Assembly (NCBI GenBank): GCA_026388535.1
Contig: JAPLJP010000133.1
Coordinates: forward strand, 1-45,679
From: Deltaproteobacteria bacterium
GTDB taxonomy: Bacteria > Desulfobacterota > Syntrophia > Syntrophales > Smithellaceae
DNA length: 45,679 nt
Direction of reading: 5' to 3'
Notes under the pieces: model-generated
What the model was told of the DNA's origin: nothing
The model's database searches: none
Seen by the model: only the letters and a program-made list of their open reading frames with translations
Part shown: in pieces, positions 1 through 45,679 of the stretch
Layout of the letters: the number at the start of each line of letters is the position of its first letter
How positions within the stretch are numbered: position 1 is the stretch's first letter
Position numbers and translations under genes: made by a program

Positions 1-2
1 TT

Positions 3-629
3 GCAACCTCAAAATTCCTGCAGGTAGATCTCGGATCGCAAGGATGACTCAAGAGCGGGCATTTCAGAGATGTGGCAATCTATGAGGACGAGAGATCGGA
101 TGCCCTCCTTGTCCTGGTAAGTGATGGAGGGGTGAACATCTCTCCCGGCATAAGGGAAAAACTTAAAATCATCAGTAATGCCGTATCGGTTGCTCATGGT
201 TTGGGCATCAAAATCCCGAGGGTAGCCCTCCTGTCAGGAGCTGAAAAGGTGCACCCCGATTTCCAGTCTACCATTGATGCGGTCGCATTGGTGAAGATGT
301 GCCAGGATGGTGGTGCGGAGGACTGCGTGGTTGACGGTCCGTTCGCCCTGGATAATGCCATTGACATGGATTCCGCCCGTCTGAAAGGTATTGAATCGCC
401 TGTAGCAGGCAGTGCAGATATCCTCATCATGCCGAATCTGGAGGCAGGCAATATCTTCTGCAAAGGTCTCCAATATTATGCCGGAAGAATGCTCATTCAC
501 GTGGGTATGGGCGCAAAGGCCCCCATCCTGATTGACTCGCGCACAGCCAAGGTTAAGGAAAAGCTGCACTCCATTGCGCTGGCTAAACTCATGTGCACTG
601 ATTCCTCACGGGAAAGAGAGGAGGCATAA
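3..629 (+). pseudogene. phosphate butyryltransferase / phosphotransacetylase-like C-terminal part, reading frame interrupted by in-frame TGA at 45-47 and truncated by the window edge
   Basis: ORF 72-629 contains the family signatures NISPGIREKLKIISNAV, VVDGPFALDNAI and GSADILIMPNLEAGN. Frame 3 upstream reads ATSKFLQVDLGSQG*LKSGHFRDVAIYED, matching the family segment before the annotated start. Confidence 0.7.
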
Positions 630-631
630 AA

Positions 632-1078
632 ATGGAGGACAAAAACTACATCATTCGTCAGATATCAGTCTTTATAGACAATAAGCCTGCCACCTTAGCC
701 GAGATGGCGCGTCACCTAGCCGACAACAACATCAATCTGCGGGCGTTTTCCCTCGCAGAGGCTCGCGATTTTGGCGCAACACGTATTATCGTGGCTAATC
801 CCGACAGATGTGTCGAAGTGCTGAAGAAAACCAGATATCACTTCATAGAAAGCGAAGTTCTCGCCGTAGAAGTTGCCGACAGGCCCGGCGGAATGGCGGA
901 TGTGCTCGAATTCATAGCCCATGAGCATATCAGCGTGGAATACGCTTACGCCATGATAGAAAAGCGAGAGGGATCGGCAGTCATTATCCTGCGAGTCGAC
1001 AATCCCGGAAAGGCAATCATGGCCCTGCGAAAAAGAAATATTCAGCTTCTGACCACAGAAGATATAGCACATTTATAA
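632..1078 (+). CDS. tandem ACT-domain protein
   Basis: 148 aa, IRQISVFIDNKPATLAEMARHLADNNINLRAFSLAE plus second repeat AVEVADRPGGMADVLEFIAHEHISVEYAYAM; sits between ptb-like and buk genes. Confidence 0.85.
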   Translation: MEDKNYIIRQISVFIDNKPATLAEMARHLADNNINLRAFSLAEARDFGATRIIVANPDRCVEVLKKTRYHFIESEVLAVEVADRPGGMADVLEFIAHEHISVEYAYAMIEKREGSAVIILRVDNPGKAIMALRKRNIQLLTTEDIAHL

Positions 1079-1095
1079 TAAAGCAAGACAAAGCA

Positions 1096-2160
1096 ATGCA
1101 AAATTTCAAAATACTGATCATTAATCCCGGCAGCACATCCACAAAGGTTGCGCTGTTTCAGGGGTGCCAGATTATCATATCTCAAACCATCGGGCACACT
1201 GATCAGGATGGTTCAGTATCAAAAAAGGTCATTGACCAATTGGGAATGAGAGAAAAGGCTGTTAGAAACTTCATTGACGAAAACCTCATCTCGGGCGTTG
1301 ATGCTGTGGTAGGCAGGGGAGGACTTCTCAAGCCTCTTCAGGGAGGTACATATAGGGTGAATGCGAATATGTGCAGGGACCTCGAAGAGGCACGTTACGG
1401 AGAGCATGCGAGTAATCTCGGTCCCATACTTGCGCGGCGGTTTGGTGACATATTTCATGTCCCTGCATACATCGTAGACCCAGTAACCGTTGATGAATAC
1501 GAGCCGTCTTCGAGGATTTCCGGAGTTCCCGGTATCGAGCGGAAATGCCGCACCCATGCACTGAATATCAAATCGGTTTCACGGCGATGCGCCAAAGACT
1601 TGGGAAAGGATATTGAAAATACCACATTCATAGTCGCGCATCTTGGGGGAGGCATTTCGGTGTGTGCGCTCGAGGGCGGAAGGATTATCGATTCCACGGA
1701 CGCCCTGCTCGGAGAAGGACCATTCAGTATGGAGCGGGCGGGCACACTGCCCCTGGCCGGAGTGGTGGATTTTTGTTTTGATAAAGGCTTTTCCAAAAAA
1801 GAGGTGCTCTCGCTTTTCTCCAAACAAAGCGGGTTCAAGGGATACATCGGCACTGATCGCTTTACCGACGTGCTGGACAGGATCCATACAGGCGATAAGC
1901 AGGCAAGCCGCATATTCGAGGCCATGGTGATGCAGACCGTAAAATGGATAGGGGGAATGATAGCTCTGGTTAAGGGAAAGACGGATGCAGTCATTCTTAC
2001 AGGAGGCATGGCAAATTCACAGCACCTCACAAATGCTTTATACACCCATATCTCACCCCTTGCTGAAGTGAGGCTCTACCCCGGCGAATTCGAGATGGAG
2101 GCTCTTGCCGAAGGCGTTTTGCGCGTTCTGCAGAAAAGTGAAGCATCTCTTGAGTACTGA
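1096..2160 (+). CDS. buk: butyrate kinase (acetokinase family)
   Basis: ILIINPGSTSTKVALF, VVGRGGLLKPLQGGTYRVN, VAHLGGGISVCALEGGRIID and ILTGGMANS motifs. Confidence 0.93.
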   Translation: MQNFKILIINPGSTSTKVALFQGCQIIISQTIGHTDQDGSVSKKVIDQLGMREKAVRNFIDENLISGVDAVVGRGGLLKPLQGGTYRVNANMCRDLEEARYGEHASNLGPILARRFGDIFHVPAYIVDPVTVDEYEPSSRISGVPGIERKCRTHALNIKSVSRRCAKDLGKDIENTTFIVAHLGGGISVCALEGGRIIDSTDALLGEGPFSMERAGTLPLAGVVDFCFDKGFSKKEVLSLFSKQSGFKGYIGTDRFTDVLDRIHTGDKQASRIFEAMVMQTVKWIGGMIALVKGKTDAVILTGGMANSQHLTNALYTHISPLAEVRLYPGEFEMEALAEGVLRVLQKSEASLEY

Positions 2161-2350
2161 AATGAAACTCCCCGTGGTAAGCCACAGGATCTTCTGCAAA
2201 GACCATCCACAAAGATTAATTGAGGTGATCAATCGTTAATCTTTTTCGATTCGTAATCCTCAATTCTTACAACTGCTCAATACTGAACAGTTGCAGGTGA
2301 AAGCGATAATCGAGATAAAACTTAATTAGAAACGGGTTTTTCTTCCTGAA

Positions 2351-2824
2351 TCAGCGGACTCCCCTATGTTCATCAATTTCCACTTTTTCCCATTTGGCGG
2401 AGGTGACTTTCCAGACATTCGATTCCTTCTTCAACGTTACATCGAAGTCATACATGCCAAGCGATTGCGGAATCAGGTCGGACGCTGAGCCTGTCTTGTT
2501 TCCACTGGTCAGGACGGTCTGAAATACAGCTTTGGCCGATGTATTCTCAACGGATATTTCGAGATTGTTGATATAAACTGATATCTTCGGGTATTGATAG
2601 AAATAGCCAAGCAGCAGACCTTTGATAGTTTCGTGGTTGAATCCTTGAGGATCGTTGTAGTCTTTTGCGACGTTGTTGATGATCTTCTTAACATCCTTCT
2701 CTTCAGCCGCCGTCTGGATGTCAGTAATGACCTTCTTGACCTTATTTTGCTCAGTCTCTTTGTGACAACCGAGGGCGGTAATGGTTAGTACGAAAATAAG
2801 GAGAATCGTCACAACACGTCTCAT
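2351..2824 (-). CDS. putative lipoprotein of unknown function
   Basis: Internal Met (ATG at 2822-2824) gives MRRVVTILLIFVLTITALGCHKE, a signal peptide with a lipobox-like LGC. The ORF-track extension upstream of this runs through a repeat element. Confidence 0.65.
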   Translation of the reverse strand: MRRVVTILLIFVLTITALGCHKETEQNKVKKVITDIQTAAEEKDVKKIINNVAKDYNDPQGFNHETIKGLLLGYFYQYPKISVYINNLEISVENTSAKAVFQTVLTSGNKTGSASDLIPQSLGMYDFDVTLKKESNVWKVTSAKWEKVEIDEHRGVR

Positions 2825-2825
2825 A

Positions 2826-2941
2826 CCAATTCGCTTTCTTTGGCTAACTTTGTTGGCTGCGTCGTCGGCTTCCTCAACGTATGCATAATAAGCCTCGTAG
2901 CCTCCTCCTTGCCGCCGCGTTATCCTTTGAAAGCAAAATGG
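2826..2941. mobile_element. MITE-like repeat, copy 1 (about 116 bp, imperfect terminal inverted repeats)
   Basis: Reverse complement aligns with 6080-6200 (core GGCGG..AGGAGGAGGC..CGAGGC..TATG.ATACGTTGAGGA.GC.GACGACG.AGCCAACAAAG.TAGC). Ends CCAATTCGCTTTC... / ...GAAAGCAAAATGG form an inverted repeat. Confidence 0.6.
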
Positions 2942-2999
2942 TATCATGGAGTAGGTCCTTTCACTTACGACAAGTTGAGAAAGGCAGTTAGCACTATTA

Positions 3000-3875
3000 T
3001 CATTTCTGCAACTTAACCACTTTGTAACCGCGTTTGCGCAACAAATTAACCAAACCATCCGCGCCGACAAGATGCGCCGCACCCACGACCACTATAGTGT
3101 TTTCTAAACCATTGAGATAGCCTTCGATATTCCTCACCCATTTATTGTTTCGGTCAACAATCATGGTCTGATATAATTTTGGATAGAGTTTTAGTTCTTT
3201 GATGTAAAGTTCTTCCATTTTGGGCTCATTTCCCTTTCTCCAGGCGGCCAGATATTCTCCCAGCATTACTTCAATTTGTTTGAGTTCCTCGATAGATTCA
3301 AGGATTTGGTCGCTTCCCACGCTTGCGTCAATTGTAGTAAGAAGACTGATTTGCTGATCCACTGTTTCCAAACTTCCGGTAGCTTTTCCATCCTGCATAG
3401 CCTTATCTTTGAAGAAATAATCAATCCCTTTCTGGGGATCGGCACCGATTTTGTTCATTTCTAATAACGTAAGTGTCATCACAAACATGGTCGGCTTAAG
3501 AAATTGGTATTGCTCCAGTGGATAATTCCGTTCTTTACAAAAGTTTTCAGCTTTGGCGTAAGCCGCTGATGAAATATGATCTTTGAGAGTTGTGCCGTCA
3601 TTGTAAATTGCCTGACTTAAAAATTTCCCCATATATTCCGGATTCTCCATATCGCCGGGCGGGACTTCAAATATTATTTTACGGGAGTTCTGATATGCTG
3701 TAAAAAATTCGGCAGGCAGGGGATAATCAGACGCCCTCAGCATGTGAAAAGAGCCGGCAAGATAAACATTTGCCTTGGAAGATCTTGCCACCCACACGGA
3801 ACTTTCCGCCCCAACACTGGAAGCTGAAAACAAAATAACCAATACCAGCGCCGTTCGCAACAAATTTAGTATCAT
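3000..3875 (-). CDS. TraB/GumN family protein, secreted
   Basis: Signal peptide, VYLAGSFHMLRASDYPLP and C-terminal VVVGAAHLVGADGLVNLLRKRGYKVVKL. Confidence 0.88.
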   Translation of the reverse strand: MILNLLRTALVLVILFSASSVGAESSVWVARSSKANVYLAGSFHMLRASDYPLPAEFFTAYQNSRKIIFEVPPGDMENPEYMGKFLSQAIYNDGTTLKDHISSAAYAKAENFCKERNYPLEQYQFLKPTMFVMTLTLLEMNKIGADPQKGIDYFFKDKAMQDGKATGSLETVDQQISLLTTIDASVGSDQILESIEELKQIEVMLGEYLAAWRKGNEPKMEELYIKELKLYPKLYQTMIVDRNNKWVRNIEGYLNGLENTIVVVGAAHLVGADGLVNLLRKRGYKVVKLQK

Positions 3876-4266
3876 TGAATTCTCCTTACCTTGGACTAAT
3901 CAAATATTACCCTACATTCCGAATACGATCAAGAAGTTCAGGCAGGTTTGAACAAGCTTTTTTATATTTGATTTAAAAATGATATTGGTCGCGAAATAAG
4001 TTATTTCTACTTAAAAACAAAGGAGTTACACTGATACAAGAACCGGATGGATGAAGATTTTCCGTTTTAAGCTATTGACTTTTTTCCGTCTTCGCTGTAA
4101 AAAAGCGGCGACCTTTTAAGGGAGATAGTTGATGTTTGTCCCGGTCACCACAAAACTGTATTTAAATAGTATTAACTTCAGCTTAATTCAACGGGCATCC
4201 CTGCATTTTTTTTTATTAATCAAAGAGAAAAGCAATCAACATTTTACTTCCTGCGAAAACGGGATT

Positions 4267-4490
4267 CACGGGTATGAACTCCAAAGCAAGCTTTGGAATT
4301 CATACCCTCCGCTTTGCGGGATAATTCGACTAACAAGATTAAGTGCATTCTGGTTTGTCACTGATCACGCTGCGCTGCGCTTCGGGAATATCCCCAAGGG
4401 ACAATTCCATTTACGCTTCAAATTTCGTTTCACTCATGTTCAGCGAATGTCATTGATTCGACTAACGCTTCCTATAGTTAGCGGGTCTCA
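4267..4490. repeat. dispersed two-hairpin repeat, copy A
   Basis: Hairpin GGTATGAACTCCAAAGCAAGCTTTGGAATTCATACC (4271-4306) followed by CTCCGCTTTGCGGGATAATTCGACTAAC; distal GACTAACGC...GTTAGCGGGTCTCATTAA. Confidence 0.75.
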
Positions 4491-4512
4491 TTAATTAAGG
4501 AGGATTTTTATT

Positions 4513-5790
4513 ATGGCAAAAGTTCAGGTATTTGAAAATAAACCGCCGGTTCTCGGCATCAATAGTCTGGGAAGAATAGGAAAATTAACTTTATGGCACC
4601 ATGTAGGCAGAAAGTATTTTAAGGAAATCGTTGTCAATCTGGGGCGGGAAGCAGGCACAGGCATGGATGCCATCGCCCAAGCAATTGAAAAAGATACGAC
4701 CTACGGACTACTCCACAGGTTTCTTTATGGAATAAAGTCAGAGCGCCTCATTCAGATTACGGACGAAAAGAAAGGCAAAATGCTGATTGACGGCGTGCCT
4801 GTCACGATTCTCCGCGAAGCAAGAAATCCCGCCGAAATTCCCTGGCGGCAATACGGCGCGGATATCGTTCTGGAATGCACAGGAAAATTCAAGGACCCTA
4901 CCATTGCTTCTGATAACAAAAACGGTTCTATCCGGGGACATTTACACGGCGGGGCGAAGGCTGTCATCAACTCTTCTCCTTTCAAGATAAAGAACAAAGC
5001 TTTGTCTATGCCGGATGACGCCGTCACCTTGATTTACGGAATAAACCATACCGCTTTCGACCAAAAGAAACATCAGCTTGTTTCCGCGGCTTCCTGCACG
5101 ACCACAGGACTCGCCCACATGATTAAGCCGCTGCTGGCAAATGAAGAAACAAACAACATTCTTACGGCCTCTATGTCAACAATTCATGCTGTTACCAATT
5201 CCCAGAGTGTGTTGGACAGTGTTCCCAAAGCTGGCGAAATCGATCTGAGAAAAAACAGGAGCATTCTGAATAATATCATCCTGACATCCACGAATGCCGC
5301 CAAGGCGTTGGCGGAGGTAATTCCAGAGGTTCAGCATATAGGTTTCATGGCGGATTCAATCAGGGTGCCCATCAGCACCATGTCCTTAATCGTTCTAAAC
5401 GCGACCTTTCAGACACGCAAGAATAAACAAGGCGCGGAGATGAACATTAATACAAAAATGGTCAACGAAATCTACCGCAAGGCGGCCGAAAACAATCCCG
5501 AAAAATTGATAAAATTCACGATGGAACAAAATGTGCCGACTGATCTTATCGGCGTGGACGCGGCCGTAATCATTGAAGGCCAGTTCAATCATACACGGAC
5601 CGCTTTTATTAATCTGGATCTTTCTCATATTCCAAACTTGCCCGCCGATGTGATTAAAGCCTTTCCCGAAAAGTTAATGAAGGTACCCGTTGTCCATTCC
5701 AAGATATTCGGCTGGTATGACAATGAATATGGAAGCTACACAAACAGGATGGGAGATCTGACGGTCTACATTCACAAGAATATCTTATAG
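4513..5790 (+). CDS. glyceraldehyde-3-phosphate dehydrogenase-like, 425 aa, divergent
   Basis: GINSLGRIGKLTLW, ECTGKFKD, catalytic ASCTTTGLAHMIKPL, WYDNEYGSYTNRMGDL; RBS AAGGAGG upstream. Confidence 0.88.
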   Translation: MAKVQVFENKPPVLGINSLGRIGKLTLWHHVGRKYFKEIVVNLGREAGTGMDAIAQAIEKDTTYGLLHRFLYGIKSERLIQITDEKKGKMLIDGVPVTILREARNPAEIPWRQYGADIVLECTGKFKDPTIASDNKNGSIRGHLHGGAKAVINSSPFKIKNKALSMPDDAVTLIYGINHTAFDQKKHQLVSAASCTTTGLAHMIKPLLANEETNNILTASMSTIHAVTNSQSVLDSVPKAGEIDLRKNRSILNNIILTSTNAAKALAEVIPEVQHIGFMADSIRVPISTMSLIVLNATFQTRKNKQGAEMNINTKMVNEIYRKAAENNPEKLIKFTMEQNVPTDLIGVDAAVIIEGQFNHTRTAFINLDLSHIPNLPADVIKAFPEKLMKVPVVHSKIFGWYDNEYGSYTNRMGDLTVYIHKNIL

Positions 5791-5865
5791 ATAAGTCTGT
5801 TGACCGGGAGCGCATTCCCGTAGGAGGCGCAATTATAAGTGCTAATCTTCCTTGCCGGAAAAAGC

Positions 5866-6015
5866 CGAAGGCTTTACAATGCGCTCATCTGCTGTGTTGC
5901 GCTGCAAGCCGCACCGCTCAACGTATTAAAATACTTGTGACCTTTAGGTTATACGCTTCGCGGTACGGCTTTTTGCGCGCCTTGCATCTGAACATTTTTG
6001 AACAGCCCCAAATTT
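5866..6015. repeat. GC-rich imperfect palindrome of about 150 bp in intergenic region
   Basis: GCCGCACCGC...GCGGTACGGC and TTGCGCTGCAAG...TTTTTGCGCGCC arms around CAACGTATTAAAATACTTGTG. Confidence 0.4.
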
Positions 6016-6079
6016 TGGGTTTCTCTAACATCACAGTGCCGGCAACCGGATTCTCACAATTATTTATTGGAGTTCTTTG

Positions 6080-6200
6080 CCATTTCTAAATCAAAGATGA
6101 TATCGAGGCGGTGAGGAGGAGGCGCCGGAGGCGTATATGACAATACGTTGAGGACGCTGACGACGAAGCCAACAAAGATAGCGCTTTGATTGAGAAATGG
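6080..6200. mobile_element. MITE-like repeat, copy 2 (121 bp)
   Basis: Terminal inverted repeats CCATTTCTAAATCAAAG (6080-6096) and CTTTGATTGAGAAATGG (6184-6200), 16/17 matches; core shared with 2826-2941. Confidence 0.65.
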
Positions 6201-6206
6201 ATGCTG

Positions 6207-9200
6207 TTATTCAGCTTCGCTCTCGTGTTGTCCAACATAGACAGTCCCGCTCCAACCGTCTATGCTGATGAAATCTCCCGCTTTAATAGTGCGATCTTCT
6301 ATTTTCGCGTATTCATCAGCTTCATATACTTTTAGCTTACTGAAACCGACAACTCCGACCTTGTTGAGCTGAGGTATTGTTACCGCGGCATGAGACGTGC
6401 TTCCGCCCTTGGCTGTCAGCAGTCCCTCCACCTGCAGAAGAACTCCGACATCATCCGGAACAGTATCGGGACGCACCAGAATTAAAGGTGTTTCCGGTTC
6501 AGCTCCGCGGAAACGTTTAATGTCCGCTTCTGAGTAGACCGCTCTGCCGCAAAGAGCACCGCCGTTCACTCCTATGCCCGTTCCCAAAACGGAGGATTGC
6601 AGATCCCGGGTATCTTTGAACCGTTTCCATCTTTGCGTTTTTATCTGATTCATATCCCGCGTCTGCAGTATGTACAATTTATCTCGGGTTGGACCTTCAA
6701 AGGTAAAATCAATCTCCTGATGATTGAAACCCTTCTCGTAAATTAGAATCTCAGAAATCCTTACCAGCTCGGCATAAATTTCAGGGAATTTCGCCTCCAA
6801 AGATATTCTGGGATCTCTGTATTCAGCGATTCTCTGCTTTTCGGAAATAGGATAAGTCTCCACCAGACCGGAAACAATATCGTCCCCCTGAACGCCGAAG
6901 ATAAAATCTCCGTATAAGGTTACATCGGATGACGAGCTTTTCGGTTCGCGGGTAAAGATAACTCCTGAACCGGAATTTTCATTCAGATTACCGAAAACCA
7001 TAGCCTGAACAATTACCGCTGTTCCCCATTTATCGGAAAGATGCATCTGACGACGGTAGATTTCCGCCTGTTCCGAATACCATGAATCGAAAACCTGGAG
7101 AACGGCGTGCCGCAGCTGCTCCAGAGGTTTTTCTTTGAGCGCAATGCCGTTATCCGTTATTCCTTTCTTATAGGAAAGAGCGATCTGTTTCATCTGTTCG
7201 GGTAGAAATTGTATCTTCCTTTCCACGCCAGACTCCTGCTTGAATTTGTCTATTATCGCGTCGAAAAAATTTCGATTCATGCCCTGGAACATTCCCCATG
7301 TCTGCAAAAACCGGCGATATGAATCCCACGCCGCCCACTGAAAGTTTTCCTTCGCACTGAGATCTTCCGCTATGGATTCGTTGATGCCCACATTTAGAAA
7401 AGATTTCATCATGCCGGGAAGCGAAACCGTGGCCCCGCTTCGCACAGACAACAGCAATGGATTGCGGTGATCACCTAATTTACGGCCGGTTATTCTCTCC
7501 AGCGCCGCGATCTCTTTATTCACGCGAATGGCAAGATCGTTAAAAATATACTTATAGCCATAGACTGCGTCATATCCTCTGAATACTTCCGTGGTGATAA
7601 TAAACCCCGGAGGCACATTAAAACCAAAGGAAACAAGCTCCTTAAGGAAATATCCCTTGTTTCCGAGGAGTATTTGATTATCCAGCTTTTTATTTTTTTT
7701 GTAAAACGATGAAACGGTCAACTCCGGATTATAGGCCATGACTACTTTAAGAATCTGTTTATTTTCCTTGAATTTTTCCGACTCGGCGTTCAGAGTTTTT
7801 ACGACCGTGTTGACAAAATTGTCCAACACCTGAAGACCGAAGGCCGAAGAGATAACACCTCTGATAAAATTTTCTGAATGCTGATAGATTGATTTTTCAT
7901 TTTTTTTCTGCGCGGATTCCGTGTCAGCCTCAGCATCGGGCCTGTAAATCTGCCCGATAATAACGGGCATGTTTAAGCTGTGGGCGTCAATGTAATAATT
8001 ACGAATAACATCCTGAATGTCCTTGGAGATAAAACGGAAAATATCAACGTATTGATCTATGGAAATTTGTTTGACCGGTAGGGCGTGCGTCACGTATTTT
8101 ACTTTGGCCGCCAGCCCTTCCGTTGCAATGCCTTCGATTTCCAGAGCGTTTATATAGAGCCACAAAAATGTGTGAATTTTTGTAATGGTGTGTTTGGTAA
8201 TAAATTTAAGATTAAACGATTGAACCAACTCTTCAAAAAGCATGGTGGCAAGGGTTTCCAGCCTCAGAGACAAGCCTACGGCCTCAAATTTTTTCTCATA
8301 GTAGGTCCCATACATTGACGGTATGCCAGCCGCGATGTGTCTCTTATAATATATGTTTTCATAAAACTGCGTTTTCTTGGGAGAAAGAATCGTTGCTTTC
8401 AGCATGGATAAAAACTTCAAAATAATTGTAAGGCTCCGGTAATAATTCCTGACGTTCAGAGCGCGTTTCAGCGACGCTATATCGGTTTTAGGAAAGGCAT
8501 TGGCCGATTCCAGGTCTTTCAATAAATCGATATACTGCGGATAGTATTTTTTGTAGATCAACTGATAAATGCGGATCATTATCTGTATCCGCTCCTGATC
8601 TCTTTCGTTAATGCCTTTTATGTGATTAAGCTCTTTGCAGACTCTTGCCTTGTCCCATTCTAGAAATTTCCTGAGATTATCATTAATCTTCTTAAAGAAA
8701 TATTCAAATGCCTTATGCATTCCGTCGAAATATTCTCCGGAATTTACTACCTGTTCATACACTTCATCGGGAATATGCACGCGGAGAAAATTTTTATCGC
8801 CGGAGCGCCAGTATTGAAAAATGTCCTCGATAAACTTCACAAGCAGGCTGTTGCTTTCAACGTGGGATTGCTTACGTAAAAAATACACTAGCTTGTCGTT
8901 ACGGGAAGAAAGTTCGTCAACTTTGGTGGAGATATCTCTCAATTCTCCTTCGGCGCCGATTTCGCTGAAGTAGACCGGAAAAATTCTCAGGAGCTGTTTT
9001 ACCAGATTATAGGCCGGCGCGATATCGGTATTGAGCAGAGCGGAAATGTTTTTCTGGATGAGATCCGTGTCGCGAACAAAAATCCCTCCGATTTTCAAAT
9101 TGATAATCAAGGCGGAAATCAACTTTTTTGTCCATCGCGGCTTCATCCCGATAATCTCGAGCCAAGATCGTATATTGGTGATATGGGCAGGATTGACTTT

Positions 9201-10490
9201 TACCTGCCATTCTGTGGTTGAACCTTTGATTTCGGGATATTGAAAACCGTAAGCGATCAATTCATTAATAAACGTATCCGCGAGTGGATGACTGTTTTGC
9301 GCGAAAACTTCCTTCGCTGTTGTCGTAATGCAATCAAAAATCGCGACACTGAATTCATATTGGGATTTGCTCTTTTTTAGAAAGCCGAATATCCTGCGCA
9401 CAAAGTCGTCCATGTTTTCTTTTTTTTCTTCTTGAAAAACCTTGTTCAAAGAATGAGTTATTTCCCGCAAGGCGCTGGCGTGGATATCGGCAAGGCTGGG
9501 AATATCCATTATATTAAACATGAAACCCAGTTTCGCCAGATGCTGGCGGCCTCGATGCGCTTCTGATTTTTCCAGTTGATCAGCGGCCAGCAGATAGCCA
9601 TTTACTATCTGGAAATAATCCGGCATATCAAGGTACCTTTTTATTTGGTTTTCACTTTTTCCCCGCGTGTCCGGGCACAGAGTTTCCAGCCCTTTGAGCA
9701 GATCTTGAAGATGCCTGTGACTAAGAGGCCCGATGAGTTGTCTGTACGCGTTGATTGATATCTCCGTTTCCCCTTCCTCTTCGGTAAGCCAATCGGAAGG
9801 ATCAGGCTGGATAAGCCAGAATTGGTATGTAATTTTAAATATCTTATGAGCCAAAAGATCGAACGCGGACGTGTTAATTTTTATATTGTTATCCGCAATA
9901 CTTTTGATAATTCTTTTGAGGTAAGTCGAGCATTTCTTGAAGATAACCGCATTGTCATCTACAATATTCATAAGAGATTTTGTTATCTCCGGAAACAGGT
10001 ATAAGTTTCTCTCAAGATAGTCGCCGCTCTGAGTGAGTATCGTGTCAACATAATCAAACAGATAATGTATCGCGCTGTCTTTAATATCATCACTGGATGC
10101 CGATTTGATAACGTCGAAGTAAATCCGCAGCAGCATGGAAAGGGCGGACACTCCCTCTTGATGATTATTAAAAATATAGAAATCTCCGATGGAAATGGAT
10201 TTCAGTTCCTTTAGGACATATTCCCAGTTAACGAAAGGGTGGTTTAACTCCGTTAGAAGTTCACGGGTCTTTTTCTGCAGACCGTAATGGCTTGCCACGA
10301 CCTGGAGCAGGGGCGCGTATTGCTCCGGAATTTCTATGGCAGTGGCCGTCCTTTCCAGATTAACTTTAAGAGCGGACGAACCCCATTCTTCGATTTTTTC
10401 ATTGGAAATCTTTTTTCTGGTCATATTGAAAACCCTTTGCAAAGCAGGTAAATCAGAATTCGTATAATTTTTCAAGCACGGAACATACAC
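6207..10490 (-). CDS. PEP/pyruvate-binding (PpsA/PPDK-like) protein, 1427 aa, with long uncharacterised N-terminal region
   Basis: C-terminal third: GNKGYFLKELVSFGFNVPPGFIITTEVF, SVRSGATVSLPGMMKSFLNVG, DFTFEGPTRDKLYILQTRDMN, phosphohistidine motif LLTAKGGSTSHAAVTIPQLNKVGVVG. Confidence 0.85.
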   Translation of the reverse strand: MYVPCLKNYTNSDLPALQRVFNMTRKKISNEKIEEWGSSALKVNLERTATAIEIPEQYAPLLQVVASHYGLQKKTRELLTELNHPFVNWEYVLKELKSISIGDFYIFNNHQEGVSALSMLLRIYFDVIKSASSDDIKDSAIHYLFDYVDTILTQSGDYLERNLYLFPEITKSLMNIVDDNAVIFKKCSTYLKRIIKSIADNNIKINTSAFDLLAHKIFKITYQFWLIQPDPSDWLTEEEGETEISINAYRQLIGPLSHRHLQDLLKGLETLCPDTRGKSENQIKRYLDMPDYFQIVNGYLLAADQLEKSEAHRGRQHLAKLGFMFNIMDIPSLADIHASALREITHSLNKVFQEEKKENMDDFVRRIFGFLKKSKSQYEFSVAIFDCITTTAKEVFAQNSHPLADTFINELIAYGFQYPEIKGSTTEWQVKVNPAHITNIRSWLEIIGMKPRWTKKLISALIINLKIGGIFVRDTDLIQKNISALLNTDIAPAYNLVKQLLRIFPVYFSEIGAEGELRDISTKVDELSSRNDKLVYFLRKQSHVESNSLLVKFIEDIFQYWRSGDKNFLRVHIPDEVYEQVVNSGEYFDGMHKAFEYFFKKINDNLRKFLEWDKARVCKELNHIKGINERDQERIQIMIRIYQLIYKKYYPQYIDLLKDLESANAFPKTDIASLKRALNVRNYYRSLTIILKFLSMLKATILSPKKTQFYENIYYKRHIAAGIPSMYGTYYEKKFEAVGLSLRLETLATMLFEELVQSFNLKFITKHTITKIHTFLWLYINALEIEGIATEGLAAKVKYVTHALPVKQISIDQYVDIFRFISKDIQDVIRNYYIDAHSLNMPVIIGQIYRPDAEADTESAQKKNEKSIYQHSENFIRGVISSAFGLQVLDNFVNTVVKTLNAESEKFKENKQILKVVMAYNPELTVSSFYKKNKKLDNQILLGNKGYFLKELVSFGFNVPPGFIITTEVFRGYDAVYGYKYIFNDLAIRVNKEIAALERITGRKLGDHRNPLLLSVRSGATVSLPGMMKSFLNVGINESIAEDLSAKENFQWAAWDSYRRFLQTWGMFQGMNRNFFDAIIDKFKQESGVERKIQFLPEQMKQIALSYKKGITDNGIALKEKPLEQLRHAVLQVFDSWYSEQAEIYRRQMHLSDKWGTAVIVQAMVFGNLNENSGSGVIFTREPKSSSSDVTLYGDFIFGVQGDDIVSGLVETYPISEKQRIAEYRDPRISLEAKFPEIYAELVRISEILIYEKGFNHQEIDFTFEGPTRDKLYILQTRDMNQIKTQRWKRFKDTRDLQSSVLGTGIGVNGGALCGRAVYSEADIKRFRGAEPETPLILVRPDTVPDDVGVLLQVEGLLTAKGGSTSHAAVTIPQLNKVGVVGFSKLKVYEADEYAKIEDRTIKAGDFISIDGWSGTVYVGQHESEAE

Positions 10491-10631
10491 GTCGGAAATA
10501 ACAAGGTTTCTCTTTAGTCTTTTCGCGGCTTGTTACATTAGAAGGGATTGGGTGGGGATAATAAACGTCCGATAGAGTCCCGATCGAAGCGGAACTTTAT
10601 TAAATTGAAGATTTATCTCTCAGATTATTGA

Positions 10632-10967
10632 TTATTTCTTTTTTGCCGCTTTTTTTACAGGTTTCTTTACAGCTTTTTTTACTGTTTTCTTAGCGGGCTT
10701 TTTTGCAGCTTTCTTCATGGGCTTTTTTGCGGCTTTCTTTTTCGCCGCCGGCTTTTTCTTTGGCGCCGCTTTTACTTTTTTTACCACTGTCTTTTTTTTC
10801 GGCGCAGCCGCGGCCTGTATTTTCTTTGGTTTTGCCGGACCCATATATATCATCGGCTCTTCACAGCAGATCAGGTCAATCGTGGCGCAACCACATTCTT
10901 CATCCACAATCACGGCTAGACCGCATACTTCACAACTCAGAACATCTCCAGCTTTTACTTTGGACAT
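10632..10967 (-). CDS. desulforedoxin-like metal-binding domain fused to histone H1-like Lys/Ala/Pro-rich tail
   Basis: N-term KAGDVLSCEVCGLAVIVDEECGCATIDLICCEEPM resembles the desulforedoxin C-x2-C...CC fold; C-term KKAAKKPAKKTVKKAVKKPVKKAAKKK. Confidence 0.8.
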   Translation of the reverse strand: MSKVKAGDVLSCEVCGLAVIVDEECGCATIDLICCEEPMIYMGPAKPKKIQAAAAPKKKTVVKKVKAAPKKKPAAKKKAAKKPMKKAAKKPAKKTVKKAVKKPVKKAAKKK

Positions 10968-11308
10968 TTGTTTTTCCTCCTCGTTGTGAGGGGTTAGATA
11001 TTCACCCTCCAGTATTGTTTCATTCTAATCAAAAAATAAATTATTTCAAGCATAAATTGCTGATTCTTTTAAAAAACTATAGACGGCTTGACTTTCATCA
11101 ACGATTTGATATTATCCCGATGAAAGCAAACTTTACTGAAGATAAATATTTATATCCTGAAAAATCTCCATACATAATCGCGAAAAATAATCGTCTGGAA
11201 ATTATAAGCATAAGACGAAAAGGCAATTCATGAAAAAAATTTCAAATACCTTCAAGATTTCGTCTTTACCATGACAGAAAACAGCTATCATCTAACGGAT
11301 AAATTATT

Positions 11309-13267
11309 ATGGTATTAAAGAAAGAACAGAAATATCGCAGTTGGGTTGAAATTGATCTCGATAACTTTATCGGCAACCTGAAAGAAATAAAAAGACTTAT
11401 CGGTCCCAAGGTCAATTTTATGCAGGTCGTCAAGGCCGATGCTTATGGACACGGAGCTATAGAAATTTCCAATGTCGCCTTAAAAAACGGCGCGCGGATG
11501 CTGGGAGTGGCCAATGCTGATGAAGGTGTTCAGCTGAGAATAAGTGGTATAGAAGCACCCATTGTAATTTTAGGACCATCAACAGCCGCGGAAATCGAAC
11601 AAATAATCAAATACAATCTTACACCGTCGGTTTCGGACGCGGCTTTTGCGAAAAAGCTGCATAAATTGCTGGAAAAATCCGGCCATAAACTGCCTGTACA
11701 TATTGAAGTGGACACCGGTATGGGACGCGGAGGAATCATTCACAGCGAAGCGCTGAAGTTTATCATGGCAATATCCAAACTGCCCAATATTACCATGGAA
11801 GGAATTTTCAGCCACTTTGCCTCAAGCGAAGTCGTTATTCCTTACAATAAAAATCAAGGGCAATTGTTTCACGATTTGCTTGCTCGGCTTAAACGCTTAA
11901 ACATAACCATACCTATCCGGCACATGGAAAACAGCGGCGCGATTTTAAACTATCCCGAATTCAAATTGAACATGGCGCGTCCGGGAATCATGACTTACGG
12001 CATTTATCCATCACCGGATAATGAATCCAAAGCCAGGCTTTCCCCTGTGATGTCGTTTAAAACCAGCATTGTTTTACTGAAGAATTTCCCTAAAGACTAT
12101 GGCATCGGCTATGGCAGTACATACATCACCAAGAAACTAACACGCATCGCGACTATTCCTGTAGGTTACGGAGACGGTTACGGTTTTATTCTTTCCAATC
12201 AGGGCGAGGCTTTAATCCGCGGCAAGCGGGCGCCAATTGTCGGGCGGGTTTCAATGGATCTGTGCACGATTGATGTTACCCACATTCCCGGTTGCAGGGT
12301 TGGTGATGAAGTTGTTCTTTTGGGCAGGCAGGGGAAAGAATACATCAGCGCTAATGAAATTGCCGCCAGGGCCCAGACCATCAGCTACGAAGTTCTCTGC
12401 GCTTTAGGGAAACGAGCGCCCCGGGTTTTTCTGCAAAAAGGGAAAAAGGAAGCTGTCGAACCGCGCCTGCGGCGGATATTTATCCCGGATGAAGAAAAAT
12501 CCATCTCCCGCATTGATAACATTATCCGCCAGTGCCTGCAGACACGCGCCCGCGACGAGGAACTTGGCAACGCCATTTATTACGAAATGTTTGAAACTCT
12601 TTTCGGCAAGGAAGACCGCCGGCTGGAACTGCGCTCCGGCTTCCGCTACAACATTCGTATCGGGCTGGCATCGAAAGCAAAAGATGCCGGAAATTCCCAA
12701 AATTACTTTCGCGTCAGCACGCACATCGAATACAAAAAAACTATCCGCGACAACATCTTTATGATCGGCTGCGCCGCCAACAATTCTCAGTTGGCCACGT
12801 TATTTGAAGACCCGCGCTGTGAATACCGCTGGCTTTTGAGCGACGGCAGGAATTTGTCCCTAGAGCGCGATTTTACCGTCGAACGGGTGCGCATTAACAA
12901 CAAGAATATTCCCATTATTGAAACAAAAAAGACGAAGCGCGGTTTTGAAGTATGGTGCGGCGCAGAATCGCTCAAAAAATTTATAAACAGCGAAGTTAAA
13001 ATTGAAATAGAAATTGCCACCTGGCAGGCAAAGGACAATAAAATCTTCCCCGTTTATCTTATTTATCCCACAAGGGGCGTGGATATTAACTTCAATTACG
13101 AAAAAGCAAAATTAAAGAATGTCAGCGAAAAGAGTTTCTTTGCCGGAAGACATCCTCATCCTTCCGTATCGATAAGGAAAGGCAAATCCATCGGCATTAA
13201 GATATCCGACAAGGATTGGATTTTCCCGACGAGCGGCGTGATCTTTATTTGGGATTTACAATCATAA
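11309..13267 (+). CDS. alr: alanine racemase with about 270-aa additional C-terminal domain
   Basis: WVEIDLDNFIGNLKEIKR, VVKADAYGHGA, GYGDGYGFILSNQGEALIRGKRAPIVGRVSMDLCTIDVT; extra region after about aa 375. Confidence 0.92.
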   Translation: MVLKKEQKYRSWVEIDLDNFIGNLKEIKRLIGPKVNFMQVVKADAYGHGAIEISNVALKNGARMLGVANADEGVQLRISGIEAPIVILGPSTAAEIEQIIKYNLTPSVSDAAFAKKLHKLLEKSGHKLPVHIEVDTGMGRGGIIHSEALKFIMAISKLPNITMEGIFSHFASSEVVIPYNKNQGQLFHDLLARLKRLNITIPIRHMENSGAILNYPEFKLNMARPGIMTYGIYPSPDNESKARLSPVMSFKTSIVLLKNFPKDYGIGYGSTYITKKLTRIATIPVGYGDGYGFILSNQGEALIRGKRAPIVGRVSMDLCTIDVTHIPGCRVGDEVVLLGRQGKEYISANEIAARAQTISYEVLCALGKRAPRVFLQKGKKEAVEPRLRRIFIPDEEKSISRIDNIIRQCLQTRARDEELGNAIYYEMFETLFGKEDRRLELRSGFRYNIRIGLASKAKDAGNSQNYFRVSTHIEYKKTIRDNIFMIGCAANNSQLATLFEDPRCEYRWLLSDGRNLSLERDFTVERVRINNKNIPIIETKKTKRGFEVWCGAESLKKFINSEVKIEIEIATWQAKDNKIFPVYLIYPTRGVDINFNYEKAKLKNVSEKSFFAGRHPHPSVSIRKGKSIGIKISDKDWIFPTSGVIFIWDLQS

Positions 13268-13278
13268 TTGTCTGGTCT

Positions 13279-13701
13279 TTATTTGATGTAATAACCGGAT
13301 ACTCTCCACTTACCATCACTGTCCATCCTTGGAGTAACTGTCTCAACTCCTGATTTTTTATTCTCGAAGGAAGTGTTAAATTGTATGATGACATACTGCC
13401 CATCGGGCGCTCCCGGCAGAGACGTTGTGTAAGTGGCGGACTTTACTTTCCTGGAAATCAATTTGCCGAGCGGCTCGCGAACCCCCTGAACTGCCTGTGC
13501 CCACTGATCCTGCGTGACAGCGTTTTTAAAATATTCAGACGATTCCTTCCAGCTCTCCATGTATTTGCCTTTATCAACAATGGTGAGCCATTTCTCAGCC
13601 GCGGTAATTGCCGCCTTTTCACTATCAGATCTGGCAGCCATGACAGTGGCCGTACCAAGGATAAGTCCAATCACGACGAAACATACAATTCTTCTGATCA
13701 T
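13279..13701 (-). CDS. DUF4019-like secreted protein
   Basis: Signal peptide from MIRRIVCFVVIGLILGTATVMA; AAEKWLTIVDKGKYMESWKESSEYFKNAVTQDQW. Confidence 0.75.
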   Translation of the reverse strand: MIRRIVCFVVIGLILGTATVMAARSDSEKAAITAAEKWLTIVDKGKYMESWKESSEYFKNAVTQDQWAQAVQGVREPLGKLISRKVKSATYTTSLPGAPDGQYVIIQFNTSFENKKSGVETVTPRMDSDGKWRVSGYYIK

Positions 13702-13891
13702 CCTCTTATCTCCTTTCAAAATGATAAAGGCTTGATTTCAATTATTTGCCAGTGTAGTTTTTCAATGAAACCTTGTCATATCGACCAGCGGGAGATATCT
13801 TGTATATTCCGACAATCATTAAGATTTCTCGCGGAGTATGATCCCGCGTATGCGGGACTTCGAAATGACGAAACACTACACTAATTATTTT

Positions 13892-14080
13892 TTAACTGTT
13901 TCTTTCTTTTAGCAGCCAGATGGCCAGAGCGGCCAGAACCACCGCGGCAACAGCGCTGGGCCACAAAGGAATTTCCATTCCCGCGGCAACTACATTAACT
14001 TTCAGAAAGAAGCGGAATAACTGAGCACAAGCCAGAAAAAGAAGTAAAATACCTATCACTAACGATGCTGGACGTTTCAT
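13892..14080 (-). CDS. small two-TM membrane protein, unknown function
   Basis: 62 aa with two hydrophobic segments; GGAGG-like RBS in GGAGGTAAAATTATG context. Confidence 0.6.
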   Translation of the reverse strand: MKRPASLVIGILLLFLACAQLFRFFLKVNVVAAGMEIPLWPSAVAAVVLAALAIWLLKERNS

Positions 14081-14130
14081 AATTTTACCTCCTAAAATTT
14101 AAAATATATTATTGGCAACCTATAATTTCT

Positions 14131-15288
14131 CTACAATACATTATAAATAGCTTCTCTAATACGATTCATAACTGCATTTCGATAATTATACACCTCAATT
14201 TCATCAAATCTTAATATATTATAACCCTTTGCTTTTAGATAATTATTTTTATTATTGTCCGACTCAATGCGTTTTGGTATCGAATGCCAATAAAGACCAT
14301 CCCATTCAATTATAATTTTCTTTTGAGGAATAAAAGCATCAACAATATAGCGTCCGATTTTAACTTGTTCTGAAAACGCAACGCCGATTTCATATAATAT
14401 TGATCTTCCCTCTATCTCTAATCCGGTAGGCTCACAGCTTTTTTTATAACACTCTTGCGAACAATAACGGCCCGCCTTGAAGTTTCTTTCTTCTCCCTTC
14501 TTAATTTCAGAAGGTCGTATATAAAACTCTGTTCCACAAAACTCGCATATTTTTAGAAAACCGTTTTTCATATCTGCGCACCTGCATTTTTGCGAGCAAT
14601 AATTTTTGCCGTTACTATAGCACTCCTTTTTTTCGAATATCTTCCCGCAAAAATTACACTTAACATCTATTCTTTTCTTTTTTGATTCTATACTGCATTG
14701 ACTTGAACAATATAACGCGGGTTTGTGATTTAGATAACTCTTTAAAATAAGAAAAGGTTTTTTACAGTACTTACAAATAATCGTAATTTTCTCTTTATTT
14801 CTAGACAATAAATAGCATTGAGATGAACAGTATTTTTTCTCTAAATTTGTGCCTTCATATATTGCAAGAGCTTTAAATGGTTTGCTACAAACAAGACAAT
14901 TTTTTACAATTGATTTCCCATTATCTCGACATTGGAGTGAACAATATTTCCCCGCATCCTTTCTATTTTCACGTGCCCTTTGAAAATAAAATTCTTTCCC
15001 ACATACAATACATTTACGAAATTCACCCTTCTTGTAATTCTCGGCCATGCAATACCTAGAACAAAAATGGCCACCACCCTTTTTCAACCAAGCTTTCCAT
15101 GTCTTAAATTCTTTACCACAATTTTTACAAATTACTCTTATATAACAACTAGATTTTGTTTTACGTGTATTATAACAAACACGCGAGCAGAACTTGCCAC
15201 CACCTCTATTAATATCACTTAATTTCGACTGAAATATTTCACCACAGTTCTGACATTTTCGTGATAACCTTTTAGCTGGTCTTTCCAT
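14131..15288 (-). CDS. multi-zinc-knuckle protein with C-terminal Vsr/DUF559-like (PD-(D/E)XK) nuclease domain
   Basis: Seven CxxC...YCSxxC repeats; C-term EIGVAFSEQVKIGRYIVDAFIPQKKIIIEWDGLYWH...LRFDEIEV; AT-rich gene. Confidence 0.8.
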   Translation of the reverse strand: MERPAKRLSRKCQNCGEIFQSKLSDINRGGGKFCSRVCYNTRKTKSSCYIRVICKNCGKEFKTWKAWLKKGGGHFCSRYCMAENYKKGEFRKCIVCGKEFYFQRARENRKDAGKYCSLQCRDNGKSIVKNCLVCSKPFKALAIYEGTNLEKKYCSSQCYLLSRNKEKITIICKYCKKPFLILKSYLNHKPALYCSSQCSIESKKKRIDVKCNFCGKIFEKKECYSNGKNYCSQKCRCADMKNGFLKICEFCGTEFYIRPSEIKKGEERNFKAGRYCSQECYKKSCEPTGLEIEGRSILYEIGVAFSEQVKIGRYIVDAFIPQKKIIIEWDGLYWHSIPKRIESDNNKNNYLKAKGYNILRFDEIEVYNYRNAVMNRIREAIYNVL

Positions 15289-15407
15289 AATTTTGAATTT
15301 CTGAAAACTTTTCAGCTTTAATTTAGAATCAAATACCAGATTATAAGAGAGTTAATAATAAATTTGCGAGCTTCTTAATTTATTAAGAATAAGTCTAAAA
15401 ATATCTG

Positions 15408-16553
15408 TCAAACACATTCTGTTTTTATCTCCAATTTCTTCCTGTGGCGATCTAGGGCTAAGGTAATCAACTTGTCGAGAAGATCGCTGTATTTGAGGCC
15501 GGTAGCTTCCCAAAGTTTAGGATACATGCTGATGCTGGTAAAGCCCGGAAGGGTGTTTATTTCGTTAAGGTAAAATTTATTGGTTTTTTTATCCAGAAAG
15601 AAATCAACCCGCGCCATGGAAGAACAGCCCAGCGCCATATAACCTTCAAGAGCGTTCCTTCTGATTTTATCGGCGAGCGGTTTGTGAATCTGCGCCGGTA
15701 TATTTAGCGCCGCACCGTTGGGGTCAATATACTTAGCCTCATAGGAATAAAATTCGTGATTAGGAATTACCTCGCCCAAAATTGAAGCGGCGGGATTGTC
15801 ATTGCCCAGAATGGCGCATTCAATTTCGCGGCAATCTACTGCCTTCTCAATCATAACTCTAGTGTCGAACTGAAAAGCGAAATTCATGGCCTTGGCCAGC
15901 ATTTCTTTTTTCTTTACTTTTTTTACTCCGACGGAAGAACCCGCGCAGACAGGCTTGACAAAAAGCGGCAGGCCGAGTTTCTCCAAAGCAATCTGCGTAA
16001 TAAATTTTGAATTATCCTGCCAGAGATGTTTATTTATGGTCACGGAAGGAACAACAGGAATGCCCTCTTCGCTGAGCAATCTCTTGGCAATGTCTTTATC
16101 CATGCCGACAGCCGAGCCTGTAACGTCCGCGCCCACGTAAGGCACCATCGCCAGTTCCAGCAGTCCCTGCAGGGTACCGTCTTCGCCGAATGTTCCGTGA
16201 AGGACGGGAATAACAACATCCACAATCACTTCTTTATTTTTGTTTTTAAGGTCGTAAAGATGAAGCGTGTTTTTCTGTTCGAAATGATTGACCAGCCACA
16301 TACCCTTTTTTTTCAAAGCCAGTTTTCTGCCGAAATCCTTATCGGAAATTATCCGGGGATTGTCCTGCACATACCAGCGGCCGTCTCTGGCAATGCCGTT
16401 GGCTGTTTCTTCGTATTTATCTCTATCAAGGGCGGAAAAAACCGAAGCGGCGGAGAATAGTGAAACATCGTGCTCGCCCGATCTACCGCCGTATAAAACA
16501 CCTATCCTTATTTTTGCCGCTTTCTTTAAACCTAATTTACGCGCCATATGCAT
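15408..16553 (-). CDS. ddl: D-alanine--D-alanine ligase
   Basis: IGVLYGGRSGEHDVSLFSA, HGTFGEDGTLQGLLELAMVPYVG, LPLFVKPVCAGSSVGVKKV, YLNEINTLPGFTSISMYP; possible alternative start at 16547. Confidence 0.95.
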   Translation of the reverse strand: MHMARKLGLKKAAKIRIGVLYGGRSGEHDVSLFSAASVFSALDRDKYEETANGIARDGRWYVQDNPRIISDKDFGRKLALKKKGMWLVNHFEQKNTLHLYDLKNKNKEVIVDVVIPVLHGTFGEDGTLQGLLELAMVPYVGADVTGSAVGMDKDIAKRLLSEEGIPVVPSVTINKHLWQDNSKFITQIALEKLGLPLFVKPVCAGSSVGVKKVKKKEMLAKAMNFAFQFDTRVMIEKAVDCREIECAILGNDNPAASILGEVIPNHEFYSYEAKYIDPNGAALNIPAQIHKPLADKIRRNALEGYMALGCSSMARVDFFLDKKTNKFYLNEINTLPGFTSISMYPKLWEATGLKYSDLLDKLITLALDRHRKKLEIKTECV

Positions 16554-16707
16554 CCTTATTATTGTTGTCGTGTTTATTTATCTTATCATTTTAAAGAGAT
16601 ATACGCCTCGAGAGCTAAAGTTGTCAATTTAATTTTGGGTTCCAAGAACGATGATCACTAGATAATACACATTTAATACAGGCAAAGACCTTTACAAAAT
16701 CTCAAAT

Positions 16708-16915
16708 CACGGGTATGAACCTCAAAGCAAGCTTTGGGGTTCATACCCTCCGCTTTGCGGGATTGTTTCCAATAGTTTTTGGCTATTGGATAATTCGACT
16801 AAAAAACTTCAATGCGCTTTGCTTTTAAAGTTTTAGTCTCATTACAATTTACCAATTCCGCTGCGCCTATAGTGACCTTTAGATTAATCGCTTTCGAAAT
16901 TGGAGTTTCACAAAC
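16708..16915. repeat. dispersed two-hairpin repeat, copy B
   Basis: CACGGGTATGAACCTCAAAGCAAGCTTTGGGGTTCATACCCTCCGCTTTGCGGGAT...GATAATTCGACTAAAAAACTT...AAGTTTTAGTCTCATTA...TTGGAGTTTCACAA. Confidence 0.75.
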
Positions 16916-16980
16916 AAATTTATACGTTACCTTGCTTTAGGAAAACAATAACATCTGACAACCGATAAGGAGAATTTTGC

Positions 16981-17763
16981 ATGAGAAAGAACTTATTTGC
17001 CGCCTTGGGAACATTAGTTTTGCTGACCTTATTTTACGCCCCTACAGTTTCCGCCTTAGGATTCGGCGCGCAGGCCAAATACTGGATTCCCACTTTTAAA
17101 GGCGATTTACGCGTTGATAACAACGGAGTCGAAGGCACGAAAATCAATCTGGAAGATGATCTTGGTATAAGCGGCTCATACTTTCCCGGCATGGAAGCCT
17201 TTTTCTCAATGGGCAACCACGAAATCAGTTTTTCGTATTCGCTGGTAAATCTTTCCGGCGCCAGGAATATAGAAAAAAATATTGTGTTTAGAGGCGATAC
17301 TTATAATGTAAACGCCTTTGTGGAATCCGACTTAAGAACAAATATGTTTGATTTTGAATATCAATACAAGTTTTTAAACCTTGAAAATATTCTTGCCGGA
17401 TTTTCTGTTGGAATTATCGGTAAAGTTAAATACTTTGATGGTGAAGCAAGAATCCGTTCATCCTCGACCGGCTCTGTGTATGATAATAAAGAAGAGCTTC
17501 ATATTCCTATTCCCATGATCGGCCTCGGCGTTAATGTCGGCCTGCTGGCAAATATTCTGGAAGCGCGGGCAAAGTTTGTGGGCATGGGTTATTCAGAAAG
17601 CTTTTTTTATGATGCGGTGGTGGATATTTCTTTAACTCCCTTGCCCTTTTTAAATATCAATGGCGGCTACCGGGCGATGTCCCTGCAAATTGATAACATC
17701 AGCAATGTATACTCCAAGATGGATTTTTACGGCCCTTACGTGGGTATGGTTATCGGCTTCTAA
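16981..17763 (+). CDS. outer-membrane beta-barrel-like protein
   Basis: Signal peptide; alternating hydrophobic strands; terminal aromatic GPYVGMVIGF. Confidence 0.65.
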   Translation: MRKNLFAALGTLVLLTLFYAPTVSALGFGAQAKYWIPTFKGDLRVDNNGVEGTKINLEDDLGISGSYFPGMEAFFSMGNHEISFSYSLVNLSGARNIEKNIVFRGDTYNVNAFVESDLRTNMFDFEYQYKFLNLENILAGFSVGIIGKVKYFDGEARIRSSSTGSVYDNKEELHIPIPMIGLGVNVGLLANILEARAKFVGMGYSESFFYDAVVDISLTPLPFLNINGGYRAMSLQIDNISNVYSKMDFYGPYVGMVIGF

Positions 17764-17797
17764 TACCAAGTCGGATCCTTTTGATTCGACTTGGTAT
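17763..17797 (+). terminator. perfect 11-bp stem-loop after the OMP gene
   Basis: ATACCAAGTCG-GATCCTTTTGATT-CGACTTGGTAT directly after the stop codon. Confidence 0.6.
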
Positions 17798-17826
17798 AAT
17801 TACACGAGGCGCTTAAAACCCCTGTC

Positions 17827-17855
17827 TTGACAACAACTATATTAATCAATATATT
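17827..17855 (+). promoter_or_regulatory. sigma70-like promoter for the 17890 gene
   Basis: TTGACA - 17 nt - TATATT. Confidence 0.6.
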
Positions 17856-17889
17856 ATCAGCGGATTGAAGATAGTTATTAGGTGATTTT

Positions 17890-18426
17890 ATGCCTCTTTA
17901 TTTTAATACGGCACAGTTGCCGATGGCGGGAAAAGCGTTTAATGATGCTGAAAAGCTGGTTTCACGCCATTTTAGAATGAGCGATAGTGAACTGCGCAAA
18001 AAAAAGTATGACGTAAAAACGCTTGCATTTTTGGAAGAGCATGAAGTAAAAGAGGGCGCGTTTGCTCATCTTTGCAAGTATTCTTACGAAAAGCCCGACG
18101 GCTTTGCGGGAAGCGCCAAAGATGGGTTTGATTTTTACCGAATCTGCCTGCAGGACAATACCATTCTCAACGCGGTGGAAAGGGCTAATCCTTTCATCAA
18201 GCTAAGCCCTTTGATGCTTTACATTGCCGTGCATGAATTGATTCATGTGTTGCGTTTTGGCAACGGCGAAATTGACTTTAATGCCGCCATGGAAGAAAAG
18301 GAAAAAGAAGAAGATATCGTGCATAATCTGACCAGGGCGGCTCTACAACCCGTTAAAGGTTACGATTTGGAAATAGTATTAGACTGCTTCAGCAGTAATT
18401 TTAAAATCTTTGATATATTTAATTGA
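17890..18426 (+). CDS. hypothetical protein with HExxH zinc-metallopeptidase-like motif
   Basis: PLMLYIAVHELIHVLRFGNGEIDF; precedes FmdB-like gene. Confidence 0.65.
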   Translation: MPLYFNTAQLPMAGKAFNDAEKLVSRHFRMSDSELRKKKYDVKTLAFLEEHEVKEGAFAHLCKYSYEKPDGFAGSAKDGFDFYRICLQDNTILNAVERANPFIKLSPLMLYIAVHELIHVLRFGNGEIDFNAAMEEKEKEEDIVHNLTRAALQPVKGYDLEIVLDCFSSNFKIFDIFN

Positions 18427-18440
18427 GGAGATGTTTTTTC

Positions 18441-18728
18441 ATGCCTATTTATGAATATAAATGCCAGAAATGCGGAAGACAATTTGAAGCATTTCAGGGG
18501 ATTTCCGATTCGGAATTAAAAGCCTGCAAATTTTGCAAAGGCAAAGTGCATAAATTAGTTTCTCTGTCCTCATTCAGTCTTAAGGGCACGGGATGGTACG
18601 CGACTGATTATAAGGGAAAGAAACCGACAGCAAAGGCCAAAAAGGAAAAATCAGAAACCAGCGATAGTTCTACAACCACAACCAAAGAAACTGCCAAAAT
18701 TGAACCCACCAAACCCAGCGAAAGTTAA
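18441..18728 (+). CDS. FmdB family zinc-ribbon protein
   Basis: MPIYEYKCQKCGRQFEAFQGISDSELKACKFCKGKVHKLVS; ATG at 18441 with GAGG upstream. Confidence 0.88.
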   Translation: MPIYEYKCQKCGRQFEAFQGISDSELKACKFCKGKVHKLVSLSSFSLKGTGWYATDYKGKKPTAKAKKEKSETSDSSTTTTKETAKIEPTKPSES

Positions 18729-19810
18729 ATCGTTGTCGACGGTTCGTATTCAACTCTATCCCTTCCATTTGCCTTGGCTCTGTATAGGGCTTTATCTGCC
18801 CTGTTTATCGCGTTTTGAATGAATTCACTGGGCCGATATTCCGTTACACCGACGGAAATGGTTATTTTGAATTCTTTGGGCATATCGTCAAACACCAGTT
18901 TTTTAGTTATATCGCGAATTCTTTCTGCGCAGACAATAGCTTCTTTAATTTCCAAATTGGTCAGAATTAGAATAAATTCCTCACCGCCGTACCGCGCGAT
19001 ATGGTCAATATTCCGAAGATTTTTTTGAGCTTCCTGGGCCACGGTTCTAAGAACGATATCCCCGGCAGAATGACCGAAAGTGTCGTTAACTATTTTAAAA
19101 TGGTCAAGATCAAAAATACAAATGGAAAAAGGATGAATTCCTCTATCGCCCAGGGCTTTCTGGCCTTCCAGAATTTTGTACATCTGGCGCCGGTTGAACA
19201 CCTGAGTCAGGTCATCTATGATGGCCAGCTGTTCAATGGTGGAAAGGGCATGGGATATCTGAGCCCTGAGTTTGGTGATGTATCCGCCGACCAGCGAAAA
19301 CCAGGGCAGGACCACTGCAAGAATCAGGATGTTCAACACATCTATTTTCGGGTTAATGGATTCGGGGTAGGTTTTATAAAGCAGAAGTAACACTGCCACA
19401 TAATTGGCTACGGCAAACACCGACAGAAAAAGAAATTGCCAGACATTCAATTTGAAAAGCCCGAACATAAACACGACTATATAGAGAATGAGCACCACGC
19501 TTCTGAGCAGATCGGCGTAATACACAATCAACATGATCCAGAAAGTGGCCATCACCATCTGGATAAGCGTTAGACTCTGATCTTTGAACCTTTTATTTAA
19601 TCCAGTTCTGATAATCGCATATATGAGGAGGTTAAAAACAATATTTACTGAACTACCAATAACCAGAACATTTAACGTCGCCCGGGTTATCCCCTGGAAA
19701 TAAAAGAACCCAACCAGAGCAATACAACCGATATACGATCCGAATGCCATGAGAAACCGTTTAAGTCTCAAGGTCTGGTTGTGATCGTCTTTAGGGAAAA
19801 AACTGAACAT
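18725..19810 (-). CDS. membrane-anchored GGDEF diguanylate cyclase (copy 1)
   Basis: N-terminal TM segments; DDLTQVFNRRQMYKIL, FDLDHFKIVNDTFGHSAGD, RYGGEEFILIL. Confidence 0.92.
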   Translation of the reverse strand: MFSFFPKDDHNQTLRLKRFLMAFGSYIGCIALVGFFYFQGITRATLNVLVIGSSVNIVFNLLIYAIIRTGLNKRFKDQSLTLIQMVMATFWIMLIVYYADLLRSVVLILYIVVFMFGLFKLNVWQFLFLSVFAVANYVAVLLLLYKTYPESINPKIDVLNILILAVVLPWFSLVGGYITKLRAQISHALSTIEQLAIIDDLTQVFNRRQMYKILEGQKALGDRGIHPFSICIFDLDHFKIVNDTFGHSAGDIVLRTVAQEAQKNLRNIDHIARYGGEEFILILTNLEIKEAIVCAERIRDITKKLVFDDMPKEFKITISVGVTEYRPSEFIQNAINRADKALYRAKANGRDRVEYEPSTTI

Positions 19811-19897
19811 ATACGCTCACCTTTGTCACCGGTCTAATTGTTATTTCCGGGGAAAAATGCGAATTTTTGTCTGGATGTCATCCGTTTCTCGCGAAAA

Positions 19898-20983
19898 TTA
19901 AATCGCTGTCGACGGTTCGTATTCCACTCTATCCCTGCCATTTGCCTTGGCTCTGTAAAGCGCCTTATCCGCCCTGTTTATTGCATCTTGAATGAATTCA
20001 CCGGACCGATATTCAGTTACGCCGACGGAAATGGTTATTCTGAAATCTTCGGACATATTTTCAAACACCAGTATTTTTGTCATTTCCCGAATTCTCTCGG
20101 CGCAGACCATAGCTTCACTGATTTCTAAATTGGTCAAAATGAGAATAAATTCTTCACCACCGTACCGCGCGATGTGATCAATATTCCGAAGATTTTTCTG
20201 AGCTTCCTGAGCCACGGTTCTAAGAACAATATCCCCGGCAGAATGACCGAACGTGTCGTTAACTATTTTGAAATGGTCAAGATCAAAGATACAGATGGAA
20301 AAAGGATGAATCCCTCTGTCACCCAGGGCTTTCTGGTCGTTCAGAATTTTGTACATCTGGCGCCGGTTGAACACCTGGGTCAGGTCATCGATAATGGCCA
20401 GTTGCTCGATAGTGGAAAGGGCCTTGGAAATCTGAGCCCTGAGTTTGGTTATGTATCCGCCGACTAGTGAAAACCAGGGCAGAACCGTTGCCAGAACAAC
20501 TATATTCAAAATTTCTATTTTCGTGTTGACGGCTTCGGGATGGATTTTATAAAGTAGAAGTATTACCGCCGCATAGTTGACCACAGCAAATGCCGAAAGA
20601 AAAAGAAATTGCCAGACATTCAATTTGAAAAGCCCGAAAACGAAAACGACCAGATAGAGCAGAAGCACCACGCTTCTGATCGAGTCGGCGTAATATACAA
20701 CCACCATCGTCCAGAAGGTGGCCACGACCATCTGAAAAAGGGTCAGACTTGGGTCTTTGAATTTTTTATTTAATCCGCTTCTAAATATCACATATATAAG
20801 AATATTGACGACAAGAATTCCTGAAAGACTAATCACCAGAACATTTAATGTCACTCTGGTATTATCCTGGAAATGAAGGAAAACAGCAAAAGTACTCCAC
20901 ATGAAATACGATCCGAGCGCCATGAGAAACCGTTTGATTCTCAAAGCCTGGTTGTGATTATCTTTAGGTAAAAAACTAAACAT
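19898..20983 (-). CDS. membrane-anchored GGDEF diguanylate cyclase (copy 2)
   Basis: Same 361-aa length and near-identical C-terminal half as 18725-19810; RYGGEEFILIL. Confidence 0.92.
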   Translation of the reverse strand: MFSFLPKDNHNQALRIKRFLMALGSYFMWSTFAVFLHFQDNTRVTLNVLVISLSGILVVNILIYVIFRSGLNKKFKDPSLTLFQMVVATFWTMVVVYYADSIRSVVLLLYLVVFVFGLFKLNVWQFLFLSAFAVVNYAAVILLLYKIHPEAVNTKIEILNIVVLATVLPWFSLVGGYITKLRAQISKALSTIEQLAIIDDLTQVFNRRQMYKILNDQKALGDRGIHPFSICIFDLDHFKIVNDTFGHSAGDIVLRTVAQEAQKNLRNIDHIARYGGEEFILILTNLEISEAMVCAERIREMTKILVFENMSEDFRITISVGVTEYRSGEFIQDAINRADKALYRAKANGRDRVEYEPSTAI

Positions 20984-21020
20984 GAGTCATTACCTCCACT
21001 ATCGAAAAGTAATTCGTTTT

Positions 21021-21049
21021 TATATATTCCTCAAAACCATTGTTGTCAA
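21021..21049 (-). promoter_or_regulatory. sigma70-like promoter upstream of GGDEF copy 2
   Basis: Minus strand TTGACA - 17 nt - TATATA. Confidence 0.55.
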
Positions 21050-21114
21050 GCATCCAACCAGGAACGAATATAATTTTAAAAAGAGCTTTTTCACGTTATC
21101 GGCTGAGAACTAAT

Positions 21115-22158
21115 TTACAACTCCGCGGCGAAATAAGGCTGGAGTTCGCGGCATAATTCTTCGGGAACGGTCGGACAAATAATTTCATTATGCAGTTTTT
21201 CAAAATAATTCAAATCGCTCGTTCCCAGCGGGTTAACCACAAAACGCGGCACAATCTTCCCCTGAACCCAGAAATAATTATTATTTGTCATGGTGGCGTA
21301 AAACGACATATTGAAACTTACAAAGTTATTAATGTATAAATAATTGAATACTCTGGACAGCCCTGTCAGGAATTCGTTGAAATTAGATTCGGTTAAATCG
21401 AAAAACGATGTCTTTTCCCGAAAAATAAAATCTATTTCCCCGGCCATACTCTTTGGAGCAAAACTTGTCAGCCAGCAGATAGAACCTGTGCTGGCGATGA
21501 ATCTCTTATCCGCCTTCTTTTCCAGCGCGATTAAATTGTTCCATAAGTTATCTCCGTTGGCGGCGGCGGCGTAATTCTGCGCGCTGGCCAAAAGCTTCTG
21601 CATAAAGCTGGTCGGTTTATAGCCGGCAATCGTCTGCAAATGCGGATGAATCAGTCCTCCGCCGGCAGGCGGCATATAATTCCAGTTAATTGAACAATAT
21701 TTATAGCCGAGGTTCATTTCGACAACACGGTGCAAATAGTCGCGGCAAACGCCAAAACCGTCACGCATCATTTCGGGTGTCAATTCATTCAAAGCAACAA
21801 GATGCTTCGACGAAAAAATCGCCACATTATTGTTTTGATCGTAAGGAAAAGCGTTGGGAAACAGGCATGCCTCTCCACGCTGAAATCTTCCCTCCGGAAT
21901 AACATTGGGCATGAACTTGGGAGTTGTCTTCTCAAAAAGATCGTGACAAAAAGGACACAACGACTCCGGCGATTTTTCCAAATAAAAATCTAAATCAGGC
22001 CTTTGAGCCGGACGGACGCGATAGGGCAAAATGCGGCATGCCACGCCGGTAATTTCATCATGACGCAATTCAATGGTGATTTTCTTTTCCTGAAAACCGT
22101 TAAAAGGATCGAGATAATATCCTGTCGTCACTTCTTTTTTGAACCCAACTTCCCGCAT
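21115..22158 (-). CDS. galactose-1-phosphate uridylyltransferase-like (HIT superfamily) protein
   Basis: CPFCHDLFEKTTPKF, NAFPYDQNNNVAIFSSKHLVAL, GGGLIHPHLQTIAG (HPHxQ-like), second half with VNPLGTSDLNYF. Confidence 0.75.
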   Translation of the reverse strand: MREVGFKKEVTTGYYLDPFNGFQEKKITIELRHDEITGVACRILPYRVRPAQRPDLDFYLEKSPESLCPFCHDLFEKTTPKFMPNVIPEGRFQRGEACLFPNAFPYDQNNNVAIFSSKHLVALNELTPEMMRDGFGVCRDYLHRVVEMNLGYKYCSINWNYMPPAGGGLIHPHLQTIAGYKPTSFMQKLLASAQNYAAAANGDNLWNNLIALEKKADKRFIASTGSICWLTSFAPKSMAGEIDFIFREKTSFFDLTESNFNEFLTGLSRVFNYLYINNFVSFNMSFYATMTNNNYFWVQGKIVPRFVVNPLGTSDLNYFEKLHNEIICPTVPEELCRELQPYFAAEL

Positions 22159-22190
22159 AAGTTTTCCTTTCCGATATTTTTAGCAGAAAA

Positions 22191-23234
22191 TTAATCTGCG
22201 GCCAGATCATGTTTCTGATCTCTTCTCAGACTTCTGAAAAGAAACCGTTCAACGTTTCGCTGGGATAAATCTCCGCCTAAATCTTCTTTCAGTGCTTCCA
22301 GAGGTATTTCCATTCGCGCGGCGCTTCGATGTCCGCCGCCTTTGCCGAGCAACCCGAAAGCCCTTTGCGCGATCGCGCCGCAATTTTGTCTGTAACCATC
22401 TCCGCGAAAAATAATTATGAACTTTTCGCCGACGATTCCGGCCACAACGACGTAGTAAGTGCCGATTAATCGCAAGTAAAAATCAGCTATCTGCACGCAG
22501 ACATCGGCACTTTCAACGTTTCCTAGAAAACAAACACGCCGGCCGCGAAAATTGTTCATGTTATGATAAGAGTAATTATAATATTTTAAAAAACGGTCGG
22601 GAGTTTGATTAAGTTCAATGCGGCGAATGAACTGCATGTTGGCGTATTTTGTATGATAATTATAAGCGCTGATATCCTCAATAATTGTTGAACGATTAAA
22701 ATTGTCCGTATCCGTTTTAATTCCATAAAGCATAGCAGTGTGCAGGTTGCGGGGAATTTTAACTCGGGAATAAAGCAAATATTCGGTTAGAACGCTGGAC
22801 AAGGCGCCGTAATTAGGCCGGATATCTTCCAGCGGCGCCTGCCATTCTCCCTCGCGAGGATGATGATCTAAAACAATTTGCGGCTTTATAAAGTTTAAAG
22901 TCTTACTGAAAAAAGAAGGCTGGGCATCTAAAACTGCTATTAAACGGTAAGAATCCAAATCCACTTGATTGATTAATTGGATGTAGAGACGCATGGAAGA
23001 AACAAATTCGATATTCTGCTGTCTGATTAACGGCTCGGTGGAAACAAAAACGCTTTTGGAAAGGCCTTTCGTCCGCTGGATAATCTCGCGCAGTGCCATA
23101 GCGGAAGCGATGGCGTCAGGATCAGGACTGCCATACATCAGCAATGCTAATGAATCATCAGGACGAACTATCTCCATGAGCTTTTTAAAATTCTGCGCCG
23201 TCTCTTTCTTGATGGGAATAGATTCTGCTTTCAT
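22191..23234 (-). CDS. DHH-family phosphoesterase (RecJ/NrnA-like)
   Basis: LLMYGSPDPDAIASAMALREI, VLDAQPS, VLDHHPREGE, GGGHRSAARMEI. Confidence 0.85.
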   Translation of the reverse strand: MKAESIPIKKETAQNFKKLMEIVRPDDSLALLMYGSPDPDAIASAMALREIIQRTKGLSKSVFVSTEPLIRQQNIEFVSSMRLYIQLINQVDLDSYRLIAVLDAQPSFFSKTLNFIKPQIVLDHHPREGEWQAPLEDIRPNYGALSSVLTEYLLYSRVKIPRNLHTAMLYGIKTDTDNFNRSTIIEDISAYNYHTKYANMQFIRRIELNQTPDRFLKYYNYSYHNMNNFRGRRVCFLGNVESADVCVQIADFYLRLIGTYYVVVAGIVGEKFIIIFRGDGYRQNCGAIAQRAFGLLGKGGGHRSAARMEIPLEALKEDLGGDLSQRNVERFLFRSLRRDQKHDLAAD

Positions 23235-23270
23235 GGCTCGGGCATTAATAGTACTGCCAGCTAAATCTCC

Positions 23271-24323
23271 TTAATAAACAAAAATTTTACCGGGATTATC
23301 TTTAACAATCTCGCCGACAACAGCGGCATCGCCGATGCCGGAGAGGCGCATTTTCTCCACAAGGCTCCCGGCCTTATTTCCGGGCAGACTGAATAACAAT
23401 CCTCCCGCGGTCTGCGGATCAAAAAGAATATCCAAAAGCCACGCTGGGCAGGTATTCGCGACTTTAATCTGGGAAATACGAAAATTCTTGTTTCGGTAAA
23501 GACCGCCGGGAACAAAACCTGTTTCCATCAAATGGCGCACTCCTTCAAAAACCGGCACCGCGGCGGAATTTATTTTCATGCCTACATCACTGCCTTCAAT
23601 CATTTCACAAGCATGCCCTAAAAAACCAAAGCCGGTTATATCGGTGCAGGCGTGAATATTTCCCTCTTCAACCATCATTTCCGAAGTTTTTTTGTTCAGC
23701 TGAGTCATGGAAGAGATCGCTTTCGCTACCAGCCCTGCAGAAGCTTCTTGAGCCTTTATGGCCGTGCTGATAATGCCCGTACCCAAAGGCTTTGTCAGAA
23801 CCAAACTATCTCCATCCTTGGCACCGCGATTAAATAATACTTTGTCAGGATGAATAACACCGGTTACGGAAAGGCCGTATTTGATTTCGTTATCTTCAAC
23901 GCTGTGTCCACCAATAAGCAAGACGCCGGCTTCGCGCATTTTATCCAATCCGCCGCGCAAAACTTCCTGCAGAACGGAAATATCCATTGTCTTGATCGGA
24001 AAACAAACAATATTCATCGCGGTCAGCGGCTTGGCGCCCATGGCGTAGATATCATTTAGCGCGTTGGCGGCGGCAATCTGACCGAATGTAAAAGGATCAT
24101 CAACCGTGGGAGTAAAGAAATCAACCGTTTGAACCAGAGCAAGATCAGCAGAAAGTTTATACACTCCCGCGTCTTCCGCGCGTTCAAATCCGCTAAGTAA
24201 ATTCGGATCATGAATCAGCGGCAAATCGCGCATGATTTCAGATAGGTCGCCCGGACCTATCTTACAGGCTCAACCAGCGCTCTGCACCGTCTCTGTTAAA
24301 CGGATAAACTTTTTTTCTTCCAT
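23271..24323 (-). CDS. selD: selenide, water dikinase (selenophosphate synthetase), predicted selenocysteine-containing (UGA at 24270-24272)
   Basis: Extending the 23271-24233 ORF upstream gives MEEKKFIRLTETVQSAGUACKIGPGDLSEIMRDLPLIHDPNLLSGFERAED, the expected SelD N-terminus with U at the catalytic Cys/Sec position. Body: TVDFFTPTVDDPFTFGQIAAANALNDIYAMGAKP. Confidence 0.93.
24241..24272 (-). promoter_or_regulatory. putative bacterial SECIS element in selD mRNA
   Basis: Minus strand UGA-GCCTGTA-AGATAGGT-CCGGGCG-ACCTATCT: 8-bp perfect stem and 7-nt loop starting 7 nt after the UGA. Confidence 0.7.
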
Positions 24324-24382
24324 TTTTCCTCTTTAAAATTTTGAAAAATACTCCCCCAAAAAGGGGTAGGGATAATGTGGCG

Positions 24383-24411
24383 AGTATAAGGAGAACGGCC
24401 TTGCATGTCAA
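24383..24411 (-). promoter_or_regulatory. sigma70-like promoter upstream of selD
   Basis: Minus strand TTGACA-TGCAAGGCCGTTCTCCT-TATACT (17-nt spacer). Confidence 0.7.
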
Positions 24412-24412
24412 T

Positions 24413-24597
24413 CACGAATATGAACCTCTAAGCAAGCTGCGGGGATAATTCGACTAACAAATATTACTGCACTGCGTTTATGCTTCTTAATATTTTAACT
24501 TCTTATTTTATTCTCATCCCTATAAGCTTCGCTTAAGGGATAATTCGACTAACGAACATTACTACACTACGTTTGTAATATTCGAGTCTCATTAATT
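24413..24597. repeat. dispersed two-hairpin repeat, copy C (truncated hairpin 1 plus two hairpin-2 modules)
   Basis: CACGAATATGAACCTCTAAGCAAGCTGCGGGGATAATTCGACTAACAAATATTACTGCACTGCG..., then GGGATAATTCGACTAACGAACATTACTACACTACGTTTGTAATATTCGAGTCTCATTAA. Confidence 0.7.
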
Positions 24598-24729
24598 TTC
24601 CGCAAAATCATTCACAGAAAAACTGAATTTGATTTAAAGTTTAAGTTCTGTTATAGTTCAACAACATTTGATAATCCTCTGAGAGAAGCACTGATAAAAT
24701 ACTGTTGATTATAAGGAGTGATAACAAGA

Positions 24730-24912
24730 ATGGGACTAAAAAAGAAAATTAACAAATTACTCTTTAAGATTATTATGTTCAAACTCCTCCCCTTGATTCA
24801 ATACTGGCCGTTTAAGCTATTTGCACCCATTATAAGCAAATCAGCCAGCTGGTATATGGAGAAGAGATTCCCGACGCCAAAAGCGCAACCGGCAGAACAG
24901 CCTAAATCTTAA
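24730..24912 (+). CDS. small basic/hydrophobic protein, unknown
   Basis: MGLKKKINKLLFKIIMFKLLPLIQYWPFKLF, RBS-like TAAGGAG 11 nt upstream. Confidence 0.4.
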   Translation: MGLKKKINKLLFKIIMFKLLPLIQYWPFKLFAPIISKSASWYMEKRFPTPKAQPAEQPKS

Positions 24913-25140
24913 AACAAGCACCTGACACCTTCATATGTCATAAAGGGATTTGGGGGGAACAATTTAAACTTCTTTTTCACGATGTGTGAAACATTAGGTG
25001 GAGGCTCTTCACTTAACCTAATATCCTGATAAATTGAATAACCTAAAGGTCACGTGGGATTGCATGAGGGTAAGCGAAGCCGCACGTTATTCATCCTTCT
25101 ATCTTTAATCTCATCTTTTTGCCATCGGGTCACGCAAATA

Positions 25141-26358
25141 TTAATTATACCGTTTGAGTTCGAAAAGTTTTTTGTTTTGGGTGGAAACTATGTGATAAAA
25201 ACGATCCTGCGGAACGTAGATGTAGGGAACATCATCCTCCCGCCGATATAGGAAGTGAGACAGAATCATCCGGTTAACAGCCTGATGCCCGACTATCATA
25301 ATATTATTCGCGCTCCGGTTTAAGAAAAACGCCTTTTTTATGCCCTGTGTTATTCGGTGTTTCATTGTTTCGTAACTTTCGCCGTCGGGATAAACATAGT
25401 GATATTTATCCGCTCCTCGTTTTTTGAAAACGTGCGGCATCTTTTTCTCGATTTCTTCATATGTCATTCTTTCACAGATTCCCGCGTCAATTTCATCAAA
25501 CTCTTTAAGCGAAATGATGCGGCAATCGTCCTGCGTTTCACAAATAGCTTTAGCTGTATCTACTGTCCTGATTTTTTTGCTGGTAAAAATGTAGGAAATC
25601 TTTTTCCCCTTAAAAAACCGGCCAAGGGCGGCGGCCTGCGTCTGGCCCTTATTAGTGAGCGGCGGATCTCCGCCGATTCGATTCGCGACATTATATTCCG
25701 TCTCCGTGTGCCGGATAAGAAAAAGGTTCTTTACTTCATCCGTGACAAGATAGTCGCGCAGCCTCTCATAAAAGGGAATCGCGTCGCTGTGTTTTTCATC
25801 GATAATCATGTTTTGTAAAGAATCTATACGTATATAATTTCTTTCGACCTTTAATGGTGTATAAATCATCCGGTAATAGTCTATTCGTTTCAAAAATTCC
25901 TTTATCGCTTTATCTTTGCCCAGATGGGAGAATTCCGGCAGTTTAATTTTCTCCTGAATGCTCAGATTCAGGATATCTTCATCATCGTTGACGCACTCAA
26001 TAAAGAAAAGCGGATAATCATTGAGATATTTCTCCATCATAGCGCGTCGTTCTCTTCCCGCGTTGGTGGCATCCAGAATCGCTATTCTGCCGCTATTGCG
26101 CAGATAGGCTTTTGCCCTTTCCATATTCTCGCGGGCGAAGCCTTTTCGCAATTCTCTGGCAGTTGAATTTTCCGGAGAATAAAATTCGGAACTCGATGTT
26201 TCGCTAAGGGGCCTATAAATCCGGCGCAAATTTCCGTTATTGAATATCCGGACGGAAATATGATTTTTCTGAAAAGCGTCCCGCAGACGCAAGGCCAGCG
26301 TGGATTTTCCCCTTGCGGGAAGTCCCATCAAAACAATGTATAATTTTTCATCACTCAT
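25141..26358 (-). CDS. 6-phosphofructo-2-kinase/fructose-2,6-bisphosphatase-like bifunctional protein (P-loop kinase + histidine phosphatase)
   Basis: VLMGLPARGKSTLALRLRDAF, RIFNNGNLRR, LDATNAGRERR; then FLIRHTETEYNVANRIGGDPPLTNKGQTQA and MIVGHQAVNRMI. Confidence 0.82.
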   Translation of the reverse strand: MSDEKLYIVLMGLPARGKSTLALRLRDAFQKNHISVRIFNNGNLRRIYRPLSETSSSEFYSPENSTARELRKGFARENMERAKAYLRNSGRIAILDATNAGRERRAMMEKYLNDYPLFFIECVNDDEDILNLSIQEKIKLPEFSHLGKDKAIKEFLKRIDYYRMIYTPLKVERNYIRIDSLQNMIIDEKHSDAIPFYERLRDYLVTDEVKNLFLIRHTETEYNVANRIGGDPPLTNKGQTQAAALGRFFKGKKISYIFTSKKIRTVDTAKAICETQDDCRIISLKEFDEIDAGICERMTYEEIEKKMPHVFKKRGADKYHYVYPDGESYETMKHRITQGIKKAFFLNRSANNIMIVGHQAVNRMILSHFLYRREDDVPYIYVPQDRFYHIVSTQNKKLFELKRYN

Positions 26359-26375
26359 ATCAGCGTTCGCTTTAA

Positions 26376-26410
26376 TTAGTTAAGGGGGATTGGCTATCCC
26401 CCTTAACTAA
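26376..26410. terminator. perfect 15-bp inverted repeat between mop and the PFK-2-like gene
   Basis: TTAGTTAAGGGGGAT-TGGCT-ATCCCCCTTAACTAA; no strong U-tract. Confidence 0.55.
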
Positions 26411-26439
26411 CATAAAAGTTGCGTTCAAAAACAAAATGC

Positions 26440-26649
26440 TTAATCAACAGCCATCATAACATTGGAAGCTTTAATAATCGCGTACGCTTTCTTACCGGCT
26501 TTTAAACCGAGCTTTTTCGCGGATTCTTTGGAAATGATCGAAACGACCTTAGCTCCGCCCGTAAGCTCCAAAAGCACCTCTGTATTCACAGCGCCATCTG
26601 AAACTTTGATGACTTTTCCTCTTAATACATTACGCGCGCTTATTTTCAT
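26440..26649 (-). CDS. molybdenum-pterin-binding protein (Mop/TOBE domain)
   Basis: MKISARNVLRGKVIKVSDGAVNTEVLLELTGGAKVVSIISKESAKKLGLKAGKKAYAIIKASNVMMAVD. Confidence 0.93.
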   Translation of the reverse strand: MKISARNVLRGKVIKVSDGAVNTEVLLELTGGAKVVSIISKESAKKLGLKAGKKAYAIIKASNVMMAVD

Positions 26650-26714
26650 GGTGTCCCCCTTTGGTTAAATCGTTTCATAAGATATTACCCCGGATTTTAT
26701 CCCCTGATTATTAA

Positions 26715-26743
26715 ATTATAAGAAGAACGGCCTTGTAAGTCAA
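26715..26743 (-). promoter_or_regulatory. sigma70-like promoter upstream of mop
   Basis: Minus strand TTGACT-TACAAGGCCGTTCTTCT-TATAAT. Confidence 0.7.
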
Positions 26744-26915
26744 TCACGAATATGAACCCCAAAACAAGCTGCGGGATAATTCGACCTGCAAACTTCAGTT
26801 CACTCTGTTTCTTAAGCTTGGGTCTCATTAATATAGTCCCACTTAGCTTCGCACGTAGGGGTAATCCAACTGACAGATATTACTGTGCTTCGCTTGTAAT
26901 ATCTGAGTTTCATTA
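26743..26915. repeat. dispersed two-hairpin repeat, copy D (two degenerate modules)
   Basis: CACGAATATGAACCCCAAAACAAGCTGCGGGATAATTCGACCTGCAAACTTCAG...GGGTCTCATTAA and TAATCCAACTGACAGATATTACTGTGCTTCGCTTGTAATATCTGAGTTTCATTA. Confidence 0.7.
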
Positions 26916-27045
26916 TTTCACTAATTAAAACTTGGTTTTAAAATGTGTAGATCTTGTTTGGGCGACGATTGCCGGTAATCGTTTTTAAATTGATTTTTTT
27001 TCTCAAATAAGTTTAAAGAGGCAATGACAAAAGAGGATAAGTACA

Positions 27046-28431
27046 ATGCCCATACGTTACTACAGCACAAATCGTAATTTAAATAATGTTGTGGGAATCA
27101 TTCCCTTCACTGGCAAGGTTTCTTTTAAAGAAGCCTTGCTCAAAGGTCAGGCTTCGGATGAAGGGTTATTTATGCCGGATACTATTCCCGTTCTTTCCTT
27201 AAAAGATATTCAGAAACTTAAAGGCAAACCTTATCGGGATACGGCTTTACTTGTCGCCGAAGCGTTTCTTGCCGATGAGTTTCCACTGGATGTTCTCAAA
27301 AAAGTAGTTAAAGATGCTTACAATTATTCGGTTCCTCTGGAAGAAGTAAAACCTAAAATATATGTAATGCGCCTGGATCAGGGGCCGACAGCATCTTTCA
27401 AAGATTTTGCCGCGCGCATGATGGCAAGGCTGATGAGCAACTGCCGTCCGAGTGGCGAAAGGTTAAATATTCTTGTTGCCACATCCGGCGATACGGGCAG
27501 CGCCGTGGGCGAAGCCTTCAAGGGCGTGCCGGGAATTGACGTTACCATTCTTTATCCGGAAACAGAAGTAAGCAACCGGCAAAAAAAACAGCTCTACACA
27601 ATCGGCGGCAACGTACGGGCGCTCAGTGTTGACGGCAAATTCGACGATTGTCAGAATTTAGTCAAGCAGGCTTTTTCCGATTCTCAACTTACAAAATTTA
27701 ATCTGACCTCAGCCAATTCCATTAACTTCGGCCGGATTCTTCCGCAGATAATTTATTATATCTACGCTTACGCCCAGCTTTCCGAAAAGGGAGAGGAGGC
27801 AATCTTTTCCGTTCCTTCCGGAAATTTCGGTGACGCTCTGGGCTGCGAATACGCTCGCCGGATGGGATTGCCGGTGGCCAAACTTGTCATGCCCACCAAT
27901 GAAAATGATGAGTTCCCTATTTATCTGGCGACAGGAAAATATAACAAGGTTTCTCCCTCGCGCGCCTGCATTTCCAACGCGATGAATGTCGGACATCCCA
28001 GCAATCTGGCTCGTTTCTTCGACTTATACGGAGGCACTGTTGACCGTGTGGGCAAAGTTCACCGCTACCCCGATCTGGAAGAAATGCGGCGGCATATTTT
28101 TTCGGTCAGCGTTACCGATGAACAAACCAGAGAAACCATCAGGAACGTTTATAAAAAATATCAGGTTATTCTGGAACAGCATGGCGCTGTGGGCTGGGCG
28201 GGATTGGAAGAATATTTCAAAATAGCGCCGGATAAAAAACTGGCTATCTCTCTGGAAACCGCACATCCGGCAAAATTTCCCGAAGAGATTCAAAAGCTTT
28301 TGGGATTGACCATGCCTCTGCCGGAAAGCATGAAAAATATTGACCAAAGAGAAGGCAGCGCCGTTTCCATCACCAACGATTATGATGATTTTAAAAACTA
28401 TCTGCAGAAGAATTTAAAGATTAAAGAATAG
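27046..28431 (+). CDS. thrC: threonine synthase
   Basis: YYSTNRNLNNV, GLFMPDTIP, QGPTASFKDFAARMM, LVATSGDTGSAVGEAF, SVPSGNFGDALG. Confidence 0.95.
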   Translation: MPIRYYSTNRNLNNVVGIIPFTGKVSFKEALLKGQASDEGLFMPDTIPVLSLKDIQKLKGKPYRDTALLVAEAFLADEFPLDVLKKVVKDAYNYSVPLEEVKPKIYVMRLDQGPTASFKDFAARMMARLMSNCRPSGERLNILVATSGDTGSAVGEAFKGVPGIDVTILYPETEVSNRQKKQLYTIGGNVRALSVDGKFDDCQNLVKQAFSDSQLTKFNLTSANSINFGRILPQIIYYIYAYAQLSEKGEEAIFSVPSGNFGDALGCEYARRMGLPVAKLVMPTNENDEFPIYLATGKYNKVSPSRACISNAMNVGHPSNLARFFDLYGGTVDRVGKVHRYPDLEEMRRHIFSVSVTDEQTRETIRNVYKKYQVILEQHGAVGWAGLEEYFKIAPDKKLAISLETAHPAKFPEEIQKLLGLTMPLPESMKNIDQREGSAVSITNDYDDFKNYLQKNLKIKE

Positions 28432-28488
28432 TTATATTACTTTCACCATCACCACGAGCAATCCCGGCGAATGCCTAGGAAGTGAGTA

Positions 28489-29127
28489 ATGATCAACTCA
28501 AAGGATATAACATTTATAGAGAATAATTTTTTCGCAAAATTTTTATACTTATTGGTTTTCTTGATAATCGGTGCTACTTGCCTTTTATTGTTATTTGAAA
28601 TTGTCGATGAATTGATTCAGAAAAAGTTTTCTTCTTCTATTATTGATGTAATCTTTTTTATTATTTTATTGTTAATGGCCTATATTGATATAATCAACTT
28701 TAATGAAAAAATTGGTTTTTCACCTGATGCAATAATACTAAAACGTAGAAAAATAAAACAAATTTGGAAATATGATGATATAGATTGGTTGTCATGCTCA
28801 TTTGGCGAAGTTGATCTTCCCTATAATAAATTTGGCCAATTTCTTGGGAGATTGTTCTTTAAACCGATAACGGATATGGGGGTGGGAAAATTTTGTTACC
28901 GTGGCAAGATTTTCAATTTAAGTCAATTTTCTGGTAGTGAATTTCGTAAATTGGCGGAAACTCACCTTGAACCACATAAAATCATAACCCACATTCAGGC
29001 GCAGAAATTATTATCAGAAAAAAGTCACTTATCGAGAATAAACTATAAGATATCATACAATCCATATTATATATTGCTTGCAATTTTAGCTTTTGGAGTT
29101 TTTTTAATTGTATTATTCGGGAAATGA
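28489..29127 (+). CDS. membrane protein of unknown function
   Basis: Three hydrophobic segments; AT-rich; no recognised family. Confidence 0.55.
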   Translation: MINSKDITFIENNFFAKFLYLLVFLIIGATCLLLLFEIVDELIQKKFSSSIIDVIFFIILLLMAYIDIINFNEKIGFSPDAIILKRRKIKQIWKYDDIDWLSCSFGEVDLPYNKFGQFLGRLFFKPITDMGVGKFCYRGKIFNLSQFSGSEFRKLAETHLEPHKIITHIQAQKLLSEKSHLSRINYKISYNPYYILLAILAFGVFLIVLFGK

Positions 29128-29403
29128 TTATCAAAATAAGACATTCGGTGAATTGTATATCATGCACCTATTGATGTCTTGCCACTTGCACCTTTCAACC
29201 TGATCTTCCCCCGAAAGACTGAGACTTAGTAGTAGGTTTAGTCAATAAAGGACAGAAGACTTAACTGGACGCATGTTGTTAAGTCAGGACAAGAATATCA
29301 AGAATTAAAAAAGATCACTGGATTCCCGCCTTCGCGGGAATGACGATTTTGCGCTTTGCGATTGGATTGCCACGTTCACTGTCGTGAACTCGCAATGACG
29401 GCT

Positions 29404-29898
29404 TCATTTAAGAAATTTATTCTCAATCAAATCAGCGATACTTTTTATATCATCGATATCGAAACAGGGAACGCCGACATCAAGTTTTACATCCGCAGCG
29501 ATAGCTAAAAGATTGTCTTCTTTGCCGCAGAGCAATTCTCGTTTGAGTTCCGAGCGGAAAACTTCGACTTTGGGGAAAGGATTTCCCTTGTAGCCTTCGG
29601 CAAGAATTATATCAGCGCCTTTGATATATTTGTCTCTGATTTCGCCAAGAGTTTGGTCGCGGTCAATATCTTCAATCAAAGCAACGCGTGTTGGACAGGC
29701 AATAACCGTTGTACTTGCACCGGCTTTCTTGTGCCGCCAGCTGTCTTTGCCTTCATGGTCTATGTCAAAGCCGTGTTTGTTGTGCTTGATTGTCGCCACG
29801 CGGTATCCTCTGTTGACAAGTTCGGGAATCAGTTTTTCCACCAGCGTTGTTTTGCCGGAATTGGATTTACCAACAATTGATATGATTGGAATAGCCAT
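29404..29898 (-). CDS. mobB: molybdopterin-guanine dinucleotide biosynthesis protein B
   Basis: PIISIVGKSNSGKTTLVEKLIPELVNRGYRVATIKHNKHGFDIDHEGKDSWRHKKAGA, LAEGYKGNPFPKVEV. Confidence 0.93.
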   Translation of the reverse strand: MAIPIISIVGKSNSGKTTLVEKLIPELVNRGYRVATIKHNKHGFDIDHEGKDSWRHKKAGASTTVIACPTRVALIEDIDRDQTLGEIRDKYIKGADIILAEGYKGNPFPKVEVFRSELKRELLCGKEDNLLAIAADVKLDVGVPCFDIDDIKSIADLIENKFLK

Positions 29899-29918
29899 GT
29901 TTAATATTATCCTTTGAA

Positions 29919-30710
29919 TTAACGCATCGCCTTATTAACTACATCCTGATCGAAGTAATTACTGGACATTCCGGCATCAACTACAATACCGGTAGCATTG
30001 ATCCCGCCGGAAACAGGCGAAAGCAGAAATATTACCGTATTGGCAACTTCTTCTGTTTTGAGCGCTGCCTTACGGAGGGTCAATTGTTCGGCAAAAAGAT
30101 AATTATTAACATATCCCGGAATACCCGCTGAAGCCGATGTTTTCAATGGTCCGGCACAAACAGCGTTCACTCTAATTTTAGATATTTCCGATAATGATTT
30201 CGCTAGAAATGCCACGGTGGCATCAAGGGCGGCCTTGATCGGCCCCATATAACCGTAAGCTGTCGCTCGGGTGCTGCTGATGGAAATGGTGACAATGGAG
30301 GCGTCTTCCTCAAAATAATTCTTTAAGGAATTGGCTATTGCTACCAGAGAAAAACAGGATATATTTGTCGCCTGAAGGAAATCACCAACATTGGTCTCAT
30401 GAAACGGCTTAATCCCCTCGCTGTAATTGGCAAAAGCTATGGAATGGACAAAACCGGAAATTTTGGCATTATTATTTTGAAAATATTCTCCCAACTGGCG
30501 GATACTTTTCGCATTCTCAACATCACATATCAAAATAGTACTATCGGGAAAAAGCTTTTGAGCCTTTAATCGATTATCTTCGTTTTGAACAGAAAAAATT
30601 ACCTGAGCGCCGTTATCGATCAGGCCTTTGGCGACAAAAAAGGCGACACTCTTTTTATTGGCGACACCAGTGACCAAATACGTTTTTCCTGAAACTTGCA
30701 GAAAGTCCAT
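29919..30710 (-). CDS. FabI-like enoyl-[ACP] reductase (SDR)
   Basis: YLVTGVANKKSVAFFVAKGL, GFVHSIAFANY, AYGYMGPIKAALDATV, RVNAVCAGPLKTSAS. Confidence 0.85.
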   Translation of the reverse strand: MDFLQVSGKTYLVTGVANKKSVAFFVAKGLIDNGAQVIFSVQNEDNRLKAQKLFPDSTILICDVENAKSIRQLGEYFQNNNAKISGFVHSIAFANYSEGIKPFHETNVGDFLQATNISCFSLVAIANSLKNYFEEDASIVTISISSTRATAYGYMGPIKAALDATVAFLAKSLSEISKIRVNAVCAGPLKTSASAGIPGYVNNYLFAEQLTLRKAALKTEEVANTVIFLLSPVSGGINATGIVVDAGMSSNYFDQDVVNKAMR

Positions 30711-30719
30711 ATCAACTCC

Positions 30720-31136
30720 TTAAATGCCTTCTGGGAGGAATGCTCCCTGGAATATGGTTTTTAAAATTAATTTGTCACCTACCAAAATCGTTCCGCTCAT
30801 GTAGAAAGCGTTATCTATTTTATCATCCAGCACCACCGTAATGGTAAGAGTATCTCCTGGCCGTGCGAAATTTTTAAATTTAGTATCCTTTATCCTGGTA
30901 ACAACCCCCAACCCCTTTTGGTTACCGGTCCCCATTAAAATGGCGCCTGTTTGAAAACAAGCTTCACATAATAACGCTCCGGGCATAATGGGATTGCCAG
31001 GAAAATGGCCCTTAAAAAAATTTTCTTCTTCTCTCAATTTCCTCTGAGTTGTTATTGAATTGCCATCTCTGCTAATAATTTTATCAACAAAAAGGAATGG
31101 CGGTCGTTGAGGAATGGCGGCAAGAACATCTTCCAT
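30720..31136 (-). CDS. 3-hydroxyacyl-[ACP] dehydratase, FabZ-like hotdog protein
   Basis: IPQRPPFLFVDKIISRDGNSI, FFKGHFPGNPIMPGALLCEACFQTGAIL. Confidence 0.9.
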   Translation of the reverse strand: MEDVLAAIPQRPPFLFVDKIISRDGNSITTQRKLREEENFFKGHFPGNPIMPGALLCEACFQTGAILMGTGNQKGLGVVTRIKDTKFKNFARPGDTLTITVVLDDKIDNAFYMSGTILVGDKLILKTIFQGAFLPEGI

Positions 31137-31882
31137 TACAGTCCTCCGGCGACGGTGATTGTTGTTCCGGTAATATAAGAAGCCTCCCTTGTTGCTAAAA
31201 ACAGAACCGCGTGAGCTACTTCTTGGACCTTGCCGAAACGTTTTTGTGGGATCATCTTTAGATATTCTTTGCGTTGTTCTTCGGGAAGATCGCCGATTAG
31301 CTCCGTATCAATAAATCCCGGAGAGACACAGTTGACGGTAATTCCTTTTTTAGCCACTTCTTTGGACAATGATTTAGTCAAAGCTAATTGTCCGGCCTTG
31401 GATGCCGCGTAATTGGCCTGTCCCTGAAAGCCGATATCTCCTCCCAGAGAACTGATATTGATAATTCGTCCGAAACGATTGGCCATAAAACGGGAGATGA
31501 TTCCCCTGGACATATAAAAAGTTCCGGTAAGATTGACATCCAAAACCTTCTTCCATTGCTCGTCCTGCATTAAAGCCGTCAACGCGTCTTGCCTGATTCC
31601 GGAGTTATTCACCAATACTTCCAGCGATGAGTATTTTTCGTCCAAATATTTAAAAAAGTCTTTCACCGCTTGCGAAGAGGAGACATCATATTTTTGAATA
31701 TCGAGTTTTGGAGCGTATTGTTCGTTTTTATTTTTAAATTCATTGGCGGCAGCATCATTGGATGAATAGGTGGCAATAACCGTCGCTCCGGCTTGAAGAA
31801 ACGCCCGGGTAATTCCCGCTCCAATGCCCCGGGTGCCGCCCGTAACGATAACTCTCTGATTACTGAAATCAAACATAAACAC
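31136..31882 (-). CDS. 3-oxoacyl-[ACP] reductase, FabG-like
   Basis: RVIVTGGTRGIGAGITRAFL, LVNNSGIRQD, INISSLGGDIGFQGQANYAASKAGQLALTKSLSKEVAKKGITVNCVSPGFIDTE. Confidence 0.92.
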   Translation of the reverse strand: MFMFDFSNQRVIVTGGTRGIGAGITRAFLQAGATVIATYSSNDAAANEFKNKNEQYAPKLDIQKYDVSSSQAVKDFFKYLDEKYSSLEVLVNNSGIRQDALTALMQDEQWKKVLDVNLTGTFYMSRGIISRFMANRFGRIINISSLGGDIGFQGQANYAASKAGQLALTKSLSKEVAKKGITVNCVSPGFIDTELIGDLPEEQRKEYLKMIPQKRFGKVQEVAHAVLFLATREASYITGTTITVAGGL

Positions 31883-33305
31883 CTCGGTCTAATTTTTCTA
31901 AATAGCTTTCCACTTCATAGGATTGAATCACGCCGTAATTGGCGGCGCCCAACCAACCGGACATGATAATGCCGACAGAACCAGTATGAAACAGGCCACC
32001 AATTTCTTTGTGCAGTTTCATGGAAATCTCCAGCCCCTCATGCTTGGTTCCAAAGGAGGAACCCTTTACGTGATGAGTATATCTCTTTATAGTCAGGGGC
32101 GTTGCCGCCTCAATATAATCGATTTTTTTACTGATGCCGGGGATAACTTTTTCCAGACTCAACAATGTTGCGGCAATAAGATCTTCTTTTTTTATTTTAT
32201 ACTCCTCTTTGCTTAAACTTACCCAGTCTTCGTAACGCGCGTTAGTGGAAGAAACTATTGAGTATCCCGCATTTTCTAACTGGGGCCTGAGTCTTGGATA
32301 GTAAAGGGAAAAAGTCCGGCTTGTCGTATTCATGGAGAGGAGTTCGTCCGTCGCAAATTCTTTTGCTTCAGAGTAGAATATTAGATCGCCGATATCATCT
32401 ATTTTCTCCCCTTCCTTAATTCCCATATAAACCTGACAGGAACTGGTATTGAGTCTGACTTTATTTACTTTTTCAACAAATTGGGGAGTAAATTTTTCCA
32501 CGCCAACCAGGTCAAGAATTGTGCCGATGAGATTTCCGTTGGAAAGAACCGCCCTGGATTCAATGAAGTCGCCACCAACCATCACTCCTTGACAGACATT
32601 ATTGTTTATCACAATTTTTTCTACTTTTGACCGCAAACGAATATCAACATTGTTATTTAAAAGCTCTTCCTGCATCATCCCAACCACCAGATCAGTTCCG
32701 CCTTCAAAAGTATAAACACCTTTACTCATAAAATTGGAGAAGACGATTCCATAGGTAATTGCCGGATCTTCCAGCGTTGAACCGTTGGCGTAAACAATAG
32801 GTTCAATCAGAAAACGATGGACGTCTTTTCTGCCGGGGAAAAAACTCTCCAGCAGTTGACCATTTGTCATTTCCTTATTATCGTAATAATTCATGTTCAT
32901 GATAACCTTGAAGAAATTATCAACTTGTTCCGGGGAAACTTTAAAATTACTGATAAGCTTGCTGGTGAAATCTTCCACGGTAAAATCAGTTTCCAACTGA
33001 TATAGAGGATTTACAAAACGAACTCTTTTGAGTTGAATTATTTTATCGGCTATTTTTTTACTCCAATACTTTCTACAGGTTTTTATCATTCCCACTGGAA
33101 ATCCATGCAACGAAACATCAAAGATGTGTTTTCCCTTGCGATAAAACCAGGTCGCGAATCCTCCCAGCTTATCATGGGCCTCGAGCAAAAGAACCTTTCT
33201 GCCGTTTTTTGCCAGCTTATTGGCGGCGGTCATTCCTCCTAATCCACCCCCAATGATAATGACATCGTAATTTTGTGTAATTTTATCATTTTTATTCAGA
33301 AGCAT
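31869..33305 (-). CDS. FAD-dependent oxidoreductase, CrtI/carotenoid-isomerase/RetSat-like (oxidoreductase 2)
   Basis: YDVIIIGGGLGGMTAANKLAKNGRKVLLLEAHDKLGGFATWF; C-term GLFHTGSVGIIMSGWLGAANYGV. Confidence 0.85.
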   Translation of the reverse strand: MLLNKNDKITQNYDVIIIGGGLGGMTAANKLAKNGRKVLLLEAHDKLGGFATWFYRKGKHIFDVSLHGFPVGMIKTCRKYWSKKIADKIIQLKRVRFVNPLYQLETDFTVEDFTSKLISNFKVSPEQVDNFFKVIMNMNYYDNKEMTNGQLLESFFPGRKDVHRFLIEPIVYANGSTLEDPAITYGIVFSNFMSKGVYTFEGGTDLVVGMMQEELLNNNVDIRLRSKVEKIVINNNVCQGVMVGGDFIESRAVLSNGNLIGTILDLVGVEKFTPQFVEKVNKVRLNTSSCQVYMGIKEGEKIDDIGDLIFYSEAKEFATDELLSMNTTSRTFSLYYPRLRPQLENAGYSIVSSTNARYEDWVSLSKEEYKIKKEDLIAATLLSLEKVIPGISKKIDYIEAATPLTIKRYTHHVKGSSFGTKHEGLEISMKLHKEIGGLFHTGSVGIIMSGWLGAANYGVIQSYEVESYLEKLDRGVYV

Positions 33306-34283
33306 TTATTTCCTCACTGTCAGATCAAGCGCCTGCTCTATAGATATCTTCGGTTCATATCCAAAATCATTTTTTGCCTTCTGGTGGGAGAAATAATGGG
33401 AACGCGAAAATTGCAATGCAACAAAACGTGTCATTGGCGGCTCTCCATTAATTCGGAAAAACTTATACCAACATTCAAAAAATAGTCCAATATTAAAAGC
33501 AACTCTTTCGGGCACTTTTCCGGTTATCTTGGGCAGGTTATGGCGCGCTAAAATCTCGTTAATAAAATCCCAAAGAACGACCGGCCTTTCCTGACCGATA
33601 AAATAGGCCTGACCGGCTAATTTGGAATGAGGAGATAATTTTTCGAAGGCCAGGATGTGCGCGTCGACCGCATTCTGGATATAAGTAACATCAACAAGGT
33701 TCTTGCCGGCGCCGACTATTTTCAATCTCCCCTTTTTGGCCGCATCAACCAGGCGGGGAATCAGGTGCGGATCATCCGGCCCGAATATCAGGTGAGGTCT
33801 TAAGGCAACGGTGCATAATTTTTCATCGTTGGCCCGCAAAACCATTTGCTCGGCAATTGTTTTGGTTTTAGCATAGTTACCATGAAATTTATTGGAATAG
33901 GGCTTTGTCTCGTCGGCTCCGCATATATCACCAGCATCAAAAACGACACTGGGCGTGCTGGTGTATAATAATTTTGCTACTCCATTAGCCCGACACGCTT
34001 TAATGACATTTTCAGTCCCAATAACATTTGTCTGGTAAAAATCATTGTAATCCCCCCAAATACCAACGCAGGAAGCGACGTGAAAAACGGCATCCATTCC
34101 TTTGAACGCCGCAGAAACATCGGCCTCATTTTTTAGATCGCCGCAAATTGTATCAACACCCATTGATTGAAGTTGAGGATGATTTTTACGGCTGAAATTC
34201 CAAACCTTGTAACCTTTGGATAAAAGGCTCGATGACAAATTTTTACCTAAAAAACCACCCGCTCCTGTAACTAAAATATTCAT
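33306..34283 (-). CDS. oleD: OleD-like NAD(P)-dependent 2-alkyl-3-ketoacid reductase
   Basis: MNILVTGAGGFLGKNLSSSLLSKGYKVWNFSR, GMDAVFHVASCVGIWGDYNDFYQTNVIGTENVI, LLYTSTPSVVF, YAKTK. Confidence 0.88.
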   Translation of the reverse strand: MNILVTGAGGFLGKNLSSSLLSKGYKVWNFSRKNHPQLQSMGVDTICGDLKNEADVSAAFKGMDAVFHVASCVGIWGDYNDFYQTNVIGTENVIKACRANGVAKLLYTSTPSVVFDAGDICGADETKPYSNKFHGNYAKTKTIAEQMVLRANDEKLCTVALRPHLIFGPDDPHLIPRLVDAAKKGRLKIVGAGKNLVDVTYIQNAVDAHILAFEKLSPHSKLAGQAYFIGQERPVVLWDFINEILARHNLPKITGKVPERVAFNIGLFFECWYKFFRINGEPPMTRFVALQFSRSHYFSHQKAKNDFGYEPKISIEQALDLTVRK

Positions 34284-35905
34284 ATCTTCCCCCGCGAAAC
34301 GTCATGGGCTAGCTTTAAGCGGTCAATTTTGATATTATGCCGGACATCAACAGGCATTTGATCACAAAAATGCACTGATTTTATTTGCGCAGTACAAGCA
34401 TTGTTTCCGGCTACATTCAACAACTCTTTTTCTAAACTTTTTTTTTCTAGTTTTTTCCCCGCCTTATTTCTTTCAATAACTATGGCGGCAGATTGATTTC
34501 CCTTCTCTCCCAGCGCGACCAGAGCTGAGCGTCTGACCCCGGGGTGCGCGTTAAAGATAGCCTCGCAGGTAACCGAGCACAATAATCCTGATGGGGTTTC
34601 GGCCCGATGAGTTTTGCGTCCGCAAAACCAAATGCGGCCCTGATCGTCAATGTAGCCAAGATCTCCTATGCGATGCCAGAAGGAATTATTGTCCGCTATT
34701 TTTGTCTGAGCTGTTTCCACCGGCGACTGGTAATAACTGGAGGTGACAATATCACCCTTAACAATAATTTCTCCAATTTGATAAGGTTTTAACACTTGAG
34801 CATTCGTAATATTTTCAATGACGTCCTCACTAATCTTAATAATGGAAACTTCAACGCCGGGTACCGGTGCACCAACACAAGTTCCTTTCCCCTGCGAAGT
34901 TAAAGCGGCAGTCTGTTCCAGAATTATTTTTCCCGAGATTTTAGAAACCGGAAGACATTCCGTCGCGCCGTAAGGTGTATGTGTTGTACCGTTAGGCAAA
35001 ATCCGACTGAATTTTTTATGTAGTTCATTTCGGACTGGCGCACCAAACATTACAAGGTACTTTACAGAAGGAAGCTTGATTTTATTTTTTTCACAATAAT
35101 CGGCCAGCGCCTCCCAGATGGCCGGCGAACCGGCCATAAAAGTAACTTTATTGTCCACGATATTTTGTAATAATTTTCGAGGATCAGCTTTCGCAGGTTT
35201 GGAAGGATCCATATCCGGAATGCAGGAAGTCATTCCCATGCAGAGAGTAAAAAGAGAAAAGAGCGGAAAACATGGCAAATCAATCTCGTTATCGCTCAGG
35301 GAAAAAAGTTCCTGAAGAAGGCGAGTTTGTTCAGTATAAATTTTATGAGTGTAGACAACCCCTTTCGGATGTCCTGTTCCTCCCGAGGTAAATAAAATAG
35401 CGGCCATCTCATCCGGTTCCAGCTGTTGATTCACAAAACCGGCATCTGAACGTTCTATTGCGGCAAGAGGAAAGCAATTTCCTATCTTCGGCCCTTTGGT
35501 CGTCACTTTAAATTCAACTGATTTAAAAGCATTGCTGAAAATCAGACTCAAAAAGTGGACCTCCGGTTCGGCGATCAGCCCTTGCGGTGCAATTTCTTCA
35601 ATCGCGGCAAGAAGATTTTTTCTTCCCATGCCGGGATCAATCAATACAGGCACAACTCCCAGCTTAAAGAGAGCAAAAACTAAAGCATGAAATTTTAATG
35701 ACGGTCTTACAAAAAGAAGTGTTTTACTTCCGCGATTAAACCCGATTTTAGAAAGTCCGTTGGCATACTTGTTGGCGAGCGTTTCCAGTTCTCCAAAAGT
35801 AATAGAATCATAACTATATTTTTTACCTGCACGGCGGGGATATCTTACCGCTACTTTATTATGATGAGTTTTTGCTATCTCGGTAAAACGATCAGCGATA
35901 TTCAT
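34280..35905 (-). CDS. oleC: OleC-like AMP-dependent ligase (beta-lactone synthetase)
   Basis: AAILFTSGGTGHPKGVVYTHKIYTEQTRLL, THTPYGATECLPVS, WHRIGDLGYIDDQGRIWFCGRKTHR. Confidence 0.88.
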   Translation of the reverse strand: MNIADRFTEIAKTHHNKVAVRYPRRAGKKYSYDSITFGELETLANKYANGLSKIGFNRGSKTLLFVRPSLKFHALVFALFKLGVVPVLIDPGMGRKNLLAAIEEIAPQGLIAEPEVHFLSLIFSNAFKSVEFKVTTKGPKIGNCFPLAAIERSDAGFVNQQLEPDEMAAILFTSGGTGHPKGVVYTHKIYTEQTRLLQELFSLSDNEIDLPCFPLFSLFTLCMGMTSCIPDMDPSKPAKADPRKLLQNIVDNKVTFMAGSPAIWEALADYCEKNKIKLPSVKYLVMFGAPVRNELHKKFSRILPNGTTHTPYGATECLPVSKISGKIILEQTAALTSQGKGTCVGAPVPGVEVSIIKISEDVIENITNAQVLKPYQIGEIIVKGDIVTSSYYQSPVETAQTKIADNNSFWHRIGDLGYIDDQGRIWFCGRKTHRAETPSGLLCSVTCEAIFNAHPGVRRSALVALGEKGNQSAAIVIERNKAGKKLEKKSLEKELLNVAGNNACTAQIKSVHFCDQMPVDVRHNIKIDRLKLAHDVSRGKI

Positions 35906-35960
35906 GGATGGAGACTTCTCACCGTAATTAATATTAACGTCGTAATTAAAACTAAATTAT

Positions 35961-36021
35961 CACGGGTATGAAACCCAAAGCAAGCGTTGGAAACATTTCG
36001 CAACAAACTTTGGAGTTTCAC
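35961..36021. repeat. dispersed repeat, copy E (partial), inside the ole operon between oleB and oleC
   Basis: CACGGGTATGAAACCCAAAGCAAGCGTTGGAAAC...CTTTGGAGTTTCACAA. Confidence 0.65.
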
Positions 36022-36881
36022 AATAGAAACTGTTTCAATTCTTTAATTATTTCGCTTCCTGCATCTTCCAGCACATAATGTCCGGCAGATTCAAAAGTTT
36101 TTACAGTGGCGCGAGGATAAATTTCCATCCAGCGAATGAGAAAATAATCGTGAAAACAGAAATCCCGTTTCCCCCAAAGAATGAGGCACGGGCAGTGATG
36201 TTTAGGAAGTGATAATTCTATGTTCTTTAATGTCTGGTAACTTCGATGATTCTGATTCATGGGAATATCGGCGACAAACCGCGCTATCGCGATACGATTA
36301 TTATAATTATCATATGGGTACAAATATCCACGTCTTATTTCGGGTGACATTTTTTTTGCCACGGCCATATAAGTAGCCACCACCGCGAATCCATTTAAAC
36401 GGCGCATTACCTGTTCGGCCAGAATGGGAATCCGGCACATATTAATCTGGAAAGCGATAACAGTAGAAGTGTAGGCGGCGGAATTAAGAATAACTATCTT
36501 TTTGACCAAATCAGGATGCCGCTCTAAAAGGCCGAAACCAATAGGACCGCCCCAATCATGAACAATCAAAACAAAATCTTTTATTTCTAATTTCAAAACA
36601 AGTTTTTCCAGATTATCAATATGATGCTTCAGTATATATTCATAATCCTGCGGTTTATCAGAGAGACCACAGCCGATATGGTCCGGGACAATCACTCGAT
36701 TAGTTTTCGAAAACTCGGTAACCAGATTTCTATAATAAAAAGACCATGTGGGATTACCGTGAACCATAAGGATTGGTTGTCCCTGTCCTTCGTCGAGATA
36801 ATGCATGGAAAGATTATCTTTCAATTTAAAGAAATTTGACTTGAATGGATATAATTTGTTCAACCAATCCGGTCTTACCAC
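36018..36881 (-). CDS. oleB: OleB-like alpha/beta hydrolase (haloalkane-dehalogenase-like; beta-lactone decarboxylase)
   Basis: MHYLDEGQGQPILMVHGNPTWSFYYRNLV, VPDHIGCGLSDKP, VLIVHDWGGPIGFG, GHYVLEDA; GTG start overlapping oleA. Confidence 0.88.
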   Translation of the reverse strand: MVRPDWLNKLYPFKSNFFKLKDNLSMHYLDEGQGQPILMVHGNPTWSFYYRNLVTEFSKTNRVIVPDHIGCGLSDKPQDYEYILKHHIDNLEKLVLKLEIKDFVLIVHDWGGPIGFGLLERHPDLVKKIVILNSAAYTSTVIAFQINMCRIPILAEQVMRRLNGFAVVATYMAVAKKMSPEIRRGYLYPYDNYNNRIAIARFVADIPMNQNHRSYQTLKNIELSLPKHHCPCLILWGKRDFCFHDYFLIRWMEIYPRATVKTFESAGHYVLEDAGSEIIKELKQFLL

Positions 36882-37906
36882 TTTACCCCCAGCATAATTG
36901 AATTAATGCCTGATCCGATTCCAAGCAACCCAACATTGCTGCCCTTGGGAATATTTTTTTGCTCATCAAAAATATTTAGAGTAACTGGCAAGGCAGATGC
37001 TCCGGTGTTCCCTAAATACCCATAAGTGGTAAAAGTCGGACATTTCTCCAGTTTCAATGTCTGCTTTAAAAGAGTATCGTGCGCCACACCAACCTGATGC
37101 CCCACAAAGCAATCCACATCTTCATTAGACCATCCCAGTTCTTGTTTGGTTTCTTCCCATGTTTTTTGGGCCAGGGCGACGCCGGATTTCATCAGCTCTT
37201 CGGAATCGGTTTCCATCATCAGCGATACCGTATCGCCGCTGCCATGGCAAAGAACATTGGCCGAGGAATCAGCAAGAGATGCTCCCCCCAGAAGAAAATG
37301 GCCATCATGGACATAGTCTTTATGAGAAAGGGTATAAGCGACAGCGGCGGAGCCGATGGTTAAATTAGCGATATATTTTTTTATACTTTTTCTTGTAATA
37401 TCATTTTGGTTTAACAAATGATCGATTGTCTGAAACAGCAACGGTCCCCCATTTTCACCGGAAACGATGAGTGCATGTTTAATCGAGCCATTTTCGATCA
37501 TATTGGCTGCCACCACAAATGAACTCATTACTCCCAAACAGGCATTAGAGAGATCAAACAACATTGCTTCCGGCCGCAGCCCTAAATTATGATGAACAAT
37601 CGAGGAGGTGGATGGTTCTAAAAAATCACGACAGACAGAAGCGTGGATTATAAGATCAATATTTTCTGGTTTCATAGTATTTTTTTTAAACAAATTTCTA
37701 GCAGCTTGAGTGGACAAATCACTGGGCCTTGTTCCCGGAGGCCAGAAACGTCTTTCTTTGATTCCGGTCATTAATTCTATTCGGCCGCCGGGAAGCTTGA
37801 GGCGCTGATACAGAGGCGCGAGCTTATCTTCAATTTCTTCAGAAGTCATTATTTGATCGGGAAGATGATAGGCGAAGGAAGAAATAACGACATTCTTAAA
37901 CTTCAT
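36875..37906 (-). CDS. oleA: OleA-like thiolase (KAS-III family, head-to-head condensation)
   Basis: TGIKERRFWPPGTRPSDLSTQAARNLF, SVCRDFLEPSTSSIVHHNLGL, DLSNACLGVMSSF, FVGHQVGVAHDTLL, LLGIGSGINSIM; ATGA overlap with the upstream gene. Confidence 0.92.
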   Translation of the reverse strand: MKFKNVVISSFAYHLPDQIMTSEEIEDKLAPLYQRLKLPGGRIELMTGIKERRFWPPGTRPSDLSTQAARNLFKKNTMKPENIDLIIHASVCRDFLEPSTSSIVHHNLGLRPEAMLFDLSNACLGVMSSFVVAANMIENGSIKHALIVSGENGGPLLFQTIDHLLNQNDITRKSIKKYIANLTIGSAAVAYTLSHKDYVHDGHFLLGGASLADSSANVLCHGSGDTVSLMMETDSEELMKSGVALAQKTWEETKQELGWSNEDVDCFVGHQVGVAHDTLLKQTLKLEKCPTFTTYGYLGNTGASALPVTLNIFDEQKNIPKGSNVGLLGIGSGINSIMLGVKW

Positions 37907-39288
37907 GCCTTGTCTCCATTCATCAGGCAATGAAGATTAGCCATTGAAATGCCGCTGAGCATGGCGCCGACTATTCCTAAAAAACCCTGATCAGTACCGC
38001 AGATAAAGAGGTTCTTAATGGCGGTTCTGCCATCTCTGACTTTTTGAGTGCTTCCGTAAACAGCTCCTTTAATATGACCCGTGTAACGCATAATTGTCCT
38101 GGGCGTGAAAACATCATAATAAAGCAACTTGGCCTTAAATTCAGGAAATAATCTGGCAATTAATGCCAGAGATTCTTTGCGTACTTCTTTTTTCCTTAAA
38201 AGATACGTTTTTCTGTCTAATTCATTCCATTTCTCAAAATTGGAAATAAAAGTAACGCGAACCACCCCTTCATCGTTATCATCATAACCAAAATTATTGG
38301 GAAAACAAATAACGGCGCTCCGATAGTCACAAAGAGTTTGCGGCTTTTGATACTTATACTTCTCATTATCATTAAAGAATATAATTGTATCTTTGATACC
38401 CTGATCAGACGGCTTCTTATCAAAAAAGAAAATTGTTTCCGTAAAACTCATCGCGCCGACCGCAGGGCATTCCTGCTTTTCGGAAACAATATTCATCGTT
38501 TCCGGAAAGCCAATGGAAGACATGACCTTATTGGATTGGATTATTTCTCCATTATCCAGAATTACACTTTTAACGACACCGCGTTCCGTATCTATCTTTC
38601 TAATACCCGCTCCCAAGCGCAGTTCTCCACCGAGTTGTATATATTTTTCGATAAGGAGATTGATAATGGCGCGAACTCCATTTTTGGGCCTGCTGAATCC
38701 TTCCAGATAAATACTTTTGAACATAATGACAAATTGAGAAAAATCCATGTCATTTTCCCAGGCGCTCCCGTAAATCAGCAGGGGACAAAAAATCATCTCG
38801 AGTAAATTCTCATCAGAAATAATCTCTCTGACTTTTTCTTTCGCGCTTTGATATTTGTTATTTAAATTAACATCATCATATTTTTTTATAAGCTCGAGAA
38901 GTCTGGCAAAATTATCCTTCTGGAGAGGGAAAGTTTTTTCGATCTCCTCCGTGAGTAATTGAGGATCATTGGAGAAAGAAAGTTGATGTTCGGGAAATGC
39001 GATTCGTGAAAAATGTTGCTGTGACAATTCCAATTTTTCATAAGGTATTCTCAATTGTTTAAGCAATTTTGTTAAAGGCCGCCCTCTTTCGCCCCGGCGG
39101 GCAAAATTGGTCATGGCATGCAGTCCAACATCCAGCTTTCTGTCCAGGCGTTCATAATAGGAGTTAAGACCTCCGGGGACTTTATGTCTTTCCAGAATGC
39201 AGACCTTTTGATCAAACATCGCCAGTCTGATCCCAGCCGCCAGCCCCGACATGCCCGCACCTATTATTATAGTATCATAACTAGTCAT
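37903..39288 (-). CDS. FAD-dependent oxidoreductase, CrtI/carotenoid-isomerase/RetSat-like (oxidoreductase 1)
   Basis: YDTIIIGAGMSGLAAGIRLAMFDQKVCILERHKVPGGLNSYY; C-term LFICGTDQGFLGIVGAMLSGISMANLH. Confidence 0.85.
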   Translation of the reverse strand: MTSYDTIIIGAGMSGLAAGIRLAMFDQKVCILERHKVPGGLNSYYERLDRKLDVGLHAMTNFARRGERGRPLTKLLKQLRIPYEKLELSQQHFSRIAFPEHQLSFSNDPQLLTEEIEKTFPLQKDNFARLLELIKKYDDVNLNNKYQSAKEKVREIISDENLLEMIFCPLLIYGSAWENDMDFSQFVIMFKSIYLEGFSRPKNGVRAIINLLIEKYIQLGGELRLGAGIRKIDTERGVVKSVILDNGEIIQSNKVMSSIGFPETMNIVSEKQECPAVGAMSFTETIFFFDKKPSDQGIKDTIIFFNDNEKYKYQKPQTLCDYRSAVICFPNNFGYDDNDEGVVRVTFISNFEKWNELDRKTYLLRKKEVRKESLALIARLFPEFKAKLLYYDVFTPRTIMRYTGHIKGAVYGSTQKVRDGRTAIKNLFICGTDQGFLGIVGAMLSGISMANLHCLMNGDKA

Positions 39289-39295
39289 AGAAAAT

Positions 39296-39559
39296 TTATG
39301 AAAACTTTGGTCCTAAATATTCAATACAACTTTTCAATGTTGCCAGTTTAGGGTAGTCTTCCGTAGGCACTTCAATCTTATATCTCTTCTTTAATTCCAT
39401 CACAATATCCAGAAAATCCATGGAATCCAAATCAAGCTGATCTCTTAGTTTTGTATTATCATCAAGGTTCGAAAGATCCTCATCAACTGCAATTTCAGCG
39501 ATGATATCTATAATTATTTGTCTTATGGCCTTCTCATCCAAGTTGCTGCCTCCTTGCAA
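39296..39559 (-). CDS. acyl carrier protein
   Basis: LRDQLDLDSMDFLDIVMELKKRYKIEVPTEDYPKLATL, phosphopantetheine Ser in DSMD. Confidence 0.93.
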   Translation of the reverse strand: MQGGSNLDEKAIRQIIIDIIAEIAVDEDLSNLDDNTKLRDQLDLDSMDFLDIVMELKKRYKIEVPTEDYPKLATLKSCIEYLGPKFS

Positions 39560-39564
39560 AAAAA

Positions 39565-40824
39565 TTATTTTATATATTTTTTTATTATTAAAACTGAATT
39601 AATTCCCAGCATCCCGAAAGAGTTACTCAAAATGAAATTAACTTCCTTTTCGACTGGTTCGCCATTTACTAAATTCTTCATATTGCACTTAGGATCAACA
39701 TTTTCAATATGTTTACACGAATGAATTTTATTATCAGTAAAGCTGGGCAAATTTCCAGCAAGTTCCAACGCTCCGGCTGCGCCCATCGCATGACCGATAA
39801 ATCCTTTGGTGCAATTAATATACGTATTTTCGGATTGTCCGAAAATTAAATTAACGGCTTCACATTCATTAATATCTCCGGAGGTTGTTCCCGTGGCGTG
39901 TAGATTAACTATATCAATATCGCTGGCCGTAATTTTTGCCTTGGCCATCGCGGCATTAATGCACTCAACCTGCCTTTGCGTATCAGGAAGGACAAAATCA
40001 ACGGCATCGGAATTGATATGATAACCGGCTATTTCGCCATAAATTTTCGCCCCTCGCTTCTTGGCATCTTCCAATCTTTCCAGAACAAAAATGGCCCCTC
40101 CCTCCGAAACAACAATACCATTACGGTTAATATCCAAAGGTCGGCTCGCGCGAGTTGGATCATCATGCGCCCCGAGGGCCCCTTGACTCTTAAAGCCGGC
40201 AAATATACCGAAAGTGCCCGTGCTTTCGGAGACTCCTCCCGCCAAAGCCAGATCAACTTCATGTAGTTGCAACATTTGCATGCCATGAATAATGCCAATA
40301 TTTCCGGCGGCACAGGCGGCACCGATAGTGTAAGCGGGACCTGTAATCCCCATATTTAAACTGACTTCACCGGCAGGTGTATTGGCCACAGTTCTAGGGT
40401 TATGATGATGAGACCATAAACTGGCATCAAGATTATTCTTATGAAGTTCATAAATTTCGTTCTCCGTTTCTACGTTGCCGTGCTCAGTAATACCCAGATA
40501 GATTCCGGTTCTATCTTTAACTAATGAATCCATGGATAACCCGCTGTCCTTCAATGCTTCGTGGGCGCAATAAATTGAAATTGACCCTGCTCGAGTCCCT
40601 CGCCTTCGCATTTTTTTCTTTTGATAAAGATTTTCATCAAAATGACAGTTTCCTACCGCGACCTTACCCATATAACGAACTTCCATTTGAGTAATTCCGG
40701 ATTTCTGATTCAGAAGGGCATCGCGTAACTCTTTTAGATTATTAGCGTTAGGGGCAGTAAGTCCAACACCGGTGATAACAACCCTGATATTTTGATTATT
40801 ACTCATGGGCATTTTCCCGTTCAC
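39565..40824 (-). CDS. beta-ketoacyl-ACP synthase, FabF (KAS-II)-like
   Basis: IRVVITGVGLTAPNANN, Cys motif YTIGAACAAGNIGIIHG, His motifs NLHATGTTSGD and GFIGHAMGAAGALE, C-term SNSFGMLGINSVLI. Confidence 0.93.
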   Translation of the reverse strand: MNGKMPMSNNQNIRVVITGVGLTAPNANNLKELRDALLNQKSGITQMEVRYMGKVAVGNCHFDENLYQKKKMRRRGTRAGSISIYCAHEALKDSGLSMDSLVKDRTGIYLGITEHGNVETENEIYELHKNNLDASLWSHHHNPRTVANTPAGEVSLNMGITGPAYTIGAACAAGNIGIIHGMQMLQLHEVDLALAGGVSESTGTFGIFAGFKSQGALGAHDDPTRASRPLDINRNGIVVSEGGAIFVLERLEDAKKRGAKIYGEIAGYHINSDAVDFVLPDTQRQVECINAAMAKAKITASDIDIVNLHATGTTSGDINECEAVNLIFGQSENTYINCTKGFIGHAMGAAGALELAGNLPSFTDNKIHSCKHIENVDPKCNMKNLVNGEPVEKEVNFILSNSFGMLGINSVLIIKKYIK

Positions 40825-40948
40825 TTATTAAAATATACTTAATACTAATTTCTCTATAAATATGCCGAAACCTGCCGGAGTAATTTCGGCACCATAAACC
40901 AAAAGATAAAGAAAATGAGGAAATTTTTGGTAAATTTATGAAGATGAG

Positions 40949-40984
40949 AGCTATTCTTTCCCCTCATCGAGAGAAAGAATAGCT
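40949..40984 (-). promoter_or_regulatory. leader stem-loop upstream of the KS/ole operon
   Basis: Minus strand AGCTATTCTTTC-TCTCGATGAGGG-GAAAGAATAGCT, 12-bp perfect stem, no U-tract; loop GATGAG complements CTCATC just downstream. Confidence 0.5.
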
Positions 40985-41040
40985 ATAACAATCACCTCGC
41001 CTAATTCCCCCCACAACTTAAAAAAATTGGAATGGTTTCG

Positions 41041-41069
41041 GTCATAACAATTTAGGCCTTATATGTCAA
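41041..41069 (-). promoter_or_regulatory. sigma70-like promoter for the KS/ole operon
   Basis: Minus strand TTGACA-TATAAGGCCTAAATTGT-TATGAC. Confidence 0.6.
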
Positions 41070-41138
41070 TGAAATATTGAACATTTGAAGACGTGCGTTA
41101 TTCCCGCCCATTTAGTTTTCAATCAAACGCGCGCTTTG

Positions 41139-41633
41139 TTACGTTCTCGTTTTTTTCAAAATCTCTATCATTATTTTCGCGCAGGCGAGAGTATCAGAAA
41201 GGGCGTCATGGTGTTGTAAATTAATATTAAAGTTTCTACAAACAGCGGGCAAATTTGTGGGGTAGAGATTAAACACTTGCCGGGAAAGTTTCATCGTGCA
41301 CTGGAAATCAACTTCAGGCTTTATAATTCCGTGTCTTTCACAGCAGGCACGCAGGACATTGCTGTCAAAGCTTGCATTATGCGCCACCGCGAAATCAATT
41401 TGATCAAAAAACGGTTTTATGGATTTCCAGTGCTGCTCAAAAGTCGGTTCATTTTCGACATCCTCCCATGTGATTCCATGGATATAAGAGAACACAAAAA
41501 ATTTGTAGGGCGGCCGGATAAGAAACGACGCCATGTCAACAATCTCATTATTTTCAACACGCACCAAACCAAGAGCGCAAGCGCTGTCGCGGTAATAATT
41601 TGCTGTTTCAAAATCCAGCGCGAGAAAATTCAT
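41139..41633 (-). CDS. DnaQ-like DEDDh 3'-5' exonuclease
   Basis: NFLALDFETANYYRDSACALGLV, VAHNASFDSNVLRACC, HDALSDTLACAKI. Confidence 0.9.
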   Translation of the reverse strand: MNFLALDFETANYYRDSACALGLVRVENNEIVDMASFLIRPPYKFFVFSYIHGITWEDVENEPTFEQHWKSIKPFFDQIDFAVAHNASFDSNVLRACCERHGIIKPEVDFQCTMKLSRQVFNLYPTNLPAVCRNFNINLQHHDALSDTLACAKIMIEILKKTRT

Positions 41634-41730
41634 AATAAAATTAATTTATCTGTGCCTTTATTTTATGAAGGAAGGGGCGGGCTTACAGCCCGCCCCCATC
41701 AATGCACATGATTAAAATAGGCTTAAACTA

Positions 41731-42450
41731 TTATTTCTTTGATTTTGCCTTAGGTGTCGCTGTTTTCTTGGAAGCGGGTGTCGTTGCGGCAGCAGGTTTC
41801 ACGTCCAGCAACTCCACTTCAAAAACCAGTGTAGCACCGCCCGGAATGGGAGGCCTACCCTGGTCGCCGTAAGCTATATCCGAAGGACACACCAGCTTAG
41901 CCTTGCCGCCGACTTTCATTTTTCCGACGCCTTCCGTCCAGCAGGGTATAACCTGTCCCAGCGGAAATTCCAAGGGCTCGCCGCGCTTAACGGAACTGTC
42001 AAATTCCTTACCGTCAATAAAAGTGCCGGTGTAGTGAACCTTAACGATGTCCGTCGCTTTTGGTTGAGCGCCGGTTCCGGCTTTGATTTGCTGATAAATA
42101 AGACCCGAAGCCATCTTCTGTGCGTCTTTTTGCTTGGCGGCATTCTCTAAATAGGGCTTGGCCAATTCTTTTTGCTTTTGCGCGGCAGCTTCCATCCTTG
42201 TGCGAAACAATTGATTGATTTTCTGCTGATAAGCTTCAGGCTCTGCTTCCAACTTTTTACCGGCAACAACATCGGTCATGCCCTGCTTGACAAACTCATA
42301 CTCATCAGTGGACAAGTTAAAAATGGATAGTTGCTTTGTCAGGTGAACACCCAGCGCATAGAGGGCTTTCTGGTCTTCAGTTTGCGGCTGGGCGGCCCAT
42401 GACGGAACAGCCAGCATAAAAACAAAAACACAAATGATAAGTTTACGCAT
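41731..42450 (-). CDS. FKBP-type peptidyl-prolyl cis-trans isomerase, secreted
   Basis: Signal peptide MRKLIICVFVFMLAVPSWAA; VKVHYTGTFIDGKEFDSSVKRGEPLEFPLGQVIPCWTEGVGKMKVGGKAKLVCPSDIAYGDQG. Confidence 0.93.
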   Translation of the reverse strand: MRKLIICVFVFMLAVPSWAAQPQTEDQKALYALGVHLTKQLSIFNLSTDEYEFVKQGMTDVVAGKKLEAEPEAYQQKINQLFRTRMEAAAQKQKELAKPYLENAAKQKDAQKMASGLIYQQIKAGTGAQPKATDIVKVHYTGTFIDGKEFDSSVKRGEPLEFPLGQVIPCWTEGVGKMKVGGKAKLVCPSDIAYGDQGRPPIPGGATLVFEVELLDVKPAAATTPASKKTATPKAKSKK

Positions 42451-42505
42451 AGAATTCCTTTCTTGAATCATAATTTTTTTGATAAAACATTAACTCACTT
42501 AGGTT

Positions 42506-42534
42506 AATATAGGAAGTTTGTCCTTGTATGTCAA
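42506..42534 (-). promoter_or_regulatory. sigma70-like promoter for the FKBP gene
   Basis: Minus strand TTGACA-TACAAGGACAAACTTCC-TATATT. Confidence 0.65.
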
Positions 42535-42579
42535 TGAAATATTGGCCTAAAAGAGTTATTGAAGTTCTGCCATTGAAAA

Positions 42580-42611
42580 CCCCCCCTTAATGCCTTGGCC
42601 TCAAGGGGGGG
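42580..42611 (-). terminator. G/C-rich stem-loop downstream of the 42699-42974 gene
   Basis: CCCCCCCTT-AATGCCTTGGCCTC-AAGGGGGGG. Confidence 0.5.
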
Positions 42612-42698
42612 GGCGACCGCTATATAAACAGATCATGATTTTGATGACAGCGATTGCTTCAATTCTCTTTTCAATCCGTAAATCTAGTTAACCGTTTG

Positions 42699-42974
42699 TT
42701 ATGCTACAATGTTCTTAACTGCTTCAATAACCGGGTTGGTGAACAGTGCCATCAGAATGGTGTAAAGAGCAAAGACGCCAACCATTTCCGTGATGTACAT
42801 CTTTTCGTATTTTCTTTTCAGAGTCATTAAAATCAATCCGCCGAGTATTAAGCATCCCAACTGAAAATACGGGAAATTAGCCGTTCCCGTTGCCGCGTAT
42901 TCGGCGAATGCAAAAGTTGCCGTAAAAAGAATAACCGCCGCCGCTGTTACTATTGTTCCTAATGTCTTTTTCAT
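42699..42974 (-). CDS. small membrane protein, unknown function
   Basis: 91 aa with signal/TM segments, RBS GGAGG upstream. Confidence 0.65.
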   Translation of the reverse strand: MKKTLGTIVTAAAVILFTATFAFAEYAATGTANFPYFQLGCLILGGLILMTLKRKYEKMYITEMVGVFALYTILMALFTNPVIEAVKNIVA

Positions 42975-43322
42975 GATCTGTTCCCTCCTTTGGGAGTAAT
43001 TTGTATTTGCCTTTATACTATTGAAATTATCGTGCCAGATTTACAACCTACGGCAAAAAATATTGTAACTATCTGAAATAGAATGTTATTCTTAAAAACA
43101 GACTCCCATCATTGAAGGCGCTAAACCTTTATTTTTTCTTATTTATTTTAATGGAACATTCAAGCAATTGAATGAAATGTGAAAAAAATTTACCAATCAT
43201 TTTCGCCGGGGTTCACAATATATAAAATGTGCCAGCACTCTTTTTTTCTTCTTTTATAATGCCGCAAAATATTAATATAATAGACTATTATTTCTATTTT
43301 AAACAAAAACTATATTCCCCTA

Positions 43323-43350
43323 TTGACAAATAAGAATATAGTTGTATCAT
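43323..43350 (+). promoter_or_regulatory. promoter of the MarR-like gene
   Basis: TTGACA - 16 nt - TATCAT, -10 box inside a palindrome adjoining the ATG at 43357. Confidence 0.6.
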
Positions 43351-43355
43351 ACAAC
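43341..43355. promoter_or_regulatory. candidate MarR operator, perfect palindrome
   Basis: GTTGTAT-C-ATACAAC overlapping the -10 region. Confidence 0.6.
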
Positions 43356-43356
43356 C

Positions 43357-43830
43357 ATGTTAATAAAAATAAATGAAAACTGCTCTGAATTAATGAATGT
43401 GTTTAGCGGCCTTTCACAGGTGATGCGTTGCTGTTGGCGTGATGAGGCCTTCTGCGAAGGAATAACTTTCCATCAGTTCATGATTCTGGATACAGCAGCA
43501 AAAGCAAAAGAACTCAACATGTCAGATCTGCATAAAATTTTATCGGTACAGAAAAGCACGACAACCCGCCTGGTTAATCCCCTGATTAATAAAGGGCTCT
43601 TGCGCCGCGATAAGGCAGATCATGATTCTCGCGCTGTAAAGCTTACATTGACCAAGGAAGGTCTTGAGACCCATAAAAAGGTATGGCTTTGTCTAATAGA
43701 TTTCTACCAGAGAGTTACTAATAACATACCTGAAGAAAAGAGGGCGGAAGTATTAGAATGCGTAAAAATTTTTATTGCCGCCATAAAAAACTCATCCGAT
43801 ACTTGTAATTGCTGTAAACCAAGGTCATGA
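43357..43830 (+). CDS. MarR-family transcriptional regulator with Cys-rich C-terminus
   Basis: wHTH: MSDLHKILSVQKSTTTRLVNPLINKGLLRRDKADHDSRAVKLTLTKEGLE; tail SDTCNCCKPRS. ATG at 43357 preferred to the ORF-track TTG at 43342 because of the promoter/palindrome. Confidence 0.85.
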   Translation: MLIKINENCSELMNVFSGLSQVMRCCWRDEAFCEGITFHQFMILDTAAKAKELNMSDLHKILSVQKSTTTRLVNPLINKGLLRRDKADHDSRAVKLTLTKEGLETHKKVWLCLIDFYQRVTNNIPEEKRAEVLECVKIFIAAIKNSSDTCNCCKPRS

Positions 43831-43941
43831 ACCCCATAGCTTGCTGTAGGGTTCAGACCCTCCGCTTTGCGGGATAATTAGACTAACAAATATTACTGCA
43901 CTATGTTTGTAATATTTGAATCTCATTAAATTGGAGTTTCA
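43828..43941. repeat. dispersed two-hairpin repeat, copy F, between the marR-like gene and hgcA
   Basis: TGAACCCCATAGCTTGCTGTAGGGTTCA; CCTCCGCTTTGCGGGATAATTAGACTAACAAATATTAC...GTAATATTTGAATCTCATTAAATTGGAGTTTCACAA. Confidence 0.75.
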
Positions 43942-43962
43942 CAATAAAACAAGGATAATAAT

Positions 43963-45120
43963 ATGAATAGTTGCTCCAGTCCCAAAGATGAATTTACATT
44001 CCCAATAATAAAGGATGAATTTAACTGCGGTTGCATAAGCAAAGCCAAGCATGTCCAAAATAATATTACTGCGTTGGAACAATCTTTTGTCAGCGGATCA
44101 GTACTCACGTCAGCAGGCCGCTTGCCGCAAGTATTATCGACTTTGCGCCGGCAAGATCACTGGGAAACTATCAAAGCCCGTTTCGGTACCTTTAGAATGA
44201 ATTATAGTGTGGTCCCCGGCCTATACGCGTTAGGCCATCCGGATGATAATTCGCCTGTTTTAGTTACCGCCAATTACAAGATGAGTTTTGATCGCTTGAG
44301 GAAAGCTCTACCGGGTAGGGATCTCTGGATTCTAGTGCTGGACACGAAAGGCATAAATGTGTGGTGCGCGGCAGGTAAAGGCACCTTTGGCACGGAGGAG
44401 CTTGTCCGAAGAATAGAATTAAGCGGCTTGAGCAATATCGTAAAACACAGAAAATTAATTCTTCCTCAGCTGGGCGCAGCGGGAGTCGCCGCTCACAAAG
44501 TAGCAAAACTCTCCGGCTTCAAGGTTCAATATGGTCCGATACGCGCGGAGGATTTACCTGTTTATCTCGATGGCGGTTTCAAGGCAACCGCGCAAATGCG
44601 AATAATGAACTTCCCATTAAAAGAAAGAGCTGTGCTGATTCCTATTGAACTCAATGAAACAATAAAACCGTTTCTAATTATCGCTTCGATTTTATTGATC
44701 ATCAGCGGCATAATGGGGCCGGCTGGATTTTGGGCAAATGTGGCTGGTTATGGATTTTTCGCTGTCATGGGATTACTTTGTGCCATTATCGGAGGAACAG
44801 TTTTTAATGCTCTTCTCTTGCCGTATCTGCCGGGACGGGCGTTTTCTTTGAAGGGTTTATCGATCGGCATTGTCATCGCCCTAATTCTTCTTTATCTGCG
44901 TGGCATCAATTTACAGACATGGCCGGGAAGGATTGAAACTCTGTCCTGGCTGTTGATAATCCCGGCAATATCGTCATATCTTGCGATGAATTTTACCGGA
45001 TGCTCCACCTATACTTCTCTATCCGGAGTGAAAAAGGAAATGCGCTGGGCGCTTCCTTTTCAAATTACTGCCGGCGTGGGCGGTCTTATTACATGGATAA
45101 GTGCAATTTTTATTGCCTAG
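43963..45120 (+). CDS. hgcA: mercury methylation corrinoid protein HgcA
   Basis: Diagnostic cap-helix motif NVWCAAGKG (44356-44382) in an N-terminal corrinoid-binding domain followed by several C-terminal TM helices; followed immediately by a HgcB-like ferredoxin. Confidence 0.95.
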   Translation: MNSCSSPKDEFTFPIIKDEFNCGCISKAKHVQNNITALEQSFVSGSVLTSAGRLPQVLSTLRRQDHWETIKARFGTFRMNYSVVPGLYALGHPDDNSPVLVTANYKMSFDRLRKALPGRDLWILVLDTKGINVWCAAGKGTFGTEELVRRIELSGLSNIVKHRKLILPQLGAAGVAAHKVAKLSGFKVQYGPIRAEDLPVYLDGGFKATAQMRIMNFPLKERAVLIPIELNETIKPFLIIASILLIISGIMGPAGFWANVAGYGFFAVMGLLCAIIGGTVFNALLLPYLPGRAFSLKGLSIGIVIALILLYLRGINLQTWPGRIETLSWLLIIPAISSYLAMNFTGCSTYTSLSGVKKEMRWALPFQITAGVGGLITWISAIFIA

Positions 45121-45129
45121 GAGTTCAAA

Positions 45130-45456
45130 TTGAAAAAATTAATTTATCTCAAAGATGTTGTTACTTTGCTGTTGGACGAGAATAAATGCACCGGCTGCGG
45201 AATATGCATGGATGTTTGTCCCCATGACGTATTTAAAATGAATAGTTCACACGTAGCAATCCAGAATCGGGATGCCTGTATGGAATGCGGAGCATGCAGT
45301 TTGAACTGCCCGGCTGACGCTATTTCAGTAAAATCAGGTGTCGGCTGTGCCGCCGCGGTTATAAATTCCATGTTGGGGAGAAACGGCGGCGAATGTTGTT
45401 GTGGTCCGGATACCGGCGGCACAACTGCCAATACTAAAGGTGGCTGTTGCAGCTGA
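45130..45456 (+). CDS. hgcB: 2[4Fe-4S] ferredoxin HgcB
   Basis: CTGCGICMDVCPHDVF and CMECGACSLNCPADAIS clusters, extra Cys (VGCAAAV, ECCCG), C-terminal vicinal CC; TTG start with TAGGAG upstream. Confidence 0.93.
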   Translation: MKKLIYLKDVVTLLLDENKCTGCGICMDVCPHDVFKMNSSHVAIQNRDACMECGACSLNCPADAISVKSGVGCAAAVINSMLGRNGGECCCGPDTGGTTANTKGGCCS

Positions 45457-45679
45457 TATAATATCTCAATACTAGTCTAAATGAATCGGAGATTATTTGC
45501 GGCTTAATACAAAGATATTTAATTATGTATACTCCGGACTGAAGCACCGTTTACTTAGATTTAGATTTAGGACCGTTAAATTTTTCAAAAATCCAAAACG
45601 GCACACCGACCGGATTAAGACTCGTAAACTTTTGTTTACACAATATGTAATTTTCAAGTTTCTTGATTTAGTAGCTGTG

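Follow-up and report, generated by a model that had tools for sequence, protein, structure and literature searches.

According to the account of Gionfriddo 2023 cited in PMC10349881, the hgcAB genes of Pseudodesulfovibrio mercurii ND132 are under the control of an ArsR protein, with a response to arsenic. MarR genes upstream of hgcA have been mentioned in one sentence for Geobacter daltonii FRC-32 and Dethiobacter alkaliphilus (PMC10349881), and in that article we found no description of the operator, cysteine signature, distribution, or promoter of these genes. A PrlF/MazE/AbrB-type gene has been placed at hgcA in archaea (PMC10349881), and an unnamed putative regulator lies upstream of hgcAB in 112 genomes (PMC7438021); we infer that the latter is probably the AbrB-type protein seen at loci L077, L029, L045, and others of our comparison. 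Smithella and Syntrophaceae are already among the taxa known to carry and express hgcA, peat transcripts included (PMC7438021, PMC8524442).

The window analyzed here (the whole stretch of 45,679 nucleotides) comes from an uncultured Smithella-like syntrophic bacterium, as contig 30 of its 2.86-Mb draft genome (completeness of 96%, contamination of 5.8%). It represents the same lineage and gene as the peatland Smithella/Syntrophaceae hgcA (PMC7438021, PMC8524442) and adds another genome to the group. The closest HgcA relatives are found in Syntrophaceae/Smithella MAGs, at 81% identity and lower, and an HgcA over the cutoff occurs in 76 of the 155 genomes of the order. The gene pair alone is thus an ordinary new member of a lineage in which hgcAB was already known. 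The first-pass annotation of this DNA made no mention of the MarR gene and promoter at 43323-43830, directly ahead of the pair. The features of the locus are the following.

43323..43328 (+), -35 hexamer TTGACA of the regulator promoter; identified from the sequence and conserved across 33 loci.
43341..43355 (+), putative operator palindrome GTTGTATCATACAAC, containing the -10 hexamer TATCAT (43345-43350).
43357..43830 (+), MarR-family regulator; Pfam MarR PF01047, 38.9 bits (cutoff, 24.6), with a MarR fold model.
43831..43962 (+), dispersed repeat that forms a hairpin; matched 42 times in the host genome, folding z-score of -2.6.
43963..45120 (+), hgcA, corrinoid methyltransferase of 385 amino acids; NF040863, 452.8 bits; PF03599, 43.6 bits; 81% identity to the closest relative (L002).
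45130..45456 (+), hgcB, 108 amino acids with a TTG start; NF040864, 119.5 bits; two 4Fe-4S clusters and C-terminal cysteines.

Judging from the cited account of ND132, both loci have the same enzyme pair with a helix-turn-helix regulator immediately upstream, and in ND132 this neighbor regulates hgcAB. The difference is that the window has a MarR protein instead of an ArsR-like one, and that its operator overlaps the -10 box by a predicted leaderless ATG. The likeness to G. daltonii FRC-32 and D. alkaliphilus lies in a gene of the MarR family upstream of hgcA. A conserved gene directly upstream of hgcA is also common to the regulators of PMC7438021 and PMC10349881, but the AbrB fold is unrelated to MarR. 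In the open-access literature, which many journals are outside of, we found no description of the operator, cysteine signature, or exclusive hgcA linkage of this MarR subfamily, nor did we find there any leaderless MarR operator system that matches.

Mechanical open reading frame (ORF) calling placed the start of the MarR gene at a TTG (43342), while the alignment places it at the ATG at 43357, which we adopted. In Pfam, the protein matches MarR and further winged-helix families, but not the ArsR domain (PF01022). An orthologue lies upstream of hgcA in 37 of the 80 related loci, and a profile of the subfamily recovered 58 genes in 58 of the 155 genomes of the order, one copy in each. The linkage to hgcA is conserved, as in 54 of these 58 genomes hgcA follows the MarR gene immediately and in the same orientation, with 154 to 469 bp between the model ends (Fisher odds ratio of 43, p 1.8e-18, the relatedness of the genomes being ignored in this test). 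The four MarR genes without hgcA are found at contig ends (G044 and G080), as a truncated relic (G058), and as a partial copy with a stop (G138), and 396 genomes drawn from the phylum gave five further matches outside the order, four of them beside hgcA. Being single copy and hgcA linked, the protein was rejected as a general regulator. The regulator is absent from 23 of the 77 hgcA genomes of the order, so MarR is not required for hgcAB. On the HgcA tree, the presence of MarR takes 8 changes, compared with 24.8 for shuffled labels, which indicates that it was mostly inherited with hgcA, with a few losses or transfers. The conservation of marR-hgcA may be in part inertia from shared ancestry, though the flank upstream of the promoter has decayed to 0.06 bits. 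At the relic locus (L094, G058:C250, around 45190), the operator and the truncated MarR gene are kept and hgcA is gone from the genome, which suggests a past loss of hgcAB.

The promoter has a well-defined anatomy. Alignment of 33 loci on the operator gave a consensus of TTGACA, 16 nt, and the palindrome GTTGTATnATACAAC enclosing a -10 TATnAT. The spacer between the -35 and -10 hexamers is 16 nt in 24 of the 33 loci and 16 to 17 nt in 28, with 15 to 18 nt in the remaining loci that have a -35. Information content reaches 1.69 bits per position in the operator, compared with 0.06 in the outermost 30 upstream bases. The ATG follows the operator by 1 nt in 25 loci and by 3 to 4 nt in the other 8, which places +1 on or beside the A of the ATG, and only one of the 33 loci has a Shine-Dalgarno-like sequence ahead of marR. 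In the window, taking the -10 hexamer at 43345-43350 as -12 to -7 puts +1 at 43357, the first base of the marR start codon, so a leaderless start is predicted and appears likely from the sequence.

This operator is also very specific to the locus. In the window, GTTGTATCATACAAC is the only match at up to two mismatches (0.13 expected), and across the 155 genomes the exact palindrome GTTGTATnATACAAC occurs at 32 sites in 30 genomes, 30 of the 32 at the marR-hgcA promoter (one of them, G033:C75, belongs to a single locus split over two contigs). A reversed-pattern control gave one site, and no exact palindrome was found in the genomes of the order that lack hgcA. The two other exact sites are beside transposase-type genes (L084 in G037:C155 and L085 in G038:C2), within a TTGACA...AGTTGTATnATACAACT promoter that could be either a chance occurrence or a captured operator. 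A palindromic site that covers the -10 box is the arrangement classically associated with repression. MarR is likely the repressor that pairs with GTTGTATnATACAAC, and the promoter anatomy predicts a leaderless, self-repressed transcript of the regulator and hgcAB.

The MarR protein is rich in cysteines, at positions 25, 26, 33, 112, 150, 152, and 153, which form the pattern RCC-x6-C, C112, and a C-terminal CxCC. Among 33 sequences, C33 and C112 are invariant, C152 is conserved in at least 90%, and C25, C26, and C153 are common. The structure model shows a typical winged-helix MarR fold (pLDDT 83.9) with a poorly defined C-terminal tail, and in it the cysteines are flanked by helices alpha1 and alpha5-alpha6, the dimer-forming helices of MarR proteins in general. 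MexR, ZitR, and HpaR are among its Foldseek neighbors, and ZitR and MexR are MarR dimers able to respond via cysteine or metal. These two are fold neighbors but share only 15 to 23% identity with the window protein and have a different operator and target.

We consider it quite probable that the locus is a functional-looking marR-hgcA-hgcB unit in which an autorepressing MarR holds back hgcAB until a thiophilic signal releases them. A MarR dimer would bind GTTGTATnATACAAC in the promoter of its own gene, where the palindrome covers the -10 box, and so shut off a transcript that would start with the first base of the marR start codon and continue from marR into hgcAB, here across a 132-bp repeat. 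Residues C25, C26, and C33, together with C112 and the CxCC motif, would react with or bind the signal, which might be a soft metal(loid) or a thiol or redox agent, and the protein would then let go of the operator, allowing expression of HgcA (methyl-corrinoid) and HgcB (ferredoxin) as the Hg(II)-methylating pair. We propose that this MarR is a repressor dedicated to hgcAB that senses thiols or thiophilic metal(loid)s. The cysteines may, however, have a structural or redox-sensing role in place of metal binding.

The nature of the signal is where the strongest alternative arises. MarR could sense an organic ligand or the redox state of syntrophic or one-carbon metabolism, to which hgcAB would be native, with the cysteines acting as an OhrR- or MexR-like redox switch. 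The conservation of the cysteines would suit such a switch, and MexR is among the near neighbors in sequence and fold, together with other MarR proteins that sense ligands or oxidants; however, the adjacent C25-C26 and the C-terminal CxCC argue against it, as do the regulators of other hgcA loci, where unrelated cysteine-rich proteins point to a shared chemistry of soft metals or thiols, and we regard this reading as possible but rather unlikely. In the position of MarR, those loci have ArsR (five loci) or AbrB-like (eight loci) genes unrelated to it, and the MarR, ArsR, and AbrB proteins beside hgcA all have CC or CxC motifs and a cysteine content of 4.1 to 5.5%, compared with a background of 1.3% in long ORFs. 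The ArsR and AbrB sets are small and their queries were taken from hgcA loci, so cysteine-poor regulators may be underrepresented in this comparison; at 24 hgcA loci, none of the three families was found. Within the same genus, locus L086 (G031:C52:163500-168500) has an ArsR in place of MarR upstream of hgcAB, with a palindrome over the -10 box of the ArsR promoter too, and a thioredoxin-like protein and a permease downstream (annotated by eye).

It is less probable still that the neighboring MarR controls only itself, with hgcAB constitutive or transcribed from their own promoter inside the intergenic repeat. The marR-hgcA gap of the window is made of this dispersed repeat, just ahead of a conserved hgcA ribosome-binding site, and the repeat could weaken the coupling of the genes or uncouple them in the host genome. 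Its family is intergenic, about 60 to 130 bp long, with an inverted repeat CAAATATTAC/GTAATATTTG and a core CTCCGCTTTGCGGGATAATT, and further copies are present in the window at 4278-4336, 16719-16849, 24442-24598, and 26770-26915. A MarR that acts on its own gene alone would agree with this repeat and with the hgcA genomes of the order that do without the regulator. Against it, the linkage has been kept in the 54 genomes of the order and in four of other families outside, the operator is found nowhere else of note, and marR and hgcA nearly touch in most relatives, the closest of which (L002) has no repeat and almost no gap at the junction.

The enzymes themselves leave little room for doubt, and the first-pass annotation, which had recognized them as the marker genes of methylmercury producers, is borne out in this respect. 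HgcA aligns over positions 2 to 324 of the 325 of the NCBIfam equivalog NF040863 (cutoff, 275 bits), so that the membrane part is covered, and it contains both elements that had been read from the sequence, the transmembrane domain and the NVWCAAGKG cap helix (INVWCAAGKG in the ORF); the NVWCA cap motif is common to all 80 related loci. The Pfam match corresponds to a CFeSP-like corrinoid domain, and CFeSP large subunits are the closest solved structures (PDB chains). HgcB also exceeds its equivalog cutoff (99 bits), starts after a gap of exactly 9 nt from the hgcA stop, and has the predicted cysteine architecture, with the clusters CTGCGICMDVC and CMECGACSLNC followed by VGC, ECCC, and a terminal GGCCS that accounts for the C-terminal CC pair. 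An HgcAB_like fusion protein was rejected, as the score for that model (205) is below its cutoff (285), which marks the protein as a true HgcA. That the two are HgcAB-like paralogues without methylation activity is very improbable, for although HgcA is the sole CFeSP/acetyl-CoA pathway homologue found in the genome, both proteins pass the equivalog cutoffs, fail the HgcAB_like cutoff, and keep the cap-helix motif intact. On these profile matches and motifs, it is nearly certain that they are a genuine hgcAB pair, which is the accepted marker for anaerobes that methylate mercury, and to call the source organism a predicted methylator is fair. In the HgcA of this clade (43963-44130 in the window and the corresponding part of L002-L025), the N terminus is extended by some 50 residues that include a CC or CxC motif (NCGC in the window); most HgcA proteins at a greater distance lack this extension.

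The cobalamin-pathway genes, which the first-pass annotation had singled out for checking, qualify this prediction. TonB-B12/BtuB-like receptors are present in the host, but under the family cutoff. No CobS was found in the host genome, although 8 of the 17 genomes of the genus have it, and no CbiC was found in any of the 17, while the search controls gave matches. CbiC is needed for de novo corrin synthesis. Judged from these two markers only, de novo cobalamin synthesis looks absent, and the corrinoid for HgcA would probably have to be imported. A corrinoid supply of its own was thus not found in the host, but this is not strictly defining for a methylator, as import would suffice. With CbiC missing from 17 of 17 genomes of the genus and CobS patchy, there is an apparent corrinoid auxotrophy in hgcAB carriers. 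No PF03599 protein other than HgcA occurs in the genome, so no CFeSP/acetyl-CoA pathway partner was found. An Rfam scan of the window found no cobalamin or other riboswitch, and a tRNA scan found no tRNA genes. Elsewhere in the window, the reverse strand carries a run of genes (29404-40824, -) that is possibly a lipid or polyene cluster; it includes an FabF-like ketosynthase, a carotenoid-isomerase-like oxidoreductase, and a small acidic ORF resembling an acyl carrier protein.

We tentatively suggest that hgcAB may be a stress-response operon, with at least three unrelated and independently recruited cysteine-rich families (MarR, ArsR, and AbrB) directly upstream of hgcA in different lineages and a Syntrophales MarR that would control essentially hgcAB only. 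If true, the native role of HgcAB would lie in responding to a metal(loid) that reacts with thiols, and would not be an accident of one-carbon metabolism. Both the trigger of hgcAB and the reason why cells keep these genes matter for predicting methylmercury in wetlands. Smithella-type syntrophs are a major transcriber of hgcA in peat. With a dedicated regulator and a single sharp operator, the signal should be identifiable with purified protein and one DNA fragment, and the operator together with MarR provides a sequence marker for the study of metatranscriptomes. The host's apparent dependence on corrinoid would, in addition, link methylation to partner-supplied B12.
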